DNA from: Verrucomicrobiaceae bacterium
GTDB lineage: Bacteria > Verrucomicrobiota > Verrucomicrobiia > Verrucomicrobiales > Verrucomicrobiaceae
Assembly (NCBI GenBank): GCA_016795365.1
Contig: JAEUHN010000029.1
Span: 186,001-250,000, forward strand
Direction of reading: 5' to 3'
DNA: 64,000 nucleotides
A program made the translations under genes and the position numbers. Below, in pieces: positions 1 to 64,000 of this stretch (positions are counted from its first letter, which is position 1; each line of letters opens with the position of its first letter). The notes below the pieces were generated by a model that had not been told where the DNA came from, made no database searches, and saw only the letters and a program-made list of their open reading frames with translations.

Positions 1-996
1 ACCCGCTTCGTCATTGATAAAGAAAAGGCCGCGCTGCACGGCATCAGCGCCGAGACCATCTCGCAGACGCTGCGCATCGCGGTCGGCGGCGAGTCGATTG
101 ATCTGCTGCATGTGCCGGGCGACAAGGAGGACATCAACCTCGTGCTGCAACTTCCACGCGCGATGAAGGCCACGCCCGAGGAACTGCTCGCGCTGCGTGT
201 GCGCGCTGGTGATGCGAACGCGCTGCCGGAGCCGCTCGCTGCGGGTTCGCCACCGCCGCTGGTGCCCTTGCGTGAGTTGGTGAAGGTCGAGCAGACCATC
301 ACGGACAAGAGCATCTATCACAAGAACCTCATGCCCGTGACTTATGTCATCGGCGATGTCGCAGGCGTCGTGGAGAGCCCCGTGTATGCGATCTTCCAGA
401 TGAACGAGAAGCTTCGCGCGCTGCATCCCACGATGAAGATTCACAACAGCGACATGCCCTTCACCGACAACGAGCCCGCGATGAAGTGGGACGGCGAGTG
501 GCACATCACCATCGAAGTCTTCCGCGATCTTGGCCTCGCCTTCGGCGCGTGCTTGGTGCTCATCTACGTGCTCATGGTCGGCTGGTTCCGCAGCTTCATC
601 ACGCCTGCGATTGTGATGATCGCCATCCCCTTCTCGCTCGTCGGCATCATGCCCGCGCACGGCGCGATGGGTGCCTTTTTCACTGCGACGAGCATGATCG
701 GTTTCATGGCCGGAGCTGGCATCGTGGTGCGCAACTCGATCATTCTCGTGGACTTCATCGAGCTGCGCCTCGCCGAAGGCATGGCCTTGAGCGAAGCCGT
801 CATCGACGCCGGAGCCGTGCGCTTCCGCCCCATGCTGCTCACCGCGATGGCGGTCATCGTCGGAGCCAGCGTCATCCTCGCGGACCCGATTTTCCAAGGC
901 CTCGCCATCTCATTGATGGCCGGCGAAGTCGCTAGCCTGCTCATCAGCCGCATGGCTGTGCCGGTGCTTTACTTCATGGCGAACAAGAACAAATGA
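1..996 (+). CDS. RND efflux transporter permease subunit, C-terminal part
   Basis: The reading frame is open from base 1, so the gene begins upstream of the window and only about 331 residues are seen. The visible part matches the second half of an inner-membrane RND pump: a porter/docking segment (about residues 1-160 of the visible part), then hydrophobic helices with the hallmark stretch [15 protein letters not shown] near the end and RFRPMLLTA before it, both typical of the AcrB/HAE1-like RND family. RND pumps export drugs, metals or other small molecules using the proton gradient, working with a periplasmic adaptor and an outer-membrane channel that would lie outside the window. The substrate cannot be told from this part. 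A rhodanese gene follows 4 bases after the stop and is probably co-transcribed. Confidence 0.85.
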
Positions 997-1000
997 AGCC

Positions 1001-1393
1001 ATGCTCTGGTTTGTTATCATTCTCATCATCGTGATTGCAGGCTGGCATTGGTTCGAGGGCCAGCAAGACAAGACGTTGTTCAAAGCTGCGGAGGGAAAGA
1101 TCTGCGTGAATCTTCATGCCGCTGAGGCCAAGGCGTTTCTGGAGATTCATCCCGAAACGCAGGTGCTCGACGTGCGCTCGGACGTTGAGTTTCGAGGTGG
1201 AGCACTGCCCGGAGCGATCCATGTGTCCATCGGCGATGCCGAGTTCGACCATAAGGTATCCATGCTGAACAAGGCGAAGCCCGTGCTGGTTTATTGCGCG
1301 GGTGGCATGAGAAGTCGGCAGGCGGTCGGACGGCTCAAGGCGCTGGAGTTCGAGAACATCCAACACCTGCATCGGGGATACAATTCCTGGTAG
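1001..1393 (+). CDS. Membrane-anchored rhodanese-domain protein
   Basis: A 130-residue protein with one N-terminal transmembrane helix (about residues 2-17) and a single rhodanese domain (about 35-130). The domain shows LDVRSDVEFRGG, then LPGAIHVS, and the active loop C99-A-G-G-M-R-S-R, where Cys99 would carry the persulfide. Rhodaneses transfer sulfane sulfur from donors such as thiosulfate to thiol acceptors; here the catalytic domain is tethered to the membrane. It follows the RND pump gene with a 4-base gap, so it is likely in the same transcript. The link to the pump is only positional. The exact sulfur donor is unknown. Confidence 0.85.
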   Translation: MLWFVIILIIVIAGWHWFEGQQDKTLFKAAEGKICVNLHAAEAKAFLEIHPETQVLDVRSDVEFRGGALPGAIHVSIGDAEFDHKVSMLNKAKPVLVYCAGGMRSRQAVGRLKALEFENIQHLHRGYNSW

Positions 1394-1478
1394 GCTTTCT
1401 GAGTGGTGACGGACTTGCAAGAGGGCGATGTCCGGGCAGTGCGAGGGGGGAATTTTCGAGAACTACCCGGATCATGGG

Positions 1479-1535
1479 TTGATTTACAAATTTGAATTGC
1501 TATAATGATAATAATATCAAATCTGATAATTCAGA
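1479..1535 (+). promoter_or_regulatory. Promoter of the Pel-type operon with two dyads
   Basis: A sigma-70-like promoter sits in a strikingly A/T-rich patch: -35 TTGATT (1479-1484), a 16-base spacer and a perfect -10 TATAAT (1501-1506). Two 14-base dyads follow. The first, TGATA-n4-TATCA (1506-1519), overlaps the -10 and expected start point. The second, TCTGA-n4-TCAGA (1522-1535), is centred 16 bases further on. These positions suit a repressor. The first gene of the operon starts at 1563. The promoter match is seen; the operator role is inferred. Confidence 0.6.
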
Positions 1536-1562
1536 GATCTAGGACCCGATCCTCCTCTTGTC

Positions 1563-4508
1563 GTGACTCCCAACCGACCATTGATCCAGTGGCCGCCTCA
1601 AGTCCCATGGGCTTCGAGGCCTGGTTGGCTGCTGGCTAGTCTCAAGGGCATTGGTAACCTCCTTTCACTGACATTTTTCGGCCTTCAATGCGCCGTCGCA
1701 GCCCCGAAACCCCTGCCGCCACGGTTTTGCGTCAGCTACGACGATGCCCCGAAGCAGGGTGATCTCGCCCCGTTTGAATGGTGTATTCTCGAGCCCTCGG
1801 CGACGGTCGATCTCGCCCCTGGCCACCGCCTTGGTCAGGTGTTTCTGGCCTACGTAAGCGCTGTGGAAGCGCAACCCGAGTCCATCAATGCCCGCGAGGC
1901 TGAGAAGCGCTCCGTGCCGGTGGTGGGAAGGAACGACGAGTGGCAATCGCTGTTGCTCGACGTCGAAAATGCGAACTGGCAGACGATGATGATCGAAGCC
2001 GTGATTCCCAAGGCGTTGGAGAAGGGCTTCGATGGGGTGTTCATCGACACCCTCGACAGCGCCCAGCGGCTGCCAGGATACTCGGCGCGGACGAAGGAGG
2101 CATTGGCGGGCTTGATCCGGGCCGTGCGCGAACGATTCCCGGACAAGAAGATCGTGGTCAATCGAGGGTTCGATTTGCTGCCGACGATTGGGTCGATGAT
2201 CGACGGCGTGCTGGTGGAAAGTGTGTTCCAGTCGTTCGATGCGAAGACGCGGAACTATCTGGCCGTGAAGCCCTCGGACACCGAGTGGCTGACTCAGCGC
2301 ATCCGCGAAATCCAGGCGCTGGGACTACCCGTCCTCGCGCTCGACTACGTGAGTCCCGATGAACCTGAACTGGCGATGAAAACGGCGCGTCAGCTAGAGG
2401 CTCTCGGGTGCAGTGCCTTCATCTCCACGCCGGAGCTGACGGGGCTTAATCTGGGACCGTATCGCGAGCTGCCCCGCCGCATTCTGGTGGTGCATGGAAC
2501 AGACACCGCACCAGCGAAGCTACAGGCTGCACCGCCGATTGATACCATGTCCGCCACCTGCTTCCAGGCAGCGCTCGAATGGATGGGCTACGAGTTCGAC
2601 TTTCATGACATCGGGCACAAGGCTCTGCCTGCCGTGGTGGCAGCCACCTACGCGGGTGTGATTGTGGACGAACTGGACTGCCAGAAGCCCCTAACCAAGC
2701 AGGACGTCCTTGCATGGCTGCAAAAGGTGAAGGCACGCAAGGTGCCCATCTTGTTCGCAGGCGAGATTCCGTTCAGTGATGACGACATCCGCAGCGAGTT
2801 CGCCGCCACGTTCGGCCTGGGTGGCAACCTGACCAGCGTGCACGGGGTGAGGAATGCAACCATCGAGCACCTGGACCCAGTGATGATGAAAGGCGAGACC
2901 GAAGTGGCGGCGCACCAGCTGGGGTTCAAAGACCTCGTGGCTCCGGCCGAGGCCGATGTTTATCTCTCGATCAAGGGTCACGATCGTGATGGTCGCACGG
3001 TGCGCTTTGATCCGTGCTTCATGGCCCCGTGGGGTGGTGCCTGGCTGGAGCCCTATGTGGCGATGCGCGTGTCCCAGGCGAACAGCCTCTTCTACGCAGA
3101 CCTCTTTGCCCTGCTGCAACGATGGTTGCGAGGAAGCGCTGCGTTTCCTGCCCCAGACACCACCACACGCGATGGCCTGCGCCTGTTCTACAGCCACATT
3201 GATGGCGATGGATTTGCCTCGCTCTCGCACTTCCCGAATCACCCGCCTTGTGCCGAAGTCATCCGTGATCGCATCCTGAAAAAGTATGCGATGCCCGTCA
3301 CGGTTTCGATCGTGGAGGCCGATGTGCGCGGCTGGCTGAAGACGCTGAAAAAAGAAGACTCGCCCAGGTATGTGGAGCTGGCGCGGTCGATGTTCGAACT
3401 GCCTCACGTCCAGGCTGCCTCCCACTCGTTTTCCCATCCCTTCATCTGGGACTCGACCGATCCAAATCCAGGCCACTACGATGCCTCGAAGACCACGCTA
3501 GCCGAAGACATCCACTACCCGGAAGTCGATCCCAAGCGCGAGATCGAGGGCTCGATCGACTACATTAGCAAGAACCTCCTGCCCAAAGACAAGCGCGTGG
3601 AGCTGATGCTCTGGTCCGGTAACTGCCGCCCTGGTGAAGCAGCTCTTCGTCAATGCCGCGAACTGGGGGTGGAGAACATGAACGGCGGCGACACCATCAT
3701 CTCAAAGCTCTCGCCCAGCATTTCAGGCATTGGTCCACGCCTCGCCAAGTGGGGCGATGAGATCCAGATCTTCGCGGCTAATCAGAACGAGTTCATGTAT
3801 GCCAACGGCTTCCAGGGACCGACTTACGGTGGCTTCGCGCGCGTGATCGAGACTTTCACCATGACGGAGAAACCTCGGCGGTTGAAGCCGGTGAACCTTT
3901 ACTACCACTTCTACAGCGCCACCTACTTGTCGTCGTGCCGGGCGCTCGAGCGCATCCTGGAATGGTCGATGAGCCAGTCGCTGCATCCGATCACCGCGCT
4001 GCAATTTGCGAGCTTGGTTCGCGATGCTCATCAGACGCAAATCTATGCTCTTGGTCCCAACCACTGGCGCATGGTGAATCGCGGAGCCTTGCGCACCTTC
4101 CGCCTGCCCGCCAGCGCTGGCGTTCCCGATCTCGCCCGATGCAAAGGCATTGCGGGTTACAAGCAAGACCTGGGCATGATCTACGTTCAAACCACGGGGC
4201 AGCCGGTGGTGGACCTCGTGATGGGCTCGCCGGACGATGAACTCGCACCCTGGCCATATCTCGTGGAGGCGAGTGCAGACGTGACTATCGAGCGCCACAC
4301 ACCCAGCGAGTTGGCGTTCAGCGTCGCTGGCTGGGATCGCGTCGTGGTGGAACTCGGCGGACTTCCCCCCGGCATTCAATGCCCGATGACCTTGGCAGGC
4401 AAAACGACATCCCTCACCACCAGCAAGTCTGGCCACACACGCATGACCTTGCCTCCAGGCTCCTCGGTGAGCGTCCAGATCCCTGCACCTTATGCCACCT
4501 CGCCCTAA
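1563..4508 (+). CDS. pelA: PelA-like exopolysaccharide glycosidase/deacetylase
   Basis: A 981-residue protein with a long N-terminal signal region (hydrophobic stretch about residues 21-47). The first domain (about 50-310) is a TIM-barrel of the TM1410/GH114-GH166 type with FIDTLDS, VNRGFD and LVESVF; Glu219 in the last motif is a plausible catalytic acid. A middle Rossmann-like region follows. The C-terminal part holds a polysaccharide-deacetylase-like domain with HIDGDGF (Asp547, Asp549) and HSFSH (His621, His625) as probable metal ligands. This order matches PelA of Pseudomonas, a periplasmic enzyme that deacetylates and trims the Pel polymer, and the length is close to PelA (about 950). 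It starts with GTG; no better ATG lies near. It overlaps the next gene by 17 bases. Confidence 0.82.
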   Translation: MTPNRPLIQWPPQVPWASRPGWLLASLKGIGNLLSLTFFGLQCAVAAPKPLPPRFCVSYDDAPKQGDLAPFEWCILEPSATVDLAPGHRLGQVFLAYVSAVEAQPESINAREAEKRSVPVVGRNDEWQSLLLDVENANWQTMMIEAVIPKALEKGFDGVFIDTLDSAQRLPGYSARTKEALAGLIRAVRERFPDKKIVVNRGFDLLPTIGSMIDGVLVESVFQSFDAKTRNYLAVKPSDTEWLTQRIREIQALGLPVLALDYVSPDEPELAMKTARQLEALGCSAFISTPELTGLNLGPYRELPRRILVVHGTDTAPAKLQAAPPIDTMSATCFQAALEWMGYEFDFHDIGHKALPAVVAATYAGVIVDELDCQKPLTKQDVLAWLQKVKARKVPILFAGEIPFSDDDIRSEFAATFGLGGNLTSVHGVRNATIEHLDPVMMKGETEVAAHQLGFKDLVAPAEADVYLSIKGHDRDGRTVRFDPCFMAPWGGAWLEPYVAMRVSQANSLFYADLFALLQRWLRGSAAFPAPDTTTRDGLRLFYSHIDGDGFASLSHFPNHPPCAEVIRDRILKKYAMPVTVSIVEADVRGWLKTLKKEDSPRYVELARSMFELPHVQAASHSFSHPFIWDSTDPNPGHYDASKTTLAEDIHYPEVDPKREIEGSIDYISKNLLPKDKRVELMLWSGNCRPGEAALRQCRELGVENMNGGDTIISKLSPSISGIGPRLAKWGDEIQIFAANQNEFMYANGFQGPTYGGFARVIETFTMTEKPRRLKPVNLYYHFYSATYLSSCRALERILEWSMSQSLHPITALQFASLVRDAHQTQIYALGPNHWRMVNRGALRTFRLPASAGVPDLARCKGIAGYKQDLGMIYVQTTGQPVVDLVMGSPDDELAPWPYLVEASADVTIERHTPSELAFSVAGWDRVVVELGGLPPGIQCPMTLAGKTTSLTTSKSGHTRMTLPPGSSVSVQIPAPYATSP

Positions 4509-6696
4509 CATTCGGAGCCATCGCATGGTTCCCTTTGGCATCCTGGTGATGATCGTCATCGCCAGCGTTGGGCTGTCCTATCTCTTTGTGCCGAGCAACG
4601 AGCAGTTCCGTGCACGCCTCTTCAAGGACCGCCTCGGGGGAGACATATCCGAGCTGATCGAAGCTGGAGTCTTCGGTGACAAAGCCAGCGCTCACGCGCA
4701 ATTCCAACGCATGTCCGTTGAGCAGCTGACCTTCATCAGCCAGATCTCTCGACTGACCCCACGCGAACGGCTTCGTCACATCTTCAATCCCGTGAAGCAC
4801 ATCAACTACGATGTCTTCATCCATCACTTCGTTATCACAGCGGTGCAGTATGTGGATGTGATTGGCCCCGAGGAAGCCTTCGCGTTGTTATCCCCCAAGG
4901 CGGATCGCATTCCACCCACCTTCCGTCTCCAGCTCTTCCGGCTGCTCGCACGCAATGCCCTGGCCACGAGCCAGCCGGAGGTCGCCGTCCGAATCCTCCG
5001 CCAGGCCAGCACATCGGACAACGCCGACTGGCAAACCATTTCGGCCCTGGTCGACACCGAGCGCTGGAACAATCGCCCGGAAGAGGCTCGCGCAGCGCTC
5101 AAGTCCTGGCTCGAGAAACACAGCAACAAGCTCGATCCCCAGCTCTTCGACACCGCGAACGAAATGCTCTTCACCCTCGCTCTGGAGGCCAATGTCCCTG
5201 GTGAAGCCCTTGATGCCTGCCTGCGTGACCTCCAGCAGTTGAAGTCCGATGAACCCATCTCGGCACCCCTCATGGAGCAAGCCTTCAAGGCCGCCGAGTA
5301 TGCGGGGAAGACACGTGAGATCCTCCCGTGGATCGAGCGGCACTTGCGCGCCTTCCCCGAGGATCGTCTCGACTGGACAGACCTGCTCAAACTCACGCAA
5401 AGCAACACCGCCACCGATCCTGCCTACCTGTTGTGGACACGACGGGCCGCCCAGATCTCGGATTGGAACAGCATCGCTGACCGCGCCCTCCATCATCATC
5501 TTCGCCTCGTCGCGATGGATGTGATGGACTCCCTGGATCGCTACCTTTCGCTCGCATCCTACCTGGGTCGCGGTGAAGAGGCCGCACAGCTGCTCAGCGC
5601 CCTCGGGCCCGTCAAAGATCGCGAGGACCTCCAGCTCACACTTGCGCGACTCAAGGCCTCCAATGGCGAACCTCAAGCCGCCTTCAAGCTCTACACGGCA
5701 TGGCTCGAGAAACATCCCGATGATCACGCCGCGCGCTGGGAGCATGCCTGTCTGCACGAAGCACTCACGCTCACCAGCGAATCGATCAAGACCTTCACCC
5801 AGCTGCTTCGCGATTACCCCGATGACGTTCGTGCGACTCAACGTGCCGTCAGCTTGATGAACAGCCATGGACGCCCTCGCGAGTCCTTGCAGCAGCTCGA
5901 TGCCCTCGACGAAGCTGCGTTCAATGCCGACATGATCGAGGACTACACGTTGCTCGCCGAGTCACTCGATGAGCCGCGCTCACTCATGCGTGCGCTCAGG
6001 ATCAAGATCAGCCGCTCCACGCCGCCCTTGATGGCGGATTACCTTCGCTTGGCGGAGATCGCTCGCAGCGCTGAGGGCACCGACGCGTCGGTAAAGATCC
6101 TGGCGGAGGCGATCGAAGTCTTGCCTGATGCCCCCGCGCTGCGTTCGCAGATCGCAGCCATGCTCTTGCATGAAGAACGCTACGATGAAGCCGTGACCGC
6201 GGCGATGCATCCAGCCGCCTGGACCGACCTGGATGCTCGTCTCACGGCGCTGTCTGCCTGCCTCCACACACAGCGAGCAGGTGAAGTGCTCAAGGCGCTG
6301 GGAAATGATTTTGCCTCCCAGCCTCTCGCCTACAACACCATGCTCGACCTCGCGGTCGCCTATCGCCTGACTGGCCAGCTCGAACGCTCGGCGAAACTCT
6401 TCGCCGCTGTGCCTGAGACGCCCGTTCGCTGCCATCGAATCGCTCAAGCACGGCTGCTTGCTGGCGATTTCGATGAAGCCGCGCGAGTCGCCCAGCAGAA
6501 CCTCGACAACAAAGCCGTGCCCGATGCCTCCGACTGGGTGCTCCTCGGCGACATTCGTCACAAGCAAGGTCTCATCCCCGAGGCTCAAGCCGCCTACGCG
6601 CGCGCCATCGACGCCGTCACCGCCCGCACTCAACGCCGAACAGCCGCCGTGGAACCCACGGCTGGAATCGACTCTCCCACCAGCCTCCCCCAGTAA
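4492..6696 (+). CDS. Inner-membrane-anchored TPR protein, PelB N-terminal-like
   Basis: A 734-residue protein with one transmembrane helix close to the N-terminus (about residues 13-31), followed almost wholly by tetratricopeptide-like helical repeats, for example around EPQAAFKLYTAWLEKHP and PEAQAAYARAIDA. No outer-membrane barrel is present. In Pseudomonas, PelB is one chain of about 1190 residues with an N-terminal membrane helix, many TPRs and a C-terminal beta-barrel; the TPRs guide PelA and the polymer through the periplasm. This gene looks like the first part of that layout and the next gene like the second, so PelB appears to be split. The start is inside pelA (17-base overlap), which indicates translational coupling. 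The order pelA then TPR gene supports the assignment more than sequence similarity alone. Confidence 0.65.
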   Translation: MPPRPNIRSHRMVPFGILVMIVIASVGLSYLFVPSNEQFRARLFKDRLGGDISELIEAGVFGDKASAHAQFQRMSVEQLTFISQISRLTPRERLRHIFNPVKHINYDVFIHHFVITAVQYVDVIGPEEAFALLSPKADRIPPTFRLQLFRLLARNALATSQPEVAVRILRQASTSDNADWQTISALVDTERWNNRPEEARAALKSWLEKHSNKLDPQLFDTANEMLFTLALEANVPGEALDACLRDLQQLKSDEPISAPLMEQAFKAAEYAGKTREILPWIERHLRAFPEDRLDWTDLLKLTQSNTATDPAYLLWTRRAAQISDWNSIADRALHHHLRLVAMDVMDSLDRYLSLASYLGRGEEAAQLLSALGPVKDREDLQLTLARLKASNGEPQAAFKLYTAWLEKHPDDHAARWEHACLHEALTLTSESIKTFTQLLRDYPDDVRATQRAVSLMNSHGRPRESLQQLDALDEAAFNADMIEDYTLLAESLDEPRSLMRALRIKISRSTPPLMADYLRLAEIARSAEGTDASVKILAEAIEVLPDAPALRSQIAAMLLHEERYDEAVTAAMHPAAWTDLDARLTALSACLHTQRAGEVLKALGNDFASQPLAYNTMLDLAVAYRLTGQLERSAKLFAAVPETPVRCHRIAQARLLAGDFDEAARVAQQNLDNKAVPDASDWVLLGDIRHKQGLIPEAQAAYARAIDAVTARTQRRTAAVEPTAGIDSPTSLPQ

Positions 6697-6698
6697 CT

Positions 6699-9377
6699 AT
6701 GAAATCCGTCTCAATTCTCACCCGCTTCGCATGGACCTTGGTCCTGGGGCTTGTCGGCATCGGGGTCGCGATCGCTCAAACGACCGAACCATCGAGCGAG
6801 GAGATTCGTCGCCCCATGACGACTACCTTGTTCCCCGACTTCGCCCAGCCGGGCGACGGCAAGGAAGACATTAAGGCACCGGAAGCTCTCACAGAAAAAG
6901 AGAAGCTCGTCATGAAGTCCGCAGCTGACATGTCCACCGACGATCTGACAGACCTGCTTCAAGTTTATGAGCGCATGGGCAATGTAGCGATGCAGCAGGC
7001 CATCAGCCTCATGCTCCTTGATCGAGTGCCGGATCATCCCATCGCACGACAGTTGATCCACGGGATGGACGGCACCGCCGAGGTGCGCAAACCTGGATAC
7101 CTGACGGAAAAGGCGAACGAAGTCCTCGCAGGCAAGCCCGCTTCAGATCCCGAGGCCGTGGCCGCAGAAGCTCGTTCACTGATTGCTTCGCGGCAGAGCG
7201 AACAAGCGATCGCACTGCTCGAAGCGCTGCGCCGCACCACGTTTCCATCGCAGCGCTTCCCGTTTCTCGAAGACCTCGGCTACGCCCATTCCGAGCGGCA
7301 GCAGTGGAACGAGGCCGCCGCCGCATTCGCCGACCTCCTCACCCAGGAAGATCTGCCTCCCGAAACTCAGAAGCGAGTCAGCCAGCAAATGGACATCGTC
7401 CGTGTGGAACGCCGCATCGCGAGCATCCGCAAGCGGACGTATGCTGATCCTACCGCCGCTCTGCGGGAATCAGAGTCCCTCATCGCTGAACTGCCAAACC
7501 ATCCTTCGGCCATCATCTTCCGCGTGGAATGCCTGCAATACGCGGGCAAGACGGCTGAAGCACTTGCCTTGCTGAAGCAACTGAAGGACTCCGGTGCCGG
7601 CACACCTGCCTTCGCCTACCAACGTCATCTGGGCTACACCTATCAACAGCTCAAGCAATGGGATGAGGCGCGGGCCATCTTTGAAGAACTGCATGCGAAT
7701 CCGGTGTTCTCGCGCGAGGCACGCGAGGATGCATCCAAGGCGATCACTTCGTCCTCGATCTCAAAAGCAGGCGAGGCGGCCCTTGCAGCCGCCGGGTTTG
7801 GCGAATGGGAGAAGGCCAGCGCCATGATGGATGAACTGGAGCGGGAGTATCCCGACAATCTGGAAGTGTTCTCCTACCGATGCAGCCTGCTCGCACGCAG
7901 CGGCCAGGGCGAAGAGGCATTGCGTCGCCTAACGGAGAAACGCGCCGCACTCAGCTCCACGGGCAAGCCCTTCCCCCTCCAAGACACTGTTGGTGACGTG
8001 CACACCGCGATGAAGCGATTCGACGAAGCCCGGGCCGCCTACCAGGTGATCCTCGACGAGCCGCGTTACGATTGGGCCATGCGCCGTCGGGCACTTGATG
8101 CTCCGGCTTTGATCCGCCGCGTGGAACTGCTTGAAGAAGGATTCCTCGCCCTCCGCGACCGTCGCGTGGATCGGGCCAAGCAAGCAGCCGCTTCCCTGCA
8201 CGAAGAGTTTGGCCCCGAGGCACGCGAGTTGAAGCTGCTGCGAGCGGAGGTTCTCCTGGCACAAAACCATCCTGGACGCGCGGTCACAGCCCTGGAGCAG
8301 CTGAAGGAAAAGACACCAGCCACGGGTCCCTTCGAGGCCAATTCCAGTCTCGCCACCGCCTACCTCCGCACCGGTCGCGCCGAGGAGGCCTTGCAGGCCT
8401 ACAAGGACATCATCGAGCACCACCGCGCCTACACGCCCTATGAGAACATGCAGGCCCATTGGGAGCTGCGCGCCGCCTTGCCGATCCAGAAGCAGAACGT
8501 GTCTGCCGCCGTTTCGCACCGCAACGAACAGGATGGCAGTGCCACCCGCGCCGAGATGATTTACTCCAGCCCATGGTGGGGTGCCTGGCGTGCTCAGGTC
8601 TTCACTCACGGTGACTTTATCAATCTCAAGTCCACCCTCTCAAACATCGCCTTCCCTTCTATCGAGGAGCGCATCGAGGCCGGGGCACGATTGCAACGGC
8701 GAATCACCGAGGCCTTTGCGATCGAGACACATCTGGGCAGCAGTCAGGACGACATTCTTTACGGGGCTCGGATCGGCAACTTCCTCTACCCCGGTCTCAA
8801 CTGGTCGGCTGGTTTCAGCGGCAATGCCCGCAGCACTGAGAGCATCGCACTGGAAGCTCTCGATGCCCGCGAGAACCGTATCGACCTCGCCTTCGGCGGC
8901 CCGTTGTCCGGCCCTTGGAACCTCGACATCCGTGCCTCAGCCAACTGGGTGCGCGTGGGCAAGACGAATGTGGGTAGAGGCATCGGCGGCAGCTTGGCGC
9001 TCGAATATCTGGTGCAAACCGAGACCGAAAAACGGCCCGAGATTGCCATCGGTTACCTCGGCGAGTATCGCCGCTTCACGCCTGCAGATGTCACTTCATC
9101 GCTGCCTTCGCTGCTCGACACGGAAACGCATCGCCATGGCCTCACGGCCGCCTACCGGCGCAACCTCAACGAAGCCTGGCGGCTGCAAGCCAACGTGGGG
9201 GCCTTTTACGCCTTCGATGAATCAACACTTCAATACACCGCAGGCCTGAGCCTTCAGCACTACTTCACCGATGACTTCATGGCCTACATTGATCTTCGCT
9301 ACGACTCGAATTCCCGCAGCCTCGGCGAAGGTGGTGGAGCATTCGAAGCCACGGCGGGCCTGTCGAAGGCGTTTTAG
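6699..9377 (+). CDS. TPR plus outer-membrane beta-barrel protein, PelB C-terminal-like
   Basis: An 892-residue protein with a signal peptide (cleavage likely after AIAQ, about residue 27). Residues of about 90-590 are TPR-like helical repeats. The last 290 or so residues alternate polar and hydrophobic positions with many aromatics and end in Phe, as in an outer-membrane beta-barrel. This is the architecture of the C-terminal half of PelB, the Pel export pore, so it is the likely exit channel for the polymer. It begins 2 bases after the preceding TPR gene. The stop codon directly abuts the stop of the convergent DUF1552 gene, so no room remains for pelC-pelG. A generic TPR porin with another substrate is the main alternative. 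Confidence 0.68.
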   Translation: MKSVSILTRFAWTLVLGLVGIGVAIAQTTEPSSEEIRRPMTTTLFPDFAQPGDGKEDIKAPEALTEKEKLVMKSAADMSTDDLTDLLQVYERMGNVAMQQAISLMLLDRVPDHPIARQLIHGMDGTAEVRKPGYLTEKANEVLAGKPASDPEAVAAEARSLIASRQSEQAIALLEALRRTTFPSQRFPFLEDLGYAHSERQQWNEAAAAFADLLTQEDLPPETQKRVSQQMDIVRVERRIASIRKRTYADPTAALRESESLIAELPNHPSAIIFRVECLQYAGKTAEALALLKQLKDSGAGTPAFAYQRHLGYTYQQLKQWDEARAIFEELHANPVFSREAREDASKAITSSSISKAGEAALAAAGFGEWEKASAMMDELEREYPDNLEVFSYRCSLLARSGQGEEALRRLTEKRAALSSTGKPFPLQDTVGDVHTAMKRFDEARAAYQVILDEPRYDWAMRRRALDAPALIRRVELLEEGFLALRDRRVDRAKQAAASLHEEFGPEARELKLLRAEVLLAQNHPGRAVTALEQLKEKTPATGPFEANSSLATAYLRTGRAEEALQAYKDIIEHHRAYTPYENMQAHWELRAALPIQKQNVSAAVSHRNEQDGSATRAEMIYSSPWWGAWRAQVFTHGDFINLKSTLSNIAFPSIEERIEAGARLQRRITEAFAIETHLGSSQDDILYGARIGNFLYPGLNWSAGFSGNARSTESIALEALDARENRIDLAFGGPLSGPWNLDIRASANWVRVGKTNVGRGIGGSLALEYLVQTETEKRPEIAIGYLGEYRRFTPADVTSSLPSLLDTETHRHGLTAAYRRNLNEAWRLQANVGAFYAFDESTLQYTAGLSLQHYFTDDFMAYIDLRYDSNSRSLGEGGGAFEATAGLSKAF

Positions 9378-10736
9378 TTAAATGCCTTCAAGCCTGCCCG
9401 TGCTGTCGCCCACGCGCTCGGCCGGAACTCCGAGACGATCAAGCATCGAGAGATACAAGTTAGTCATCGGGACTTCACCATTGAGCGTGATGTGGCGTCC
9501 AGGAGAGAAGGTGCCGCGAGCGTGTCCAGCGACGATGATCGGCAGACGATCATGGTCGTGGCGGTTGCCGTCACGAATGCCACCGCCATAGACGATCATG
9601 CTGTTCGTGAGCAGGTTGGCCTCGCCTTCCTGCGTGGACTTCATCTTCGAGAGGAAATAGCTGAGCTGCTTAATGTAGAAGCGGTCGATCGCCGCGATCT
9701 TCTTCAGCTTCTCGGGATCCTCCTGATGGTGGGAGAGCTGGTGATGCCCTTCGGGAACACCGATGTCTGCGAAGCTGCGATTGCTGCCATCGTGGGCCAA
9801 ACCAAAGGTAGCAATTCGCGTGGTGTCGGTCTGGAAGGCGAGCACCAGCATGTCGAACATCATCCGAATGTGATCCTCGTAACCGTCCGGCACACCGCTG
9901 GGAGCTTGCACGCCTTTGGGCAAGGGCTTGGTCATCTTCTCGCTGCGCTCGATGCGTTCCTCAATGTCGCGAACGGCCGTGAAGTATTCATCCAGCTTGG
10001 CCTTGTCCTGGGCAGAGACTGACTTCTGCAGCGCTTTGGCGTCGTCCTGCACCATGTCCAGGATGCTCTTCTGCATGAGGCGGCGGCGTTTGGCTTCAGG
10101 TGAATTGCCTGCCGCACCAAGCCCGAACAGGCGCTCAAACACGAGCCGAGGATCCATTTCTGGGTTCATCGGCGTGGTCTCGTTTTTCCACGAGAGATTG
10201 AATTGATACGCGCAGCTGTAGCCCGAGTCGCACTTGCCCGCACTGCGCTGGCCATCGGTGCTGAGTTCCAGCGATGGCAGCTTGGTGAGATGGCCGAGTT
10301 TGTTGGCCGCGATCTGGTCCACGGAGATGCCCAGATGAATATCGGTGCCCGCCGTCTTCTTCGGCTGCACGCCCGTGAGGAAGGAAGCATACGAACGTGC
10401 GTGGTCGCCACCGCCATCGCCATTGGAGCGCGCTTTGTCCTGAGCCAGTCCGGAGATGATGCTGAAGTCCGCACGATGCTCCTCCAGGGCCTTGAGCGTG
10501 GGGCCGAGCTGGTAGTTGGCCCCTTCACCCGTGGGGAACCATTCGGACACGTTGACGCCATTCGGAACGTAGAGGAATGCCATGCGGGTGGGCGTGGCAT
10601 TGGCAGCCGCTTTAGCCGCAGCGAAGCCACGCGGCGTGAGTGCTTCCAGGGCTGGCAAGGCCATCAGGGTGCCGAGCCCGCGCAGGAAGGAGCGGCGGCT
10701 GTGGGCTGACGAGGGGGATGGGGGTGTGATCAGCAT
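9378..10736 (-). CDS. DUF1552 family protein with Tat signal
   Basis: About 452 residues from the ATG at 10736; a slightly longer start at 10763 is possible. The N-terminus carries SRRSFLRGLGT followed by a hydrophobic stretch, a twin-arginine export signal, so the protein probably folds in the cytoplasm and is exported. The rest matches DUF1552, a family abundant in Planctomycetota and Verrucomicrobiota, with blocks such as RMAFLYVPNGVN, DHARSYASFLTG and DGSNRSFADIG. The function is not known; family members usually stand beside cytochrome-containing DUF1592/DUF1587 genes, but none is here, so this copy is solitary. It faces the PelB-like gene with no spacer and diverges from the azurin-like gene. 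Confidence 0.85.
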   Translation of the reverse strand: MLITPPSPSSAHSRRSFLRGLGTLMALPALEALTPRGFAAAKAAANATPTRMAFLYVPNGVNVSEWFPTGEGANYQLGPTLKALEEHRADFSIISGLAQDKARSNGDGGGDHARSYASFLTGVQPKKTAGTDIHLGISVDQIAANKLGHLTKLPSLELSTDGQRSAGKCDSGYSCAYQFNLSWKNETTPMNPEMDPRLVFERLFGLGAAGNSPEAKRRRLMQKSILDMVQDDAKALQKSVSAQDKAKLDEYFTAVRDIEERIERSEKMTKPLPKGVQAPSGVPDGYEDHIRMMFDMLVLAFQTDTTRIATFGLAHDGSNRSFADIGVPEGHHQLSHHQEDPEKLKKIAAIDRFYIKQLSYFLSKMKSTQEGEANLLTNSMIVYGGGIRDGNRHDHDRLPIIVAGHARGTFSPGRHITLNGEVPMTNLYLSMLDRLGVPAERVGDSTGRLEGI

Positions 10737-10904
10737 GGTGGGGGTTACGTCCAACCAACGCACCTTCGATGCCAGATTTTTCCCTCACCTTGCCAGAGTT
10801 AGCACGCGTATGGACAAGGAATGTGGCGCGAAACCAGTTGCAAGAACTCAGGCCCACCCTTCGATTCCCGCTCCCCTTCAAACCCCATAACAAACACAAC
10901 AAAC

Positions 10905-11366
10905 ATGACCCATCGTATTGCACTCCTCGTGATCGCCATGGCTGCGAGCACTGTCGTTCGCGCTCAAGACGCCAGCGTCCTTGAACTCAAGCCCAGCCCG
11001 AACGTCGCCACCCCGCTCGCCTACGACAAAACCGAGCTGACCTGCAAGGCTGGTGCCAAGGCCAAGCTGGTGATGAATAACAACGGTGGCGCAGTCCCCC
11101 AGCCCCACAACATCGTGCTCTGCAAGGTGGGCACCGATGCCAAGGTTATGGCCGCGGCGATGGCGATGCTGACCGATCCTAAGGGCATGGAGAAGGCCTA
11201 TGTGCCCGAGAGCCCCGACATCATTGCTCACACCAAGTTCGCCCAGCCAGGCCAGACTGAGTCGGTGGAGTTCACCGCTCCGATGGACCCAGGTGACTAT
11301 CCTTTCTTCTGCACCTTCCCTGGCCACTCCGCTCTGATGAAGGGCGTGCTCAAAGTGACCCAGTAA
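10905..11366 (+). CDS. Azurin-type cupredoxin
   Basis: A 153-residue exported protein. The signal peptide spans about residues 1-20 (MTHRIALLVIAMAAS... ending VVRA). The mature domain is an azurin/auracyanin-like cupredoxin with type-1 copper ligands that can be read directly: His68 in PHNIVL, then Cys136, His141 and Met145 in FFCTFPGHSALMKG. Such proteins shuttle single electrons between redox partners in the periplasm. The ATG at 10905 was chosen because it gives a standard signal peptide; the frame stays open further upstream but encodes nothing sensible. A small secreted protein follows 30 bases later. The electron partners are not in view. Confidence 0.88.
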   Translation: MTHRIALLVIAMAASTVVRAQDASVLELKPSPNVATPLAYDKTELTCKAGAKAKLVMNNNGGAVPQPHNIVLCKVGTDAKVMAAAMAMLTDPKGMEKAYVPESPDIIAHTKFAQPGQTESVEFTAPMDPGDYPFFCTFPGHSALMKGVLKVTQ

Positions 11367-11396
11367 TTGCCAATCCCCCCTGTCTCTCACCCCACT

Positions 11397-11903
11397 ATGA
11401 AACGCCTGTTGCTCGCTTTTTGCCTTGGACTGTCATCTGTCACTTTCGCTGAAGACGCGAAGGTAGATGTGGATGGCCTGGCCTTCACCCTTCCCGAAGG
11501 TTGGAAGTCCGTGGAAAGCACCAGCCCGATGCGCAAAGCCCAGCTGCAGGTGACTGTAGCTGGGGTCGCCGATCCCATCGACGTGGTCTTCTTTCACTTC
11601 CCCGGCGGGGACGTGGAGCAGAACATCACTCGCTGGAAGAACCAGCTCAGCGGCACCGCAGAGTCGAAGACCGAGGAAATCGAAGCCGGTGGCAAGAAGA
11701 TCACCATCTTCCAGGGCACGGGCACCTACACCGACCCGTTCGCGGGCAAAGGTGCTCAGGAAAACTACGCGCTCATCGGGGCCCTGATCCCGATGGATGA
11801 CAGCGGACCCGTCGTCATCAAGGCAGCCGGCCCAAAAGCCGCCGCCCTGGGCCTGATCGATGCCTTGAAGAAACTGGCCTCCAGCCCTTTCGCCAAGAAG
11901 TAA
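11397..11903 (+). CDS. Small secreted protein of unknown function
   Basis: A 168-residue protein from the ATG at 11397; a TTG 30 bases earlier is less likely because it would precede the signal peptide. Residues of about 1-18 (MKRLLLAFCLGLSSVTFA) are a signal peptide. The mature part begins with DGLAFTLPEGWKSVESTSPMRKAQ, a pattern seen in lipid- or protein-binding beta proteins that resemble PsbP/DUF1795-like folds, but I do not recognise a named family with certainty. It has no obvious metal ligands or catalytic motif. It lies 30 bases after the cupredoxin gene and just upstream of a strong terminator, so the two probably form one transcription unit. Confidence 0.75.
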   Translation: MKRLLLAFCLGLSSVTFAEDAKVDVDGLAFTLPEGWKSVESTSPMRKAQLQVTVAGVADPIDVVFFHFPGGDVEQNITRWKNQLSGTAESKTEEIEAGGKKITIFQGTGTYTDPFAGKGAQENYALIGALIPMDDSGPVVIKAAGPKAAALGLIDALKKLASSPFAKK

Positions 11904-11933
11904 GAGCTTCAGACGGTTCTCATAGAACACCTT

Positions 11934-11976
11934 GCGCCGCTTTGGATCTTCGGATTCAAAGCGGCGCTTCTTTTTT
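11934..11976 (+). terminator. Strong intrinsic terminator with UUCG loop
   Basis: A near-perfect hairpin: GCGCCGCTTTGGATC (11934-11948) pairs with GATTCAAAGCGGCGC (11953-11967), with one G-U type pair, around the extra-stable tetraloop TTCG (11949-11952). A run TTCTTTTTT (11968-11976) follows. It ends the cupredoxin/small-protein transcript and lies directly before the DUF486 gene. Confidence 0.9.
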
Positions 11977-11984
11977 GCCCTCGC

Positions 11985-12329
11985 ATGAACTGGATACTGA
12001 TCAAAACCATCGGCCTGCTTGTCTGCTCGAATGTCTTCATGACCTTCGCCTGGTATGCGCATCTGCGCGACATGAAGGCCAAGCCTTGGTTCATCGCCGC
12101 GCTGGTGAGCTGGGGCATCGCCTTGTTTGAATACCTGCTCCAGGTCCCGGCCAATCGCATTGGCAGCGAGACACTCTCGCTGCCGCAGCTCAAGATCCTC
12201 CAGGAAGTCATCACGCTCACGGTGTTCGTGCCCTTCGTGCTGCTCTACATGAAACAGCCCCTGAAGTGGGACTACCTCTGGGCCGCCCTATGCATGTGCG
12301 GCGCGGTCTATTTCATCTTCCGCAAGTAG
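11985..12329 (+). CDS. DUF486 (DMT-superfamily-like) membrane protein
   Basis: A 114-residue, very hydrophobic protein with four predicted helices (about 5-22, 35-52, 68-85 and 90-110). Motifs such as FMTFAWYAHL near the N-terminus, SWGIALFEYLLQVPANRIG in the middle and CMCGAVYFIFRK at the end match the DUF486 family, small four-helix relatives of drug/metabolite transporters. No function is established. The gene begins only 8 bases after the U-tract of the preceding terminator, so its own promoter must lie inside that terminator region or it depends on read-through. It converges on the minus-strand sulfatase. Confidence 0.82.
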   Translation: MNWILIKTIGLLVCSNVFMTFAWYAHLRDMKAKPWFIAALVSWGIALFEYLLQVPANRIGSETLSLPQLKILQEVITLTVFVPFVLLYMKQPLKWDYLWAALCMCGAVYFIFRK

Positions 12330-12334
12330 TCACC

Positions 12335-13864
12335 TCACGGCTTTCGCGTGCGCGGAGCCTGGAGTGCTTGGTCGAGCACTTCAATCATTGCCTTCAGCTT
12401 CTCAGGGTTGGCTGCACTCAGGTCTTTAGACTCCGAGGGATCGTCGGGCAGGAAGTAGAGACCGTGAGGCCCCTTGGATTCCTTGTGCTGCTTGAGAGTC
12501 ACCTTGGCCTGCGTCTTGCCGCCTTGCTTGCGACGCACCAGTTTCCAGTCACCCATGCGCAGGCCGAAGTTGCCGCTCGTGCCGTTGTCCTGCTGCACCA
12601 GGAACTCACGGCCTTTCGCCCCGGCCTCACCAAGCAACGCTGGCAGCACATTGACGCTGTCCAGACACGCAGTCTCGGGCAGGTTCACGCCTGCGAGCGT
12701 CGCAAAACTGGCCGCGAGATCGATCGTGCTGACCACCTGATCGGACACCCCCGGCTTGATCCGCCCCGGCCAGCGTGTGATGAATGGCGTGCGTGTGCCG
12801 CCTTCCAGCACACTGTATTTGCCACCACTGAACGGACCGGCCGGCTGGTGCGAACCGAGTTTCTCTACCGCCCCATCTTTGTAACCATCATCGAGCACCG
12901 GACCATTGTCCGAGCAGAACACGATCAAGGTTTTGTCCGTGAGCTTCAGGCGATCGAGCGTCTTCATAAGTTCACCCACGCACCAGTCGAGTTGCACAAT
13001 GCTGTCGCCTCGGAGTCCGAGCGAAGTTGAGCCCTGAAACCTCTCGTGCGGGATGCGTGGCACATGGATGTCGTGGCTGGCGAAGTAGAGGAAGAACGGA
13101 TTGCCCTTCCTCGCCTCGATCCACTGGGCCGATTCCTTCACCCAGCGATCTGCCAGATCTTCATCGCGGAAGCGTGCTGATGTGCCTCCCGTGTAAAAGC
13201 CAATGCGGCTGATGCCATTGTGAATGGTGTCATTGTGCCCGTGGCTCCAGTCCATCTTCAGCGTGCTGCGATGCGTGATGCCTGTGGGATGATCGGGTGA
13301 CGGGATCTTGTTTCCCACCCACAGCGGGTCCTGGACGCTGAGGTTCTCGACGCGGTGATCATTCACATACACCTGGGGCACACGATCGTTGGTCGTGGGC
13401 AATAGCAAGCAATGGTCAAACCCGATCTCCAGCGGACCCGGCTTGAGTTCGCCATTCCACTCGGGCGCTGGATCACCGAGGCCCAGGTGCCACTTGCCAA
13501 TCACGGCCGACTGATACCCGGCTGGCTTGAGCAGTGAAGCGATGGTCTCCGTGCCAGGCTCGATGATCGCGGGCGCCGCAGGTGGTGCGATGCCTGTGCC
13601 CTTGTGACGAAAGGCATACGTGCCCGTAAGCAGCGAAAATCGTGTGGGCGTGCAGGTAGAGGCGGAGCAGTAACCACTCGTGAAACGCTGTCCCTCGCTG
13701 GCCAGGCGGTCGATGTTCGGCGTCTTCACAGCCGTGGCTCCGTAGCAGCCCACATCTCCGTAGCCGAGATCATCCGCCATGATCACGATGATGTTGGGCT
13801 TGTCGGCACCCTGGGCGAGGAGGCCGACGAAGAAAGCGAAAGCGGCGAGGCAGAGACGAATCAT
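12335..13864 (-). CDS. Secreted family-S1 sulfatase (1)
   Basis: A 509-residue sulfatase with a signal peptide (residues 1-19, ending AQG). The frame extends upstream, but the ATG at 13864 gives the clean leader. Conserved S1 elements are present: the metal-binding pair MADDLGYGDVG (Asp31, Asp32), the formylglycine site C71-T-P-T-R followed by SLLTG, IGKWHLG, and FCSDNGP near residue 310. Cys71 must be turned into formylglycine by an FGE not found here. It hydrolyses a sulfate ester on an unknown glycan in the periplasm or outside. It is the only sulfatase on the minus strand and diverges from the main sulfatase run across an 84-base intergenic region. Unlike most neighbours it has no K/G tail. 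Confidence 0.92.
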   Translation of the reverse strand: MIRLCLAAFAFFVGLLAQGADKPNIIVIMADDLGYGDVGCYGATAVKTPNIDRLASEGQRFTSGYCSASTCTPTRFSLLTGTYAFRHKGTGIAPPAAPAIIEPGTETIASLLKPAGYQSAVIGKWHLGLGDPAPEWNGELKPGPLEIGFDHCLLLPTTNDRVPQVYVNDHRVENLSVQDPLWVGNKIPSPDHPTGITHRSTLKMDWSHGHNDTIHNGISRIGFYTGGTSARFRDEDLADRWVKESAQWIEARKGNPFFLYFASHDIHVPRIPHERFQGSTSLGLRGDSIVQLDWCVGELMKTLDRLKLTDKTLIVFCSDNGPVLDDGYKDGAVEKLGSHQPAGPFSGGKYSVLEGGTRTPFITRWPGRIKPGVSDQVVSTIDLAASFATLAGVNLPETACLDSVNVLPALLGEAGAKGREFLVQQDNGTSGNFGLRMGDWKLVRRKQGGKTQAKVTLKQHKESKGPHGLYFLPDDPSESKDLSAANPEKLKAMIEVLDQALQAPRTRKP

Positions 13865-13948
13865 GAGGTGGGTGCAAACGCTACAGCCTCCGGCGGCATT
13901 GCGAGGAAAGTTGTTACTCTGGCCATCGTCTCCATGGTGCCGATTCAC

Positions 13949-15679
13949 ATGCACTCACTCCTCCCCTCGCTCATCGCGCTCGCTGCGCTGATTTGCTCCA
14001 GCTTGTCCGCCGCTCCACGGCCCAACATCATCGTCATCATGGCCGATGACGTGGGCTATTCAGACATCGGCTGCTTCGGGAGCGAGATCGAAACTCCCAA
14101 CCTCGACGCGCTTGCCAGTGGCGGGCTGCGGTTCACGCAGTTTTACAACACCGCCCGATGCTGCCCCACGCGTGCCTCGCTGCTCACCGGACTCTATGCT
14201 CATCAAGCCGGGATCGGACACATGGTGGATGCCTGGAGTGAGAAGGTGGGTGAAGCCTATGCAGGCGATCTGAGCAAGCGCGCCGTAACCATCGCAGAAG
14301 CGCTCAAGCCCGCAGGCTACGCCACCTACATGACGGGTAAATGGCATGTCACGAACATGACCGCGCCCCAGAACGATGCCGACAAGCACAACTGGCCGCT
14401 TCAGCGCGGGTTCGACCGATTCTACGGAACCATCCACGGCGCGGGCAGCTTCTTTGACCCGAACACCCTCGTGCGCGACAACACCTTCATCTCGCCCTTT
14501 GCCGACGCTGAATACAAGCCGCGCGAGTTCTACTACACGGATGCGATCAACGATCAGGCCTCGCGTTTCATCACCGAGCACCATGCGCGCAATCCGGGGC
14601 AACCCTTCTTTCTCTACATGGCACACACCGCTGCGCACTGGCCGATGCATGCCAAGGAGTCGGACATCGCTAAATACAGAGGCCGTTACGACACCGGCTA
14701 CGATGCCACTCGCTCGGCACGCCTGGACAAGATGAAACGCCTAGGACTCCTCGATCCTCAATGGCAGGTCACACCCCAGGCGGGAGATTGGAGCCGTGTG
14801 GAGAACAAGGCCTGGGAATCTCGTTGCATGGAGGTCTTCGCCGCCATGATCGATTGCATGGACCAAGGCATCGGACGTGTGATCGAGACGCTCAAAAAGA
14901 ACGACCAGTTCGACAACACCCTCATCCTCTTCCTCCAGGACAATGGCGGCTGCGCGGAAGGCATGGGCCGCGCAGGCGCCTTCAAGCAGCGAGCGGACAA
15001 GCCATCGCTGCCTTCCCTGGCCAATGATTATCTCCAGCCCGATATGATTCCGAAGCAGACGCGCGATGGCTTTCCGATGCGGCAAGGCCTGGGCGTCATG
15101 CCCGGCGGAGCTGACACCTACATCGGCTATGGCAAGGCCTGGGCGAATGTGAGCAACACCCCGTTCCGTGAATACAAGCACTGGGAGCACGAGGGTGGCA
15201 TCAGCACGCCGTTGATTGCTCATTGGCCGAAAGGCATCGCCAACGAGCGCCATGGAAAGCTCGATGCCCAGCCCGGCCACCTCATTGACCTCATGGCCAC
15301 CTGCGTGGACCTCTCAGGCGCTTCATATCCCACCGAATTCAAAGGCAACGCGATCCAGCCCATGGAGGGGATCAGTCTCGTGCCCGCTTTCGAAGGCAAG
15401 ACACTGGCACGCACGCAGCCGATCTTCTGGGAACACGAAGGCAATCGCGCCATCCGCATCGGTGAGTGGAAGCTCGTGTCCATGCACCCGAAGTCATGGG
15501 AACTTTATCACATCCCGACCGATCGCACGGAAATGCGTGACCTCGCGTCCGCTCAACCCGATCGTGTCAAGGCAATGGCATCGCAGTGGGAGGCATGGGC
15601 CAAACGAGTCGGTGTGAGGCCTTGGCCCCTGAACGGCGGCGATGGAAAGAAAGGCAAAGGCAACAAGAAAAGTCAGTAA
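13949..15679 (+). CDS. Secreted family-S1 sulfatase (2), K/G tail
   Basis: A 576-residue sulfatase; the ATG at 13949 is preferred because it begins a signal peptide (MHSLLPSLIALAALICSSLSA), with another in-frame ATG at 13934. S1 signatures: MADDVGYSDIGC (Asp33, Asp34), formylglycine site C71-C-P-T-R with SLLTG, TGKWHV, and LQDNGG. The stretch LRFTQFYNTARC before the active site is shared almost exactly with sulfatase 7 in this cluster, so the two are paralogs. The C-terminus ends in a lysine/glycine-rich tail (GDGKKGKGNKKSQ). It is the first gene of the plus-strand sulfatase run. Family resemblance is to arylsulfatase A-type enzymes; the substrate is unknown. Confidence 0.92.
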   Translation: MHSLLPSLIALAALICSSLSAAPRPNIIVIMADDVGYSDIGCFGSEIETPNLDALASGGLRFTQFYNTARCCPTRASLLTGLYAHQAGIGHMVDAWSEKVGEAYAGDLSKRAVTIAEALKPAGYATYMTGKWHVTNMTAPQNDADKHNWPLQRGFDRFYGTIHGAGSFFDPNTLVRDNTFISPFADAEYKPREFYYTDAINDQASRFITEHHARNPGQPFFLYMAHTAAHWPMHAKESDIAKYRGRYDTGYDATRSARLDKMKRLGLLDPQWQVTPQAGDWSRVENKAWESRCMEVFAAMIDCMDQGIGRVIETLKKNDQFDNTLILFLQDNGGCAEGMGRAGAFKQRADKPSLPSLANDYLQPDMIPKQTRDGFPMRQGLGVMPGGADTYIGYGKAWANVSNTPFREYKHWEHEGGISTPLIAHWPKGIANERHGKLDAQPGHLIDLMATCVDLSGASYPTEFKGNAIQPMEGISLVPAFEGKTLARTQPIFWEHEGNRAIRIGEWKLVSMHPKSWELYHIPTDRTEMRDLASAQPDRVKAMASQWEAWAKRVGVRPWPLNGGDGKKGKGNKKSQ

Positions 15680-15684
15680 AGCTC

Positions 15685-16569
15685 ATGCCGCTCAATACCT
15701 CCTCCCGTCGAAGAAAATGGATCATCGCGGCTCTGTTGGTCGCAACCTTGATGTTCGGTCTTTACGTAGCCGATGGAGCCAATCGAGTGCCTCCGATGCC
15801 TGTGCCGCAGGGCGTGAAAAAGCACACCGAGAAGATCTCGTTGCAAGGCGAGACCGTGCCGGTGGATGTGTATGTGCCCGCGACCAAGCTCGAAGAGGCG
15901 CCCGTGGTGATCGTGGCGCATGGGTTCTCCCGCCATCGTCGTGTGATGGCCGAGTGGGGAAACTCCATTGCCTTGCACGGCATGATCGCGCTGGTGCCGA
16001 ATCTTCCTTCGTTCGCCGATCATGGTCGCAATGCGCGAGCCATCGAAGACCTCATCCACTGGGCTCATGAACCGGCTCGCACCTTGCAACCACGACCGAA
16101 CGGCGAGGTGGGTCTCATCGGGCACTCGGCGGGTGGATTTGCCACCCTGCTCGCGGCCGTGCGCGAACCTCGCGTGCGCTGCTGGATCGGGCTTGATCCG
16201 GTGGACTTTCGTGACCATGGCCAGAACGCGGTGAAGAGCCTGAAGGTTCCGGGCTTGATGCTGCTTGCCGAGCCTGGGGCCTGGAATCGCCAGGGGAATG
16301 CAGTGCCCTGGCTGGCCGCATGCCCATCGTTGAAGGCCCTGCGTATTCGAGGTTCAACACACTGCGATCCTGAGATGCCGACCAGTCACCTCGCCGAGAT
16401 GTTCTGCGGGAAGACCGATCCGGCGCGTCATGGCATCTACCAGCACTATGCGTTTTCATTGTTACGGCAGGTGTTGATGCACGACCCGGAGGCTCCGGAC
16501 GTGATCGCGCTCACAGCGAAAGATGCCCGTGTGCAGGTGTTGCCCTCAGGCTCAGCAAAAGCGGAATGA
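15685..16569 (+). CDS. Alpha/beta hydrolase (esterase/lipase-like)
   Basis: A 294-residue protein with an N-terminal signal anchor (about residues 11-30, after SRRRKW). The domain is an alpha/beta hydrolase: VIVAHGF forms the oxyanion strand-loop, and the nucleophile elbow is GHSAGG with Ser148; the late RGSTHCD supplies the likely catalytic His. It resembles the dienelactone hydrolase/chlorophyllase/PETase-like branch. It starts 5 bases after sulfatase 2, so it belongs to the sulfatase operon, where removal of acyl groups from a decorated polysaccharide would fit, but this is inferred from context. The frame is open upstream; ATG 15685 was chosen as it begins just before the anchor and after the previous stop. 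Confidence 0.82.
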   Translation: MPLNTSSRRRKWIIAALLVATLMFGLYVADGANRVPPMPVPQGVKKHTEKISLQGETVPVDVYVPATKLEEAPVVIVAHGFSRHRRVMAEWGNSIALHGMIALVPNLPSFADHGRNARAIEDLIHWAHEPARTLQPRPNGEVGLIGHSAGGFATLLAAVREPRVRCWIGLDPVDFRDHGQNAVKSLKVPGLMLLAEPGAWNRQGNAVPWLAACPSLKALRIRGSTHCDPEMPTSHLAEMFCGKTDPARHGIYQHYAFSLLRQVLMHDPEAPDVIALTAKDARVQVLPSGSAKAE

Positions 16570-16614
16570 TCCGGGGAGTCCGCCACGTTAGCACGGGCCG
16601 GTCTTCCTTATCTC

Positions 16615-18432
16615 ATGACGCGTTTCCTTCTCCTTGCTTCCGCCTCGCTGGCGATCCTTTCCTCGCTGCCTGCGGCGACGCCCAATGTCGTCGTCTTCCT
16701 CGCGGATGATGCTGGCTGGGGCGACTACGGGCAGTCAGGCAATCAGATGGCTCAGACGCCTAACATTGATTCCATCGCCAAAGAGGGCGTGTCGTTGGAT
16801 CGTTTCTACGTATGTCCCGTTTGCTCACCGACACGTGCCGAGTTCCTCACCGGTCGCTATCATCCACGCGGAGGCGTGCGAGGTGTGTCCACTGGCCAGG
16901 AGCGTCTCGACCTGAGTGACAAGACCATCGCCGATAGCTTCAAGGCGGCGGGCTATGCCACCGGTGCCTTTGGAAAATGGCACAATGGCAGCCAGTGGCC
17001 CTACCACCCGATGGCTCGCGGGTTCGATACCTACTTTGGTCACACCTCAGGCCACTGGGGTGAATACTTCGATGCGCCGCTCGAGGATGAAGGGCGCATG
17101 ATTCGCACGCAGGGCTACATCGTGAACGTCTGCACCGAGAAGGCCCTCGGCTTCATCGACAAGCACAAGGACAAGCCTTTCCTCTGCTACGTTCCCTTCA
17201 CCACACCTCACTCACCATGGGCAGCTCCGCATGACACGTGGAGCCAGTTCAAGGACAAGGCTATCACCCAACGCGCCACTCAGGCCGATCAAGAAGACGA
17301 GAACGAAACCCGCTGCGTTCACGCCATGCTGGCGAACCAGGACATGAATGTAGGTCGCGTGCTCGCACGGCTGAAGCAGCATGGCATCGAGGACAACACC
17401 ATCGTCATCTACTTCTCGGACAATGGTCCCAACAGCCATCGCTGGACTGGTGGCATGAAGGGCAAGAAGGGCACCACGGACGAAGCCGGTGTGCGCTCGG
17501 TGTGCTACATCCGCTGGCCGGGCAAGCTGCCTGCGGGCCACACCATCAGCGAGATCAGCGGAGCGATCGATTTGCTACCCACGCTGACTTCGTTGGCAGG
17601 CATCAAGCGGGCTGGCAACAAATCGCTCGACGGACGTGACCTCGCTCCGCTGTTGATGAAGAAAAAGATCGAGTGGACCGAGCGCATGATCTTCTCCACC
17701 TGGGCGGGAAACATCAGCGTGCGCACCCAAACGCATCGCCTCGACAACGCGGGCCAGCTTTATGACATGATGGCTGATCCCGGTCAGACCAAGCCGATCA
17801 ATGACCAGGAGCCTGCCCTCGCTGCCAAGCTCACCGAAGCCGTGAGCGCATGGCGCCAGGAGATGTTCGGTGACGTGGAAGCCACACCCAAGACGGCGGG
17901 CAAAGGAAAGGCCAAGGGGGACAAGAAAAAGAGCGGCGGGAATGCGGTCGATCCTCGTCCCTTCACCGTGGGCTATCGCGAGTTCCCCATCACGATGCTG
18001 CCTGCTCGCGACGGCGAACCTCGAGGAGGTGTGCAGCGCAGTGGCAATGCGCCGAACTGCTCCTACTTCGTCAACTGGACGAGCAAGGAAGACAGCATGG
18101 TGTGGCTGATCGATGTCCATACGGCCGGACAATATGAAGTGACCGTGGACTACACCTGCAAGGTGCCCGATGCGGGTTCCACCATTGAGCTGAGCTTCAA
18201 AGACGCCCGACTGAAGGGCAAGGTGGAGCCCGGCTGGGACCCGCCGCTCTACGCGAATCAAGACACGCTCCCGCGCTCCTCGGGCGAGAGCAAGATGAAG
18301 GATTTCCACACGCTGAAGCTGGGCGAAATGACGCTGCCAGCAGGCAAGGGACCGCTCACGCTTCGAGCGCTGGAGATCCCTGGAGCCTCGGTGATGGACG
18401 TGCGCCGGATCACGCTCACGCTGCTGCCTTGA
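16615..18432 (+). CDS. Secreted family-S1 sulfatase (3) with C-terminal beta domain
   Basis: A 605-residue, two-part protein. A signal peptide (1-21) is followed by an S1 sulfatase core with LADDAGWGDYG (Asp31, Asp32), formylglycine site C70-S-P-T-R, FGKWHNG and YFSDNGP. After the core comes a lysine/glycine-rich linker (about residues 424-445, GKGKAKGDKKKSGG) and then a beta-sandwich-like domain of about 155 residues with YFVNWTSKEDSMVWLID and QYEVTVDYTC, reminiscent of carbohydrate-binding modules. The extra domain may hold the enzyme on its polymer. The next sulfatase starts 23 bases after this stop. Substrate unknown. Confidence 0.92.
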   Translation: MTRFLLLASASLAILSSLPAATPNVVVFLADDAGWGDYGQSGNQMAQTPNIDSIAKEGVSLDRFYVCPVCSPTRAEFLTGRYHPRGGVRGVSTGQERLDLSDKTIADSFKAAGYATGAFGKWHNGSQWPYHPMARGFDTYFGHTSGHWGEYFDAPLEDEGRMIRTQGYIVNVCTEKALGFIDKHKDKPFLCYVPFTTPHSPWAAPHDTWSQFKDKAITQRATQADQEDENETRCVHAMLANQDMNVGRVLARLKQHGIEDNTIVIYFSDNGPNSHRWTGGMKGKKGTTDEAGVRSVCYIRWPGKLPAGHTISEISGAIDLLPTLTSLAGIKRAGNKSLDGRDLAPLLMKKKIEWTERMIFSTWAGNISVRTQTHRLDNAGQLYDMMADPGQTKPINDQEPALAAKLTEAVSAWRQEMFGDVEATPKTAGKGKAKGDKKKSGGNAVDPRPFTVGYREFPITMLPARDGEPRGGVQRSGNAPNCSYFVNWTSKEDSMVWLIDVHTAGQYEVTVDYTCKVPDAGSTIELSFKDARLKGKVEPGWDPPLYANQDTLPRSSGESKMKDFHTLKLGEMTLPAGKGPLTLRALEIPGASVMDVRRITLTLLP

Positions 18433-18455
18433 TCACACTATTCACCACCCTTCCC

Positions 18456-19808
18456 ATGCGCCTCACGCTTCTTCTTGCTTCACTTTTTCTCGCGCAGTCG
18501 GCGCTCGCTGCACCGCCCAACATCATCCTCATGATGGCGGATGACTTTGGTTACGAATGCGTCTCCGCCAATGGTGGCGAGTCCTACCAGACTCCGAACC
18601 TTGATCGTCTTGCCGCCACCGGTATGCGGTTTGAGCACTGCCATGCCCAGCCTTTGTGCACACCTACTCGCGTGCAGCTCATGACGGGTCGATACAACGT
18701 GCGTAACTACATCAACTTCGGCACGCTGCTGCGCTCGGAGATCACCTTTGGCACGTTGTTCAAGAACGCTGGCTACGCGACCGCCGTGTGCGGCAAATGG
18801 CAGCTCGGACGCGAGGTGGATTCGCCGCAGCACTTTGGCTTCGATGAATCCCTGCTCTGGCAGCACACGCGTCGCCCGCCACGCTACGCCAATGCGGGCC
18901 TCGAACTCAATGGCGTGGAGAAGCAGTATCCCGAGGGCAGTTATGGACCGAAGGTGATCAATGATTTCGCGCTCGACTTCATCACGCGGAACAAGGCGAA
19001 GTCCTTCTTCCTCTACTACCCGTTCATGCTGACACACAACCCGTTCCAGCCCACGCCGGACAGCCCGGACTGGGACCCGAAGACGAACAGCGAGAAAGCT
19101 CAACAGGCTGACAAGCACTTCGCTGACATGGTGGCCTACATGGACAAGATGATCGGGTTGCTGGATGCGAAGCTGGGCGAACTGGGCATCCGCGACAACA
19201 CGTTGCTGCTGTTCCTCGGTGACAACGGCACGAACAAGGGCATCACCAGCCGCTTCAAAGGCAGCGACTACAAAGGTGGCAAGGGCTCAACCGTGCAAAA
19301 CGGACACCACGTTCCCCTCATCGCGAGCTGGCCGGCCGTGATGAAGCAGGGTCGTGTGAACCAGGACCTCATCAGCAGTGCGGACTTTCTACCCACGATC
19401 TGCCAGGCAGCAGACATCGCGGTGCCGCAGGGCGTTGATGGCATCAGCTTTTTGCCGCAATTGCGTGGCGAAAGCGGCACTCCACGAGAGTCGATCTACA
19501 TGTGGTATTCACCACGCCAGAGCCGGGACATGACGGTGCGCGAATCGGTCTTCAATCATGGCTACAAGCTTTACCGCACCGGCGAGTTCTACGACTTGTC
19601 CGCCGATCCATGGGAGACCAAGGCGATGAACTCGACCGCACTCACCAGCGTGGAATCCGAAGCCAGGGCGAAGCTCCAGACCGCGCTCGACCAGTTCAAC
19701 GCCGCCCGGCCTTCGGTGCTCGATGAAGAGTTCAAGAAACGCGGTCCCGCTGACGAAGGTGAGGATGCGCCGAAGAAAAAGAGGAAGGGCAAAGACAAGA
19801 CCAAGTAA
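18456..19808 (+). CDS. Secreted family-S1 sulfatase (4), K-rich tail
   Basis: A 450-residue sulfatase. ATG 18456 begins a textbook signal peptide (MRLTLLLASLFLAQSALA); a TTG at 18429 overlapping the previous stop is possible but less likely. S1 signatures: MADDFGYECV (Asp29, Asp30), formylglycine site C68-T-P-T-R with QLMTG, CGKWQLG (Gln instead of the usual His after Trp), and FLGDNGT. The W-Q change in the GKWH element is uncommon and may alter substrate binding. The protein ends in a charged lysine-rich tail (PKKKRKGKDKTK). It sits in the middle of the plus-strand sulfatase run. Confidence 0.91.
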   Translation: MRLTLLLASLFLAQSALAAPPNIILMMADDFGYECVSANGGESYQTPNLDRLAATGMRFEHCHAQPLCTPTRVQLMTGRYNVRNYINFGTLLRSEITFGTLFKNAGYATAVCGKWQLGREVDSPQHFGFDESLLWQHTRRPPRYANAGLELNGVEKQYPEGSYGPKVINDFALDFITRNKAKSFFLYYPFMLTHNPFQPTPDSPDWDPKTNSEKAQQADKHFADMVAYMDKMIGLLDAKLGELGIRDNTLLLFLGDNGTNKGITSRFKGSDYKGGKGSTVQNGHHVPLIASWPAVMKQGRVNQDLISSADFLPTICQAADIAVPQGVDGISFLPQLRGESGTPRESIYMWYSPRQSRDMTVRESVFNHGYKLYRTGEFYDLSADPWETKAMNSTALTSVESEARAKLQTALDQFNAARPSVLDEEFKKRGPADEGEDAPKKKRKGKDKTK

Positions 19809-19886
19809 CTCTGTCGCACCTTGCGCCCGATCCTTTGCGAACTCGCCTCCAACCACCTCATTACCTATCTCCATCGGCATTCCACC

Positions 19887-21770
19887 ATGCGCTGTTTTGT
19901 CCTCTCCTTGCTCCTCATTCTCACTTCGTCCCTGCAAGCGAAGCAGCCCAACGTGATCATTCTTTTCATCGACGATCTCGGCTACGCAGACATCGGTCCT
20001 TTCGGTGCGACGAAGCAGAAGACACCCCATCTCGATCGCATGGCACGCGAGGGCATGAAGCTCACCAGCTTCTATGCCGCGCCGGTTTGCAGTGTGTCTC
20101 GCGCTCAGATGATGACCGGGTGCTATGGCGCACGTGTGTCAGTGCCTGGTGTGTATCCACCAGGCAGTCGGAACGGGCTCAACCCCGCGGAGACCACCAT
20201 CGCCGAGCATCTCAAGAAGCAAGGCTATGCCACACAGTGCGTCGGTAAATGGCACCTCGGCGATCAACCTCCCTTCCTGCCCACGAAGCAAGGCTTCGAT
20301 CACTACCTCGGCATTCCCTACTCGAATGACATGCAGAAGACCGCCACGGTGAATGGTCAGCGTGTGGTTCCGCTCGTTCGCGATGAGCAAGTCGAGCGTC
20401 TTCTTGTCGAGGAGGACCAGGATCGCATCGAGGAAATCTACACCGATGAAGCTGTGAAATTCATCCGCGCTCACCAGAACGATCCTTTCTTCCTCTACTT
20501 CCCTCACACGGCGGTGCATACGCCTATTCATCCTGGCAAGGCCTTTCAAGGCAGCTCGCAAAACGGGCGCTTTGGCGACTGGGTGCAGGAGGTGGACTGG
20601 AGCGTGGGGCGGGTGCTCGATACCTTGCGCGAACTCAAGCTCGACGCAAACACGCTGGTTATCTTCACCAGCGACAATGGCCCCTGGCTGATCAAAGGCC
20701 CTGACGGTGGCAGTGCCTTGCCTCTGCGCGGTGGTAAAGGCAGCACCTGGGAAGGCGGCGTGCGCGTGCCCACCCTCGCGTGGTGGCCGGGCAAAATCGC
20801 TCCCGGCAGCGTGTGCGACGCCGTTGCCGGGACCATCGATGTCCTGCCCACGTGTGTGAACATCGCTGGAGGCAAGGTCCCATCCGATCCCGTGATCGAT
20901 GGCCGAGATCTCACTCCCCTGCTCTTTGGCCAGGCGAAGGAATCGCAGCGCGAAGCGCACTACTACTTCGCCAGCTACAATCTTCAGGCCGTGCGCCAGG
21001 GACCGTGGAAACTCGCGCTCATGACCCAGGCTGAGACGAAGAAATCCGGCCCTGCCGAGGACTCCAAGATCAACCCTCGTCTTTACAACCTGGATCAAGA
21101 GATCAACGAGCAGACCAACCTCGCGGCCCAGCACCCGGACATCGTCACCAAGCTCACATCGCTGGCGAACCGGATGACGGCTGAGATCGGAGGCAACGAA
21201 CCCAAGGCCCGTCGCCCTGCGGGTGAGGTGGAGAATCCCGTCACGCTTTATCCCACCAGCGATGCGCCTCGCGAGAAGAAGTCCGATGCCGCCAAGACAG
21301 CGAGCAAGCCCGTGGCGCTGGAAGCTCTCAAGCCAGGCGACTCGCTCGACTCGAACCATGCCCCACAGATTGCCAAGAAGCCCTTCACTCTCACCTGTGG
21401 AATCGCGACTTCTCAACGCCATGCCATCCTCGTGGCCCACGGAGGTGCCAGCACTGGCTACGCCCTTCACCTGAGTGACGGTCAACTCACGTGGACCGTC
21501 CGCCACGGCAAAACAGAGTCCCACACCCAAACGCCATTCCCTGGAGACGGCAAACCGCATCGCATCACAGCCACGCTGGCGAAAGACGGAACCCTTTCCG
21601 TGCAGGTGGACGACTCGCCAGCCAGCTCATCGAAAGCCCCAGGACTCATCCTTGGCCAGCCGAAGGAAGACTTCTGCGTCGGCTTCGACAACAAAGTCCC
21701 AGTGACCAGCTACCCGGCAAAGAGCAGGTTCGAGGGCAGCCTCACCGGACTGCGTGTGTCGATGCCGTGA
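19887..21770 (+). CDS. Secreted sulfatase (5) with variant site and LamG-like domain
   Basis: A 627-residue protein; ATG 19887 starts the signal peptide (MRCFVLSLLLILTSSLQA). The S1 core has FIDDLGYADIG (Asp29, Asp30), GKWHLGD and FTSDNGP. The formylglycine motif reads C68-S-V-S-R: Val replaces the Pro or Ala expected in C-x-[PA]-x-R. The codons (tgc agt gtg tct cgc, 20089-20103) are clear. The C-terminal 150 residues or so form a beta-rich, LamG/concanavalin-like domain (for example GYALHLSDGQLTWTVRHG and FCVGFDNK), probably carbohydrate binding. The core resembles sulfatase 8, sharing GIPYSND. If the variant site is not modified, this may be an inactive or differently matured enzyme. Confidence 0.88.
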   Translation: MRCFVLSLLLILTSSLQAKQPNVIILFIDDLGYADIGPFGATKQKTPHLDRMAREGMKLTSFYAAPVCSVSRAQMMTGCYGARVSVPGVYPPGSRNGLNPAETTIAEHLKKQGYATQCVGKWHLGDQPPFLPTKQGFDHYLGIPYSNDMQKTATVNGQRVVPLVRDEQVERLLVEEDQDRIEEIYTDEAVKFIRAHQNDPFFLYFPHTAVHTPIHPGKAFQGSSQNGRFGDWVQEVDWSVGRVLDTLRELKLDANTLVIFTSDNGPWLIKGPDGGSALPLRGGKGSTWEGGVRVPTLAWWPGKIAPGSVCDAVAGTIDVLPTCVNIAGGKVPSDPVIDGRDLTPLLFGQAKESQREAHYYFASYNLQAVRQGPWKLALMTQAETKKSGPAEDSKINPRLYNLDQEINEQTNLAAQHPDIVTKLTSLANRMTAEIGGNEPKARRPAGEVENPVTLYPTSDAPREKKSDAAKTASKPVALEALKPGDSLDSNHAPQIAKKPFTLTCGIATSQRHAILVAHGGASTGYALHLSDGQLTWTVRHGKTESHTQTPFPGDGKPHRITATLAKDGTLSVQVDDSPASSSKAPGLILGQPKEDFCVGFDNKVPVTSYPAKSRFEGSLTGLRVSMP

Positions 21771-21818
21771 ATCGCAGATCGGTGACAAGCATCATCCGAT
21801 GCCAGCGTTGATCGCCGC

Positions 21819-24407
21819 ATGAAGTTTCTCTCGGTCCTGCTGCTCCTCATCTCTTCCACGCTCGTCCTTGCGCAAGAACCTGCGCCGAAGGCCAAAGCGA
21901 AAGGCAAAGGCAAAGCGAAAGCGGGTGCTGTTCCGCCACGCCTGACGATGCCACTGACGGCTCTCTTCCCCGCCAAAGATCCCGCGAAGCACCGCGACTT
22001 CCCTGATCTCTGCGTGGACAACGCGACGGGTGTCTGGGTGACTTACATCGAGCATGATGGTCAGGCGGATGTGCTGCATTTGGCGAAACGTGAAGCCGCA
22101 GCACTCAAGCACCAAACCGCTGTCTCACAGCCAGGTGTGCTGCATCAGCCAGCCATTGCAGCCGACGGCGCGAGCGGTGTGTGGTGCTTCTGGGGACAGG
22201 TAAATGCGAAAGACGTCGTCACCCTGCGGGCTCGACGATTCATCAAAGGCAAGCTGGAGGATGAAGTGGAACTCGCTGCCACATCGGACGCAGGCAACAG
22301 CTTCGCCGATGCAGCCACGGATGCTTCGGGACGTGTGTGGGTGACGTGGCAGGAAGTTCGCCCCGGTGCCTCTAGCATCTGGACAAGGCATTACTCACCC
22401 GACTCTTCGAAGTGGAGCGATCCCATCCGCGTCTCCCAGGCCAAGAGCGGCGGCAACTGGGAGCCACGTCTCGCCTTTGCCGAGGGCAAGGCTTGGATCG
22501 TCTATGACAGCTCGGAAGGCAGCGAGTTTAACCTCCGCCTCGCCTCGGTCACGACTGAGGGCCAGGTGGATGATCGAGTGCTGCTCGCAACGCCAGAGTA
22601 TGAAGCCCGCGCCTCGATCTCCAGCGATCGCAAAGGCGGGCTCTGGATCGCGGCGGAGCGAGGTCGCGAACAATGGGGCCAGGACTCTCGCGGGCATGAG
22701 AACGAATTCGGCTTCAATGCACACAAACGGCTCTTGCTCGGTCGCTATGACATCGCAAAGGCCACCTTCACCGAGGTGCCCGTGCCTGACCATGGCAGAC
22801 CCACTCCCGCGCCTGATCCGAGTCCTGGCTATGCGGTGAACGTGCCTTCCGTCTGCGTGCGCGAAGGCGTGGTGTGGCTGAGCTATCGTTACTTCGCAGG
22901 AGCTTTGTGGCGCGGAGCGATGCTGCGATTCAAGCCCGAATCCCGCGAATGGTCAGAGCCTGCCGCTTTGCCCAACAGCACCATGGGACAGGATCGCCAT
23001 CAAGAGCTGTTCCTCGGTCCTCGAGGTGGACTGTGGGCCACCTGGCCATCGGACCTGCGCACCACGAAGCAAAGCGGCATTTCGGGTGTGTATGTCGGCC
23101 TCGTGAAAACCGATGCCGAACTGCCGCTTCTGCCCGCCGAACCCGAGGCGTCCATCGCTCATGCTCCCGCACCGAAACCATACTTCAACGAGCCCACGCC
23201 CCCACGCCCGCTCACGGAGCATCACACCTGGACGATCGGCGGCAAGACCTACCGCCTTGTCTGGGGCGATCTGCATCGACACACGGACATCTCAAACTGC
23301 CGCACAGGCTTCGACGGCTGCGTGCTGGAGGCTTATCGCTACGCCTACGACATGGCGGGACTCGACTTCCTTGGCACCTCGGACCACACGGACATCGGCA
23401 AGGTGTATGCGCCCTATGAATGGTGGCACACCCAGCGCCAGGTGGATGTCTTCCACGCGCCGGGAGAGTTCGCTTCGCTCTACGCCTATGAACGCGAACA
23501 AGTCTTTCCCTGGGGCCATCGCAATGTCGTCTTCGCCAATCGCGGTGGACCCATCGTTTACATCCAGCGCCAGAACTACCGTTCGTCCATCTGGCAGGAG
23601 AAGTTGCCCATCGGTCCAGGCTTGATGCAGATCCAGCCATCGGAGTTGTGGGAAGTCCTCAAGCGCTACGATCATCCGTGCGCCATCATCAGTCACACAG
23701 GTGCCACGGGCATGGGCACCGACTGGACCAAGTATGAGAAAGGCATCGACAACACCTTCGAAAACACGGTTGAGATCTTCCAGGGCGCACGCGTGAGCTA
23801 CGAGGGTCTCGGATTGCCGCAGCCCACGGTGGGCCTTCGCCAGGGCGAGCCCTACACGCCTGCAAATCAAGCCATTGGCAATCACCCCATGCCTCCGGGC
23901 GTGATCACGGATTTCGACTCCGGCTACAAGCAGCCCCAGGGCTTCAACAATGGCGTGTATCAGAAAGCCCTCGCCGTCGGTCACAAGCTCAGCGTCTTCG
24001 CCTCCAGCGATCACATTGCCACCCACACCTCCTTCGGCGGTGTGTATGTGGAAAATTTCACGCGTGGAGGCATCATCGCAGGATTCAAGGCCCGTCGCAC
24101 CTGTGCGGCGACGGACAAGATTTTTGTCGAACTCAGCATCGGTGGCCACCTGATGGGCGAGGTCTTTGAGTCTCATGACAAGCCAGCTCTCACGATCCAC
24201 ATCGAAGGCACCGCTCCGATCAAACGCATCACCATCGTGCGCAACGAAAGCGATCTACACACCTTCGAACCTCATGCGAAATCGGTCAGCGAGACGTGGA
24301 CCGATGCGTCGCCGGTGAGTGGCGAAAACCGCTACTACCTCCGCATTGAGCAAACCGATGGCAACATGGCGTGGTCCTCGCCGTTGTGGATGACCTTCAA
24401 GCCTTAA
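21819..24407 (+). CDS. Secreted two-part protein, beta-propeller-like plus PHP/DUF3604-like domain
   Basis: An 862-residue exported protein (signal peptide 1-18) with a lysine/alanine/glycine-rich stretch immediately after cleavage (about 22-36, PKAKAKGKGKAKAG). Residues of about 45-440 contain repeated beta units with Trp- and Asp-rich loops (GVWVTYIEHDG, GVWCFWGQ, GRVWVTWQE, GGLWIAAERG, GGLWATWPS), suggesting a propeller. Residues from about 475 hold a PHP-type metallohydrolase signature, GDLHRHTDIS near 482 and TSDHTD near 519, with a later ISHTGA near 624; this pattern is typical of DUF3604/PHP-like proteins. The chemistry is unknown: a metal-dependent phosphoesterase is one possibility. 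It lies in the sulfatase operon with short gaps on either side. Confidence 0.72.
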   Translation: MKFLSVLLLLISSTLVLAQEPAPKAKAKGKGKAKAGAVPPRLTMPLTALFPAKDPAKHRDFPDLCVDNATGVWVTYIEHDGQADVLHLAKREAAALKHQTAVSQPGVLHQPAIAADGASGVWCFWGQVNAKDVVTLRARRFIKGKLEDEVELAATSDAGNSFADAATDASGRVWVTWQEVRPGASSIWTRHYSPDSSKWSDPIRVSQAKSGGNWEPRLAFAEGKAWIVYDSSEGSEFNLRLASVTTEGQVDDRVLLATPEYEARASISSDRKGGLWIAAERGREQWGQDSRGHENEFGFNAHKRLLLGRYDIAKATFTEVPVPDHGRPTPAPDPSPGYAVNVPSVCVREGVVWLSYRYFAGALWRGAMLRFKPESREWSEPAALPNSTMGQDRHQELFLGPRGGLWATWPSDLRTTKQSGISGVYVGLVKTDAELPLLPAEPEASIAHAPAPKPYFNEPTPPRPLTEHHTWTIGGKTYRLVWGDLHRHTDISNCRTGFDGCVLEAYRYAYDMAGLDFLGTSDHTDIGKVYAPYEWWHTQRQVDVFHAPGEFASLYAYEREQVFPWGHRNVVFANRGGPIVYIQRQNYRSSIWQEKLPIGPGLMQIQPSELWEVLKRYDHPCAIISHTGATGMGTDWTKYEKGIDNTFENTVEIFQGARVSYEGLGLPQPTVGLRQGEPYTPANQAIGNHPMPPGVITDFDSGYKQPQGFNNGVYQKALAVGHKLSVFASSDHIATHTSFGGVYVENFTRGGIIAGFKARRTCAATDKIFVELSIGGHLMGEVFESHDKPALTIHIEGTAPIKRITIVRNESDLHTFEPHAKSVSETWTDASPVSGENRYYLRIEQTDGNMAWSSPLWMTFKP

Positions 24408-24423
24408 GTCTCCCGCCATCGCC

Positions 24424-25917
24424 ATGCGCTTCGCGTTGCTCCTCTCGCTCATCACCGTGCTCTCGTCTTTTGCCGCCGAGAAACGCCCGAACTTCCTCTT
24501 CGTCCTCGTCGATGACCAGTCGCCGATGGATTTGAAGATCTACAATCCCAAGTCCGAACTCCAGACGCCCAACATCGACCGCCTCGCGGCCCAAGGCATG
24601 GTCTTCGACGGAGCCTACCACATGGGCTCATCGCTCGGTGCCGTGTGCACGCCTTCGCGCCACATGATCATGAGTGGACGCACGGTGTGGCATCTGCCCG
24701 TCTCGCCCTGGGCCGCCAAGACCAGCCCGCCCAACCTTGAGCAGAACACCATCCCCGCAGTCTTCAATCGCGCAGGCTACGCGACGATGCGCACCTGCAA
24801 ACAAGGCAATAGCTACGAGGCCGCGAACAAGCTCTTCACCGTCCGTCACGATGCATCAAAACGCGGCGGCACCGATGAGTCCGGCAGCGCGTGGCATGCC
24901 GAACGCGTGCTCGACTACCTCACGGATCGCACCACCACGAAGGACTCGAAGCCCTTCCTCATCTACTTCGGCTTCTCCCACCCCCACGACACTCGCGACG
25001 GCAAGCCCGAGCTGCTGGCCAAATACGGAGCCACCAACCACGCCGACCCGGCGACTCTGCCTTCGTTGCACTCGAACCAGCCCGCGCTGCCTCCGAGCTA
25101 CCTCAGCGCCCATCCCTTCGATACCACGCATTCCGATGTGCGTGACGAAGTGGATGTCAGCGGCGTCTGGAAGCACCGCGACGAAGCCAGCATTCGAAAC
25201 GAACTCGGCCGTGAGTTCGCGTGCAGCGAGAACATCGACATCCAGTTGGGCCGCGTCTTGAAACGTCTGGAGGACATGGGCGAACTCGACAACACCTACA
25301 TCTTCTATACCGCTGATCACGGCATCTCGATTGGTCGCCACGGTCTGATGGGAAAACAGAACCTCTATCAGCACACATGGCGCGTGCCCTTCATCGTGAA
25401 AGGACCAGGGATCAAGCCTGGTAGCCGCGTTGAGGGCAACATCTACCTGCTCGATGTGCTCGCCACGCTTTGCGATCTCGCCAGCATTCAGGCACCTGAA
25501 ACGAATGAAGGTCTGAGCTTCAAGCCAGTCCTCCAAGGCTCGCGCACCACCACGCGTGATGTGCTTTATGGTGCCTACGCTGGAGGCAGCAAACCGGGCA
25601 TGAGAAGCGTGAAGCACGGCGACTGGAAGCTGATCCAATACGAAGCCCCGGATCGCAAAGTCAGCGAGACTCAACTCTTCAATCTGGCCGCCAATCCTGA
25701 TGAGTTTCTGAAGGAACATGGCAAGTCCGAGGCGATGCAGACCAACCTCGCCAGCGATCCCAAGCACGCGGCCAAGCTGGCTGAAATGCAGGCCTTGCTG
25801 CTGGCCGAGATGCGGCGTCTGGACGATCCCTGGCGCTTCTCCAATCAACCCGACGATCATCTTCCCGAACCTCCCAAGCCCGCCGCCAAAGGAAAAGGCA
25901 AGGGCAAGACCAAATAA
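24424..25917 (+). CDS. Secreted family-S1 sulfatase (6), K/G tail
   Basis: A 497-residue sulfatase with a signal peptide (1-18). S1 elements: VLVDDQSPMD (Asp30, Asp31), formylglycine site C75-T-P-S-R followed by HMIMSG, and FYTADHGISIGRHGLMGKQNLYQHTWRVPF, which resembles choline-sulfatase and heparan-type sulfatases rather than the ADDxGY-type neighbours. Instead of GKWH it has CKQGN at the corresponding place, suggesting a different sulfated sugar from the others. The C-terminus is a short lysine/glycine tail (AAKGKGKGKTK). It follows the PHP-like gene by 16 bases and precedes sulfatase 7 by 9. Confidence 0.91.
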   Translation: MRFALLLSLITVLSSFAAEKRPNFLFVLVDDQSPMDLKIYNPKSELQTPNIDRLAAQGMVFDGAYHMGSSLGAVCTPSRHMIMSGRTVWHLPVSPWAAKTSPPNLEQNTIPAVFNRAGYATMRTCKQGNSYEAANKLFTVRHDASKRGGTDESGSAWHAERVLDYLTDRTTTKDSKPFLIYFGFSHPHDTRDGKPELLAKYGATNHADPATLPSLHSNQPALPPSYLSAHPFDTTHSDVRDEVDVSGVWKHRDEASIRNELGREFACSENIDIQLGRVLKRLEDMGELDNTYIFYTADHGISIGRHGLMGKQNLYQHTWRVPFIVKGPGIKPGSRVEGNIYLLDVLATLCDLASIQAPETNEGLSFKPVLQGSRTTTRDVLYGAYAGGSKPGMRSVKHGDWKLIQYEAPDRKVSETQLFNLAANPDEFLKEHGKSEAMQTNLASDPKHAAKLAEMQALLLAEMRRLDDPWRFSNQPDDHLPEPPKPAAKGKGKGKTK

Positions 25918-25926
25918 CGACTTCTC

Positions 25927-27567
25927 ATGAATCTCCGGCTGCTCGCACTTCTGCTCTCAACCTTGGTCGTCACGTCCTCGTTTGCGGCCTCGAAACCCAA
26001 CGTCGTCTTCATCCTCGCTGACGATCTCGGCTACTCGGACCTCGGCTGCTACGGCGGCGACATCGCCACGCCTAACCTCGACTCACTGGCGAAGAATGGC
26101 CTGCGCTTCACCCAGTTCTACAACACCGCTCGCTGCTGGCCTACGCGCGGTGCGCTGATGACCGGCTACTACGCGCAGCAGATCCATCGCGATGCTTTGC
26201 CCGGTGTCGGCGGCGGTGGTCAGGGCGTGCGTCAGCAGTGGGCGCGCTTGCTGCCAGATTTCCTCAAGCCCGCAGGCTACAGGTGCTACCACAGCGGCAA
26301 GTGGCACATCGACGGCAAGGTTCTCGACGGCGGCTTCGACCGCTCGCTCGACATGAAGAATCAGGGCAACTTCTTCACCTCGGCTGGCAACTCGATCGAC
26401 GATGTGGCAGTGAAACCACCCGCCGACGAAAATGGCTACTACGCGACCATCGCCACGGCAGATCACGCGATCGAATGCCTGAAGGATCACGCCGCGAATT
26501 TCAAAGATCGACCCTTCTTCCACTACATCCCGTTCATTGCGCCGCACTTCCCGCTCCACGCCTTGCCTGAGGACATTGCGAAGTATCGCGACAAGTATCT
26601 TGCCGGCTGGGAAGCCATGCGCGCTGCACGTTTTGCGAAGCAAAAAGAGATGGGCATCACCAACACGACGCTCTCAGCTCTCGAGCGGGAGGTCGGTCCT
26701 CCGTATGCCTTCCCGGATGCCATGGAGAAGCTCGGCTCTGGTGAGGTGAATCGTCCGCTGCCATGGAGCGAGCTGACCGAAGAGCAGCGTCGTTTCCAGG
26801 CCACGAAGATGGCCATACACGCCGCGATGGTGGACCGCATGGACCAGGAAATCGGCATCATCATCACGCAGCTCAAAGCGATGAATGCCTTCGAAAACAC
26901 GCTCATCTTCTTCGCTTCCGACAATGGTGCCAGCGCCGAGATCATGGTGCGCAACGGCGGCCATGATCCGAAGGCCGAGCCCGGCAGCACGGCGACGTAT
27001 CTTTGCCTTGGGCCCGGCTTCTCCAGCGCGTGCAACACACCGCATCGTCGCCACAAAACCTGGGTCCATGAAGGCGGCATCAGCACGCCGCTCATCGCGC
27101 ATTGGCCTGCGGGGATGAGCGCGAAGAATGAACTGCGCCACACACCTGCGCACGTCATCGACATCGTGCCCACTGTGCTCGAACTCGCGGGCATCCAGAA
27201 GCCCACGGAGTGGAAAGGTGAGCCCATTCCGCCCGCGCCCGGCAAGAGTCTCGTGCCTGCCTTTGCCAAAGACGAAACCATCGCTCGTGACAGCCTCTGG
27301 TGGCTTCACGAAGACAACCGCGCGGTGCGCGTGGGCGACTTCAAGCTCGTCGCCGCCAAAGGTGACCCCTGGGAGCTTTACGATCTCAAGACGGATCGCG
27401 CCGAGCAGCACAACCTCGCCGCTCAGATGCCCGAGAAGGTGAAGGAACTCGAGCAGGTCTGGCAGAAGCAGACCGATGACTTCACCGCCCTCGTGAAGAA
27501 GACCCTCGCCAATCAGCCCCAACCCAAAGGCGGGAAGGGGAAGGGTAAAGGCAAGGGCAAGAAGTGA
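25927..27567 (+). CDS. Secreted family-S1 sulfatase (7), K/G tail
   Basis: A 546-residue sulfatase with a signal peptide (1-20). S1 elements: LADDLGYSDLGCYGG (Asp32, Asp33), formylglycine site C70-W-P-T-R with ALMTG, SGKWHIDG and FASDNGAS. It is a paralog of sulfatase 2: both have LRFTQFYNTARC before the active site, a C-terminal third with THRRHKTWVHEGGISTPL-like sequence and a glycine-lysine tail. Here the tail is the most extreme of the cluster, about 13 residues of only Gly and Lys (KGGKGKGKGKGKK). The stop codon overlaps a possible GTG start of the next sulfatase, so the two are tightly coupled. Confidence 0.92.
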   Translation: MNLRLLALLLSTLVVTSSFAASKPNVVFILADDLGYSDLGCYGGDIATPNLDSLAKNGLRFTQFYNTARCWPTRGALMTGYYAQQIHRDALPGVGGGGQGVRQQWARLLPDFLKPAGYRCYHSGKWHIDGKVLDGGFDRSLDMKNQGNFFTSAGNSIDDVAVKPPADENGYYATIATADHAIECLKDHAANFKDRPFFHYIPFIAPHFPLHALPEDIAKYRDKYLAGWEAMRAARFAKQKEMGITNTTLSALEREVGPPYAFPDAMEKLGSGEVNRPLPWSELTEEQRRFQATKMAIHAAMVDRMDQEIGIIITQLKAMNAFENTLIFFASDNGASAEIMVRNGGHDPKAEPGSTATYLCLGPGFSSACNTPHRRHKTWVHEGGISTPLIAHWPAGMSAKNELRHTPAHVIDIVPTVLELAGIQKPTEWKGEPIPPAPGKSLVPAFAKDETIARDSLWWLHEDNRAVRVGDFKLVAAKGDPWELYDLKTDRAEQHNLAAQMPEKVKELEQVWQKQTDDFTALVKKTLANQPQPKGGKGKGKGKGKK

Positions 27568-27575
27568 GTCAGCTC

Positions 27576-29033
27576 ATGAAGTCACTTCTCATTTACCTCT
27601 CGCTCGCCGCAACGATCCAGGCCGCTGAGACGCCCAACATCGTCTTCATCGTCGCTGACGACATGGGCTATGCGGACCTCGGCACACAAGGTGCCAAGGG
27701 GTTCAAGACACCTCACCTCGACCAGCTCGCGGCTGAAGGAACGCGGTTCACCCACTTCTACGTGGCCCAAGCGGTCTGCACAGCCTCGCGTGCTGCATTG
27801 ATGACAGGTTGCTACCCGAATCGCATCGGGATGCAGGGCGCTTACAATCACACGAGTCGCGACGGCATCGCAGATGAAGAGTGGCTTCTGCCAGAGATGC
27901 TGAAGGAGCGAGGCTACGCGACGGCTGCCGTCGGCAAATGGCATCTGGGAACACGATTGAAGTTCAATCCCACACGCCACGGCTTCGATGAGTGGCTGGG
28001 CATCCCCTACTCGAATGACAACTCGAAGTATCATCCTTCGCTCGCCGCTGAGATGCCTCCGCTGCCGCTTTACGATGGTGAGAAGATCATCGAGCACGAT
28101 CCTGACCAGGCCTTGTTCACCAGTCGCTTCACCCAGCGAGCGGTCGAGTTCATCGAGCGCAACGCCGCGCGTCCGTTCTTCCTCTATCTGCCGCACGTCA
28201 TGCCGCATGTGCCGATCTTTGCCTCGGAAAAGTTCAAAGGCCGCTCCGAGCTGGGACTTTACGGCGATGTGATGGAAGAACTCGATTGGTCGGTCGGCGA
28301 GGTGCTTGGCACTTTGAAGCGCCTAAAGCTCGAGGATCGCACGGTCCTGATCTTCATCTCTGACAACGGCCCCTTCCTCTCATATGGGGAGCACGCAGGC
28401 TCTGCGAAACCTCTGCGCGAAGGCAAGCTCACGACCTTCGAAGGCGGCGTGCGTGTGCCGTGCCTCGTGCGTTGGCCGGGGCATGTGCCGAGTGCTCGCG
28501 TTTGTGATGAGCCGTTCATGGGCATCGACTGGCTGCCCACGCTGACGGAGATCGTCGGAGGCAAGCCTTCCACACGGAAGATCGACGGGCTCTCAGCCAA
28601 AGGTTTGATCCTCGGCGAGAAGGATGCTCGCTGTCCGCATGAAGCGCTCTTTTTCTACTCAGGGACGGCTTTGCAAGCGGTGCGCAGCGGCGCGTGGAAG
28701 CTGCACTTCGCCCATCCCTACATCACTGTCGCTGCCGAACCCGGACGCGGCGGCAAGCCCTCGAACTTCGGCAAACTCGCACCAACGAGCATCACTCAGT
28801 CCGGCGTCGAAGGCATCGCGACACGGCACGGCTATCGCATCGAGCAGCTCGAACTCTCGCTCTTCGATCTGGCGTCTGATCCCGGTGAAACGAAGAACGT
28901 TGCGGCCGAACATCCTGACGTGGTGCAGCGTCTCAGCGCCCTCGCCGAAGCTGCACGCCAGGACCTTGGCGACTCGCTTCAATCCATCAAAGGCAACGGC
29001 CTTCGCTCGCCTGGCATCGACACTTCCAACTGA
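27576..29033 (+). CDS. Secreted family-S1 sulfatase (8), CxAxR type
   Basis: A 485-residue sulfatase; ATG 27576 gives a standard signal peptide (MKSLLIYLSLAATIQA), while a GTG at 27564 overlapping the upstream stop is a weaker choice. S1 elements: VADDMGYADLG (Asp28, Asp29), formylglycine site C68-T-A-S-R with ALMTGCYP, GKWHLGT, GIPYSND and FISDNGP. The Cys-x-Ala-x-Arg form is a known alternative to Cys-x-Pro-x-Arg. It is close to sulfatase 5, which has Val at the same place. Resemblance is to N-acetylgalactosamine-6-sulfatase/arylsulfatase A-like enzymes. No K/G tail is present. Confidence 0.91.
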   Translation: MKSLLIYLSLAATIQAAETPNIVFIVADDMGYADLGTQGAKGFKTPHLDQLAAEGTRFTHFYVAQAVCTASRAALMTGCYPNRIGMQGAYNHTSRDGIADEEWLLPEMLKERGYATAAVGKWHLGTRLKFNPTRHGFDEWLGIPYSNDNSKYHPSLAAEMPPLPLYDGEKIIEHDPDQALFTSRFTQRAVEFIERNAARPFFLYLPHVMPHVPIFASEKFKGRSELGLYGDVMEELDWSVGEVLGTLKRLKLEDRTVLIFISDNGPFLSYGEHAGSAKPLREGKLTTFEGGVRVPCLVRWPGHVPSARVCDEPFMGIDWLPTLTEIVGGKPSTRKIDGLSAKGLILGEKDARCPHEALFFYSGTALQAVRSGAWKLHFAHPYITVAAEPGRGGKPSNFGKLAPTSITQSGVEGIATRHGYRIEQLELSLFDLASDPGETKNVAAEHPDVVQRLSALAEAARQDLGDSLQSIKGNGLRSPGIDTSN

Positions 29034-29039
29034 TCTCCA

Positions 29040-30581
<1,542 letters not shown>

Positions 30582-30628
30582 TTTGAGGACCGTTGCCAAG
30601 CCCGGGGCGTAGTGGTAGAGTTCGTGTC

Positions 30629-31567
30629 ATGAAATCTCCTTTCCGCACGCTTCTCTCGCTCGCTGCCGCGCTCGTTGGCTTGGGTTCAGCACAGGCTGCT
30701 CAGCAGTGTCTCGTGCTCGGCGACAGCCTGACCAAGGAGTATGAGGTTGAGTTCCCGATCCTCTTTCCGCAAAACAGGGATTCCTGGGACACCCGGAACT
30801 GGGTCGAACTCCTGCACGAGCGCCGTCAGAGCTGGTTCGACCTCGGAACCTTCAGTGCCTACTACGACGTGCGCATCATCGGGCACAAGCACAACTGGGC
30901 CTTCCCGGGTGCCACCACTCAAGAGATTCGCGACCGCCTGCTGAGCACGAACTGGTTCGACAAGCAGTGGCAGAACGAACTGCGCGAACAGATCAAAAGC
31001 CAGGCGGAGCGCATTGTGATCTTCGCTGGCGGCAATGACGTGGACGACTACTACGACGACATCTACAATGGTGCGACCGCATCAAAGTTCACTAACAAGA
31101 CCCGGGACAACCTCATCCGCATCGTGGACTGGGTGCGCGCCGTGAAATCGACGGTGCCCATCGTGCTCGTCGCCGTGCCGCATATCGGTTGTGCTCCCGA
31201 CATCCAGAAGCAGAACCCTACAAACACGGTCAAGACCGGACGCGTCACAACGGCGCTGACCACCTTGAACAGCCAGCTTGCCACCCTCGCCAGCCAACGC
31301 GGGGTCGCCTTCTGTGGCGGTGTGTTCGACTTTACTCGCAATCTCATCCCCCAGCCTCTCGTGATCGACGGTTTGACCATCATCAAGCAAGGCGACGCCA
31401 ATGCGCGCCCGCAGTATGCCTTCAGTGGTGATGGCTTCCACCCCGCCGCTGCACTGCAGGCCAAGATCGCCCAACAGATCGTCGCCACCATTCGCGCCCG
31501 CTGGCCTAGCCCGGCGATTCCCGCCGTCACCGATGCCGAGATTCGTCGTGTGTGGCTAGGGCTGTGA
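30629..31567 (+). CDS. Secreted SGNH/GDSL hydrolase
   Basis: A 312-residue protein with a signal peptide (1-24). It has the SGNH-hydrolase blocks: LGDSLTKE with nucleophile Ser33, FPGATT (Gly block), GGND (Asn block, near residue 134) and DGFHP with the Asp-x-x-His pair near the C-terminus. Such enzymes remove acyl, often acetyl, groups from carbohydrates or lipids. The length fits a single-domain esterase. It lies 47 bases after the last sulfatase on the same strand, so an accessory role in stripping esters from the sulfated polymer is reasonable but inferred. ATG 30629 was chosen because it begins the signal peptide. Confidence 0.83.
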   Translation: MKSPFRTLLSLAAALVGLGSAQAAQQCLVLGDSLTKEYEVEFPILFPQNRDSWDTRNWVELLHERRQSWFDLGTFSAYYDVRIIGHKHNWAFPGATTQEIRDRLLSTNWFDKQWQNELREQIKSQAERIVIFAGGNDVDDYYDDIYNGATASKFTNKTRDNLIRIVDWVRAVKSTVPIVLVAVPHIGCAPDIQKQNPTNTVKTGRVTTALTTLNSQLATLASQRGVAFCGGVFDFTRNLIPQPLVIDGLTIIKQGDANARPQYAFSGDGFHPAAALQAKIAQQIVATIRARWPSPAIPAVTDAEIRRVWLGL

Positions 31568-31650
31568 TTCTGCCGTTCTAGACAAGGTCGTTGGTGCTGT
31601 CTCACCAAGCGGATACAACCTCCGCGCGCTCAGGCTCGTTTCCCTTCCCC

Positions 31651-32376
31651 ATGTCCGACAACATCTACGAAACGCGCCGCCTGCTCGATGAATACCTGCT
31701 TTTTCACTACGGGAGCGCGGACGAGGTGCTGCCGTGGACCTTTGGGCCCAAGGAAGCGCTGAGCTTCGCGGTGCGCACGGTCACCGAGTTGATCGCACCA
31801 CCGTCGCAAGGTCGAGCACTCGACCTTGGCTGCGCCGTGGGCCGGTCAAGCTTCGAACTTGCCGCGCTGGGCTTCAGCGAAGTGATTGGCATCGACTACT
31901 CGCACAGCTTCATCGACGCGGCGAAGGCGCTGCAAACCGGAGCACCATTGACTTACGAGCGTCTCGACGAAGGCTCGCAGCGCACCACGCTCACGGCGTT
32001 GGCGAAACCGAGCGCGGGCATTCATTTTGAGCAAGGCGACGCAATGAGCCTTCGCTCTAATCTCGGCGCATTCGATCTCGTGCACGCGGCGAACTTGCCC
32101 TGCCGTCTCACGCATCCGCAGAAGCTGATCGACCGTCTGCACAATCTCGTGAAGCTCGGTGGCCAGCTTTTGCTGACGACGCCGTGCACCTGGCTCGCCG
32201 ACTTCACTCCACCGGAGAACTGGCCCACGGGCAGCACTCGCGACTGGCTGAAAGAGAAGCTGAGCACGCACTTCACGCTCGAACTTGAACGCGACCTTCC
32301 CTTCCTCATCCGCGAGCACGCCCGCAAGTATCAGTGGAGCGTCGCCTGGGGCACACGCTGGCGGCGGCGCGAGTAA
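31651..32376 (+). CDS. OvoA C-terminal-type N-methyltransferase (putative 4-mercaptohistidine N1-methyltransferase)
   Basis: A 241-residue cytoplasmic protein. Residues 5-45 (YETRRLLDEYLLFHYG, VLPWTFGPKEALSF) are the signature of the C-terminal domain of OvoA, the ovothiol biosynthesis enzyme; the SAM-binding core follows with ALDLGCAVGRSSFELA (about 70-85) and IGIDYSHSFI. In complete OvoA this domain is fused to a sulfoxide synthase and methylates the imidazole N1 of mercaptohistidine. Here it stands alone; the synthase half and the PLP lyase OvoB are not in the window. It may partner with a synthase elsewhere or act on another thiol. ATG 31651 was chosen over an upstream frame extension with no conserved sequence. 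Confidence 0.75.
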   Translation: MSDNIYETRRLLDEYLLFHYGSADEVLPWTFGPKEALSFAVRTVTELIAPPSQGRALDLGCAVGRSSFELAALGFSEVIGIDYSHSFIDAAKALQTGAPLTYERLDEGSQRTTLTALAKPSAGIHFEQGDAMSLRSNLGAFDLVHAANLPCRLTHPQKLIDRLHNLVKLGGQLLLTTPCTWLADFTPPENWPTGSTRDWLKEKLSTHFTLELERDLPFLIREHARKYQWSVAWGTRWRRRE

Positions 32377-32477
32377 TCGATCGTCGCCAGTTCCAACGAA
32401 ACGGACGCTGGCGTGTCTGATTCGTCACTGTCTGGCACTTCTGCCCGCAGTGACTCATCCTCAGCCGCCATCATTCA

Positions 32478-32732
32478 ATGCTTCACATCCTCTGGTCCAT
32501 CATTCTTGGCTTCATCGTTGGCTACCTTGCGCGGGCCGTTATGCCTGGCGCACAGCACCTTGGCTTCCTCATCACCACGGCTCTGGGCATCGGCGGATCG
32601 TTCGTCGGAGGTCTGATCGGCAGTTTGTTTTCCAAGCCGTCTGCGGATGCGAAGTTCCATCCCGCTGGGCTTCTGATGTCCATCCTCGGCGCAGTCATCC
32701 TGCTCTACGGTTACACGCACTTTGTGCGCTGA
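32478..32732 (+). CDS. GlsB/YeaQ/YmgE family small membrane protein
   Basis: An 84-residue, glycine-rich hydrophobic protein with about three membrane helices. The sequence [15 protein letters not shown] near the N-terminus, [15 protein letters not shown] in the middle and [15 protein letters not shown] at the end are characteristic of the transglycosylase-associated GlsB/YeaQ/YmgE family. Members are linked to general stress responses, but the biochemical role is unknown. It stands between the OvoA-type methyltransferase and xylose isomerase with about 100 bases free on each side, so it is probably transcribed alone. Confidence 0.9.
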
Positions 32733-32832
32733 GCACCGGCAGAGCTCAGCGGGATGGTGGCCGATTCCTCGTAAATCGTGTCAGCATCCCGCTCTTGACG
32801 CTTCTGCGCGAAAAGGTTCCAATGCAGGCCTT

Positions 32833-34143
32833 ATGGCCGAAGCATTTCCTGACATCCCCAAGATCCAATACGAAGGACCCAAGTCCAAAAACCCGCTCGC
32901 GTTCAAGCACTACAACGCTGACGAAGTCGTTGCGGGCAAGAAGATGAAAGACCATCTGCGCTTCGGTGTGGCCTACTGGCATGCGATGCGCAACACGCTC
33001 TCCGATCCCTTCGGCGGCGGCACGGCGCAGCGTCCGTGGGATGATGGCTCCGACAGCATCGCCAATGCGCAGAACCGCGCTCGGGTGATGTTCGAGTTCA
33101 TGGAGAAGCTCGGCGTGGACTACTACTGCTTCCATGATCGCGATGTGGCTCCTGAGTTGAACGACCTCGCCGCCAGCAACAAGGCGCTCGACGCCGTGGC
33201 GGATGTGCTTCTCTCCGAGCAGCAGCGCACGGGCAAGAAGCTCCTCTGGGGCACGGCTTGCTTGTTCTCGCACGCTCGCTACTGCCAAGGTGCCGCCACC
33301 AGCCCGAACGCACACGTTTATGCGTATGCTGGCGCGCAGGTGAAGAAGGCGATGGATGTCACGCATCGCCTCGGCGGTGAGGGCTACACCTTCTGGGGTG
33401 GTCGCGAAGGCTATGCCACGCTCTGGAACACCAACCAGAAGCGTGAGATGGATCATCTCGCCGCCTTCTTGCACATGGCCGTGGACTACAAGAAGAAGAT
33501 CGGTTTCAAAGGCCAGTTCTACATCGAACCGAAGCCACGCGAGCCATCCACGCACCAGTATGATTCGGACGCTGCCGCGTGCCTGAACTTCCTCCGCCAG
33601 TATGACCTGCTGGAGCACTTCAAGCTCAACCTCGAGACCAACCACGCCACGCTCGCCGGTCACACCATGCGCCACGAGATGCAGGTGGCGATCGCATCCA
33701 ATGCACTGGGTTCTGTGGATGCCAACACCGGTGACACGCTCATCGGTTGGGACACCGACCAGTTCCCGACCAACTTCTACCTCACCACCGAGATCATGCT
33801 GGAGATCCTGAAGATGGGTGGCTTCACCACGGGCGGCCTGAACTTCGATGCCAAGTGCCGTCGCGAGTCCTTCGAGCCGGTCGATCTCTTCCACGCTCAC
33901 ATCGGTGGCATGGACGCCTTTGCACGCGGCCTGAAGATCGCCGCCGCCATCATCGAAGACGGTCGTCTCGACGGCTTCATCAAGCAGCGCTACAGCACCT
34001 TCGACAACGGCATCGGTGCCAAGGTGGAAGCCGGCGGCGTGACCTTCGATGATCTCGAAGCGCACACGCTGGCCAATGGCGAGCCGCTGATCGGCAGCGG
34101 TCGTCAGGAGATGCTGGAAAACCTGATCAACGAATTCATCTGA
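32833..34143 (+). CDS. xylA: Xylose isomerase
   Basis: A 436-residue cytoplasmic enzyme with the full pattern of a class II xylose isomerase: [11 protein letters not shown] and DPFGGGT near the N-terminus, [12 protein letters not shown] carrying the catalytic His and Asp (about residue 100), [16 protein letters not shown] with the first metal-binding Glu, [21 protein letters not shown], and FDAKCRRES. It converts D-xylose to D-xylulose (and glucose to fructose). The ATG at 32833 matches the family start; an upstream in-frame extension has no similarity. No xylulokinase gene is nearby, so the kinase must be elsewhere. A TTGACG box at 32795-32800 may belong to its promoter. A clear terminator follows. 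Confidence 0.96.
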
Positions 34144-34176
34144 GGCACTGACCCCAACCTCGGTCGCAGATGAAGA

Positions 34177-34212
34177 CGCCCGGCCCCGCAAGGTGCCGGG
34201 CGTTTCTTTTTT
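34177..34212 (+). terminator. Intrinsic terminator after xylose isomerase
   Basis: A GC-rich hairpin with arms CGCCCGGC (34177-34184) and GCCGGGCG (34195-34202), perfectly paired around a 10-base loop, followed by TTTCTTTTTT (34203-34212). It lies 34 bases after the xylA stop codon and separates it from the ABC transporter gene. Confidence 0.92.
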
Positions 34213-34278
34213 GGCCGCAAAAGCACAAGCCATGCGTTGGAACCATCGCATGAGGCGTTATGCTGGAGATCTTCATCC

Positions 34279-35970
34279 ATGAACCACAACGGTCATCGTT
34301 CCGCTCGTGAAACCTGGCAGCGCTTTCGCAGCGCCGCACGGACCTTCCTTGCCTCGGCAGACGGTCGTCAGGCGCGATGGTGGTTCGCGCTGCTCGTTAC
34401 CCTGCTCCTCGGCGTGAATGGACTCAACGTGATCAACAGCTACGTTGGGCGCGACTTCATCTCCGCCATCGAGAACAAGAACACCTCGCGCTTCATTCTC
34501 CAGGCCTGGCTTTATGCCGGGGTGTTCATGCTCTCCACTTTAGTCGCGGTCTTTTACCGCTTTGCTGAAGAGCGCCTCGCACTGCTCTGGCGTGACTGGC
34601 AAACCAGACAGGTGCTCGATCGCTATCTGAGAGATCGCACCTTTTATCAACTGCATGAGTCTGGGGCACTGGAGAATCCCGATCAGCGCATCGCTGAGGA
34701 CATTCGCGCCTTCACCACCACCACGCTGTCGTTCCTGCTGATGACACTTAATGCCTCGTTCACGGTGCTCGCGTTCGCCGGCGTGTTGTGGACGATCAGC
34801 CCGCGGTTGTTTGTCTTTGCCGTTTGCTATGCCTTGGCAGGCTCCGCCTTCACCGTGCTGCTCGGGAAGCGTCTCGTAGGCCTCAACGACAAGCAGCTCG
34901 ACAAGGAAGCCAACTTCCGTGCCGAACTCATGCACGTGCGCGAACATGCCGAATCACTCGCCTTGCTCGATCGTGAGGATCAGCTCAGAGGACGGTTGCA
35001 CGAGCGACTTCGTGACCTCGTTCGCAATGCCCGCAACATCACCGTGGTCAATCGCAACCTCGGCTTCTTCACCACGGGCTACAATTACTTCATCCAAATC
35101 ATTCCCGCCCTGATTGTTGCCCCGTTCTTCATCCGTGGCGAAGTGGAGTTCGGCGTGATCACGCAGTCCGCGATGGCCTTTGCGCAGTTGATGGGTGCCT
35201 TCTCGCTCATCGTCACCCAGTTCCAGTCCATCTCCACCTACGCGGCCGTAGTTACCCGGCTCGACAAGCTGGTCAACGCCATCGACGACACCTGCTCGCC
35301 CCAGAACTCTCCCATCCAGGTGCGCTATGAACCGCACCAGATCAGCTACCAAAATCTCACGCTTCAATCCGCAGACGGCACCCTCTTCGTCAAGGATCTC
35401 AACCTCACCATCCCACGAGGTTCTCGAGTCTTGGTCGCTTCCACCTCGGGCCATGCCAAACAGGCGCTCTTCAAAGCAACGGCCGGTCTGTCCTGTGATG
35501 GTTCCGGAGTCATCGTGCGGCCAGAACCGGAGTCGATGATGTTCCTGCCTGAGCGCCCCTATCTTCCCGCAGGCAGTTTGCGCTCGCTGCTTCTGTTGCT
35601 GGGACACAGCGATGCCTCGCGCGATGCCGAAGTGCGCACCATGCTATCCATCCTCGGGATCGAGCATGTGATCGATCAAGCGGGCGGGCTTGACAGTGAA
35701 CGCGATTGGAATGGGCTACTATCGCTCAGCGATCAGGCCATGCTGGCGGTTGCACGAGTCATGCTAGCGGCTCCCGAGTTCGTGTTCGTGGACAGACTCA
35801 CCGTCACCTTCGACTCCGCACAAGGCGAACGCGTGCTGTCGATCCTGGCCGAACGCCAGATGACAGTCCTCGTCCTTGGCAAGCCCGGCGACACCACCAT
35901 GCCCTACGACGCCACTCTCACCATCGAACGTGATGGCTCGTGGTCCTGGTCCTCAACTCAAGAGCGATGA
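34279..35970 (+). CDS. SbmA/BacA-type ABC transporter with degenerate ATPase domain
   Basis: A 563-residue fusion of a transmembrane domain (about 1-320, six helices, with LNVINSYVGRDFISAIE and RLALLWRDWQTRQVLDRYL typical of the ABC_membrane_2/SbmA-BacA family) and a nucleotide-binding domain (about 340-555). Family members import antimicrobial peptides, cobalamin or bleomycin. The NBD is clearly homologous (LFKATAGL, Walker B-like EFVFVDRLTVTFD) but its key motifs are broken: the P-loop reads G391-H-A-K-Q, lacking the Gly before the Lys and the Ser/Thr after it; the signature is SLSDQ instead of SxGEQ; Walker B Asp505 is followed by Arg rather than the catalytic Glu. ATP hydrolysis is unlikely. 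ATG 34279 follows the xylA terminator; the upstream frame extension is not conserved. Confidence 0.82.
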   Translation: MNHNGHRSARETWQRFRSAARTFLASADGRQARWWFALLVTLLLGVNGLNVINSYVGRDFISAIENKNTSRFILQAWLYAGVFMLSTLVAVFYRFAEERLALLWRDWQTRQVLDRYLRDRTFYQLHESGALENPDQRIAEDIRAFTTTTLSFLLMTLNASFTVLAFAGVLWTISPRLFVFAVCYALAGSAFTVLLGKRLVGLNDKQLDKEANFRAELMHVREHAESLALLDREDQLRGRLHERLRDLVRNARNITVVNRNLGFFTTGYNYFIQIIPALIVAPFFIRGEVEFGVITQSAMAFAQLMGAFSLIVTQFQSISTYAAVVTRLDKLVNAIDDTCSPQNSPIQVRYEPHQISYQNLTLQSADGTLFVKDLNLTIPRGSRVLVASTSGHAKQALFKATAGLSCDGSGVIVRPEPESMMFLPERPYLPAGSLRSLLLLLGHSDASRDAEVRTMLSILGIEHVIDQAGGLDSERDWNGLLSLSDQAMLAVARVMLAAPEFVFVDRLTVTFDSAQGERVLSILAERQMTVLVLGKPGDTTMPYDATLTIERDGSWSWSSTQER

Positions 35971-35973
35971 TGT

Positions 35974-38900
35974 TCAGTGACCAAGAATCACCATCACTTC
36001 ATGCTCGCTAGCACTATGAGAAATCGGCACTCGCGCCTCGCCATCGACGATCTCGACCGCGACACCATCGAGCGTTGCTGAAAGCACCGTCGCTGCACAG
36101 CCCGATGGATTGCGCACATGGATGTGAAAAACGACGTCATCTTGCGAGGTGTAGTCGATTCGATACTCCAGCCAGTCGTCCGGCACACAGGGTTTCAAGA
36201 TCAGCGTCGTGCCGCGCTCGATTCGCAGCCCCAGCACCGACTCCACCGCCACACGGAACGCCCAACCAGCCGAGCCAGTATACCACGTCCAACCACCGCG
36301 ACCGACATGCGGCTCCGCGCCATAGACATCCGCCGCGATCACGTATGGCTCCACCTTGTAGCGATCCAGATCGCGCTTCGCGTGAGCCATCGGACTCAAC
36401 ATCGTCAGCCACTTTGCTGCCTTGTCACGCCAGCCCAGTTTCGCTGCCGCAGCGACCATCCAGCACGAGGCGTGAGTGTATTGCCCGCCGTTCTCGCGCA
36501 CACCAGCGACGTAGCCTTTGATGTAGCCCGGATCATCTTCCATCGACACGAATGGCGGCGTTAGCAGTCGCAGCAAGCCGTCAGCATCGCGAATCAGATG
36601 ACGCTCCGCCGAGGCCATCGCCTGCACTGCTCGATCCGCAGGCGCAGCGCCCGACAGCACCGCCCACGCCTGCGCCAAGCCATCAATGCGGCACTCGCTC
36701 GCGTCCTTCGTGCCCAGCGGATGACCGTTGTCGAAGTAGGCTCGCCGATACCACTCGCCGTCCCATCCGGCTTCGTTCAAAGCCACGCGCAGTTGCTCGC
36801 GATGCGCTGTGTATCGTCGCAAGCGCTCGTGGTCTTCGTGTTGCTCCGCGACCGGAATGAACTCGCCGAGGACCGTGTAGAGGAAGAAGCCCATCCACAC
36901 GCTCTCGCCACGACCTTCGCGTCCCACGCGATTCATGCCGTCGTTCCAATCGCCCGTGCCCATCAGTGGCAAGCCATGCACCCCCACCGCTAGCGACCTG
37001 TCGATCGCCCGGCAGCAGTGCTCATAGATCGTGCCCGACTCCTCGCTGACCTCAGGCTTCAGATAGTTCTCGTCTTCGCCGGGCTTGAGCAGCGGCGCTG
37101 CAAGGAAAGGCTGCGTCTCACTCCAAAGCGAATCGTCATCCGTGCTCTTCACATAACTGCACGCCACCAGCGGCAGCCACAGCAGATCATCGGCAAAGCG
37201 AGTCCGCACACCGCGCTCGATCGGTGCCTCGTGCCACCAGTGCAGCACATCGCCTTCCACGAACTGATGCCGTGCATGTAGCAGGATCTGCGCGCGTGTC
37301 AGCCCTGGCCACAGCAGCGTGAGATTGCCCGCATCCTGCAACTGATCACGAAAGCCAAACGCTCCGCTCGATTGGTAGAACGCCGTGCGCCCCCAGATAC
37401 GACAGGCCAGCGCTTGATAGGTCAGCCAGCCGTTGAGCATCGCGTTGATCTCCGGCACCGGCGTCGTCACTCGCACATGGCCGAAGCTCTTCTTCCAGAA
37501 GCCGGTCACCGCCACGAGTTCGGCATCCACGGCAGCCATCGTCGAGTAGCGTTCTCGCAACCGTGCGACCTCCGCTTCACCCACGCCTTCGCCCAGCACG
37601 ATGCAACCGCCGAAGGTCTCGCCCGGAGGCAAGCTGAAGCTCCACTCCCACGCGAAGCACAGATCGGCACCGATCGCGTCGTCGACATCGAAACCTCGCT
37701 CACGCATCGCTCTCGGCGAGCGCGGCGTGCCACGTTCACCGAGGAAGCTGAAGCGATCGGTCATCGCACGTCGGCTCGTGATCGCGGCACCCTCGAACGC
37801 ACCCAAACAGAACGCGACGCCGTCGCTGAACTCGCTGCTCTGCATGCGCTGCGCGAGCAATGCATCACCACTTCGCCATGTCTTGATCTCTGCTCCAGAC
37901 AAAGTCCCCATCACCAGTCGGTGGAAACTGACGAGCGAAAGCTGCCGCATCTCCGCACTCGCATTCGTGATCCGCACACGCACCAGCTTCACCGGATCAT
38001 CCTTCGCCACAAACACCGTCGTCTCGTGCTTCAAGCCATGCGCCTCCACCTCGTAGCGCGAATATCCAAACCCATGCGCGACATCATACGTGGCCCGCGC
38101 AGGACAAGGCCCCGGCAGCGGCGACCAGAACTCTCGCGTTACTTCGTCTCGAAGATAAAGCGCCTCGCCGTGAGGATCGCAGACGGGATCGTTCGACCAC
38201 GGCGTGAGCCGGTTTGCCTGGCTGTTGCGTGACCAGGTGCAACTCGCACCCGTCTCACTGATCAGGCATCCGAAGTGATCGTTGGCGATCACATTGATCC
38301 ACGGCATCGGCGGCAAGGCGAGCTGATCACCTTGCCATGGAATCCGCATTCGATACTCGTTGTAGTCCTCATTGAAGCCGTGCTCGAACACTGTCGCGGA
38401 CGGCTCGCCTGTGATCGGCAGCAGCGGTGCCTCAGCGGGCGGCACACCAAGATTCGCGAGCACCGCATCGATCTGCGCATGATCCGCCACCGCACCGCAC
38501 ACGAAGGTGATGGTCCGCTCCTCGCCCGGCGCCAGTCGCAAGGTCGTGCGCAGGCTGAAGACAGGATCGAGCACATTGCCCACGGTATTCTCCATCCGCA
38601 TCGCCGGACGCGCCGCACTGCGACCTCGCCCGATGAACTTCACGCGATCTGTCTCACACGCCTCCACCTCAGGACCAATCAGGGCATGAAACATCGCCGG
38701 CCACGACTCACCTGCGCTGCGTGGCCGACGCTTCGCCACCAACGCGTGTCGCCCGTCCGCGAACTCGGTCTGCACGAACAGCTTCGAGAACGCCGGATGC
38801 CCCAGATCACCCATCGGATGCGCTAGCGCGACTTCGATGTAACTCGTGACTTCGATGGTTCGCAGACGATCCGTTTCGTTGCGAACAACAAGCCTTCGCT

Positions 38901-39219
38901 GCTCAGCATCGCAGTCCGTTCGCACGGAAACGTCCAGCGTTGATCGGATGCCGTGACGATGATGAGCAAACTCCACCGCCGTCTTCGTCGCTTTCGTGCA
39001 GACATTCGCCGAGTCGTCGCCGACCGGCTGCAAGGTCGCCGACCACAGCTCGCTCGTGTCCACGTCTCGCAGGTAGATGAAGAAGCCATGCGCATCTTCA
39101 ATCGCATCCCCCGGCCAGCGATTGAGCGCGATCCAGTCGAGACATGATTGGCCACTGCCAGCATCGGTGAGCAGCACCTTGTAACGTCCGTTGGAGAGTT
39201 CGTGAGGTTTCGCAGTCAT
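35974..39219 (-). CDS. GH94 glycoside phosphorylase-like protein
   Basis: A 1081-residue protein without signal peptide, so cytoplasmic. Two beta-sandwich regions occupy roughly the first 550 residues, the first with NGRYKVLLTDAGSG, the second with a PWINVIAND start and RDEVTREFWSPLPGP, as in the duplicated layout of NdvB-like and 1,2-beta-oligoglucan phosphorylases. The C-terminal (alpha/alpha)6 barrel has FGFRDQLQDAGNL and GTGDWNDGMNRVG with the expected catalytic Asp in the D757-W-N-D760 segment. GH94 enzymes split beta-glucans or cellobiose with phosphate to give sugar 1-phosphate. The start overlaps the stop of the upstream glycosidase gene by 4 bases, so the two are one operon. The exact linkage specificity is not visible. 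Confidence 0.85.
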   Translation of the reverse strand: MTAKPHELSNGRYKVLLTDAGSGQSCLDWIALNRWPGDAIEDAHGFFIYLRDVDTSELWSATLQPVGDDSANVCTKATKTAVEFAHHRHGIRSTLDVSVRTDCDAEQRRLVVRNETDRLRTIEVTSYIEVALAHPMGDLGHPAFSKLFVQTEFADGRHALVAKRRPRSAGESWPAMFHALIGPEVEACETDRVKFIGRGRSAARPAMRMENTVGNVLDPVFSLRTTLRLAPGEERTITFVCGAVADHAQIDAVLANLGVPPAEAPLLPITGEPSATVFEHGFNEDYNEYRMRIPWQGDQLALPPMPWINVIANDHFGCLISETGASCTWSRNSQANRLTPWSNDPVCDPHGEALYLRDEVTREFWSPLPGPCPARATYDVAHGFGYSRYEVEAHGLKHETTVFVAKDDPVKLVRVRITNASAEMRQLSLVSFHRLVMGTLSGAEIKTWRSGDALLAQRMQSSEFSDGVAFCLGAFEGAAITSRRAMTDRFSFLGERGTPRSPRAMRERGFDVDDAIGADLCFAWEWSFSLPPGETFGGCIVLGEGVGEAEVARLRERYSTMAAVDAELVAVTGFWKKSFGHVRVTTPVPEINAMLNGWLTYQALACRIWGRTAFYQSSGAFGFRDQLQDAGNLTLLWPGLTRAQILLHARHQFVEGDVLHWWHEAPIERGVRTRFADDLLWLPLVACSYVKSTDDDSLWSETQPFLAAPLLKPGEDENYLKPEVSEESGTIYEHCCRAIDRSLAVGVHGLPLMGTGDWNDGMNRVGREGRGESVWMGFFLYTVLGEFIPVAEQHEDHERLRRYTAHREQLRVALNEAGWDGEWYRRAYFDNGHPLGTKDASECRIDGLAQAWAVLSGAAPADRAVQAMASAERHLIRDADGLLRLLTPPFVSMEDDPGYIKGYVAGVRENGGQYTHASCWMVAAAAKLGWRDKAAKWLTMLSPMAHAKRDLDRYKVEPYVIAADVYGAEPHVGRGGWTWYTGSAGWAFRVAVESVLGLRIERGTTLILKPCVPDDWLEYRIDYTSQDDVVFHIHVRNPSGCAATVLSATLDGVAVEIVDGEARVPISHSASEHEVMVILGH

Positions 39220-42080
39220 GTGTGGAGAAGGAGGTGTGCTGAGGCAGAACGAATGACAACCTCGTTGCGTCGGAGTTCAGCTTGGCCTTGAAGAACTTCG
39301 AGGTGCTTCACCTTCAGCGGTGGACGCAAGACGAGGCCTCCAGACGCTGCCACATTGCCCGCGATGAGGCACTTCACGCTCGATGCGGAAGCGCGAACGA
39401 GCGAGAAGTCGAGCCGACCGAAGATCGTGGGCACATCGCTCAGACGAATGCCGTTTCCTTTCATCCACTCGGCATCGATGCCCGCCGCAAGCACGAGTTG
39501 CTGTCGCGTTTCGTCTTCAAAGACAAACAGACTGCGCACCGCGAGCACGAACTCCGCTGCGATCCAGGTGTGCGGCACATCACCGATGTGCGCTGGTGCG
39601 AGCGGATCGCGCCACGCAATCTCTGGCCATTGATTCCACGCGAGCGGTCGCCGGTCACTCATGCAGAAGCGCAGCAACTCCAGTGCTGCCTCGCGAAGAC
39701 CCAGTCGCACCAGCGCACCGATGATGCGAATTTCATACGGCGTGTAGTTCGTCCAAGGCAACTCACCCGTGCGCTTGCGCCGCCAGTCGATCAGATACTT
39801 GTCGAAAGTCCACTCGATAGCAGTGCGGTCGAGTTGTTCAGGCACATCAAGCAACGTGATGGCGTTGGCCGTTGCTGTCGGATCGAAGTCAGCCCACTCC
39901 ACGCTGCCGGGATTGTAGTCGAGTTGTTTCTTCGCTCGCGTTCCCTGAATAGCCCGGGCAAGCGATTCACGCACTCGCTCCATCAGCGTTTGCCACTTCG
40001 TCTTCTTACCTAAGCGATCCGCCAGCCACACAGCATCGCGCAGTCCTCGCCAGGTCCAGAAGCCATCCCAGAACGAATGCACTGGCTGCGCCAAGTAGCC
40101 TTCATGGCTGGCCGAGATCGGCATGAGGCCATTCGCTTCGAGCGATCGCTCAATGAAGTTCACAGCCTTCACCACACGAAGCCAATGTCGCTTCATGGGC
40201 ACCTCGTCGCCGGTGAAGCGAACATAGTCCGCGATGAGCGCGATGAACTGCCCGTGGCTGTCGTGCTCGACCAGCCAGTCCACACCATCGCGATCGACAC
40301 AGCACGGCACAAAGCCATCCGCGCGCTGATGCGGCGCATACCAGTCGATGAACTCGCGCACTTCGTCAGCACAGCCCATGCGCAGCAGTGCAGCGCTCAT
40401 GATCGTGCCATCGCGAATCCACGAGCGCGTGTAGCGGCGCGGACCCGGTTGCAAAGCGGGACCGCTGCGGGTGAGCAAGACGTGACCCATGGCCGTGTGC
40501 ATCGCACGCAGCACCTCGGCACCACCATTGGCACATGACCAGCGTTCGGGGCTGAGCTTGGCCTTCCAGTCAAACGGTCGAGCGCTCGTGGTCGAGGTGC
40601 CAAGATGGAACTCGCGACTCTCTCCAGCCTGAAGTTTCAACTCTATCGATAGCACGCCAGAGGCAAAGCCGACGTCGTCATCCACTTCGTCGCGGGATGG
40701 AAGCCGGCCTTCGATCAGTCGTTCAACCAGATTGCCTTCATCGAAAGTCATCGCGCCAAACGCTGCCTCTGCGGGCGCGTGAATCGAGAGCGATTCATTG
40801 ACGCGCACCACGCTGCCCACTCGGCTCAAGCGCTCGATTCGCGACACTCCGCCGACATTGCGAAAGTGCTGCCAGGGCGGTGTGACTTGGAACGGACGAA
40901 GCGCGACGAAGAGCTTCGCTGTCAGCTTTCGACGGCTGTGGTTGGTGAAGTGGTAGGTCACGCGAAGGCTGTGGTCACTGAGCCCTTGCCCCGCAATCTC
41001 CAACGACCACGAACGTGCATTCCACGTCACCTTTGGCTCAGGCTTCCATTCGTCTTCCAGCGCAAGATCAGTCGCCACATCGGCCCAGGTGAAACGCTTG
41101 CCGCTGACCTGCACGAAAGGCTCCAGCGAGCAGGAGCCCTCGGCGAGTTCTACCATGCCTTGCTCATTGATGAGCGCACAGTCTCGTCGATCGGGCGTGC
41201 CGAATGGCGTCCACAAACTCTGCTCTCGCAGCAACCATCGCGGATGCCAGCCGCGTGGCGTGTGTGCAGCGATGCTTGGCCAGAAGGATTCCGGCGAGCG
41301 TGAGAACTCGAAGGGCTGCACGCGCACCGCCTTTGCCACCGCATCACCGGAGGTGATGCGCAGCCAGCGAGTTCGCGTGTTGGGCAGCGAAACGAAACTA
41401 CGAGCACCACCAGCGCGCGTCGCCCGGTAGAGTCTTCGCCAGCGCTTGCCATCGAGCGAGCCATCAACTTGGAAGCCATCGAGCGGCGCTGCCTTCTTCC
41501 AGTCAATGATGAGACCACCAAGAGCGCGCACAGCTCCCGCATCCAGCGTGATCCAGTGAGGTGCTCGGCGCGAGCGAGTGAGTGCCGGCTTGGCGGTGAA
41601 GGATTGGTCTTCGAGGCACACATCGCTGATCCATGCTTTGCCAGCGCCGCCATCTTTCGCGACGATCGCGAACTCGATCGCGCCAAGCTTGCGAATCGTG
41701 CCACCGCCCGCAGGTCCCCACGCGAAGTGGAGATCACGACTGCTCACCACCATCTTGCTCCATCGTCCGGTGAACTTCAGATCGCGTCGCTCGTAGCGCC
41801 AGACGTTGGCTCCGGTATCATCGACGAGCTTGAGTTCCAGGTGGTTCACCGGACCGCGTCCGCACCAGCGGAAGCTGATCTCGAAGTCCTGCGGCATCCG
41901 TCGCTTGATCTCCCGCCGAGCGACCACAAAGCCGCCGCCTCCCATGAAGTCGAAGTCGAGATGCAATTGCTTCGACTGCACTTCCAGCGCCAGACGCGCC
42001 TCACCCGAGGCGATCGGCAGCCATGCCTTCGTCCGGGTGAAGAGGTTGAGATCCACGCTGCTCATGGCTTTCACGTTCAT
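39216..42080 (-). CDS. Discoidin-like plus six-hairpin glycosidase-like protein
   Basis: A 954-residue protein without signal peptide; ATG 42080 is used, with ATG 42065 as a close alternative. The N-terminal third is beta-rich: an elaborate carbohydrate-binding-like region (WLPIASGEARLALEV, DFEISFRWCGRGPVNHLELKL) and an F5/8 type C-like unit (GGLIIDWKKAAPLDGFQVDGSLDG then TRWLRIT). From about 545 the sequence looks like an (alpha/alpha)6 barrel glycosidase, with YTRSWIRDGTIMSAALLRMG, GFVPCCVDRDG and FWDGFWTWRGLRDAVWLA. No family number can be given safely. Its 4-base overlap with the GH94 gene suggests the two act together on an oligosaccharide in the cytoplasm. It diverges from the GntR regulator and shares its upstream region. 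Confidence 0.7.
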   Translation of the reverse strand: MNVKAMSSVDLNLFTRTKAWLPIASGEARLALEVQSKQLHLDFDFMGGGGFVVARREIKRRMPQDFEISFRWCGRGPVNHLELKLVDDTGANVWRYERRDLKFTGRWSKMVVSSRDLHFAWGPAGGGTIRKLGAIEFAIVAKDGGAGKAWISDVCLEDQSFTAKPALTRSRRAPHWITLDAGAVRALGGLIIDWKKAAPLDGFQVDGSLDGKRWRRLYRATRAGGARSFVSLPNTRTRWLRITSGDAVAKAVRVQPFEFSRSPESFWPSIAAHTPRGWHPRWLLREQSLWTPFGTPDRRDCALINEQGMVELAEGSCSLEPFVQVSGKRFTWADVATDLALEDEWKPEPKVTWNARSWSLEIAGQGLSDHSLRVTYHFTNHSRRKLTAKLFVALRPFQVTPPWQHFRNVGGVSRIERLSRVGSVVRVNESLSIHAPAEAAFGAMTFDEGNLVERLIEGRLPSRDEVDDDVGFASGVLSIELKLQAGESREFHLGTSTTSARPFDWKAKLSPERWSCANGGAEVLRAMHTAMGHVLLTRSGPALQPGPRRYTRSWIRDGTIMSAALLRMGCADEVREFIDWYAPHQRADGFVPCCVDRDGVDWLVEHDSHGQFIALIADYVRFTGDEVPMKRHWLRVVKAVNFIERSLEANGLMPISASHEGYLAQPVHSFWDGFWTWRGLRDAVWLADRLGKKTKWQTLMERVRESLARAIQGTRAKKQLDYNPGSVEWADFDPTATANAITLLDVPEQLDRTAIEWTFDKYLIDWRRKRTGELPWTNYTPYEIRIIGALVRLGLREAALELLRFCMSDRRPLAWNQWPEIAWRDPLAPAHIGDVPHTWIAAEFVLAVRSLFVFEDETRQQLVLAAGIDAEWMKGNGIRLSDVPTIFGRLDFSLVRASASSVKCLIAGNVAASGGLVLRPPLKVKHLEVLQGQAELRRNEVVIRSASAHLLLHT

Positions 42081-42202
42081 CTACGTCCCGCAGCGTCACA
42101 AGGTGGAAGGCTCCGCTGAAGTTGTCTCGGAACCTCTTGCGACAGCGTCCGGAAAGAACAGATGAAAGAAAACTTGGCAGCGTCGCGTCTTGTGCCACAC
42201 CT

Positions 42203-42214
42203 CTGGTATACCAG
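42203..42214. promoter_or_regulatory. Perfect palindrome, probable GntR operator
   Basis: CTGGTATACCAG is a perfect 12-base palindrome, 16 bases before the GntR start codon and inside the 150-base region shared with the divergent glycosidase gene. TGGTATACCA is the classic core for FadR-subfamily GntR regulators, and E. coli NanR uses GGTATA repeats. Autorepression, and possibly control of both directions, is inferred. Confidence 0.65.
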
Positions 42215-42230
42215 CAGAACACCAAAGACC

Positions 42231-43046
42231 ATGTCAGCTTCCATTTCCAATCTCCGCCAGCGCGCTTACGAGCACCTGCAGCGCAAACTGATCAGTGGCG
42301 AACTGCACGCCGGGTCACTCGTATCCGAGCAATCGCTGGCCGCAGAAATCGGCATGAGCCGCACGCCGGTGCGCGAGGCGATTCGCACGCTGGAGCAAGA
42401 GGGCGTGCTGGAGCAGGTGCCGCGCTATGGCACCCGCGTGCGCAAACTGGAGCGTCGCGACTTGATCGAACTCTACGAACTGCGCGAGGCCGTGGAGCCT
42501 TTCGCGGTGGCCAAGGCGGCAGCGAGTGCGTTGCCGGAGGACATCCTGAGTCTGCGCAGCCTGTGCGATGAGATCGGTAAGCTCGCGCGTGAGCTGACCA
42601 AATCAAAGCTGCCCTCGCTCGACGCCGCACAGATGCAGCGCCTTCTCAGCGCGGACCTCGGCTTCCACCTCATGCTGCTGCGCGCGGCAGGCAATCATCG
42701 CATGATGAAGATCGTGTCCGACTCGCGCCTGCTGACCGGCATCTTCGGCACACAACGACAGGCGCATACTCAAGCCGTTCTTGAGCAGACCCATCGTGAG
42801 CATCAGGCCATCCTCAATGCTGTCGAGAAAGGCGATGCCAAGGCAGCCAGTCGAGCGATGGCCGAGCACATCCGCGCCAGCCAGCAGCAAGCGCTCGCTG
42901 CCTATGATCAGGAGCGAGCCGCACACGATGCGCGCTCCATTCCTCTAGCGATGCCGCAGCAGCTGATGACCGAGATCAATCGCATCCAATCGCAGCGCTC
43001 GAAAGCAACCCGTTCCAAACCAAGAACCTCCAATCAGACATCATAA
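42231..43046 (+). CDS. GntR-family transcriptional regulator, FadR/FCD subfamily
   Basis: A 271-residue regulator. The N-terminal winged helix (about 5-72) has the GntR pattern: AYEHLQRKLISGELHAGSLVSE, then SEQSLAAEIGMSRTPVREAIRTLEQEGVL and a wing with RYGTRVR. The C-terminal FCD domain (about 85-225) contains LYELREAVEPFAV and the metal/ligand-binding His positions in FHLMLLRAAGNHRM and THREHQAILNAV. A C-terminal tail of about 25 residues is basic. Such proteins are usually repressors released by an acidic sugar or organic acid. The lyase gene starts directly after this stop codon (no gap). Its likely operator lies just upstream. ATG 42231 was chosen because it begins the winged-helix domain. 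Confidence 0.9.
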   Translation: MSASISNLRQRAYEHLQRKLISGELHAGSLVSEQSLAAEIGMSRTPVREAIRTLEQEGVLEQVPRYGTRVRKLERRDLIELYELREAVEPFAVAKAAASALPEDILSLRSLCDEIGKLARELTKSKLPSLDAAQMQRLLSADLGFHLMLLRAAGNHRMMKIVSDSRLLTGIFGTQRQAHTQAVLEQTHREHQAILNAVEKGDAKAASRAMAEHIRASQQQALAAYDQERAAHDARSIPLAMPQQLMTEINRIQSQRSKATRSKPRTSNQTS

Positions 43047-43961
43047 ATGACCTCCGGCATCATCCCTCCCCTCATCACTCCGCTCAAAGACCGCGACACG
43101 CTTGATCGCGATGGCCTGGAGCGCCTCATCGAACGTCTCGTCACTGGCGGCGTGCATGGCCTATTCATCATCGGCACCACGGGCGAAGGCCCGAGCCTGA
43201 GCTATCGTCTGCGGCGTGAGCTGATCACCGAGACCTGCAAGCTGGTGCGCAACCGGCTGCCGGTCTTCGTGGGCATCACGGACACGGCGTTTGTCGAGTC
43301 GGTGAACATTGCCAAGCACTCCGCCGATGCGGGTGCGACAGCACTGGTCGCGGCACCGCCTTACTACCTGCCAGAGGGACAGCCAGAACTGCTCGAATAC
43401 ATCCGCCACCTGCTGCCCGAACTGCCACTGCCGTTTTATCTCTACAACATGCCGTCGCTGACCAAGGTGAGCTTCGACATCGACACGGTCCGCGCCTTGC
43501 AGGACGAGCCGAAGATCCACGGCATCAAGGATAGCTCGGGCAACATGGTCTATTTCCATCGCCTGTGTCAGATGCTGAAGGAGCGGCCTGATTGGTCGGT
43601 GCTAATGGGTCCGGAGGAACTGCTGCTTGATGCTGTGCTCGCGGGTGGTCACGGTGGCGTGAATGGCGGTGCGAATGTGTTCCCACAGCTTTACGTCGCA
43701 CTCTACAATGCGGCTGCCGCAGGCAATGTGCAGCGTGCGCGACAGCTTCACGCGCTGGTGATGCATGTATCGTCCACGCTGTATCAAGTGGGCCGTCATT
43801 CGTCCGCGATCATCAAGGGCATCAAGTGCGCGCTGTCGCACCTCGGCGTGTGCGACGACTTCATGGCCGAGCCCTTCCATCGCTTCCGTGATCAGGAGCG
43901 CGCTCGCATCGCTGACGCGCTCGCCGTTCTCCAGGAAGAAATCACCACCGCCCTCGCGTAA
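43047..43961 (+). CDS. DHDPS/N-acetylneuraminate lyase family aldolase
   Basis: A 304-residue class I aldolase of the DapA/NanA superfamily, with the TIM-barrel landmarks GTTGEGPSLSYRLR (phosphate/carboxylate loop), Y133-N-M-P-S and the Schiff-base lysine K161 in GIKDSSG. The family cleaves or forms pyruvate-containing sugar acids: N-acetylneuraminate to ManNAc and pyruvate, or dihydrodipicolinate synthesis. Placement directly after a GntR regulator and before an MFS transporter and BNR sialidase-like gene argues for a catabolic lyase acting on sialic acid or a related keto-acid sugar rather than DapA. The rest of the sialic-acid route (ManNAc kinase or epimerase, GlcNAc-6-P deacetylase) is not in the window. 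Confidence 0.83.
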   Translation: MTSGIIPPLITPLKDRDTLDRDGLERLIERLVTGGVHGLFIIGTTGEGPSLSYRLRRELITETCKLVRNRLPVFVGITDTAFVESVNIAKHSADAGATALVAAPPYYLPEGQPELLEYIRHLLPELPLPFYLYNMPSLTKVSFDIDTVRALQDEPKIHGIKDSSGNMVYFHRLCQMLKERPDWSVLMGPEELLLDAVLAGGHGGVNGGANVFPQLYVALYNAAAAGNVQRARQLHALVMHVSSTLYQVGRHSSAIIKGIKCALSHLGVCDDFMAEPFHRFRDQERARIADALAVLQEEITTALA

Positions 43962-43979
43962 CTCCACACTCACTTGTTT

Positions 43980-45920
43980 ATGCTCGCTCGCACTTTGTTA
44001 CTGACTCTCCTCGCTCCGGCTGCCTTCGCCTTGGAGCCGCTCCCTTACAACAATCCCGGCCTCGCGGTTGATCTCGGGGTCGGCCTCTGGGCCTGGCCGG
44101 TGCCGTGTGATGCGGATGGCGATGGCGACTTTGATTTGATCGTTTCATGCCCCGACAAGCCGAGCAACGGCGTGTATCTCTTCGAGAACACAACGGGCGA
44201 CACGGCGAAGAACAAGATGCCCGTATTCAAGCCGGGCAAGTTCATCAGCAAGACGGTGCACTACGTGATGCCGAGCTATGTGGACGGCGGCATGCGCGTG
44301 CTGACGCCGGGGTTTGAATACAAGAACTTCACGAAGACGGGGCTTGATGAGAAGGTGAAGCTGCCGGTCGATGCGAAGTTTCACAAGCCGCAGGGCAAGC
44401 AGCCGAAGGGGCCGAAGATGCGGCACAACCAATGGCGCTATGCCGACTACGATGGTGATGGTGCTCTCGATCTGATCGTGGCCGTTGAGGACTGGAGCTA
44501 CTACGGCTGGGATGATGCGTGGAGTGCGGATGGCAAGTGGCAGAACGGTCCGCTGCATGGCTGGATCTACTTCATCAAGAACACGGGCAGCACCGCCGAG
44601 CCGAAGTATGACAAACCGAAGTTCATCGACGCAGGCGGCAAGCGTCTCGATGTCTTTGGCTGTCCGTCGCCGCAGTTCGAAGACTTCGATGGCGATGGCG
44701 ATCTCGATCTGCTGTGTGGTGAGTTCCTGGACAAGCTCACCTATTTCCAAAACACCGGCACACGCACCGCGCCTGTGTATGCCAAGGGCGTTCGTGTCAC
44801 TGATTCTGCAAGAAAACATCTCCGCATGGACTTGGAGATGATCGCGCCAGTTGCGTTCGATTGGGACAAGGACGGCGACAAGGATCTCATCTGTGGCGAT
44901 GAAGATGGGCGCGTGGCATTCATCGAGAACACGGGCAAGTTCGCTGCCGACAAGTCGCCCATCTTTGAGAAGCCAAAGTATTTCAAGCAAGAGGCCAGCA
45001 CGCTGAAGTGCGGTGCGCTTGCCACGCCTGTGGGCTTTGACTGGGACGGCGATGGCGACACCGACATCATCAGTGGCAACACGGCGGGCTACATCGAGTT
45101 CTTCGAGAATCTCAGCGGGCCGAAGGTCGCACAACCGAAGTGGGCAGCACCGCAGCGTCTCAAGGCCGATGGCAAAACCTTCCGCGTGCTGGCTGGCAAT
45201 CAGAGTATTCAAGGTCCTGCCGAAGCGAAGTGGGGCTACACGACGCTGAACATTGCGGACTGGGATGGTGATGGATTGCCCGACATCGTGCTGAACTCGA
45301 TCATCAGTCGCGTGCAGTGGCTCAAGAACATTGGCACCCGCAAGGAGCCGAAGCTCGCTGCGCCACAGCCGATCGAGGTCGAATGGAACGGCGAACAGCC
45401 GAAGCTCGCGTGGGGCTGGCTGAAGCCGGAGGGTAAAGGTTTGCTCACGCAGTGGCGCACGACCCCGGCGCTCTACGACTTCAATGGCGATGGTCTGCTC
45501 GATCTCGCGATGCTCGACACCGAAGGCTACCTCGCCTTCTTCGAGCGCGCCAAAGTCGATGGCAAACTCATCCTCAAGCATCCGCGCCGGGCTTTCGTCG
45601 ATGAAAGCGGCAAGCCCTTGCAGCTCAACGCTGGCACCGCCGGCAAGAGTGGTCGTCGCAAGCTCTGCGTCACGGATTGGGATGGTGACGGGAAGTTCGA
45701 CTTCTTGCTGAACTCCGCGAACGCTGACTTCCTCAAGCAGGTCGGTGTGAAGGATGGCAACTGGGTGATGAAGAACGCGGGCACGCTCGCCGACAAGAAT
45801 ATCGAAGGCCACGACGTGAGCCCGACGGTCGTCGATTTCGATGGCGATGCGGTGCCTGACTTCATCGGCGGCGCGGAGGATGGCCGTTTTTACTTCCTGA
45901 AGAACCCACGCTCGAAGTAA
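43980..45920 (+). CDS. Secreted FG-GAP/VCBS-repeat protein
   Basis: A 646-residue protein with a signal peptide (MLARTLLLTLLAPAAFA); ATG 43980 is preferred to a TTG six bases earlier. It is built from repeated units each holding a calcium-loop pattern such as DADGDGDFDLIV, DYDGDGALDLIV, DFDGDGDLDLL, DWDGDGDTDIIS and DWDGDGLPDIVL, alternating with FFENLSG/FQNTGTRTAP-like strands. This is a beta-propeller of FG-GAP/VCBS type, common in surface adhesion and carbohydrate-binding proteins of Planctomycetota and Verrucomicrobiota. No catalytic motif is visible. Placement between the lyase and the MFS transporter suggests that it binds the polysaccharide or glycoprotein whose sugars the operon uses. 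Confidence 0.85.
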   Translation: MLARTLLLTLLAPAAFALEPLPYNNPGLAVDLGVGLWAWPVPCDADGDGDFDLIVSCPDKPSNGVYLFENTTGDTAKNKMPVFKPGKFISKTVHYVMPSYVDGGMRVLTPGFEYKNFTKTGLDEKVKLPVDAKFHKPQGKQPKGPKMRHNQWRYADYDGDGALDLIVAVEDWSYYGWDDAWSADGKWQNGPLHGWIYFIKNTGSTAEPKYDKPKFIDAGGKRLDVFGCPSPQFEDFDGDGDLDLLCGEFLDKLTYFQNTGTRTAPVYAKGVRVTDSARKHLRMDLEMIAPVAFDWDKDGDKDLICGDEDGRVAFIENTGKFAADKSPIFEKPKYFKQEASTLKCGALATPVGFDWDGDGDTDIISGNTAGYIEFFENLSGPKVAQPKWAAPQRLKADGKTFRVLAGNQSIQGPAEAKWGYTTLNIADWDGDGLPDIVLNSIISRVQWLKNIGTRKEPKLAAPQPIEVEWNGEQPKLAWGWLKPEGKGLLTQWRTTPALYDFNGDGLLDLAMLDTEGYLAFFERAKVDGKLILKHPRRAFVDESGKPLQLNAGTAGKSGRRKLCVTDWDGDGKFDFLLNSANADFLKQVGVKDGNWVMKNAGTLADKNIEGHDVSPTVVDFDGDAVPDFIGGAEDGRFYFLKNPRSK

Positions 45921-45930
45921 GCTTTCTGCC

Positions 45931-47163
45931 ATGTCTTCCACCTATCCCATGCGCTACGCCTGGATCGTCGTCTGCCTGTTGTTCCCTGTCGCACTGCTGA
46001 ACTACCTCGACCGCCAGATGCTCGCCACGATGAAGGCATCCATGGTGAGCGACATCCCGAGCATCGCGAACAAGGCGGACTGGGGCTGGGTGCTGGGCTG
46101 GTTCAAGTGGACGTATGCGATCCTCAGTCCCTTCGGCGGCTACATCGCGGATCGTGTGAGCAAGAAACATGTCATCGGCGCGAGCTTGATCGCGTGGTCG
46201 GCAGTGACGTGGTGGACAGGCCACGTGACGACTTTCAACGAGCTCGTCATCGCTCGCGCCTGCATGGGCATCAGCGAGGCTTTTTACATTCCGTGCGCAC
46301 TAGCCTTGATCGCTGACTATCACGCGGGCAGCACTCGCTCGCTCGCGGTCGGCGTGCATCAGACAGGCATCTACATCGGGCAGATTCTCGGAGGTTTTGC
46401 AGGCTATGTCGCCGACTCTCCCGAGCACGGCTGGCGCTGGGCTTTCTCCACCTGCGGGATGATCGGCGTGATCTACGCACTGCCTTTGATCTCGATGCTG
46501 CGCAATCCTGTGCGCACGGAGCCACTGGCCGCGAGTGCAACGACGGAGAGCGCCTTCAAAGGATTGCTGGGCAACCGCAACTTCATCTTGCTCGTGCTTT
46601 ATTTCACGCTGCCTGCGATCGCGGGCTGGGTCGTGCGCGATTGGATGCCCGACATTCTCAAAGAGAAGTTCGGTCTAGGCCAAGGCAAGGCAGGCGTGAG
46701 CGCGATTCTGTATGTGCAGATCGCTTCGCTCGCCGGCGCGCTAATCGGTGGCACGCTCGCGGACCGGTGGATGAGCAAAACCACACGCGGTCGCATCCTC
46801 ACCAGCGCACTCGGCATGGCGATGTTCCTGCCCGCGCTCTTCAGCGTGGGCAACGCGGGATCACTCACCGTGGCGATCATGGGATTGATCGTGTTCGGCT
46901 TCGGCTGGGGCTTCTTTGATTGCAACAACATGCCCATCCTCTGCCAGATCGCGCGGCCCGAATGGCGCGCCACGGGCTACGGCCTCATGAACCTCGCGAG
47001 CATCAGTTGCGGCGGCTTCGGCGATGTCGCGTTCGGCGCGCTACGTGACCGTCATGTGCCGCTGAACGTCATCTTCGGCGCGTTCGCTGGCATCGCGCTG
47101 TTGTCGATCTTCATCGTCCTTTTGATCAAGCCGCAAGCCTCCACTGAAACCCGCCAGCCATGA
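45931..47163 (+). CDS. MFS transporter, sugar-acid permease-like
   Basis: A 410-residue inner-membrane protein with twelve predicted helices. The first helix ends LLNYLDRQML, and the conserved loop GGYIADRVSKKHV between helices 2 and 3 is the MFS signature; ARACMGISEAFYIP lies in helix 4-5. The pattern resembles the anion:cation symporter branch, which includes hexuronate, galactonate and sialic-acid (NanT) permeases. In this operon it most likely imports the acid sugar released by the adjacent BNR enzyme. It starts 10 bases after the FG-GAP gene and its stop overlaps the next start by 4 bases, showing translational coupling. Confidence 0.87.
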   Translation: MSSTYPMRYAWIVVCLLFPVALLNYLDRQMLATMKASMVSDIPSIANKADWGWVLGWFKWTYAILSPFGGYIADRVSKKHVIGASLIAWSAVTWWTGHVTTFNELVIARACMGISEAFYIPCALALIADYHAGSTRSLAVGVHQTGIYIGQILGGFAGYVADSPEHGWRWAFSTCGMIGVIYALPLISMLRNPVRTEPLAASATTESAFKGLLGNRNFILLVLYFTLPAIAGWVVRDWMPDILKEKFGLGQGKAGVSAILYVQIASLAGALIGGTLADRWMSKTTRGRILTSALGMAMFLPALFSVGNAGSLTVAIMGLIVFGFGWGFFDCNNMPILCQIARPEWRATGYGLMNLASISCGGFGDVAFGALRDRHVPLNVIFGAFAGIALLSIFIVLLIKPQASTETRQP

Positions 47164-48260
47164 AATCACTCCTCGCTCTCATCCCTTTCTCGCTCAGCCT
47201 CGCTGCTGATCCCGCGATTCTGAAAACCGAATACATCTACGACGTGGGTCCCTATCCATCGATCCACGCGACGACGATCGTCGAGACGCCAACGGGTCTT
47301 GTTTCAGCATGGTTCGGCGGCACCGCAGAAAAGAATCCGGATGTGTGCATTTGGGTGTCGCGATTGGTTGATGGCAAATGGACCGAGAGCGTCGAGACGG
47401 CCAACGGCGTGCAAGCCGACGGCACGCGGCATCCGACTTGGAATCCGGTGCTGCTTCAGCCGAAGGACGCACCGCTGATGCTCTTCTACAAAGTCGGCCC
47501 ATCACCGAGCACGTGGTGGGGCGAACTCAAAACGAGCGCCGATGGCGGCAAGACATGGTCTGTGGCTCAAAAGCTGCCGAAAGGCATCTTCGGCCCGATC
47601 AAGAACAAGCCTGTGCAGCTCGCCAATGGCGACATCCTGTGCCCCACGAGCAACGAGACCGATACAAAGCCCAGCGCCTGGGCCATTTACTTCGAGCGCA
47701 CGTCCGATCTCGGCAAGACATGGACTCGAACGGATCTGCTGCACGACGGTTTGAAGATCAGCGCCATCCAGCCGAGCCTTCTCTTCCTTGGTGGAGACAA
47801 GATTCAAGCCGTGGGCCGCACGCGACAGAGCAAAGTCTTCCAAATCACCTCCGAAGACGCCGGCAAGACCTGGGGCGAGATTTCACTCACCGACCTGCCG
47901 AATCCCAACTCTGGCACCGACGCCGTCACGCTCGCCGATGGCCGCCACCTGCTCATCTACAACCATACCGCGCGCGGTCGCAGCCCGCTGAACCTCGCGG
48001 TGAGCAAGGATGGCAAGACATGGGAAGCCGCGCTGGTCTTTGAAGACGAACCGAAGAAAGAGTTTAGCTATCCCGCGATCATCCAGACCAAGGACGGCCT
48101 CGTCCACATCACCTACACATGGCAGCGCAAGAAGGTGAAGCATATCGTCCTCGATCCCGCCAAGCTCACCACAAAGCCCATCGTGAACGGCCAGTGGCCG
48201 CGGCGATCTGATTGCTTCGATCTCCCTGTCTCGTCTTCCCATGGAACTACCCTCGACTAA
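47160..48260 (+). CDS. Secreted BNR-repeat exo-sialidase-like protein
   Basis: A 366-residue protein with a short signal peptide (1-16) and a six-bladed propeller. Three Asp-box/BNR motifs are visible: SADGGKTW near residue 124, SEDAGKTW near 233 and SKDGKTWE near 281, plus TSDLGKTW near 182. The region HATTIVETPTGLVSAWFGG near the N-terminus and RHPTWNPVL are typical of the BNR_2 subfamily annotated as exo-alpha-sialidase. A classical sialidase FRIP motif is not seen, so the bond cleaved may differ from that of GH33. Natural relatives end soon after the Gly/Gln-Trp-Pro element seen near residue 346; the last 16 or so residues here look foreign and overlap the HNH gene by 20 bases. Confidence 0.78.
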   Translation: MKSLLALIPFSLSLAADPAILKTEYIYDVGPYPSIHATTIVETPTGLVSAWFGGTAEKNPDVCIWVSRLVDGKWTESVETANGVQADGTRHPTWNPVLLQPKDAPLMLFYKVGPSPSTWWGELKTSADGGKTWSVAQKLPKGIFGPIKNKPVQLANGDILCPTSNETDTKPSAWAIYFERTSDLGKTWTRTDLLHDGLKISAIQPSLLFLGGDKIQAVGRTRQSKVFQITSEDAGKTWGEISLTDLPNPNSGTDAVTLADGRHLLIYNHTARGRSPLNLAVSKDGKTWEAALVFEDEPKKEFSYPAIIQTKDGLVHITYTWQRKKVKHIVLDPAKLTTKPIVNGQWPRRSDCFDLPVSSSHGTTLD

Positions 48261-49380
48261 AGCCATCAGCAAGGCGCTCTTGGCGTCCAAGCTCGCATCA
48301 CGGGTGATACCTTATCGGGATTATCCCTCTTTTGAAGAAGGAGAGATGAACTATAAACGACGTGTTGCGAGAAAGCTCGCCGAAGCCTTGAAGGCTTGCG
48401 ACCGGAACACCAGGGGCTGGCCTGATTTACTAGCGGCAGCCATTCGAACAAAGGAGAACAATATTGTCCCCTGGCAGCCGGTTGATTCCTTTCGCACCTG
48501 GCTATTGGCGCATTCGACTTCGGCTCGCCGTGTGCTGACCGCGGTGAACAATCAGAGCAAATCGCCTGTGGAACGAATGGAGCTTTTCTCCCAGGGAATG
48601 AAAGCTTCAGGCGTGCCCCGCCTTGCCCAGCCGGGTGCCCAACTGGTCCTAGGCTCCATCATTCTCATGGCAGGCGACCCAGAGCATTGTCCGCCCACTC
48701 GGACGGACGTAGTGGAGTTTGCGGTCAATGAACTCGGCCTGGAATGGTCGGTCAGCAGAGCAACAGCATCGGAGCGATATGGTTGCTTCTTGAGAATCCT
48801 TGATGGGTTGATCCAGCATTCACGAAATGGTCCGTCAGTCATCGAGAGTCGCTTGGAAGCCCAGGGCGTCATTTGGTGCGAAAAAAGCGGCTGGATGGAA
48901 GAGATGGATGCAACGCCGGAACATCTCGATGCAGAGGCAGATATTGCGGCTGCGGAGAAGTCCCTGAACCGACTGACCGCAACGGAGCGTGAGGCTGTGG
49001 TGCTGGCGCGACGCGGCCAGGGCAGGTTTCGACGCAGCCTGCTTACCCGCTGGCTTTCCTGTGCTGTGACGAATTGTTCTCAGCCGGAGATACTTAGAGC
49101 ATCGCATCTCAAGCCCTGGCGCGACTCAAGCAACACAGAACGCCTCGCGCCTGGAAACGGCTTGCTGCTAACTCCTGCGTTGGATGCACTGCTAGATGCC
49201 TTCTTGATTTCCTTCAGCGCCAGTGGGCGCATCTTGATATCCAAAACGTTAAGCACGGATGATCGGCTGGCGCTGGGACTGAACTCGCAGATGACTTTGC
49301 GAAAGAGCTTTCCCGACATGGAGCCGTTTCTCCGCCATCACCGGAATGAGTTCCAAAGATCGGAGCGTGAAGACCGCTGA
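48241..49380 (+). CDS. HNH endonuclease with uncharacterised N-terminal domain
   Basis: A 379-residue protein without signal peptide. The C-terminal 110 or so residues are an HNH_2-type nuclease: RGQGRFRRSLLTRW, AVTNCSQPEILRASH289LKPW, then GN306GLLLTPALDALLDAFLISF. The Cys pair usual in other HNH types is only partly present. The N-terminal 240 residues are helical and not recognised. Such proteins occur as solitary restriction-like or mobile-element nucleases; the role is unknown. The start lies 20 bases inside the upstream sialidase gene, and the gene is noticeably richer in A/T with more varied codons than its neighbours, which suggests acquisition. An internal ATG at 48346 is a second possible start. 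Confidence 0.78.
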   Translation: MELPSTKAISKALLASKLASRVIPYRDYPSFEEGEMNYKRRVARKLAEALKACDRNTRGWPDLLAAAIRTKENNIVPWQPVDSFRTWLLAHSTSARRVLTAVNNQSKSPVERMELFSQGMKASGVPRLAQPGAQLVLGSIILMAGDPEHCPPTRTDVVEFAVNELGLEWSVSRATASERYGCFLRILDGLIQHSRNGPSVIESRLEAQGVIWCEKSGWMEEMDATPEHLDAEADIAAAEKSLNRLTATEREAVVLARRGQGRFRRSLLTRWLSCAVTNCSQPEILRASHLKPWRDSSNTERLAPGNGLLLTPALDALLDAFLISFSASGRILISKTLSTDDRLALGLNSQMTLRKSFPDMEPFLRHHRNEFQRSEREDR

Positions 49381-49471
49381 TCAGTCCGGCTCATAACGCT
49401 CTGCACGAAGCGAGTGCACTATGACATTCGTCCGAACTTCGCGTAGCGGACGGCTGCCCCAGACGAAACTT

Positions 49472-50716
49472 TTACCTCGTCGGCAGGTCCATTGATACTA
49501 GCTTCTCGCCGCGCAGCACACGAGCGATCTCGCCGGTGAGCCAGAGGTAGTGATCGCTTGGCAGGCCTTCATTGGTGACGAAGCCTTGCGTGCTTGCAGG
49601 CACTTCGTCGGCGCATTTGAAAATGGCCGTGCCTTCGTCCATCTCGTCGAACATCGCCACGTAGAGCATGGTCGAGCCGAGCTTGATGCGTTGCATCGCT
49701 TGCGACCACAGGAAGCGGCCGCCGAGTCGTGGTGTGGCGTTCAACTTCGCTTCCTTGCCGCGAGTGGACATCATATTGGCCCAGCTGAAGCCGGGGAAGA
49801 TGACGGGCAGATAGCTCTTGTGGTGTGCCTTGCACCACGCCGCATCATCCGTGTGCACCTTCGTGATTTGGTGCTCGGCATCTTCGAGACGACCATAACG
49901 ACCCACGGCCCAGGGGCTGATGATCCCGCAAAGATTCAGCGTGTCATGCAGGCGCGGATCACGGGCAGCATCACGGTCCAGCGTGCGCCAGCCATACGGC
50001 ACACCCGCCATCACGGTGGTGCCGCCGAACTCCGGATTGTCGCGCAGAAAGCGGAACAGCGCTGCGCACTCCTCAAGGGTGTAGTCACGGCCATCATTGA
50101 AGCCAACACCCCAGACCGCGACCACGGGCCGACCGCCGTGCCGCAGGTAATGCGGATCATCCATCACATACAGCTCGTTGCGCATACGCTTCCAGTCCTG
50201 CATGACCACGCGCTCGATGTCGCCCAGGCGCAGCCCGCTGAGATCATACATCACGGCCCAGGTGCGACCCGTCTTTGCCGACGCAGCGCGCACATTCTCC
50301 ATCACGCGATCATTGAAGGCGCGGTGCTTCTCGCTCTTCAACGACGCGCCAAAGCGCTGTAGGAAGACGCCATCAATGCCATAGCTGCGCATCCATTCGA
50401 AGTGCCGCTGCACCGTCTTTGGCACTGCTGAACTGAATACCGATGCCGACTGGCCGTTTGCCAGTTCCAGAGGTGTCTCGAAGCGCTCATCGGCGTCGAG
50501 TTCACGCATGTCCGGCCACAGATCAATCGTGCAGCTGCCGTCCGTGCGAAACGAGTAGTGTTGCCAGCCAACGCCCATGCCATCGCCAGGGGTGCCAAAC
50601 CATCCCTGGTAGCCGCACATCACCTTGCCCGTCAGGGTGTCAGCAGGTTTGTCCTGAGCGAGGGTCGAACACGCGATCGCGAGCGTGATGAGGAAGAGTT
50701 GAAAGTGGCAGCGCAT
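49472..50716 (-). CDS. Secreted GH71/GH99-like glycosidase
   Basis: A 414-residue exported protein (signal peptide MRCHFQLFLITLAIACSTLA). The sequence CGYQGWFGTPGDGMGVGWQHYS near the N-terminus, HFEWMRSYGIDGVFLQRFG, and MYDLSGLR are characteristic of the GH71/GH99-like TIM-barrel group found in Bacteroidota and Planctomycetota, often annotated as xylosidase/arabinosidase. GH99 enzymes act on alpha-mannosides, GH71 on alpha-1,3-glucan; which applies is not clear, and the catalytic pair cannot be fixed by eye. It lies 13 bases downstream of the sialate O-acetylesterase stop on the same strand, so both are probably one operon, consistent with trimming a decorated glycoprotein glycan. Confidence 0.72.
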   Translation of the reverse strand: MRCHFQLFLITLAIACSTLAQDKPADTLTGKVMCGYQGWFGTPGDGMGVGWQHYSFRTDGSCTIDLWPDMRELDADERFETPLELANGQSASVFSSAVPKTVQRHFEWMRSYGIDGVFLQRFGASLKSEKHRAFNDRVMENVRAASAKTGRTWAVMYDLSGLRLGDIERVVMQDWKRMRNELYVMDDPHYLRHGGRPVVAVWGVGFNDGRDYTLEECAALFRFLRDNPEFGGTTVMAGVPYGWRTLDRDAARDPRLHDTLNLCGIISPWAVGRYGRLEDAEHQITKVHTDDAAWCKAHHKSYLPVIFPGFSWANMMSTRGKEAKLNATPRLGGRFLWSQAMQRIKLGSTMLYVAMFDEMDEGTAIFKCADEVPASTQGFVTNEGLPSDHYLWLTGEIARVLRGEKLVSMDLPTR

Positions 50717-50729
50717 AACCTGGCAAGCT

Positions 50730-52697
50730 TTACTTCACCCGATACGCCTCCACCTCGCTGGTGAACGCGAAGGTGTTCGGGAAGCCACCGGCCAGCTCGG
50801 CGTAGTGATCAAGATACGTGAGGCGGATGAACTGCGCCTCGGTGTCCGCGAAGTTAATGGACGCGCGCGTGGCTTTGGCGAGCGGGAAAACATGCTTGCC
50901 GACTTCGCGGAAGGTTTTGCCATCGGCGCTGACGGAGACGGCAACGGTCTTGGTGGAACCAATCTCGGGAGCACCGACAAGGATCAGATTCAGCGTGCGC
51001 GCTTGCTTGAGATCGATGGTGACGTGCTTCGGAAATTTGTCGGTGTTGCTGGTGGCGTAACAGTTTGGCGCGAAGGAGGCCCAGGAGCCATCCGTGAGGC
51101 CAGTGTCCCAGCCATAAGTGTTCTGATCACTGCTGGTCCAGGTGCAGCCTTTGGCGAAGTTGTCACCGAGATCAGGGTCCACGGGCCAGTGCGTGTGGAA
51201 GGCGGTGGCGGGCAGGCCGTCCTTGTTCATGAGGTTCGCGATGGCGAGCTTGTTCCAAGCGAAACGCGCGCGTCGCGGCTGCGGCACTTGCGCGGCGGTA
51301 AGCACCACGCTGTCGCCATCAACGCGTGCCTCGGCAGGGTGGAAAATGCCGTCGCGTCCCGCAATTTCGAAGTGCGTAAGCGCCTTGCCATCACGCGCAG
51401 CGAGGCCGCCCGTAGCGTGCGTAAACTTCACTCGCACGGCTGCGCCTTCGATGGAGTGACTCGCGTAGAGCGGCCCATTGGGATCGATCTCGCTGCGGCC
51501 ATAGGTTTGGCTCAGCGCCCACAGCGAGAGCCGGCGTGCGACTTCCTTTTTGTGCGCCGGATGAATGTCCGCCGGGTCACCAATGTCGCTGATCACCGCC
51601 ATGCCCGTGTGCGGAATGTCGAGGCACTTTCTTTGCGCCTGCCAGAACTGCGGCAGGATGTCGGGCTCTTCATTGCCATACTGCCATGGGGCAATCTGCA
51701 CGAAGTAAAACGGCAGGTCTGGCTGCTGAAACACACTGCGCCACGAGGCGAGCAGCGCCTTGGTCTTGTCGGTGTAAACGAAGCCTTCGTTGTGATTCGA
51801 CTCGCCCTGATACCAGATGCTCCCGCGAAGCGCGAAGGGCACGAGCGGATGGATCATTGCATTGTAGAGAGCGGTCGGGGTGACATGATCCTGCGGAAGC
51901 GACGTCGGCTGCGGCGGCATGGCTGGCGCAGGAAGCTTTCTTTCCAGCGCAGTCTTCACCGCCTGCTGCCACTGCGTAACAGCGGCGAGATGCCTCTCAT
52001 GCGCTGCCCGATAAGCCTCACTGCCAGGCAGCTTTCCCCGAGTATCCGCAGCGAAGTCCTTGAGCTCGGGCACGGCATCGAAGCCCTCAAGACTGGTCCA
52101 CGGCTCAATGCGGGTGCCGCCCCACGCGCTGAGGATGATGCCCACGGGCACTTTCAACTCTTCATGCAAGCGCAGCCCAAAGTAATAGCCCACCGCTGAG
52201 AAGCTCGCCGCACTCTCGGGAGCACTGCGCGCCCACTTGGTCGGCACATCATCCTGCTGTGTGAGGGCGGTCGTCTTGGGCATCTCGACAAGACGCAGGT
52301 TTGGATGCGTCGTGTTGGGAATGTCGGCCTTGGTGTCTGGCTTCATCTGCATTTCCCATTCCATGTTGGACTGGCCGGACGCGAGCCACACCTCGCCCAC
52401 GAGCACGTCTTGCACACTCACGTTGCCAGCCTTGAGCACCTGCGGCTCCGCGTTGGCTGGCAGTGGATCGAGCTTCACCATCCATCTACCGCTGGCATCG
52501 GCCTTGGCGGTTTTCTTTTGTCCGGCAAACTCTACGGCGACCTCTTCACCCGGATCGGCTTTGCCCCAAACCGGCACCGACTTGTCGCGCTGAAGCACCA
52601 TGTGGTCCGTGAAAATGGAAGGCAGCTTCACGGCGGCAAACGACGAAGGCAGCATGACGAAAGACGAAGCGAGAAGAGCGAGGTGGAGCAGTTTCAT
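50730..52697 (-). CDS. Sialate O-acetylesterase with C-terminal discoidin-like domain
   Basis: A 655-residue secreted protein; ATG 52697 starts a signal peptide (MKLLHLALLASSFVMLPSSF). The N-terminal beta unit (FTDHMVLQRDKSVPVWG, ADASGRWMVKL) precedes an SGNH-type esterase with the nucleophile in GQS110NMEW, NTTHPNLRL, SAWGGTRIEPWT, and the Asp-His pair in DPADIHPAHK. This is the standard sialate 9-O-acetylesterase layout, removing acetyl groups from sialic acids or other sugars. The last 145 or so residues have an F5/8 type C-like pattern (GSTKTVAVSVSADGKTF, AQFIRLTYLDHY), probably for carbohydrate binding. The nearby BNR enzyme, MFS transporter and lyase support a sialic-acid-related role. 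Confidence 0.88.
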   Translation of the reverse strand: MKLLHLALLASSFVMLPSSFAAVKLPSIFTDHMVLQRDKSVPVWGKADPGEEVAVEFAGQKKTAKADASGRWMVKLDPLPANAEPQVLKAGNVSVQDVLVGEVWLASGQSNMEWEMQMKPDTKADIPNTTHPNLRLVEMPKTTALTQQDDVPTKWARSAPESAASFSAVGYYFGLRLHEELKVPVGIILSAWGGTRIEPWTSLEGFDAVPELKDFAADTRGKLPGSEAYRAAHERHLAAVTQWQQAVKTALERKLPAPAMPPQPTSLPQDHVTPTALYNAMIHPLVPFALRGSIWYQGESNHNEGFVYTDKTKALLASWRSVFQQPDLPFYFVQIAPWQYGNEEPDILPQFWQAQRKCLDIPHTGMAVISDIGDPADIHPAHKKEVARRLSLWALSQTYGRSEIDPNGPLYASHSIEGAAVRVKFTHATGGLAARDGKALTHFEIAGRDGIFHPAEARVDGDSVVLTAAQVPQPRRARFAWNKLAIANLMNKDGLPATAFHTHWPVDPDLGDNFAKGCTWTSSDQNTYGWDTGLTDGSWASFAPNCYATSNTDKFPKHVTIDLKQARTLNLILVGAPEIGSTKTVAVSVSADGKTFREVGKHVFPLAKATRASINFADTEAQFIRLTYLDHYAELAGGFPNTFAFTSEVEAYRVK

Positions 52698-52762
52698 GGT
52701 CGGGCAAGACAAGTGTGCCACTGAATCAACCGGGTGCGACGCAAAGTAAACTGCGGCGTGAG

Positions 52763-52775
52763 TTCAAAGCGGCGC
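52763..52775. repeat. 13-base sequence shared with a terminator arm
   Basis: TTCAAAGCGGCGC here, in the region between divergent genes, is identical to 11955-11967, the right arm of the UUCG terminator, and both are followed by a T-rich run. There is no matching left arm here. It may be a decayed terminator or a partial copy of a dispersed palindromic element. Confidence 0.35.
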
Positions 52776-52877
52776 TCTTTCGTTTCAATGTCGGAACCAA
52801 CCAACGCAACGCCAGCTCGAGATGACACGCGAGCCACCTTGATTCGCGAGGCTGGCTCTCCAGTTTCGGGTTCTGCT

Positions 52878-54113
52878 ATGAACCGGTTCACTCTCCTCCT
52901 CGCTCACCTTGCCCTGACTCTGCCTGCAATCGCCGAGTCGCAGCTTCCTCCTAATGCACGCGTCGCCATCATTGGTGACTCCATCACCGAACAGAAACTC
53001 TACTCGCGTTTCATCGAGACCTACCTGCTCGCCTGCACCGGGCGCAAAGACATCAAGTGCTTCCAGTTTGGCTGGGGCGGCGAAACAGCACAGGGATTCA
53101 GCGCGCGACTGGAGAATGACCTCAGTGTCTTCAATCCAACGGTGGCGACGACATGCTACGGCATGAACGATGGTCGTTATGTGCCATATGATCCGAGCAT
53201 CGGCGCGAACTACGAGAAGTGGATGCGCGTGGTGTTGGAAGGCCTGAAAAAGGTGGGCGTGACGAACATCGTTGCCGGCTCGCCCGGCGCGGTGGACACG
53301 CGTTGGTTCGTGAAGGGCGGAGCGACGGCGGATCAATACAACGACAATCTCGCGCACCTGCGGGACATCGACAAAAAGCTGGCCGCCGAATACCACACGG
53401 CCTTCGCTGAAGTGCATGACGAGATGATCAAGGCGATGGCTGCCGCAAAGGCGAAGCTCGGCGTGGACTATGATGTGTGCGGCCGCGATGGCGTGCATCC
53501 CGGCCCGAATGGTCACTTGCTGATGGCGGCAGCGTTTCTGAAGGGTCTCGGTCTCGATGGCAACATCGGCGACATCACGGTGGACCTGAAAGGCGCGAGC
53601 GCTGGCAGCGAGGGTCATGCCGTGACGGGTAGCAATGGCATCGCGGAGATCACGAGCACGAAGTGGCCGTTCTTCCTGGAGCCCGAGATGCGGAAGATCA
53701 CCGCGTTCTGCAAGTTCAACGACGAACTGAATCGCTACACGCTGCGCGTGAAAAACCTCGACACTGCGAAGGCGAAGGTGACGTGGGGCACCGAGGTCAA
53801 AGAGTTCACGAAGGAGCAGCTCACGGCCGGCATCAATCTCGCCGCGGAGTTCGACAAGTCCCCTCTCGACGCGCCTTTCATCCAGCTCGTCATCACCGTG
53901 AACAACAAGCAAGCCTACGAGACGCCGATGATCAAAGGCATGGTCACCAACTTCCGCAACTTCGCCAACGACGCGAAAGCTGATCCTGAGTTCGCCGCCG
54001 CGCTGAACACGCTGAAGCAGAAGATGATGGCCAAGCAGGAAAAACTCGACGCGGAGGCGCACGCGAAGCTCGTGCCTGTGAAACACACGATCAAAGTCGA
54101 GTCCTTGAACTAG
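52878..54113 (+). CDS. Secreted SGNH/GDSL hydrolase with extra C-terminal domain
   Basis: A 411-residue exported protein (signal peptide 1-19, ending AIA). SGNH blocks: IIGDS35ITEQ, FQFGWGGETAQ, YGMNDG (Asn block, near 95) and DGVHPGPNGH with the Asp/His pair. These resemble rhamnogalacturonan- or xylan-acetylesterase-like enzymes common in this phylum. About 190 further residues follow, mostly helical with alternating Lys and Ala (for example FAAALNTLKQKMMAKQEKLDAEAHAKL), function unknown. ATG 52878 was chosen for its leader; an in-frame extension to 52734 lacks conservation. The BNR gene follows 2 bases later, so it starts a plus-strand operon of secreted proteins. Confidence 0.85.
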   Translation: MNRFTLLLAHLALTLPAIAESQLPPNARVAIIGDSITEQKLYSRFIETYLLACTGRKDIKCFQFGWGGETAQGFSARLENDLSVFNPTVATTCYGMNDGRYVPYDPSIGANYEKWMRVVLEGLKKVGVTNIVAGSPGAVDTRWFVKGGATADQYNDNLAHLRDIDKKLAAEYHTAFAEVHDEMIKAMAAAKAKLGVDYDVCGRDGVHPGPNGHLLMAAAFLKGLGLDGNIGDITVDLKGASAGSEGHAVTGSNGIAEITSTKWPFFLEPEMRKITAFCKFNDELNRYTLRVKNLDTAKAKVTWGTEVKEFTKEQLTAGINLAAEFDKSPLDAPFIQLVITVNNKQAYETPMIKGMVTNFRNFANDAKADPEFAAALNTLKQKMMAKQEKLDAEAHAKLVPVKHTIKVESLN

Positions 54114-54115
54114 CC

Positions 54116-55345
54116 ATGCGCCGCATCACCTGCATGGCACTCAGTGGTTTGCTTTGCGCCCCATCGCACGCTGACGATGTGCCGCATCCCAAGACGAATC
54201 CATCTTCGCCGCTGATGCTCTCCGGTGCCTGGGTGCCGGAGGATTCGCAGCAGATCGACTTCGATGCCTTGCCGCGAGTGCCGAGCAAGCATGTAGTCGT
54301 GAACGATGTGCGCGCGAAGGGTTCGTCGCCGCAGAGCATCGACAAGAAGTCGGGCGGCGTGAACCAGCACAACTACCTCGCGTTTCACGATGGCCACTTC
54401 TGGATCATGTGGAGCGATGGGCCAGGCGTGGAAGATCGCGTGGGGCAGCGGGTGAAGTTTGCAACGAGCGCCGATGGCTTGAAGTGGAGCGAGCCGAAGT
54501 TCATCACGCCCATCCCGCCGAACTCGGGACCTGATTCGCCTCACTACGGCACGCGCACGGACAAAGGCATGCGCTGGATCTCACGCGGCTTCTGGCAGCG
54601 CGATGGCGAGTTGCTCGCGCTCGCGTCGCTCGATGAGGCGCTCGGCTTCTTCGGTCCGAGCCTGGCGCTTCATGCGTTTCGCTTCGACAGAGGCAAAGGC
54701 GAGTGGAGCGATGCGGACGTGGTGTTTGCCAACACCATCAACAACTTCCCGCCGATGAAACTGCGGACCGGCGAGTGGATGATGTCCCGCCGACCACACG
54801 ACTACAAAACAAGCGGTGTGCATTTCATCGTCGGTGGCGTGAAGTCGCTGAATGATTGGAAATCGTTCCCCGTCTTCGGCACGGCATCACAGTTGAAGGC
54901 TGAAGAACCCGATTGGTGGATTCTTCCCGACAACAACCTCGCCGCTCTCTTCCGTGACAATCGTGGCAGCGGCTTCTTGTATCGCTCCTTTTCCACCGAC
55001 AATGGCCGCACCTGGAGCCCGCCAGTGAAGACGAACTTCCCCGACGCGACCTCGAAGCTCAGCGGCACCCGTTTGCGCGATGGTCGCTACGTGCTCGTGT
55101 CGAACGCTCGACCGAAGAAACGCGATCCGCTCACACTCGCCATCAGCGATGACGGCCTCATCTTCACCAAAATGCTCTACCTCGTCGGCGACCGTCACAT
55201 CGACTACCCGCACGTCATCGAGCACGACGACAGCTTGTTCGTTGCTTTTGCCGGTGGGAAGCAGACGGTCGAAGTGCTCAAAGTGAAGCTCAGTGATGTG
55301 GATGCCATTTCAATGCCGAAGGCACCGTTGCTTCGAAAGCAATGA
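54116..55345 (+). CDS. Secreted BNR/sialidase-superfamily protein
   Basis: A 409-residue protein with a short signal peptide (about 1-19). It looks like a five- or six-bladed propeller of the sialidase superfamily: FATSADGLKWSEPKF near residue 120, FSTDNGRTWSPPVK near 296 and AISDDGLIF near 343 are Asp-box-like units, with FHDGHFWIMWSDGPG and RDGELLALASL between them. No complete set of sialidase arginines or nucleophile can be assigned by eye, so glycosidase activity is uncertain; it may be a sugar-binding or lyase-type propeller. It starts 2 bases after the SGNH gene, and its stop overlaps the FAD oxidoreductase start by 4 bases. Confidence 0.75.
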   Translation: MRRITCMALSGLLCAPSHADDVPHPKTNPSSPLMLSGAWVPEDSQQIDFDALPRVPSKHVVVNDVRAKGSSPQSIDKKSGGVNQHNYLAFHDGHFWIMWSDGPGVEDRVGQRVKFATSADGLKWSEPKFITPIPPNSGPDSPHYGTRTDKGMRWISRGFWQRDGELLALASLDEALGFFGPSLALHAFRFDRGKGEWSDADVVFANTINNFPPMKLRTGEWMMSRRPHDYKTSGVHFIVGGVKSLNDWKSFPVFGTASQLKAEEPDWWILPDNNLAALFRDNRGSGFLYRSFSTDNGRTWSPPVKTNFPDATSKLSGTRLRDGRYVLVSNARPKKRDPLTLAISDDGLIFTKMLYLVGDRHIDYPHVIEHDDSLFVAFAGGKQTVEVLKVKLSDVDAISMPKAPLLRKQ

Positions 55346-57438
55346 CACGCATCGCCTTCGCACTGTGCTTACTTACCACCTTCGCCTCGGCGGAGACCAT
55401 CCAGACGGACTTGCTCATCGTCGGCGGCACGGAGTCGGGATGGGCGGCGGCGATTCAGGCGGCGCGGATGGGCTGCAAGTCGATCACGGTCGTGCATGAC
55501 GGCCCATGGCTCGGCGGGCAATACACGGAGCAGGGGCTCGTTTGCGTGGACGAGAGCAAGGGCACCGGCGAGGTCGGATGGGGACCGGCTTGGCATCCGA
55601 TGAAGCGCTCGTTTCATCGCTTCGGGCTCTTCAAGGAGTTGATGGACCGCATCGAGACCTTCAACACGAAGAAATACGGCTCGCCGATGCCGGGGAAGCC
55701 GATGCACGGCCCCACGACGTTCCGACCTGCGGAGGCGGAGGCGATCTTCCGCGAGATGCTCCAGCCTTACATCGCCAGCGGTCAGGTGACGCTGAAGTTG
55801 AATCACATCCCCATCTCTGCGTTGAAGTCAGACAACCAAGTCACGGGCATGACGTTTCGCCCGGACAAAGGCGACACGCTGGAGGTTAGGGCCGCGCTTA
55901 CGATTGATGCGAGCGATTGGGGCGACGTCGTGCAACTCAGCGGCACCGAGTTCGAGGTGGGGCCTGATCCGAAGTCGCGCTACGGTGAGCCTCATGCGCA
56001 GGAGGATGTCGCGGCGAATCCGCCGAACGAGATGAATCCGCTCACCTGGACGCTCATCGTCGAGGAAGGCAAAAACGACACGCCCATTCCCGCGCCGCCG
56101 CATTACGATGAGCGGCGCTACCTGCGTGCCACGTCGTTTGGACGAAAAGAAGCAGCGAAGTTGAAGTGGGATCATCCAGTGAAGACCGGAAACAACTTGC
56201 CCTGGCCCGCGAAGGGCAGCGAGAGCAAACGCCAGGGCACCATCCTCAGCATGCGCCGCATCGTCGAGGGCAGCACGAGCACGGATGGCATCACCAGCGC
56301 CCTCATTTGCTACGCGAACGGCCAGGATTATCCGCTGGAGCGCCTGTCGCGTCATGTGGGCGACGCCCTTGAGGCCACCGAGCGCGGAGCCTCGATGAAG
56401 AACCTCGCTTTGATGAGCCGCGAGCAGCGCCAGATCGTGTTCGAGGACTGCAAGGCGCACTCGCTCGGCCTGCTGCATCATTTGCAGACGACGGTGCATG
56501 ATCGCGCCAAGGACAAAACGAACAGCCTGCGTCACTACCACCTCAGCGATGAATTCGGCACGCCGGATCGCCTGCCGATGAAGCCCTACATCCGCGAGAG
56601 CCTGCGGCTGAAGGCGCTCTACATGATGCGTGAGCAAGAAAGCCTCATGGGCGAGGCCGAGAAAGCCGTGAAGGAGACCTTTGCCACCGTCATGTATCCC
56701 GATGGCGTCTTCGCGTGGCAGTTTCACTACGACTTCCACGACACCGGCCGCACCTATTTGAAGGGCGAGGGCGAATCCGGACCATGGACGCACTACGGCA
56801 AGCCCGGTCGCGACATCCACCAGCTTAGCGAGCGCAGTGTCTTCCCGCTGCGCAGCCTCATCCCGGCGAAGAAGAACGGCCTCATCGGCGCGCAGGGCAA
56901 TGTGGGCTTCAGTAGCATCGTCAGCAGTGCCGTGCGTCTGCACGATCATCGCGTGCACATCGGCCAAGCTGCCGGTGCGCTCGCTGTGCTCGCATTGAAG
57001 CATCAAAAGCAGCCGCGTGATCTCGCGTGGAACCGTGCGCACCTCGAAGAAATCCAACACGCCCTCTGCGGCGGCACCGAGGGCACTCCGATGCTCCTCT
57101 GGCCCTGGCGTGATCTGCCTGCGGATCACGCCGCGTTTGTCGCCATCAATCGCTTGAGTGCTCGCGGCCTAATCCCCGCCGCAAGAGACGAAGTGGACTT
57201 CCAACCCGATGCTCCCGCAGAGAAGCAGTGGCAAAAGGCCCTTTTGAGCCGTTGCGGCCTCGAAATGCCCATCGACGAAAAACTCACGCGAGGGCAGTTC
57301 GCGGCCCAACTCTGGCAAAAGCTCGAAAAAGTGCCGTTTCAGCCGTGGGTCCGCTTGAAGCCCGATGATGCCGATGCAGATGGCATTCCCGATTTGAATG
57401 ATCCGCAGCCGTTTGGTGCGTTGGAGTCTAGGCTTTAG
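55342..57438 (+). CDS. Secreted FAD-dependent oxidoreductase
   Basis: A 698-residue protein with a signal peptide (MTRIAFALCLLTTFASA) followed by a Rossmann FAD-binding motif DLLIVGGTESGWAAAIQAARMG and WLGGQYTEQGL, matching the FAD_oxidored family found in many Planctomycetota and Verrucomicrobiota. The family's substrate is unknown; export of a flavoprotein by the general secretory route is unusual but typical for this group. A TIDASDWGDV element and a late GAQGNVGFSSIVSSAVRLHDHRVHIGQAAGALA complete the fold. Close to the end is a calcium-type loop DADADGIPDLNDPQP like a thrombospondin-3 repeat. The stop and the last five residues lie in a palindromic repeat arm. Confidence 0.83.
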   Translation: MTRIAFALCLLTTFASAETIQTDLLIVGGTESGWAAAIQAARMGCKSITVVHDGPWLGGQYTEQGLVCVDESKGTGEVGWGPAWHPMKRSFHRFGLFKELMDRIETFNTKKYGSPMPGKPMHGPTTFRPAEAEAIFREMLQPYIASGQVTLKLNHIPISALKSDNQVTGMTFRPDKGDTLEVRAALTIDASDWGDVVQLSGTEFEVGPDPKSRYGEPHAQEDVAANPPNEMNPLTWTLIVEEGKNDTPIPAPPHYDERRYLRATSFGRKEAAKLKWDHPVKTGNNLPWPAKGSESKRQGTILSMRRIVEGSTSTDGITSALICYANGQDYPLERLSRHVGDALEATERGASMKNLALMSREQRQIVFEDCKAHSLGLLHHLQTTVHDRAKDKTNSLRHYHLSDEFGTPDRLPMKPYIRESLRLKALYMMREQESLMGEAEKAVKETFATVMYPDGVFAWQFHYDFHDTGRTYLKGEGESGPWTHYGKPGRDIHQLSERSVFPLRSLIPAKKNGLIGAQGNVGFSSIVSSAVRLHDHRVHIGQAAGALAVLALKHQKQPRDLAWNRAHLEEIQHALCGGTEGTPMLLWPWRDLPADHAAFVAINRLSARGLIPAARDEVDFQPDAPAEKQWQKALLSRCGLEMPIDEKLTRGQFAAQLWQKLEKVPFQPWVRLKPDDADADGIPDLNDPQPFGALESRL

Positions 57439-57486
57439 CCGATCTGCTCCTTTGCTCCCAAACCTCGGCTAAAGCCTGCACTCCAA
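57421..57486. repeat. Imperfect palindromic repeat across a gene end
   Basis: Two 22-base arms (57421-57442 and 57465-57486) are reverse complements with two mismatches, around a 22-base centre. The core pair is TAGGCTTTAGCCGA on the left and TCGGCTAAAGCCTG on the right. The left arm holds the last codons (LESRL) and the TAG stop of the FAD oxidoreductase gene; the right arm ends 3 bases before the next start codon. This resembles dispersed extragenic palindromes, and it could fold in the transcript. Confidence 0.75.
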
Positions 57487-57489
57487 CTC

Positions 57490-58785
57490 ATGAAATCGTT
57501 CCTTTTCCTGTTCCTCGTCAGCGTGCTGCATGCCGCTGAGCCATCGTCATCCGATGCGGTGCTGCAAAGAACGGTGGATCACGCCCGCATTCTCTCCCAG
57601 GTGCGATGGACGCCGGTCGCGGGGACAATGCCGAATCGGAAGGGCGGCTTCTTTGAGGCGGGGAAGGAGAATGTCGGTGTGCCTTACTCCAGCGTGCGGT
57701 CGGAGGGGCGCTACATCGGCTTTGACATCGGATTGCGCACGTTTCTCGCGGCGGTGGAGAATCCGCAGAGCGTGCTCTACACGGAGAATCTCACGGGCAA
57801 GGTCTCGAACGCCGCGGCCTACTACGGCAGCGTTTGCTCCGCCTACACCAGCTATGCGCTGGGTTGCGGGATCTGGGAGGTGAGTCGCCGCTATGGTCCG
57901 CAAATCAGCGATGGCATCCGGTTGGTCGAGCCGCAGTCTGCGGACGCCGCGCAGCCGGGTGATGTAATCTACACGCCGCACGCCACGGAGACCTCGGGCT
58001 CGCATGTGGAGATGGTCACCGCGGTCACGAAGGATGCCGCGGGTCGCGTGATCTCCGTGCGCGTGGAGGAAAGCCGCCCGCCGACCACCGCGACGACGGA
58101 GCGCAGCGCCGCCGCTTTCAACACGCACCTCGCCTCGCGGAACAAGCAGCTCTTTCGCATCACGGATCGCGAGGCCTGGCGCGGCGCGAATCGCTCTGAG
58201 CCGCTGCTTTTCCCGAACTACGAGGCCGATGCCGTGAAGCCGACGATCAATCGCGCTCTGCTCCTCGATCTCGGCGACTGGGTGCCATATCAGAAGGGCA
58301 AGCCCGTGAAGTTCAACGTCATGGACCGCGATCAGCTCGGCGTGAAGTCGCTCGTCATTCGTCGCGGCGGCCAAGTGGTGGAGGAAATCGCTCTCAGCGG
58401 CCCCGGCGTGCATGAGCGCATCTTTGACACCTGCGGCGACTACACCGCGCAGGTCATGCATCGCGATGGAAAGCCCAGTCAGGCCTGTGAGTTCGCCGTG
58501 TGCGATCTGAAGCTCACGCTGCCGAAGGGTAACGTGTCGATGAAAGGCGGCTGGGAGGTCCATTTCAGCACGGAGAACATCAAACCCATCATCATCTACC
58601 TCTGGAACGAGGCCGACAGCTACGGCCGCCATCCGCTCTTCCTCACCGAGGAACAACGCCGCGCCGGATCACTCACCATTCCCGCCGATCTGCTCCAAAA
58701 GCCCGGCAAGCTGCAAGTCTGGCTCATCGGCGAACACAAGCTCGGTCGCCTGAAGCTGCGGAAGGACATCACGACAGTGCCGTGA
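57490..58785 (+). CDS. Secreted NlpC/P60- or CHAP-like cysteine protein
   Basis: A 431-residue exported protein (signal peptide MKSFLFLFLVSVLHA). Residues of about 60-190 have the layout of a papain-like NlpC/P60/CHAP domain: VPYSSVRSEG, the likely nucleophile Cys116 in YYGSVCSAYTSYALG, GDVIYTP, and His172 in GSHVEMVTAV. These enzymes cut peptide or amide bonds, often in peptidoglycan. The remaining 220 residues look beta-rich and are not recognised (VKPTINRALLLDLGD, MDRDQLGVKSLVIRRGGQVVEE). The placement after the FAD oxidoreductase, across the palindromic repeat, and before the ceramidase-like gene gives no firm clue to substrate. Confidence 0.68.
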   Translation: MKSFLFLFLVSVLHAAEPSSSDAVLQRTVDHARILSQVRWTPVAGTMPNRKGGFFEAGKENVGVPYSSVRSEGRYIGFDIGLRTFLAAVENPQSVLYTENLTGKVSNAAAYYGSVCSAYTSYALGCGIWEVSRRYGPQISDGIRLVEPQSADAAQPGDVIYTPHATETSGSHVEMVTAVTKDAAGRVISVRVEESRPPTTATTERSAAAFNTHLASRNKQLFRITDREAWRGANRSEPLLFPNYEADAVKPTINRALLLDLGDWVPYQKGKPVKFNVMDRDQLGVKSLVIRRGGQVVEEIALSGPGVHERIFDTCGDYTAQVMHRDGKPSQACEFAVCDLKLTLPKGNVSMKGGWEVHFSTENIKPIIIYLWNEADSYGRHPLFLTEEQRRAGSLTIPADLLQKPGKLQVWLIGEHKLGRLKLRKDITTVP

Positions 58786-58834
58786 GGCGTTGTGCCGCAA
58801 GTTGCCGACGCGTTTGCCGTTCACAGGGGCAACC

Positions 58835-60301
58835 ATGCGCTCCCAATCTCCGCTCCTTCTCACCAGCCTTTGTCTGATCTTCGTCTCGCTCGATCTTGCC
58901 GCCGCCGCGCCGGTTTTCCGCGCTGGCGCGGCCACGAGCAACATCACGCCGACCATCGCTGCTGAGCCGGTGGGTCGCACCAGCCGACCTCCGGCGACGC
59001 ATGTGCATGACGATCTGCATGCCCGCTGTCTAGTGCTCGACGATGGGGAGGCGAAGCTGGCGCTCGTTGTCTGCGATCTGCGGCATATTTCGGCCGAGGT
59101 CGCGGCTGCGGCCAAGGTGATCATTGAAAAGACGACCGGTATCCCGCCGCAGTGCGTGGTCATCTCGGCCACGCACTCGCACACTACGGGCGGCGCGAGG
59201 CTGGAGGAGCGCGAGGGCGAGCCGTATTTTGAATACAGTGCTTTTTTGACCCGGCGCATCGCGGACGGCGTGTTGCGGGCCCACAATCAACTGGAGCCCG
59301 CGCAGATTGCCTGGGGTCTCGCCGAGGAGCCGACGCAGGTCTTCAATCGCCGGTGGTTCGTGAAACCCGAGCGTGGCCCGGTTTACGGTGCTCACGACAA
59401 CATCGAGAAGGTGGACACGAATCCCGGTTACAAAGGTCTGCTGAAGGCCGCCGGTCCGGTGGACCCGCAGATCACGTTTGTGTCTGTGCGCTCGACTTCG
59501 GGCAAACCGATCTCGCTGATGGCTTCCTACGGCCTGCACTATGTCGGCGGCGTGACGGAGAACACGATCTCGGCGGATTACTTCGCGATCTTTGCCGACC
59601 GTGTGGGCGAACTGCTCGGCGCTGATCGGCATCAAGATCCGCCGTTCGTCGGCATCATGGCGAACGGCACCAGCGGCGACGTGAACAATCTGGAGCGCTA
59701 CTCCGACGAGGAACTGGCGAAGCGAGGGCCGCAGCCGAAGAAGAAGTATCAACCCTTCGAAAAAGCCCGCGAGGTGGCCGATTTGTGCGCCAGCAAGGTC
59801 ATGGAAGCCCACAAAACCCTGAAATGGCACAATCACGTGAAACTCGCGTCCGTGCAGCGCACGCTCACCTTTGAGCGACGCTATCCGACGAAGGAAGAGG
59901 TCGCGTGGGCGGAGTCGGTGAAGGCCCGAAGGATCAAGCCGATGAGCACCAGCCGCTACAGCACCTACAGCACCGTGCTCGCCTATGCCTCACCGGACAT
60001 GCCGCCGAACGTCGATGTCATCGTGCAGACGCACCGCATTGGCGACCTCGCCGTGGCCGCGATGCCGTTCGAGGTCTTCGCGGAGATCGGCCTCGAACTG
60101 AAGCAGCGCAGCCCCATCCAGCCGCTGATGAACATCTCCATCGCCAACGGCTCCCACGGCTACCTGCCGACGCCCGAGCAGCACAAACTCGGCGGCTACG
60201 AAACGTGGATCGGCGTGAACAAGGTGCAGCTCGATGCCTCGGTGAAGATGGTGAACGCCCTCATCGAGATGCTCGGCGAGTTGAATGCGAAGAAGCCGTG
60301 A
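58835..60301 (+). CDS. Secreted neutral ceramidase-like protein
   Basis: A 488-residue exported protein; ATG 58835 begins the leader (MRSQSPLLLTSLCLIFVSLDLAAA), while a TTG at 58790 only extends it. It matches the N-terminal domain of neutral/alkaline non-lysosomal ceramidases, with FRAGAATSNITP at the mature start, a His cluster in SATHSHTTGG that would bind zinc, GVTENTISADYFA, and NGTSGDVNN. The C-terminal domain of true ceramidases is absent or very short. In Planctomycetota and Verrucomicrobiota many such proteins occur and are unlikely all to act on ceramide; hydrolysis of some amide or ester is inferred. It is the last intact gene of this secreted-protein run. Confidence 0.82.
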   Translation: MRSQSPLLLTSLCLIFVSLDLAAAAPVFRAGAATSNITPTIAAEPVGRTSRPPATHVHDDLHARCLVLDDGEAKLALVVCDLRHISAEVAAAAKVIIEKTTGIPPQCVVISATHSHTTGGARLEEREGEPYFEYSAFLTRRIADGVLRAHNQLEPAQIAWGLAEEPTQVFNRRWFVKPERGPVYGAHDNIEKVDTNPGYKGLLKAAGPVDPQITFVSVRSTSGKPISLMASYGLHYVGGVTENTISADYFAIFADRVGELLGADRHQDPPFVGIMANGTSGDVNNLERYSDEELAKRGPQPKKKYQPFEKAREVADLCASKVMEAHKTLKWHNHVKLASVQRTLTFERRYPTKEEVAWAESVKARRIKPMSTSRYSTYSTVLAYASPDMPPNVDVIVQTHRIGDLAVAAMPFEVFAEIGLELKQRSPIQPLMNISIANGSHGYLPTPEQHKLGGYETWIGVNKVQLDASVKMVNALIEMLGELNAKKP

Positions 60302-60368
60302 GCCGCTGATGCTGGCAGTTCCTACTCGAACACCACTGCCGCGATGACGAAATGAACCACCGATTTCA

Positions 60369-60599
60369 ATGAGACAACTTCTTCTACTCCTGCTGCTGGC
60401 CTCTGTGACGGGCACGCTTGCCGACATCGCTTCGCTGCCCGCGCATTTCATCGTCTCGCCGTGGAATTGCGCCGACGAAGAGACAGGGCGTGCCGGGCAT
60501 CGAACGCACCTCGAAGGGATGCCTATGCAGTCTCGATCCACGGTGAAAGGCTATATTTTGATATTCCAAGATATTCCAAACAATAATTTGACGAGTTGA
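60369..60599 (+). pseudogene. 5' stump of a secreted-protein gene cut by an insertion
   Basis: An open frame of 76 codons begins with a very good signal peptide (MRQLLLLLLLASVTGTLA) and about 20 plausible mature residues (DIASLPAHFIVSPWNCADE). After roughly position 60475 the translation loses any protein-like character and base composition becomes A/T-rich up to the next gene. The simplest reading is a secreted-protein gene whose 5' end remains while the rest was removed when the GTPase/nuclease unit arrived. No downstream fragment of it can be identified. A very small real secreted peptide is the alternative. This 308-base stretch (60302-60609) holds nothing else except the regulatory region listed next. 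Confidence 0.5.
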
Positions 60600-60619
60600 T
60601 TGGTATGCTGTGGAATACC
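60560..60619 (+). promoter_or_regulatory. Probable promoter/operator of the GTPase-nuclease unit
   Basis: An A/T-rich stretch with GATATTCCAA repeated exactly in tandem (60560-60569 and 60570-60579) and an inverted GGAATA at 60612-60617, part of the dyad GGTAT (60602-60606)/ATACC (60615-60619). A TTGACG box (60588-60593) stands 17 bases before TGGAAT (60611-60616); alternatively TGGTATGCT (60601-60609) forms an extended -10. Either would give a transcript with little or no leader. The repeats could bind an unknown regulator. Confidence 0.4.
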
Positions 60620-62904
60620 GCCGCATGAAAATGAACTACACAGCGAAAGCAAAACGAAATCCCGGACGCAATGGCTTTGTCATCAGTTTCCGACACCCCC
60701 TGAAAGCGGGAAAGAAGGTCTGCAAAGGTCTTGGAACTTCTGACGAGGCGATTGCCCGCAAGCTGGAGGAGCAGATGAATATCCTACTTGCGCGGGAAGA
60801 CCTTCGTTCTGTCGGGAGCCGAGCAGAGGCAGCGCGCGAGTTCGCAGCGTTTCCGGCAATTGTAGATATTTTCTACGGCGACCTTGACCCATCGGTCACT
60901 GGTCACCGCGCTTTGCGGGACCGTCTGCATCCATTGCCACCCATTGACCCGCAGGATTCCGTCCGAACGCTGATACTTGGCAACTCGGGAGTGGGGAAAA
61001 CCACGTTGCTCCGCAGGTTGATTGGCTGCGATGCCGTGCGTGACCGCTTTCCGGCGACCTCAACGAATCGAACGACAACCTGCGAAATCGAAATCATCAC
61101 TGGGCGGAAGGATTTCTCGGCAGCGGTGACTTTTTTGACCCGCCACCAGACGCAGCAGGAGGTGATCGAATCGGTCTCGAATGCGGTGCTGAAAGCCATG
61201 GAAGGGGCACCCGATGCAGTTGTGATGAAAGACCTGCTAGATGATAGTGATCAAAGGTTTCGCCTCAAATACGCCCTCGGTGACTGGCAAAGCCCGAAGC
61301 CGAAAGCTGGTGGGGGTTCTTCCTTCGATGCGCCAGTCAAAGGCAAAGCAGAAAGCAAGTCGGCTGAATCCTCGGATTTCCTCAAAGCTACACTTGCTGC
61401 GATTCGGCTGATCGCCGAAGCCGCGCGGAAGGAGGTTGAACCCGTGCTCGGTGCCTTGGAAACACTGAAAGACGAGGAACGCAGCTACGCACTCGACGAG
61501 ATGCAGCAAGCCGGCGAGCAGTCCGATGAGTTCCTAGACCTTGTGAACGAGATTATGGACGAGATTACGGAGCGGTTTTCCGCCCTGCCAGCAGGTAAAC
61601 TCAACAAATCTTCGACGGGATGGCCTGATGCATGGTCGTTTTCTGCAACTGCGAGCGAGCGAGATTCCTTTCTGGCCGCAGTGCGCTGGTTTTGCTCCAA
61701 CGTGAAAGAAGAATGGGGCAGTTTGCTGACTCCACTCGTTACTGGTATCCGGGTCAGTGGCCCGTTTCGCCCCGAATGGGTTCCTGCGGGTGAAGCCTAC
61801 TCCCATGTCTTTGTGGACACTCAAGGACTCGACCACGAAAAGCCTGCGACCGAACTTTCCAGCGAAACGACATCCATGTTCGGGCAGGTGCAGAACATTC
61901 TTTTCGTCGAGTCCGGCAAGGACTCACTCAAGAGTCAATCAGCCCGGAAGGTGATGGAGGCCATCGCGGGGGCCGGCTACACGGCAAATCTGACGGTCAT
62001 TCTTTCGCACATGGACTTGGTCGTTGGGGACGACATCCCCACAGCGGACGATAGAAAGGCTAAAGCGTTCAGCGGACTGCGCAGCCTCATCGATAATGAA
62101 GTGAGCCAAAATGTGAGCAGGGCTTCTGCGCGGCAACTCGCCGCGCACCTTGAAAATGGCACGTTCTACTTTGGCTATCTCGACCCAAAAAAATATCCTG
62201 AAAGCTGGGATGCTGATGATAAGGCGGGATTTGAAGAATCGCTTGGTAAAGATATGTGGCGCATCACGGAGCACCTTGTCGCTCAAGCGAACCCACATAA
62301 GCTCAAGCCCAGTGTGCCGGAATACAGTTTTGAAAGCCTCGGTCTGGCTGTTCGCGAAGTTAGCGTAGCGTTCCAAGAGAATTGGGAAGCCCGGCTCGGC
62401 TATAAGCGCGTCGAATCGATCACCCCGGCGAAGTGGCAGCAAATCAAAGCTATGACACGACGCTATGCGGAGGGGTGGTTTGATGGCTACTGGCTGAGGC
62501 CGATAGACACGCTTATAGACCTCACACGAAAAGTCCTGACCCGTTTCTTGGAGGCACCGCTCAGTTGGAATCCACAGGAAAAGAAAATAAGTGATACCGA
62601 GAAGACTGCCATCATCAACCGCCTGCAACAGCTCGTAAATGACTCGCTCACAGAGTTGAGTAAGTCGCGTCTGTGGAAGGTTCCGCAGTTGAAGTGGCAG
62701 GGCGCATACGAACTCTCTGGAACCGGCAGCACTTTCCCGCGTAAGCAGCGAGTGCGTGAGCTTTTCGTCCATCAGGTGCCCGTGCCGCAATCCATCAGTG
62801 ACCGTTGGGCACAAGCATGGGTCGAGGAAATCAAGGCGTTGCTTGTTGATGCCTTGGAAACCTTGAAGGCTGAACATCAGGCGGAGAAGCCGAGCCATGA
62901 GTAA
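60610..62904 (+). CDS. Large GTPase with integrase-like N-terminal domain
   Basis: Up to 764 residues: GTG 60610, with ATG 60625 or 60631 equally possible. Residues of about 10-60 (NGFVISFRHPLKAGKK, KGLGTSDEAIARKLEEQ) resemble the N-terminal arm/AP2-type DNA-binding domain of tyrosine recombinases. A P-loop follows, LGNSGVGKTTLL (first Gly at 124), then a long insertion of about 270 residues, helical with a Gly/Ser/Lys-rich linker (KAGGGSSFDAPVKGKAESK), before the DxxG motif D403-T-Q-G. The fourth motif reads LSHMDLV, a changed N/TKxD. The C-terminal 220 residues are helical. No named family is recognised; dynamin-like or AIG1-like defence GTPases are the nearest idea. It overlaps the nuclease gene by 8 bases. 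Confidence 0.72.
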   Translation: MEYRRMKMNYTAKAKRNPGRNGFVISFRHPLKAGKKVCKGLGTSDEAIARKLEEQMNILLAREDLRSVGSRAEAAREFAAFPAIVDIFYGDLDPSVTGHRALRDRLHPLPPIDPQDSVRTLILGNSGVGKTTLLRRLIGCDAVRDRFPATSTNRTTTCEIEIITGRKDFSAAVTFLTRHQTQQEVIESVSNAVLKAMEGAPDAVVMKDLLDDSDQRFRLKYALGDWQSPKPKAGGGSSFDAPVKGKAESKSAESSDFLKATLAAIRLIAEAARKEVEPVLGALETLKDEERSYALDEMQQAGEQSDEFLDLVNEIMDEITERFSALPAGKLNKSSTGWPDAWSFSATASERDSFLAAVRWFCSNVKEEWGSLLTPLVTGIRVSGPFRPEWVPAGEAYSHVFVDTQGLDHEKPATELSSETTSMFGQVQNILFVESGKDSLKSQSARKVMEAIAGAGYTANLTVILSHMDLVVGDDIPTADDRKAKAFSGLRSLIDNEVSQNVSRASARQLAAHLENGTFYFGYLDPKKYPESWDADDKAGFEESLGKDMWRITEHLVAQANPHKLKPSVPEYSFESLGLAVREVSVAFQENWEARLGYKRVESITPAKWQQIKAMTRRYAEGWFDGYWLRPIDTLIDLTRKVLTRFLEAPLSWNPQEKKISDTEKTAIINRLQQLVNDSLTELSKSRLWKVPQLKWQGAYELSGTGSTFPRKQRVRELFVHQVPVPQSISDRWAQAWVEEIKALLVDALETLKAEHQAEKPSHE

Positions 62905-63973
62905 ACACCCGTCCAAAGCTAAGGCCCTCCAGTCCGTGAAGCCCGGCTTCGACGGGTTGCTGCGTGAGCTGCGCACGTTCATCACCGAGAGCCGCAGGCA
63001 GATCGTGCGGGCGGTGGATGTGGCGCAGGTGCGGACGTGCTGGGGCGTGGGGCGGCACATTGTCGAGTTTGAGCAAGGGGGCGCAACGCGGGCCGAGTAT
63101 GGGGCAAAACTGCTGCCGAGGCTGGCGGATGAGCTGACCGAGGATTTTGGGCGCGGTTTTGATGCCTCGAACCTGCACAAAATGAAGCAGTTTTACCTCG
63201 CCTTCCCAATTTTAGACGCACTGCGTCCAGAATTGAGCTGGACGCACTACCGCACGCTTCTCCGGGTCGAAGATCAGGCGGCGCGGGAGTGGTATGTCAC
63301 GGAGACGATCTCGCAAAACTGGAGTTCACGGGCGCTGGAGCGGCAGGTGAGCCGGTTGTATTATGAGCGGCTGCTTTCCAGCAAGGATCGCAAGGCCGTG
63401 CGGGCGGAGGCGGAGGAGAAAATCGCGGAGCTGCCGCCGTCGCCGCGCGAGTTCGTGCGCGACCCGGTGCTGCTCGAATTTCTCGGCCTGCCGGAAACAG
63501 GCAGGCTGCTGGAATCAGACCTGGAGCAGGGCTTGATCGATCACCTGCAAGCCTTCCTGCTGGAGCTGGGGAAGGGTTTCGCATTCGTCGCGCGGCAAAT
63601 GCGCGTGAGCACGGAGACAAAGGACTTCTACATCGACCTCGTCTTCTACAACTACCTGCTGAAATGCTTCGTCATCTTCGATCTCAAGCCGAACGAGCTG
63701 ACCCATGGCGACATCGGTCAGATGGACATGTATGTGCGCATGTTTGACGAGCAGCAACGTGGTCCGGGCGACAATCCCACCGTCGGCATCATCCTCTGCG
63801 CGGCGAAGGACGCATCCATCGCGCGCTACTCGGTTCTGCACGGAAGCGAGCAGCTCTTCGCGACCCGTTACAAGCTCGTGCTGCCCACTGTGGAGGAGCT
63901 GCGGCGGGAATTGATCCGCGAGCAGCGTCTTCTCGAAGAACGCCGCGCCGCAAGCATCGACCCAGCATCATGA
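62897..63973 (+). CDS. DUF1016/YhcG-type PDDEXK nuclease
   Basis: A 358-residue protein. The N-terminal DUF1016_N helical/winged-helix region (about 20-155) has SRRQIVRAVDVAQVRTCWGVGRHIVEFEQ, FDASNLHKMKQFYLAFP and LSWTHYRTLLRVED. The C-terminal PDDEXK domain (about 175-340) has the core FYIDLVFYN with Asp247 and CFVIFDLKPNEL with Asp262 and Lys264, then GQMDMYVRMFDE and PTVGIILCAAKD. YhcG/RloF-type proteins are common beside restriction systems and toxin or defence genes and are thought to cut or bind DNA. The start lies 8 bases inside the GTPase gene, so the two are one translation unit. The gene is richer in G/C than its partner, closer to the host average. Confidence 0.88.
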   Translation: MSKHPSKAKALQSVKPGFDGLLRELRTFITESRRQIVRAVDVAQVRTCWGVGRHIVEFEQGGATRAEYGAKLLPRLADELTEDFGRGFDASNLHKMKQFYLAFPILDALRPELSWTHYRTLLRVEDQAAREWYVTETISQNWSSRALERQVSRLYYERLLSSKDRKAVRAEAEEKIAELPPSPREFVRDPVLLEFLGLPETGRLLESDLEQGLIDHLQAFLLELGKGFAFVARQMRVSTETKDFYIDLVFYNYLLKCFVIFDLKPNELTHGDIGQMDMYVRMFDEQQRGPGDNPTVGIILCAAKDASIARYSVLHGSEQLFATRYKLVLPTVEELRRELIREQRLLEERRAASIDPAS

Positions 63974-64000
63974 AATCATGCCTCACCTCCTTCTGCTTCG
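63970..64000 (+). CDS. Possible start of a further gene, partial
   Basis: An ATG at 63970 overlaps the nuclease stop and reads MKSCLTSFCF; a second ATG at 63978 in another frame reads MPHLLLLR, which also looks like the start of a signal peptide. Which is real, if either, cannot be decided before the window ends. A third gene of the GTPase/nuclease unit or a resumed host gene are both possible. Confidence 0.3.
   Translation, partial: MKSCLTSFCF

Follow-up and report, generated by a model that had tools for sequence, protein, structure and literature searches.

The ATP engine of an ABC half-transporter encoded in a 64,000-nucleotide stretch of DNA from a Verrucomicrobiaceae bacterium (the whole of the stretch analysed, hereafter the window) was inactivated long ago across an entire lineage, and the window protein preserves a middle step in the departure from ATP drive. 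The explanation that we prefer, with moderate confidence, is that the protein carries its substrate, probably beta-1,2-gluco-oligosaccharides, across the inner membrane independently of ATP, powered by a gradient of ions or of the substrate.

The degenerate nucleotide-binding domain and its clade

The transporter gene (34279..35970, + strand) runs from an ATG at 34279 to a TGA at 35968-35970 and encodes 563 residues: a PF06472-type transmembrane domain (TMD) fused to a nucleotide-binding domain (NBD) that, by ORF, Pfam and motif alignment, appears catalytically dead. Called mechanically, the longest ORF starts further out, from a TTG (34237); the ATG is backed by conserved N-termini among relatives (MNHNGH/MNNNGH/(M)NSNGH). 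Pfam places ABC_membrane_2 (PF06472) at residues 31-284 (1.6e-40, 139.6 bits; cut-off 24.4) and the SbmA_BacA profile matches at 6.7e-14, while ABC_tran scores 14.4 bits against the C-terminal part, under its curated cut-off of 25. Among solved structures, those nearest in sequence are ABCD transporters (including ABCD4) and Rv1819c, with SbmA far behind. The first-pass annotation described the protein as SbmA/BacA-like; sequence search and tree place its closest kin instead in the YddA/BclA/ABCD branch, and it is a half-size ABC protein of that NBD-bearing branch.

The TMD (residues 31-335; 34369..35283, +) comprises six long helices without an SbmA-type TM0, predicted by AlphaFold2 (AF2) at residues 27-65, 69-118, 133-173, 175-222, 233-285 and 291-338. 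The vestigial or structural NBD (residues 346-559; 35314..35955, +) is predicted by AF2 and Foldseek to be folded despite lacking catalytic motifs: its pLDDT is mostly 78-90, the TMD being less sure (about 37-80). Top Foldseek matches of the model are ABCD3, ABCD1 and Rv1819c, with whole-chain TM-scores <0.5, given which the domain orientation in this monomer model is unreliable.

Alignment shows substitutions throughout the catalytic motifs, all on the + strand. The P-loop reads STSGHAKQA (residues 388-396; 35440..35466) and the signature LSLSDQ (residues 481-486, in a feature spanning 480-487; 35716..35739); the catalytic Glu of Walker B (FVD-R) is Arg (D505-R506; 35779..35796) and the switch (H-loop) His is Lys (K535; 35881..35883). 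These residues agree with the first-pass readings of GHAKQ, SLSDQ and Asp-Arg, to which must be added the loss of the switch His and of the Q-loop Gln (Glu at 425). K394 and D505 are still present. By every motif the window NBD seems catalytically dead, and we infer that it lacks ATPase activity.

Relatives were drawn from whole-genome searches, a contig scan and plasmid records. Among the 60 full-length members of the clade (a few rows being near-identical, or from one genome present in two collections) neither a canonical P-loop (GxxGxGK[S/T]) nor the switch His occurs (0/60 each), and the catalytic Glu is found once (1/60, L152). P-loop, Walker B Glu and switch His are all intact in 21/21 rows of the sister clade. 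Since the Walker A Lys is retained in 40/60 and the Walker B Asp in 56/60, nucleotide binding is possible. The clade spans Verrucomicrobiota, Rhizobiaceae plasmids (Ensifer canadensis, Rhizobium sp. CB3060 and CB3171, R. binae) and one gamma-proteobacterial MAG contig labelled Sinobacteraceae (L034), for which mis-binning is possible; its presence on Rhizobiaceae plasmids shows transfer between phyla.

Three further sequences bear mention. A long-branch sister of the dead clade (L188; G603:C249:22463-24112) has intact P-loop and Walker B, with the switch His replaced by Asn, and may represent a first step of decay. On a plasmid of Rhizobium sp. WYJ-E13 (L097, 4001-5360) a dead-clade copy lies across several frames and is apparently decaying. 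Outside the clade, a PF06472 protein on Azospirillum lipoferum plasmid AZO_p5 (L090:1773-3626), adjoining glycosidase genes, combines a degenerate P-loop (GDATATIR) and an altered Walker B (LEDAT) with a retained His: possibly a separate, independent case of NBD decay.

For close pairs dN/dS was computed by the Nei-Gojobori method, TMD and NBD apart. The window protein and its 95% identical congener, which carries the same motif changes, give 0.030 (0.013-0.055) for the TMD and 0.108 (0.064-0.190) for the NBD. In most close pairs the value for the dead NBD lies at 0.05-0.19, and in most it exceeds that of the protein's own TMD; higher values (L001/L003, 0.42; L094/L095, 0.22; L094/L096, 0.35, with almost no differences) arise where dS nears saturation, where a pair has diverged widely or where there are few differences. 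Most pairs of active sisters have similar values for the two domains. Dead NBDs are thus under purifying selection: constraint is relaxed relative to the TMD, yet far from absent. They also share newly conserved positions – A396 (57/60), Q-loop E425 (52/60) and F398 (28/29) – which fit a structural or regulatory use. These data answer two checks proposed in the first-pass annotation, on constraint and on orthologs: the NBD is still constrained, and the losses are common to all 60 full-length relatives, which excludes intact orthologs beside a recently decayed window copy. Degenerate motifs in a sequence taken from a MAG could in themselves suggest recent decay or a pseudogene; the congener in another species, the NBD dN/dS and the 60 relatives together rule this out, and we give it practically no weight.

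Loss of the domain within the clade

Ten proteins of the clade, of about 340-375 residues, end just past TM6 and have no NBD; these TMD-only forms retain long TM helices. A tree built from TMD columns unites the dead and NBD-less proteins in a single group (support 100/100), with SbmA positioned elsewhere, and the NBD-less proteins are nested within the dead group (nodes 100/99 and 100/96). Constraining 29 dead full-length proteins together without the NBD-less ones was rejected (p-AU 3e-5). The first-pass suggestion of an intermediate therefore stands in one respect, in that NBD-less relatives arose inside the clade and the window protein is a true intermediate; it fails in the other, because the tree shows an independent lineage and not a path towards SbmA. 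The clade appears to be a second, parallel loss of ATP drive, apart from the path of SbmA.

The full-length protein closest to the NBD-less group is L152. In L179 (G608:C19) the TMD ORF is intact and >90% identical to the L152 TMD; a frameshift follows, beyond which the NBD is open but out of frame and 78% identical to that of L152. Either the loss is under way here or the frameshift is a MAG or assembly error. No NBD relic was found downstream of most TMD-only genes, L179 being the exception. The three states, with the NBD intact (L069), dead (L047) or absent (L068), even coexist in a single genome, G345.

Several apparent cases of separation were rejected. The split genes of G244 (L084, G244:C1) and G419 (L075, G419:C60), considered as separated TMD and NBD, are frame-broken active paralogs with intact motifs; the two genomes belong to the same order, and G419 has an NBD-less copy besides its broken active-type paralog. 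L186, which seemed NBD-less, is cut by a contig end, and what seemed an in-frame NBD remnant in L182 is its reading frame running by chance into the following SOGP gene.

Active sisters have DNAESIAFYRGEKRE as coupling helix 2, a sequence that has loosened in dead proteins and eroded in NBD-less ones; in the window protein both intracellular loops are full length and the sequence of loop 2 is loosened. In the preferred reading the NBD catalytic residues would have been lost in the ancestor of the clade, and the dead domain would have been retained as a folded brace (or regulator) beneath the TMD. After the loss of catalysis the coupling-helix sequence would have loosened and, in one sub-lineage, the NBD would have been dropped entirely, the TMD and gene neighbourhood staying.

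Gene neighbourhood, partners and energy source

The adjacent gene (35974..39219, - strand) encodes an NdvB-type GH94 phosphorylase, identified by profile and sequence searches (DWND motif at residue 757) and the only GH94_b-supersand protein of the genome. Linked to it is a conserved neighbour (39216..42080, -) whose 954-residue product has weak F5/8C and weak glucoamylase-type (TIGR01577) similarity and no N-terminal signal-like stretch. The GH94 domain of NdvB-type synthase shortens beta-1,2-glucan through phosphorolysis (PMC11842490, PMC10901819). An enzyme with SOGP domains takes this place at other loci; it is closest to 5H3Z, the 1,2-beta-oligoglucan phosphorylase of L. phytofermentans (PMC5309861).

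A GH94 or SOGP phosphorylase is present at 23/40 dead or NBD-less loci (seven of them NBD-less) against 0/16 active-paralog loci; 17/40 are without one in the DNA seen. An earlier neighbour count gave 20/36 against 0/15 (Fisher 1e-4); both sets of counts ignore kinship. Several Verrucomicrobiota families show the linkage, as do an Ensifer plasmid (L088) and the gamma-proteobacterial MAG (L034), and its extension to two phyla and two types of enzyme speaks against coincidence. At rhizobial loci proteins of PF10091, which we take to be the Pfam family behind cyclase and beta-1,2-glucanase domains, lie alongside; they have no signal peptides, so a role in synthesis or export is possible. Among the neighbours scanned in the window there is no secreted endo-beta-1,2-glucanase (GH144/GH162) or sugar-binding protein. 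With no glucan synthase observed next to the window gene, import is the favoured direction; export is also possible. Taken with the weak glucoamylase-type neighbour and PF10091, the phosphorylase linkage puts beta-1,2-gluco-oligosaccharides first among the candidate cargoes: the neighbouring genes suggest beta-1,2-glucan and not peptides, and a beta-1,2-glucan-related cargo is, on balance, slightly favoured.

Two other features of these neighbourhoods were recorded. At some loci (L106, L107, L110, L111, L088, L095) fermentation and energy genes recur: acetate kinase/phosphotransacetylase with a cNMP domain, PPK2, and fumarase/DcuAB or phosphoketolase. In the window, positions 24424-30581 (+) hold consecutive sulfatase-type genes, three confirmed by Pfam and a fourth that groups with them by sequence.

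Partners were sought in 34 genomes that encode a dead or NBD-less protein, 29 of them at least 90% complete. In 33/34 it is the single PF06472 protein; G012 adds one further match, to a broken, stop-containing fragment. No family partner therefore supplies the ATPase, and an ATP-competent half of the same family is not required; an obligate heterodimer with an intact same-family paralog is ruled out by these genome searches.

We infer a homodimer, as we do its cargo, its direction and its energy source. That it is a carrier independent of ATP hydrolysis, whatever the cargo, is quite likely, and SbmA provides a precedent for an ATP-independent ABC TMD in the available text of PMC13316013. The homodimeric half-transporter would be a secondary (ion-coupled) carrier or a gradient-driven facilitator, and facilitation with metabolic trapping is as good a reading as ion coupling. 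The adjacent phosphorylase would handle beta-1,2-gluco-oligosaccharides in the cytosol, and phosphorolysis, by yielding Glc-1-P, could on its own draw the substrate in, so that ATP would not be needed.

SbmA uses a ladder of six glutamates (as given in the accessible part of PMC13316013). At E193/E203/E269/E276/E287/E378 the window protein has E, L, N, E, R and T; across the clade the equivalents of E193 and E276 (E140 and E210) are kept, and E203, E269, E287 and E378 are L, N, R and A/S/T. A complete ladder was sought in the clade and 2/6 positions are present, both also in ATP-driven sisters, so that there is no sequence mark of SbmA-type proton coupling; the ladder of YddA is likewise incomplete in the same portion of PMC13316013. 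Proton coupling in particular thus seems somewhat doubtful. Other polar positions distinguish the clade: TM1 carries the clade-specific motif N47-x-x-N50-V-x-N53 (34417..34437, +; N50 in 60/60 and 10/10), and T87 and Q273 are likewise near-invariant and clade-specific. So is D208 of D208-x-E210 (34900..34908, +), near the cytosolic end of TM4; invariant within the clade and missing from active sisters, it lies two residues ahead of E210, the aligned equivalent of SbmA E276, and is a candidate ion site.

Relatives of known function in this family move peptides or cobalamin (in the text available of PMC12003926 and PMC13316013), and the protein might carry peptides, antimicrobial peptides or a cobalamin-like substrate without ATP hydrolysis, as SbmA, BclA and Rv1819c do, the glucan enzymes being coincidental. 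The loci without a phosphorylase would suit such a cargo, but the linkage recurs across lineages with two enzyme subtypes and is absent from active-paralog loci, and the clade-specific changes N47, N50, N53, T87 and Q273 are all polar; we regard a peptide cargo as unlikely. Dependence on ATP, through a paired or borrowed NBD of an unrelated ABC protein or through ATP binding without hydrolysis powering one step, is likewise improbable. K394 and D505 remain, the window genome encodes many other ABC ATPases and heterodimeric exporters with one degenerate site are common (PMC7756269). Yet 33/34 genomes have no same-family partner, Glu, switch His, Q-loop and P-loop Gly are all lost together, and NBD-less relatives persist in the same neighbourhood while their coupling helix 2 erodes.

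The loss of ATPase motifs and the tight linkage to cytosolic enzymes would also be expected of a membrane anchor or sensor for the glucan enzymes that carries nothing. However, the TMD is more constrained than the NBD, the new polar residues of TM1, TM2 and TM5 are near-invariant, as a transport path would need, and the TMD-only forms keep their long helices: this account is very unlikely. The preferred reading, an ATP-independent carrier, can be extended to a natural conversion of an ABC transporter that took place a second time, independently and step by step, with all stages (working, dead but retained, and no NBD) in one phylum and even in the single genome G345, and with beta-1,2-gluco-oligosaccharides as a new class of cargo, pulled by cytosolic phosphorolysis in place of ATP; in this full form it is put forward tentatively, at rather less than even probability.

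Comparison with known systems

SbmA raises the question of how an ATP-driven ABC pump can become a secondary carrier. In the available text of PMC13316013 SbmA is proposed to stem from a YddA-like TMD separated from its NBD; the window clade shows another order in a lineage of its own, catalysis being lost first and the domain later. Active, dead and absent NBDs occur here in close relatives with a shared neighbourhood, which opens the proposed succession to direct test: catalysis goes first, the domain stays, the coupling helix relaxes and the domain is then shed. The clade is also an unrecognised candidate transporter family for beta-1,2-glucans. The searched text of two surveys of SbmA/BacA/BclA origins (PMC12003926, PMC13316013) makes no mention of Verrucomicrobiota or of inactive fused NBDs.

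Among ABC systems with a degenerate or missing ATPase, heterodimeric exporters (PMC7756269) likewise contain an NBD with substituted catalytic residues, but there the partner supplies a working site, whereas the genomes of the window clade have no family partner. LmrA without its NBD, a laboratory truncation, is a secondary transporter that catalyses proton-ethidium symport (PMC6155054): again an ABC TMD acts as a secondary transporter, although LmrA belongs to a different ABC family and was engineered, while the loss in the window clade is natural and evolutionarily staged. The cyclic beta-1,2-glucan exporter Cgt/ChvA/NdvA shares the type IV ABC fold and the beta-1,2-glucan context, but it is of a different ABC family, has working NBDs and exports; the window genome encodes no protein of this type over the TIGR01192 cut-off.

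With the SbmA/BacA (SLiPT) family the clade would share an ABC-type TMD working without ATPase, and it has the equivalents of E193 and E276. Its TMD-only members have reached the SbmA/BacA architecture in parallel, and the erosion of coupling helix 2 parallels the deletion of the coupling helices in SbmA, both of which are kept in the window protein. Unlike SbmA/BacA, however, the clade is a separate lineage that keeps the NBD in most members, has no TM0 (the N-terminal extension of SbmA has no counterpart in the window protein) and is missing 4/6 ladder glutamates; it is mainly verrucomicrobial, whereas SbmA/BacA is reported only in Pseudomonadota in the text available of PMC12003926. From the YddA/BclA type (E. 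coli YddA, Rv1819c, eukaryotic ABCD1-4), which it resembles in TMD family, fold and C-terminal-NBD half-transporter layout, the clade differs in its missing catalytic motifs, clade-specific TM residues and beta-1,2-glucan phosphorylase linkage, and in the disappearance of the NBD from one sub-lineage. The clade is thus of the YddA/ABCD kind, and would work like the SLiPT family without belonging to it.
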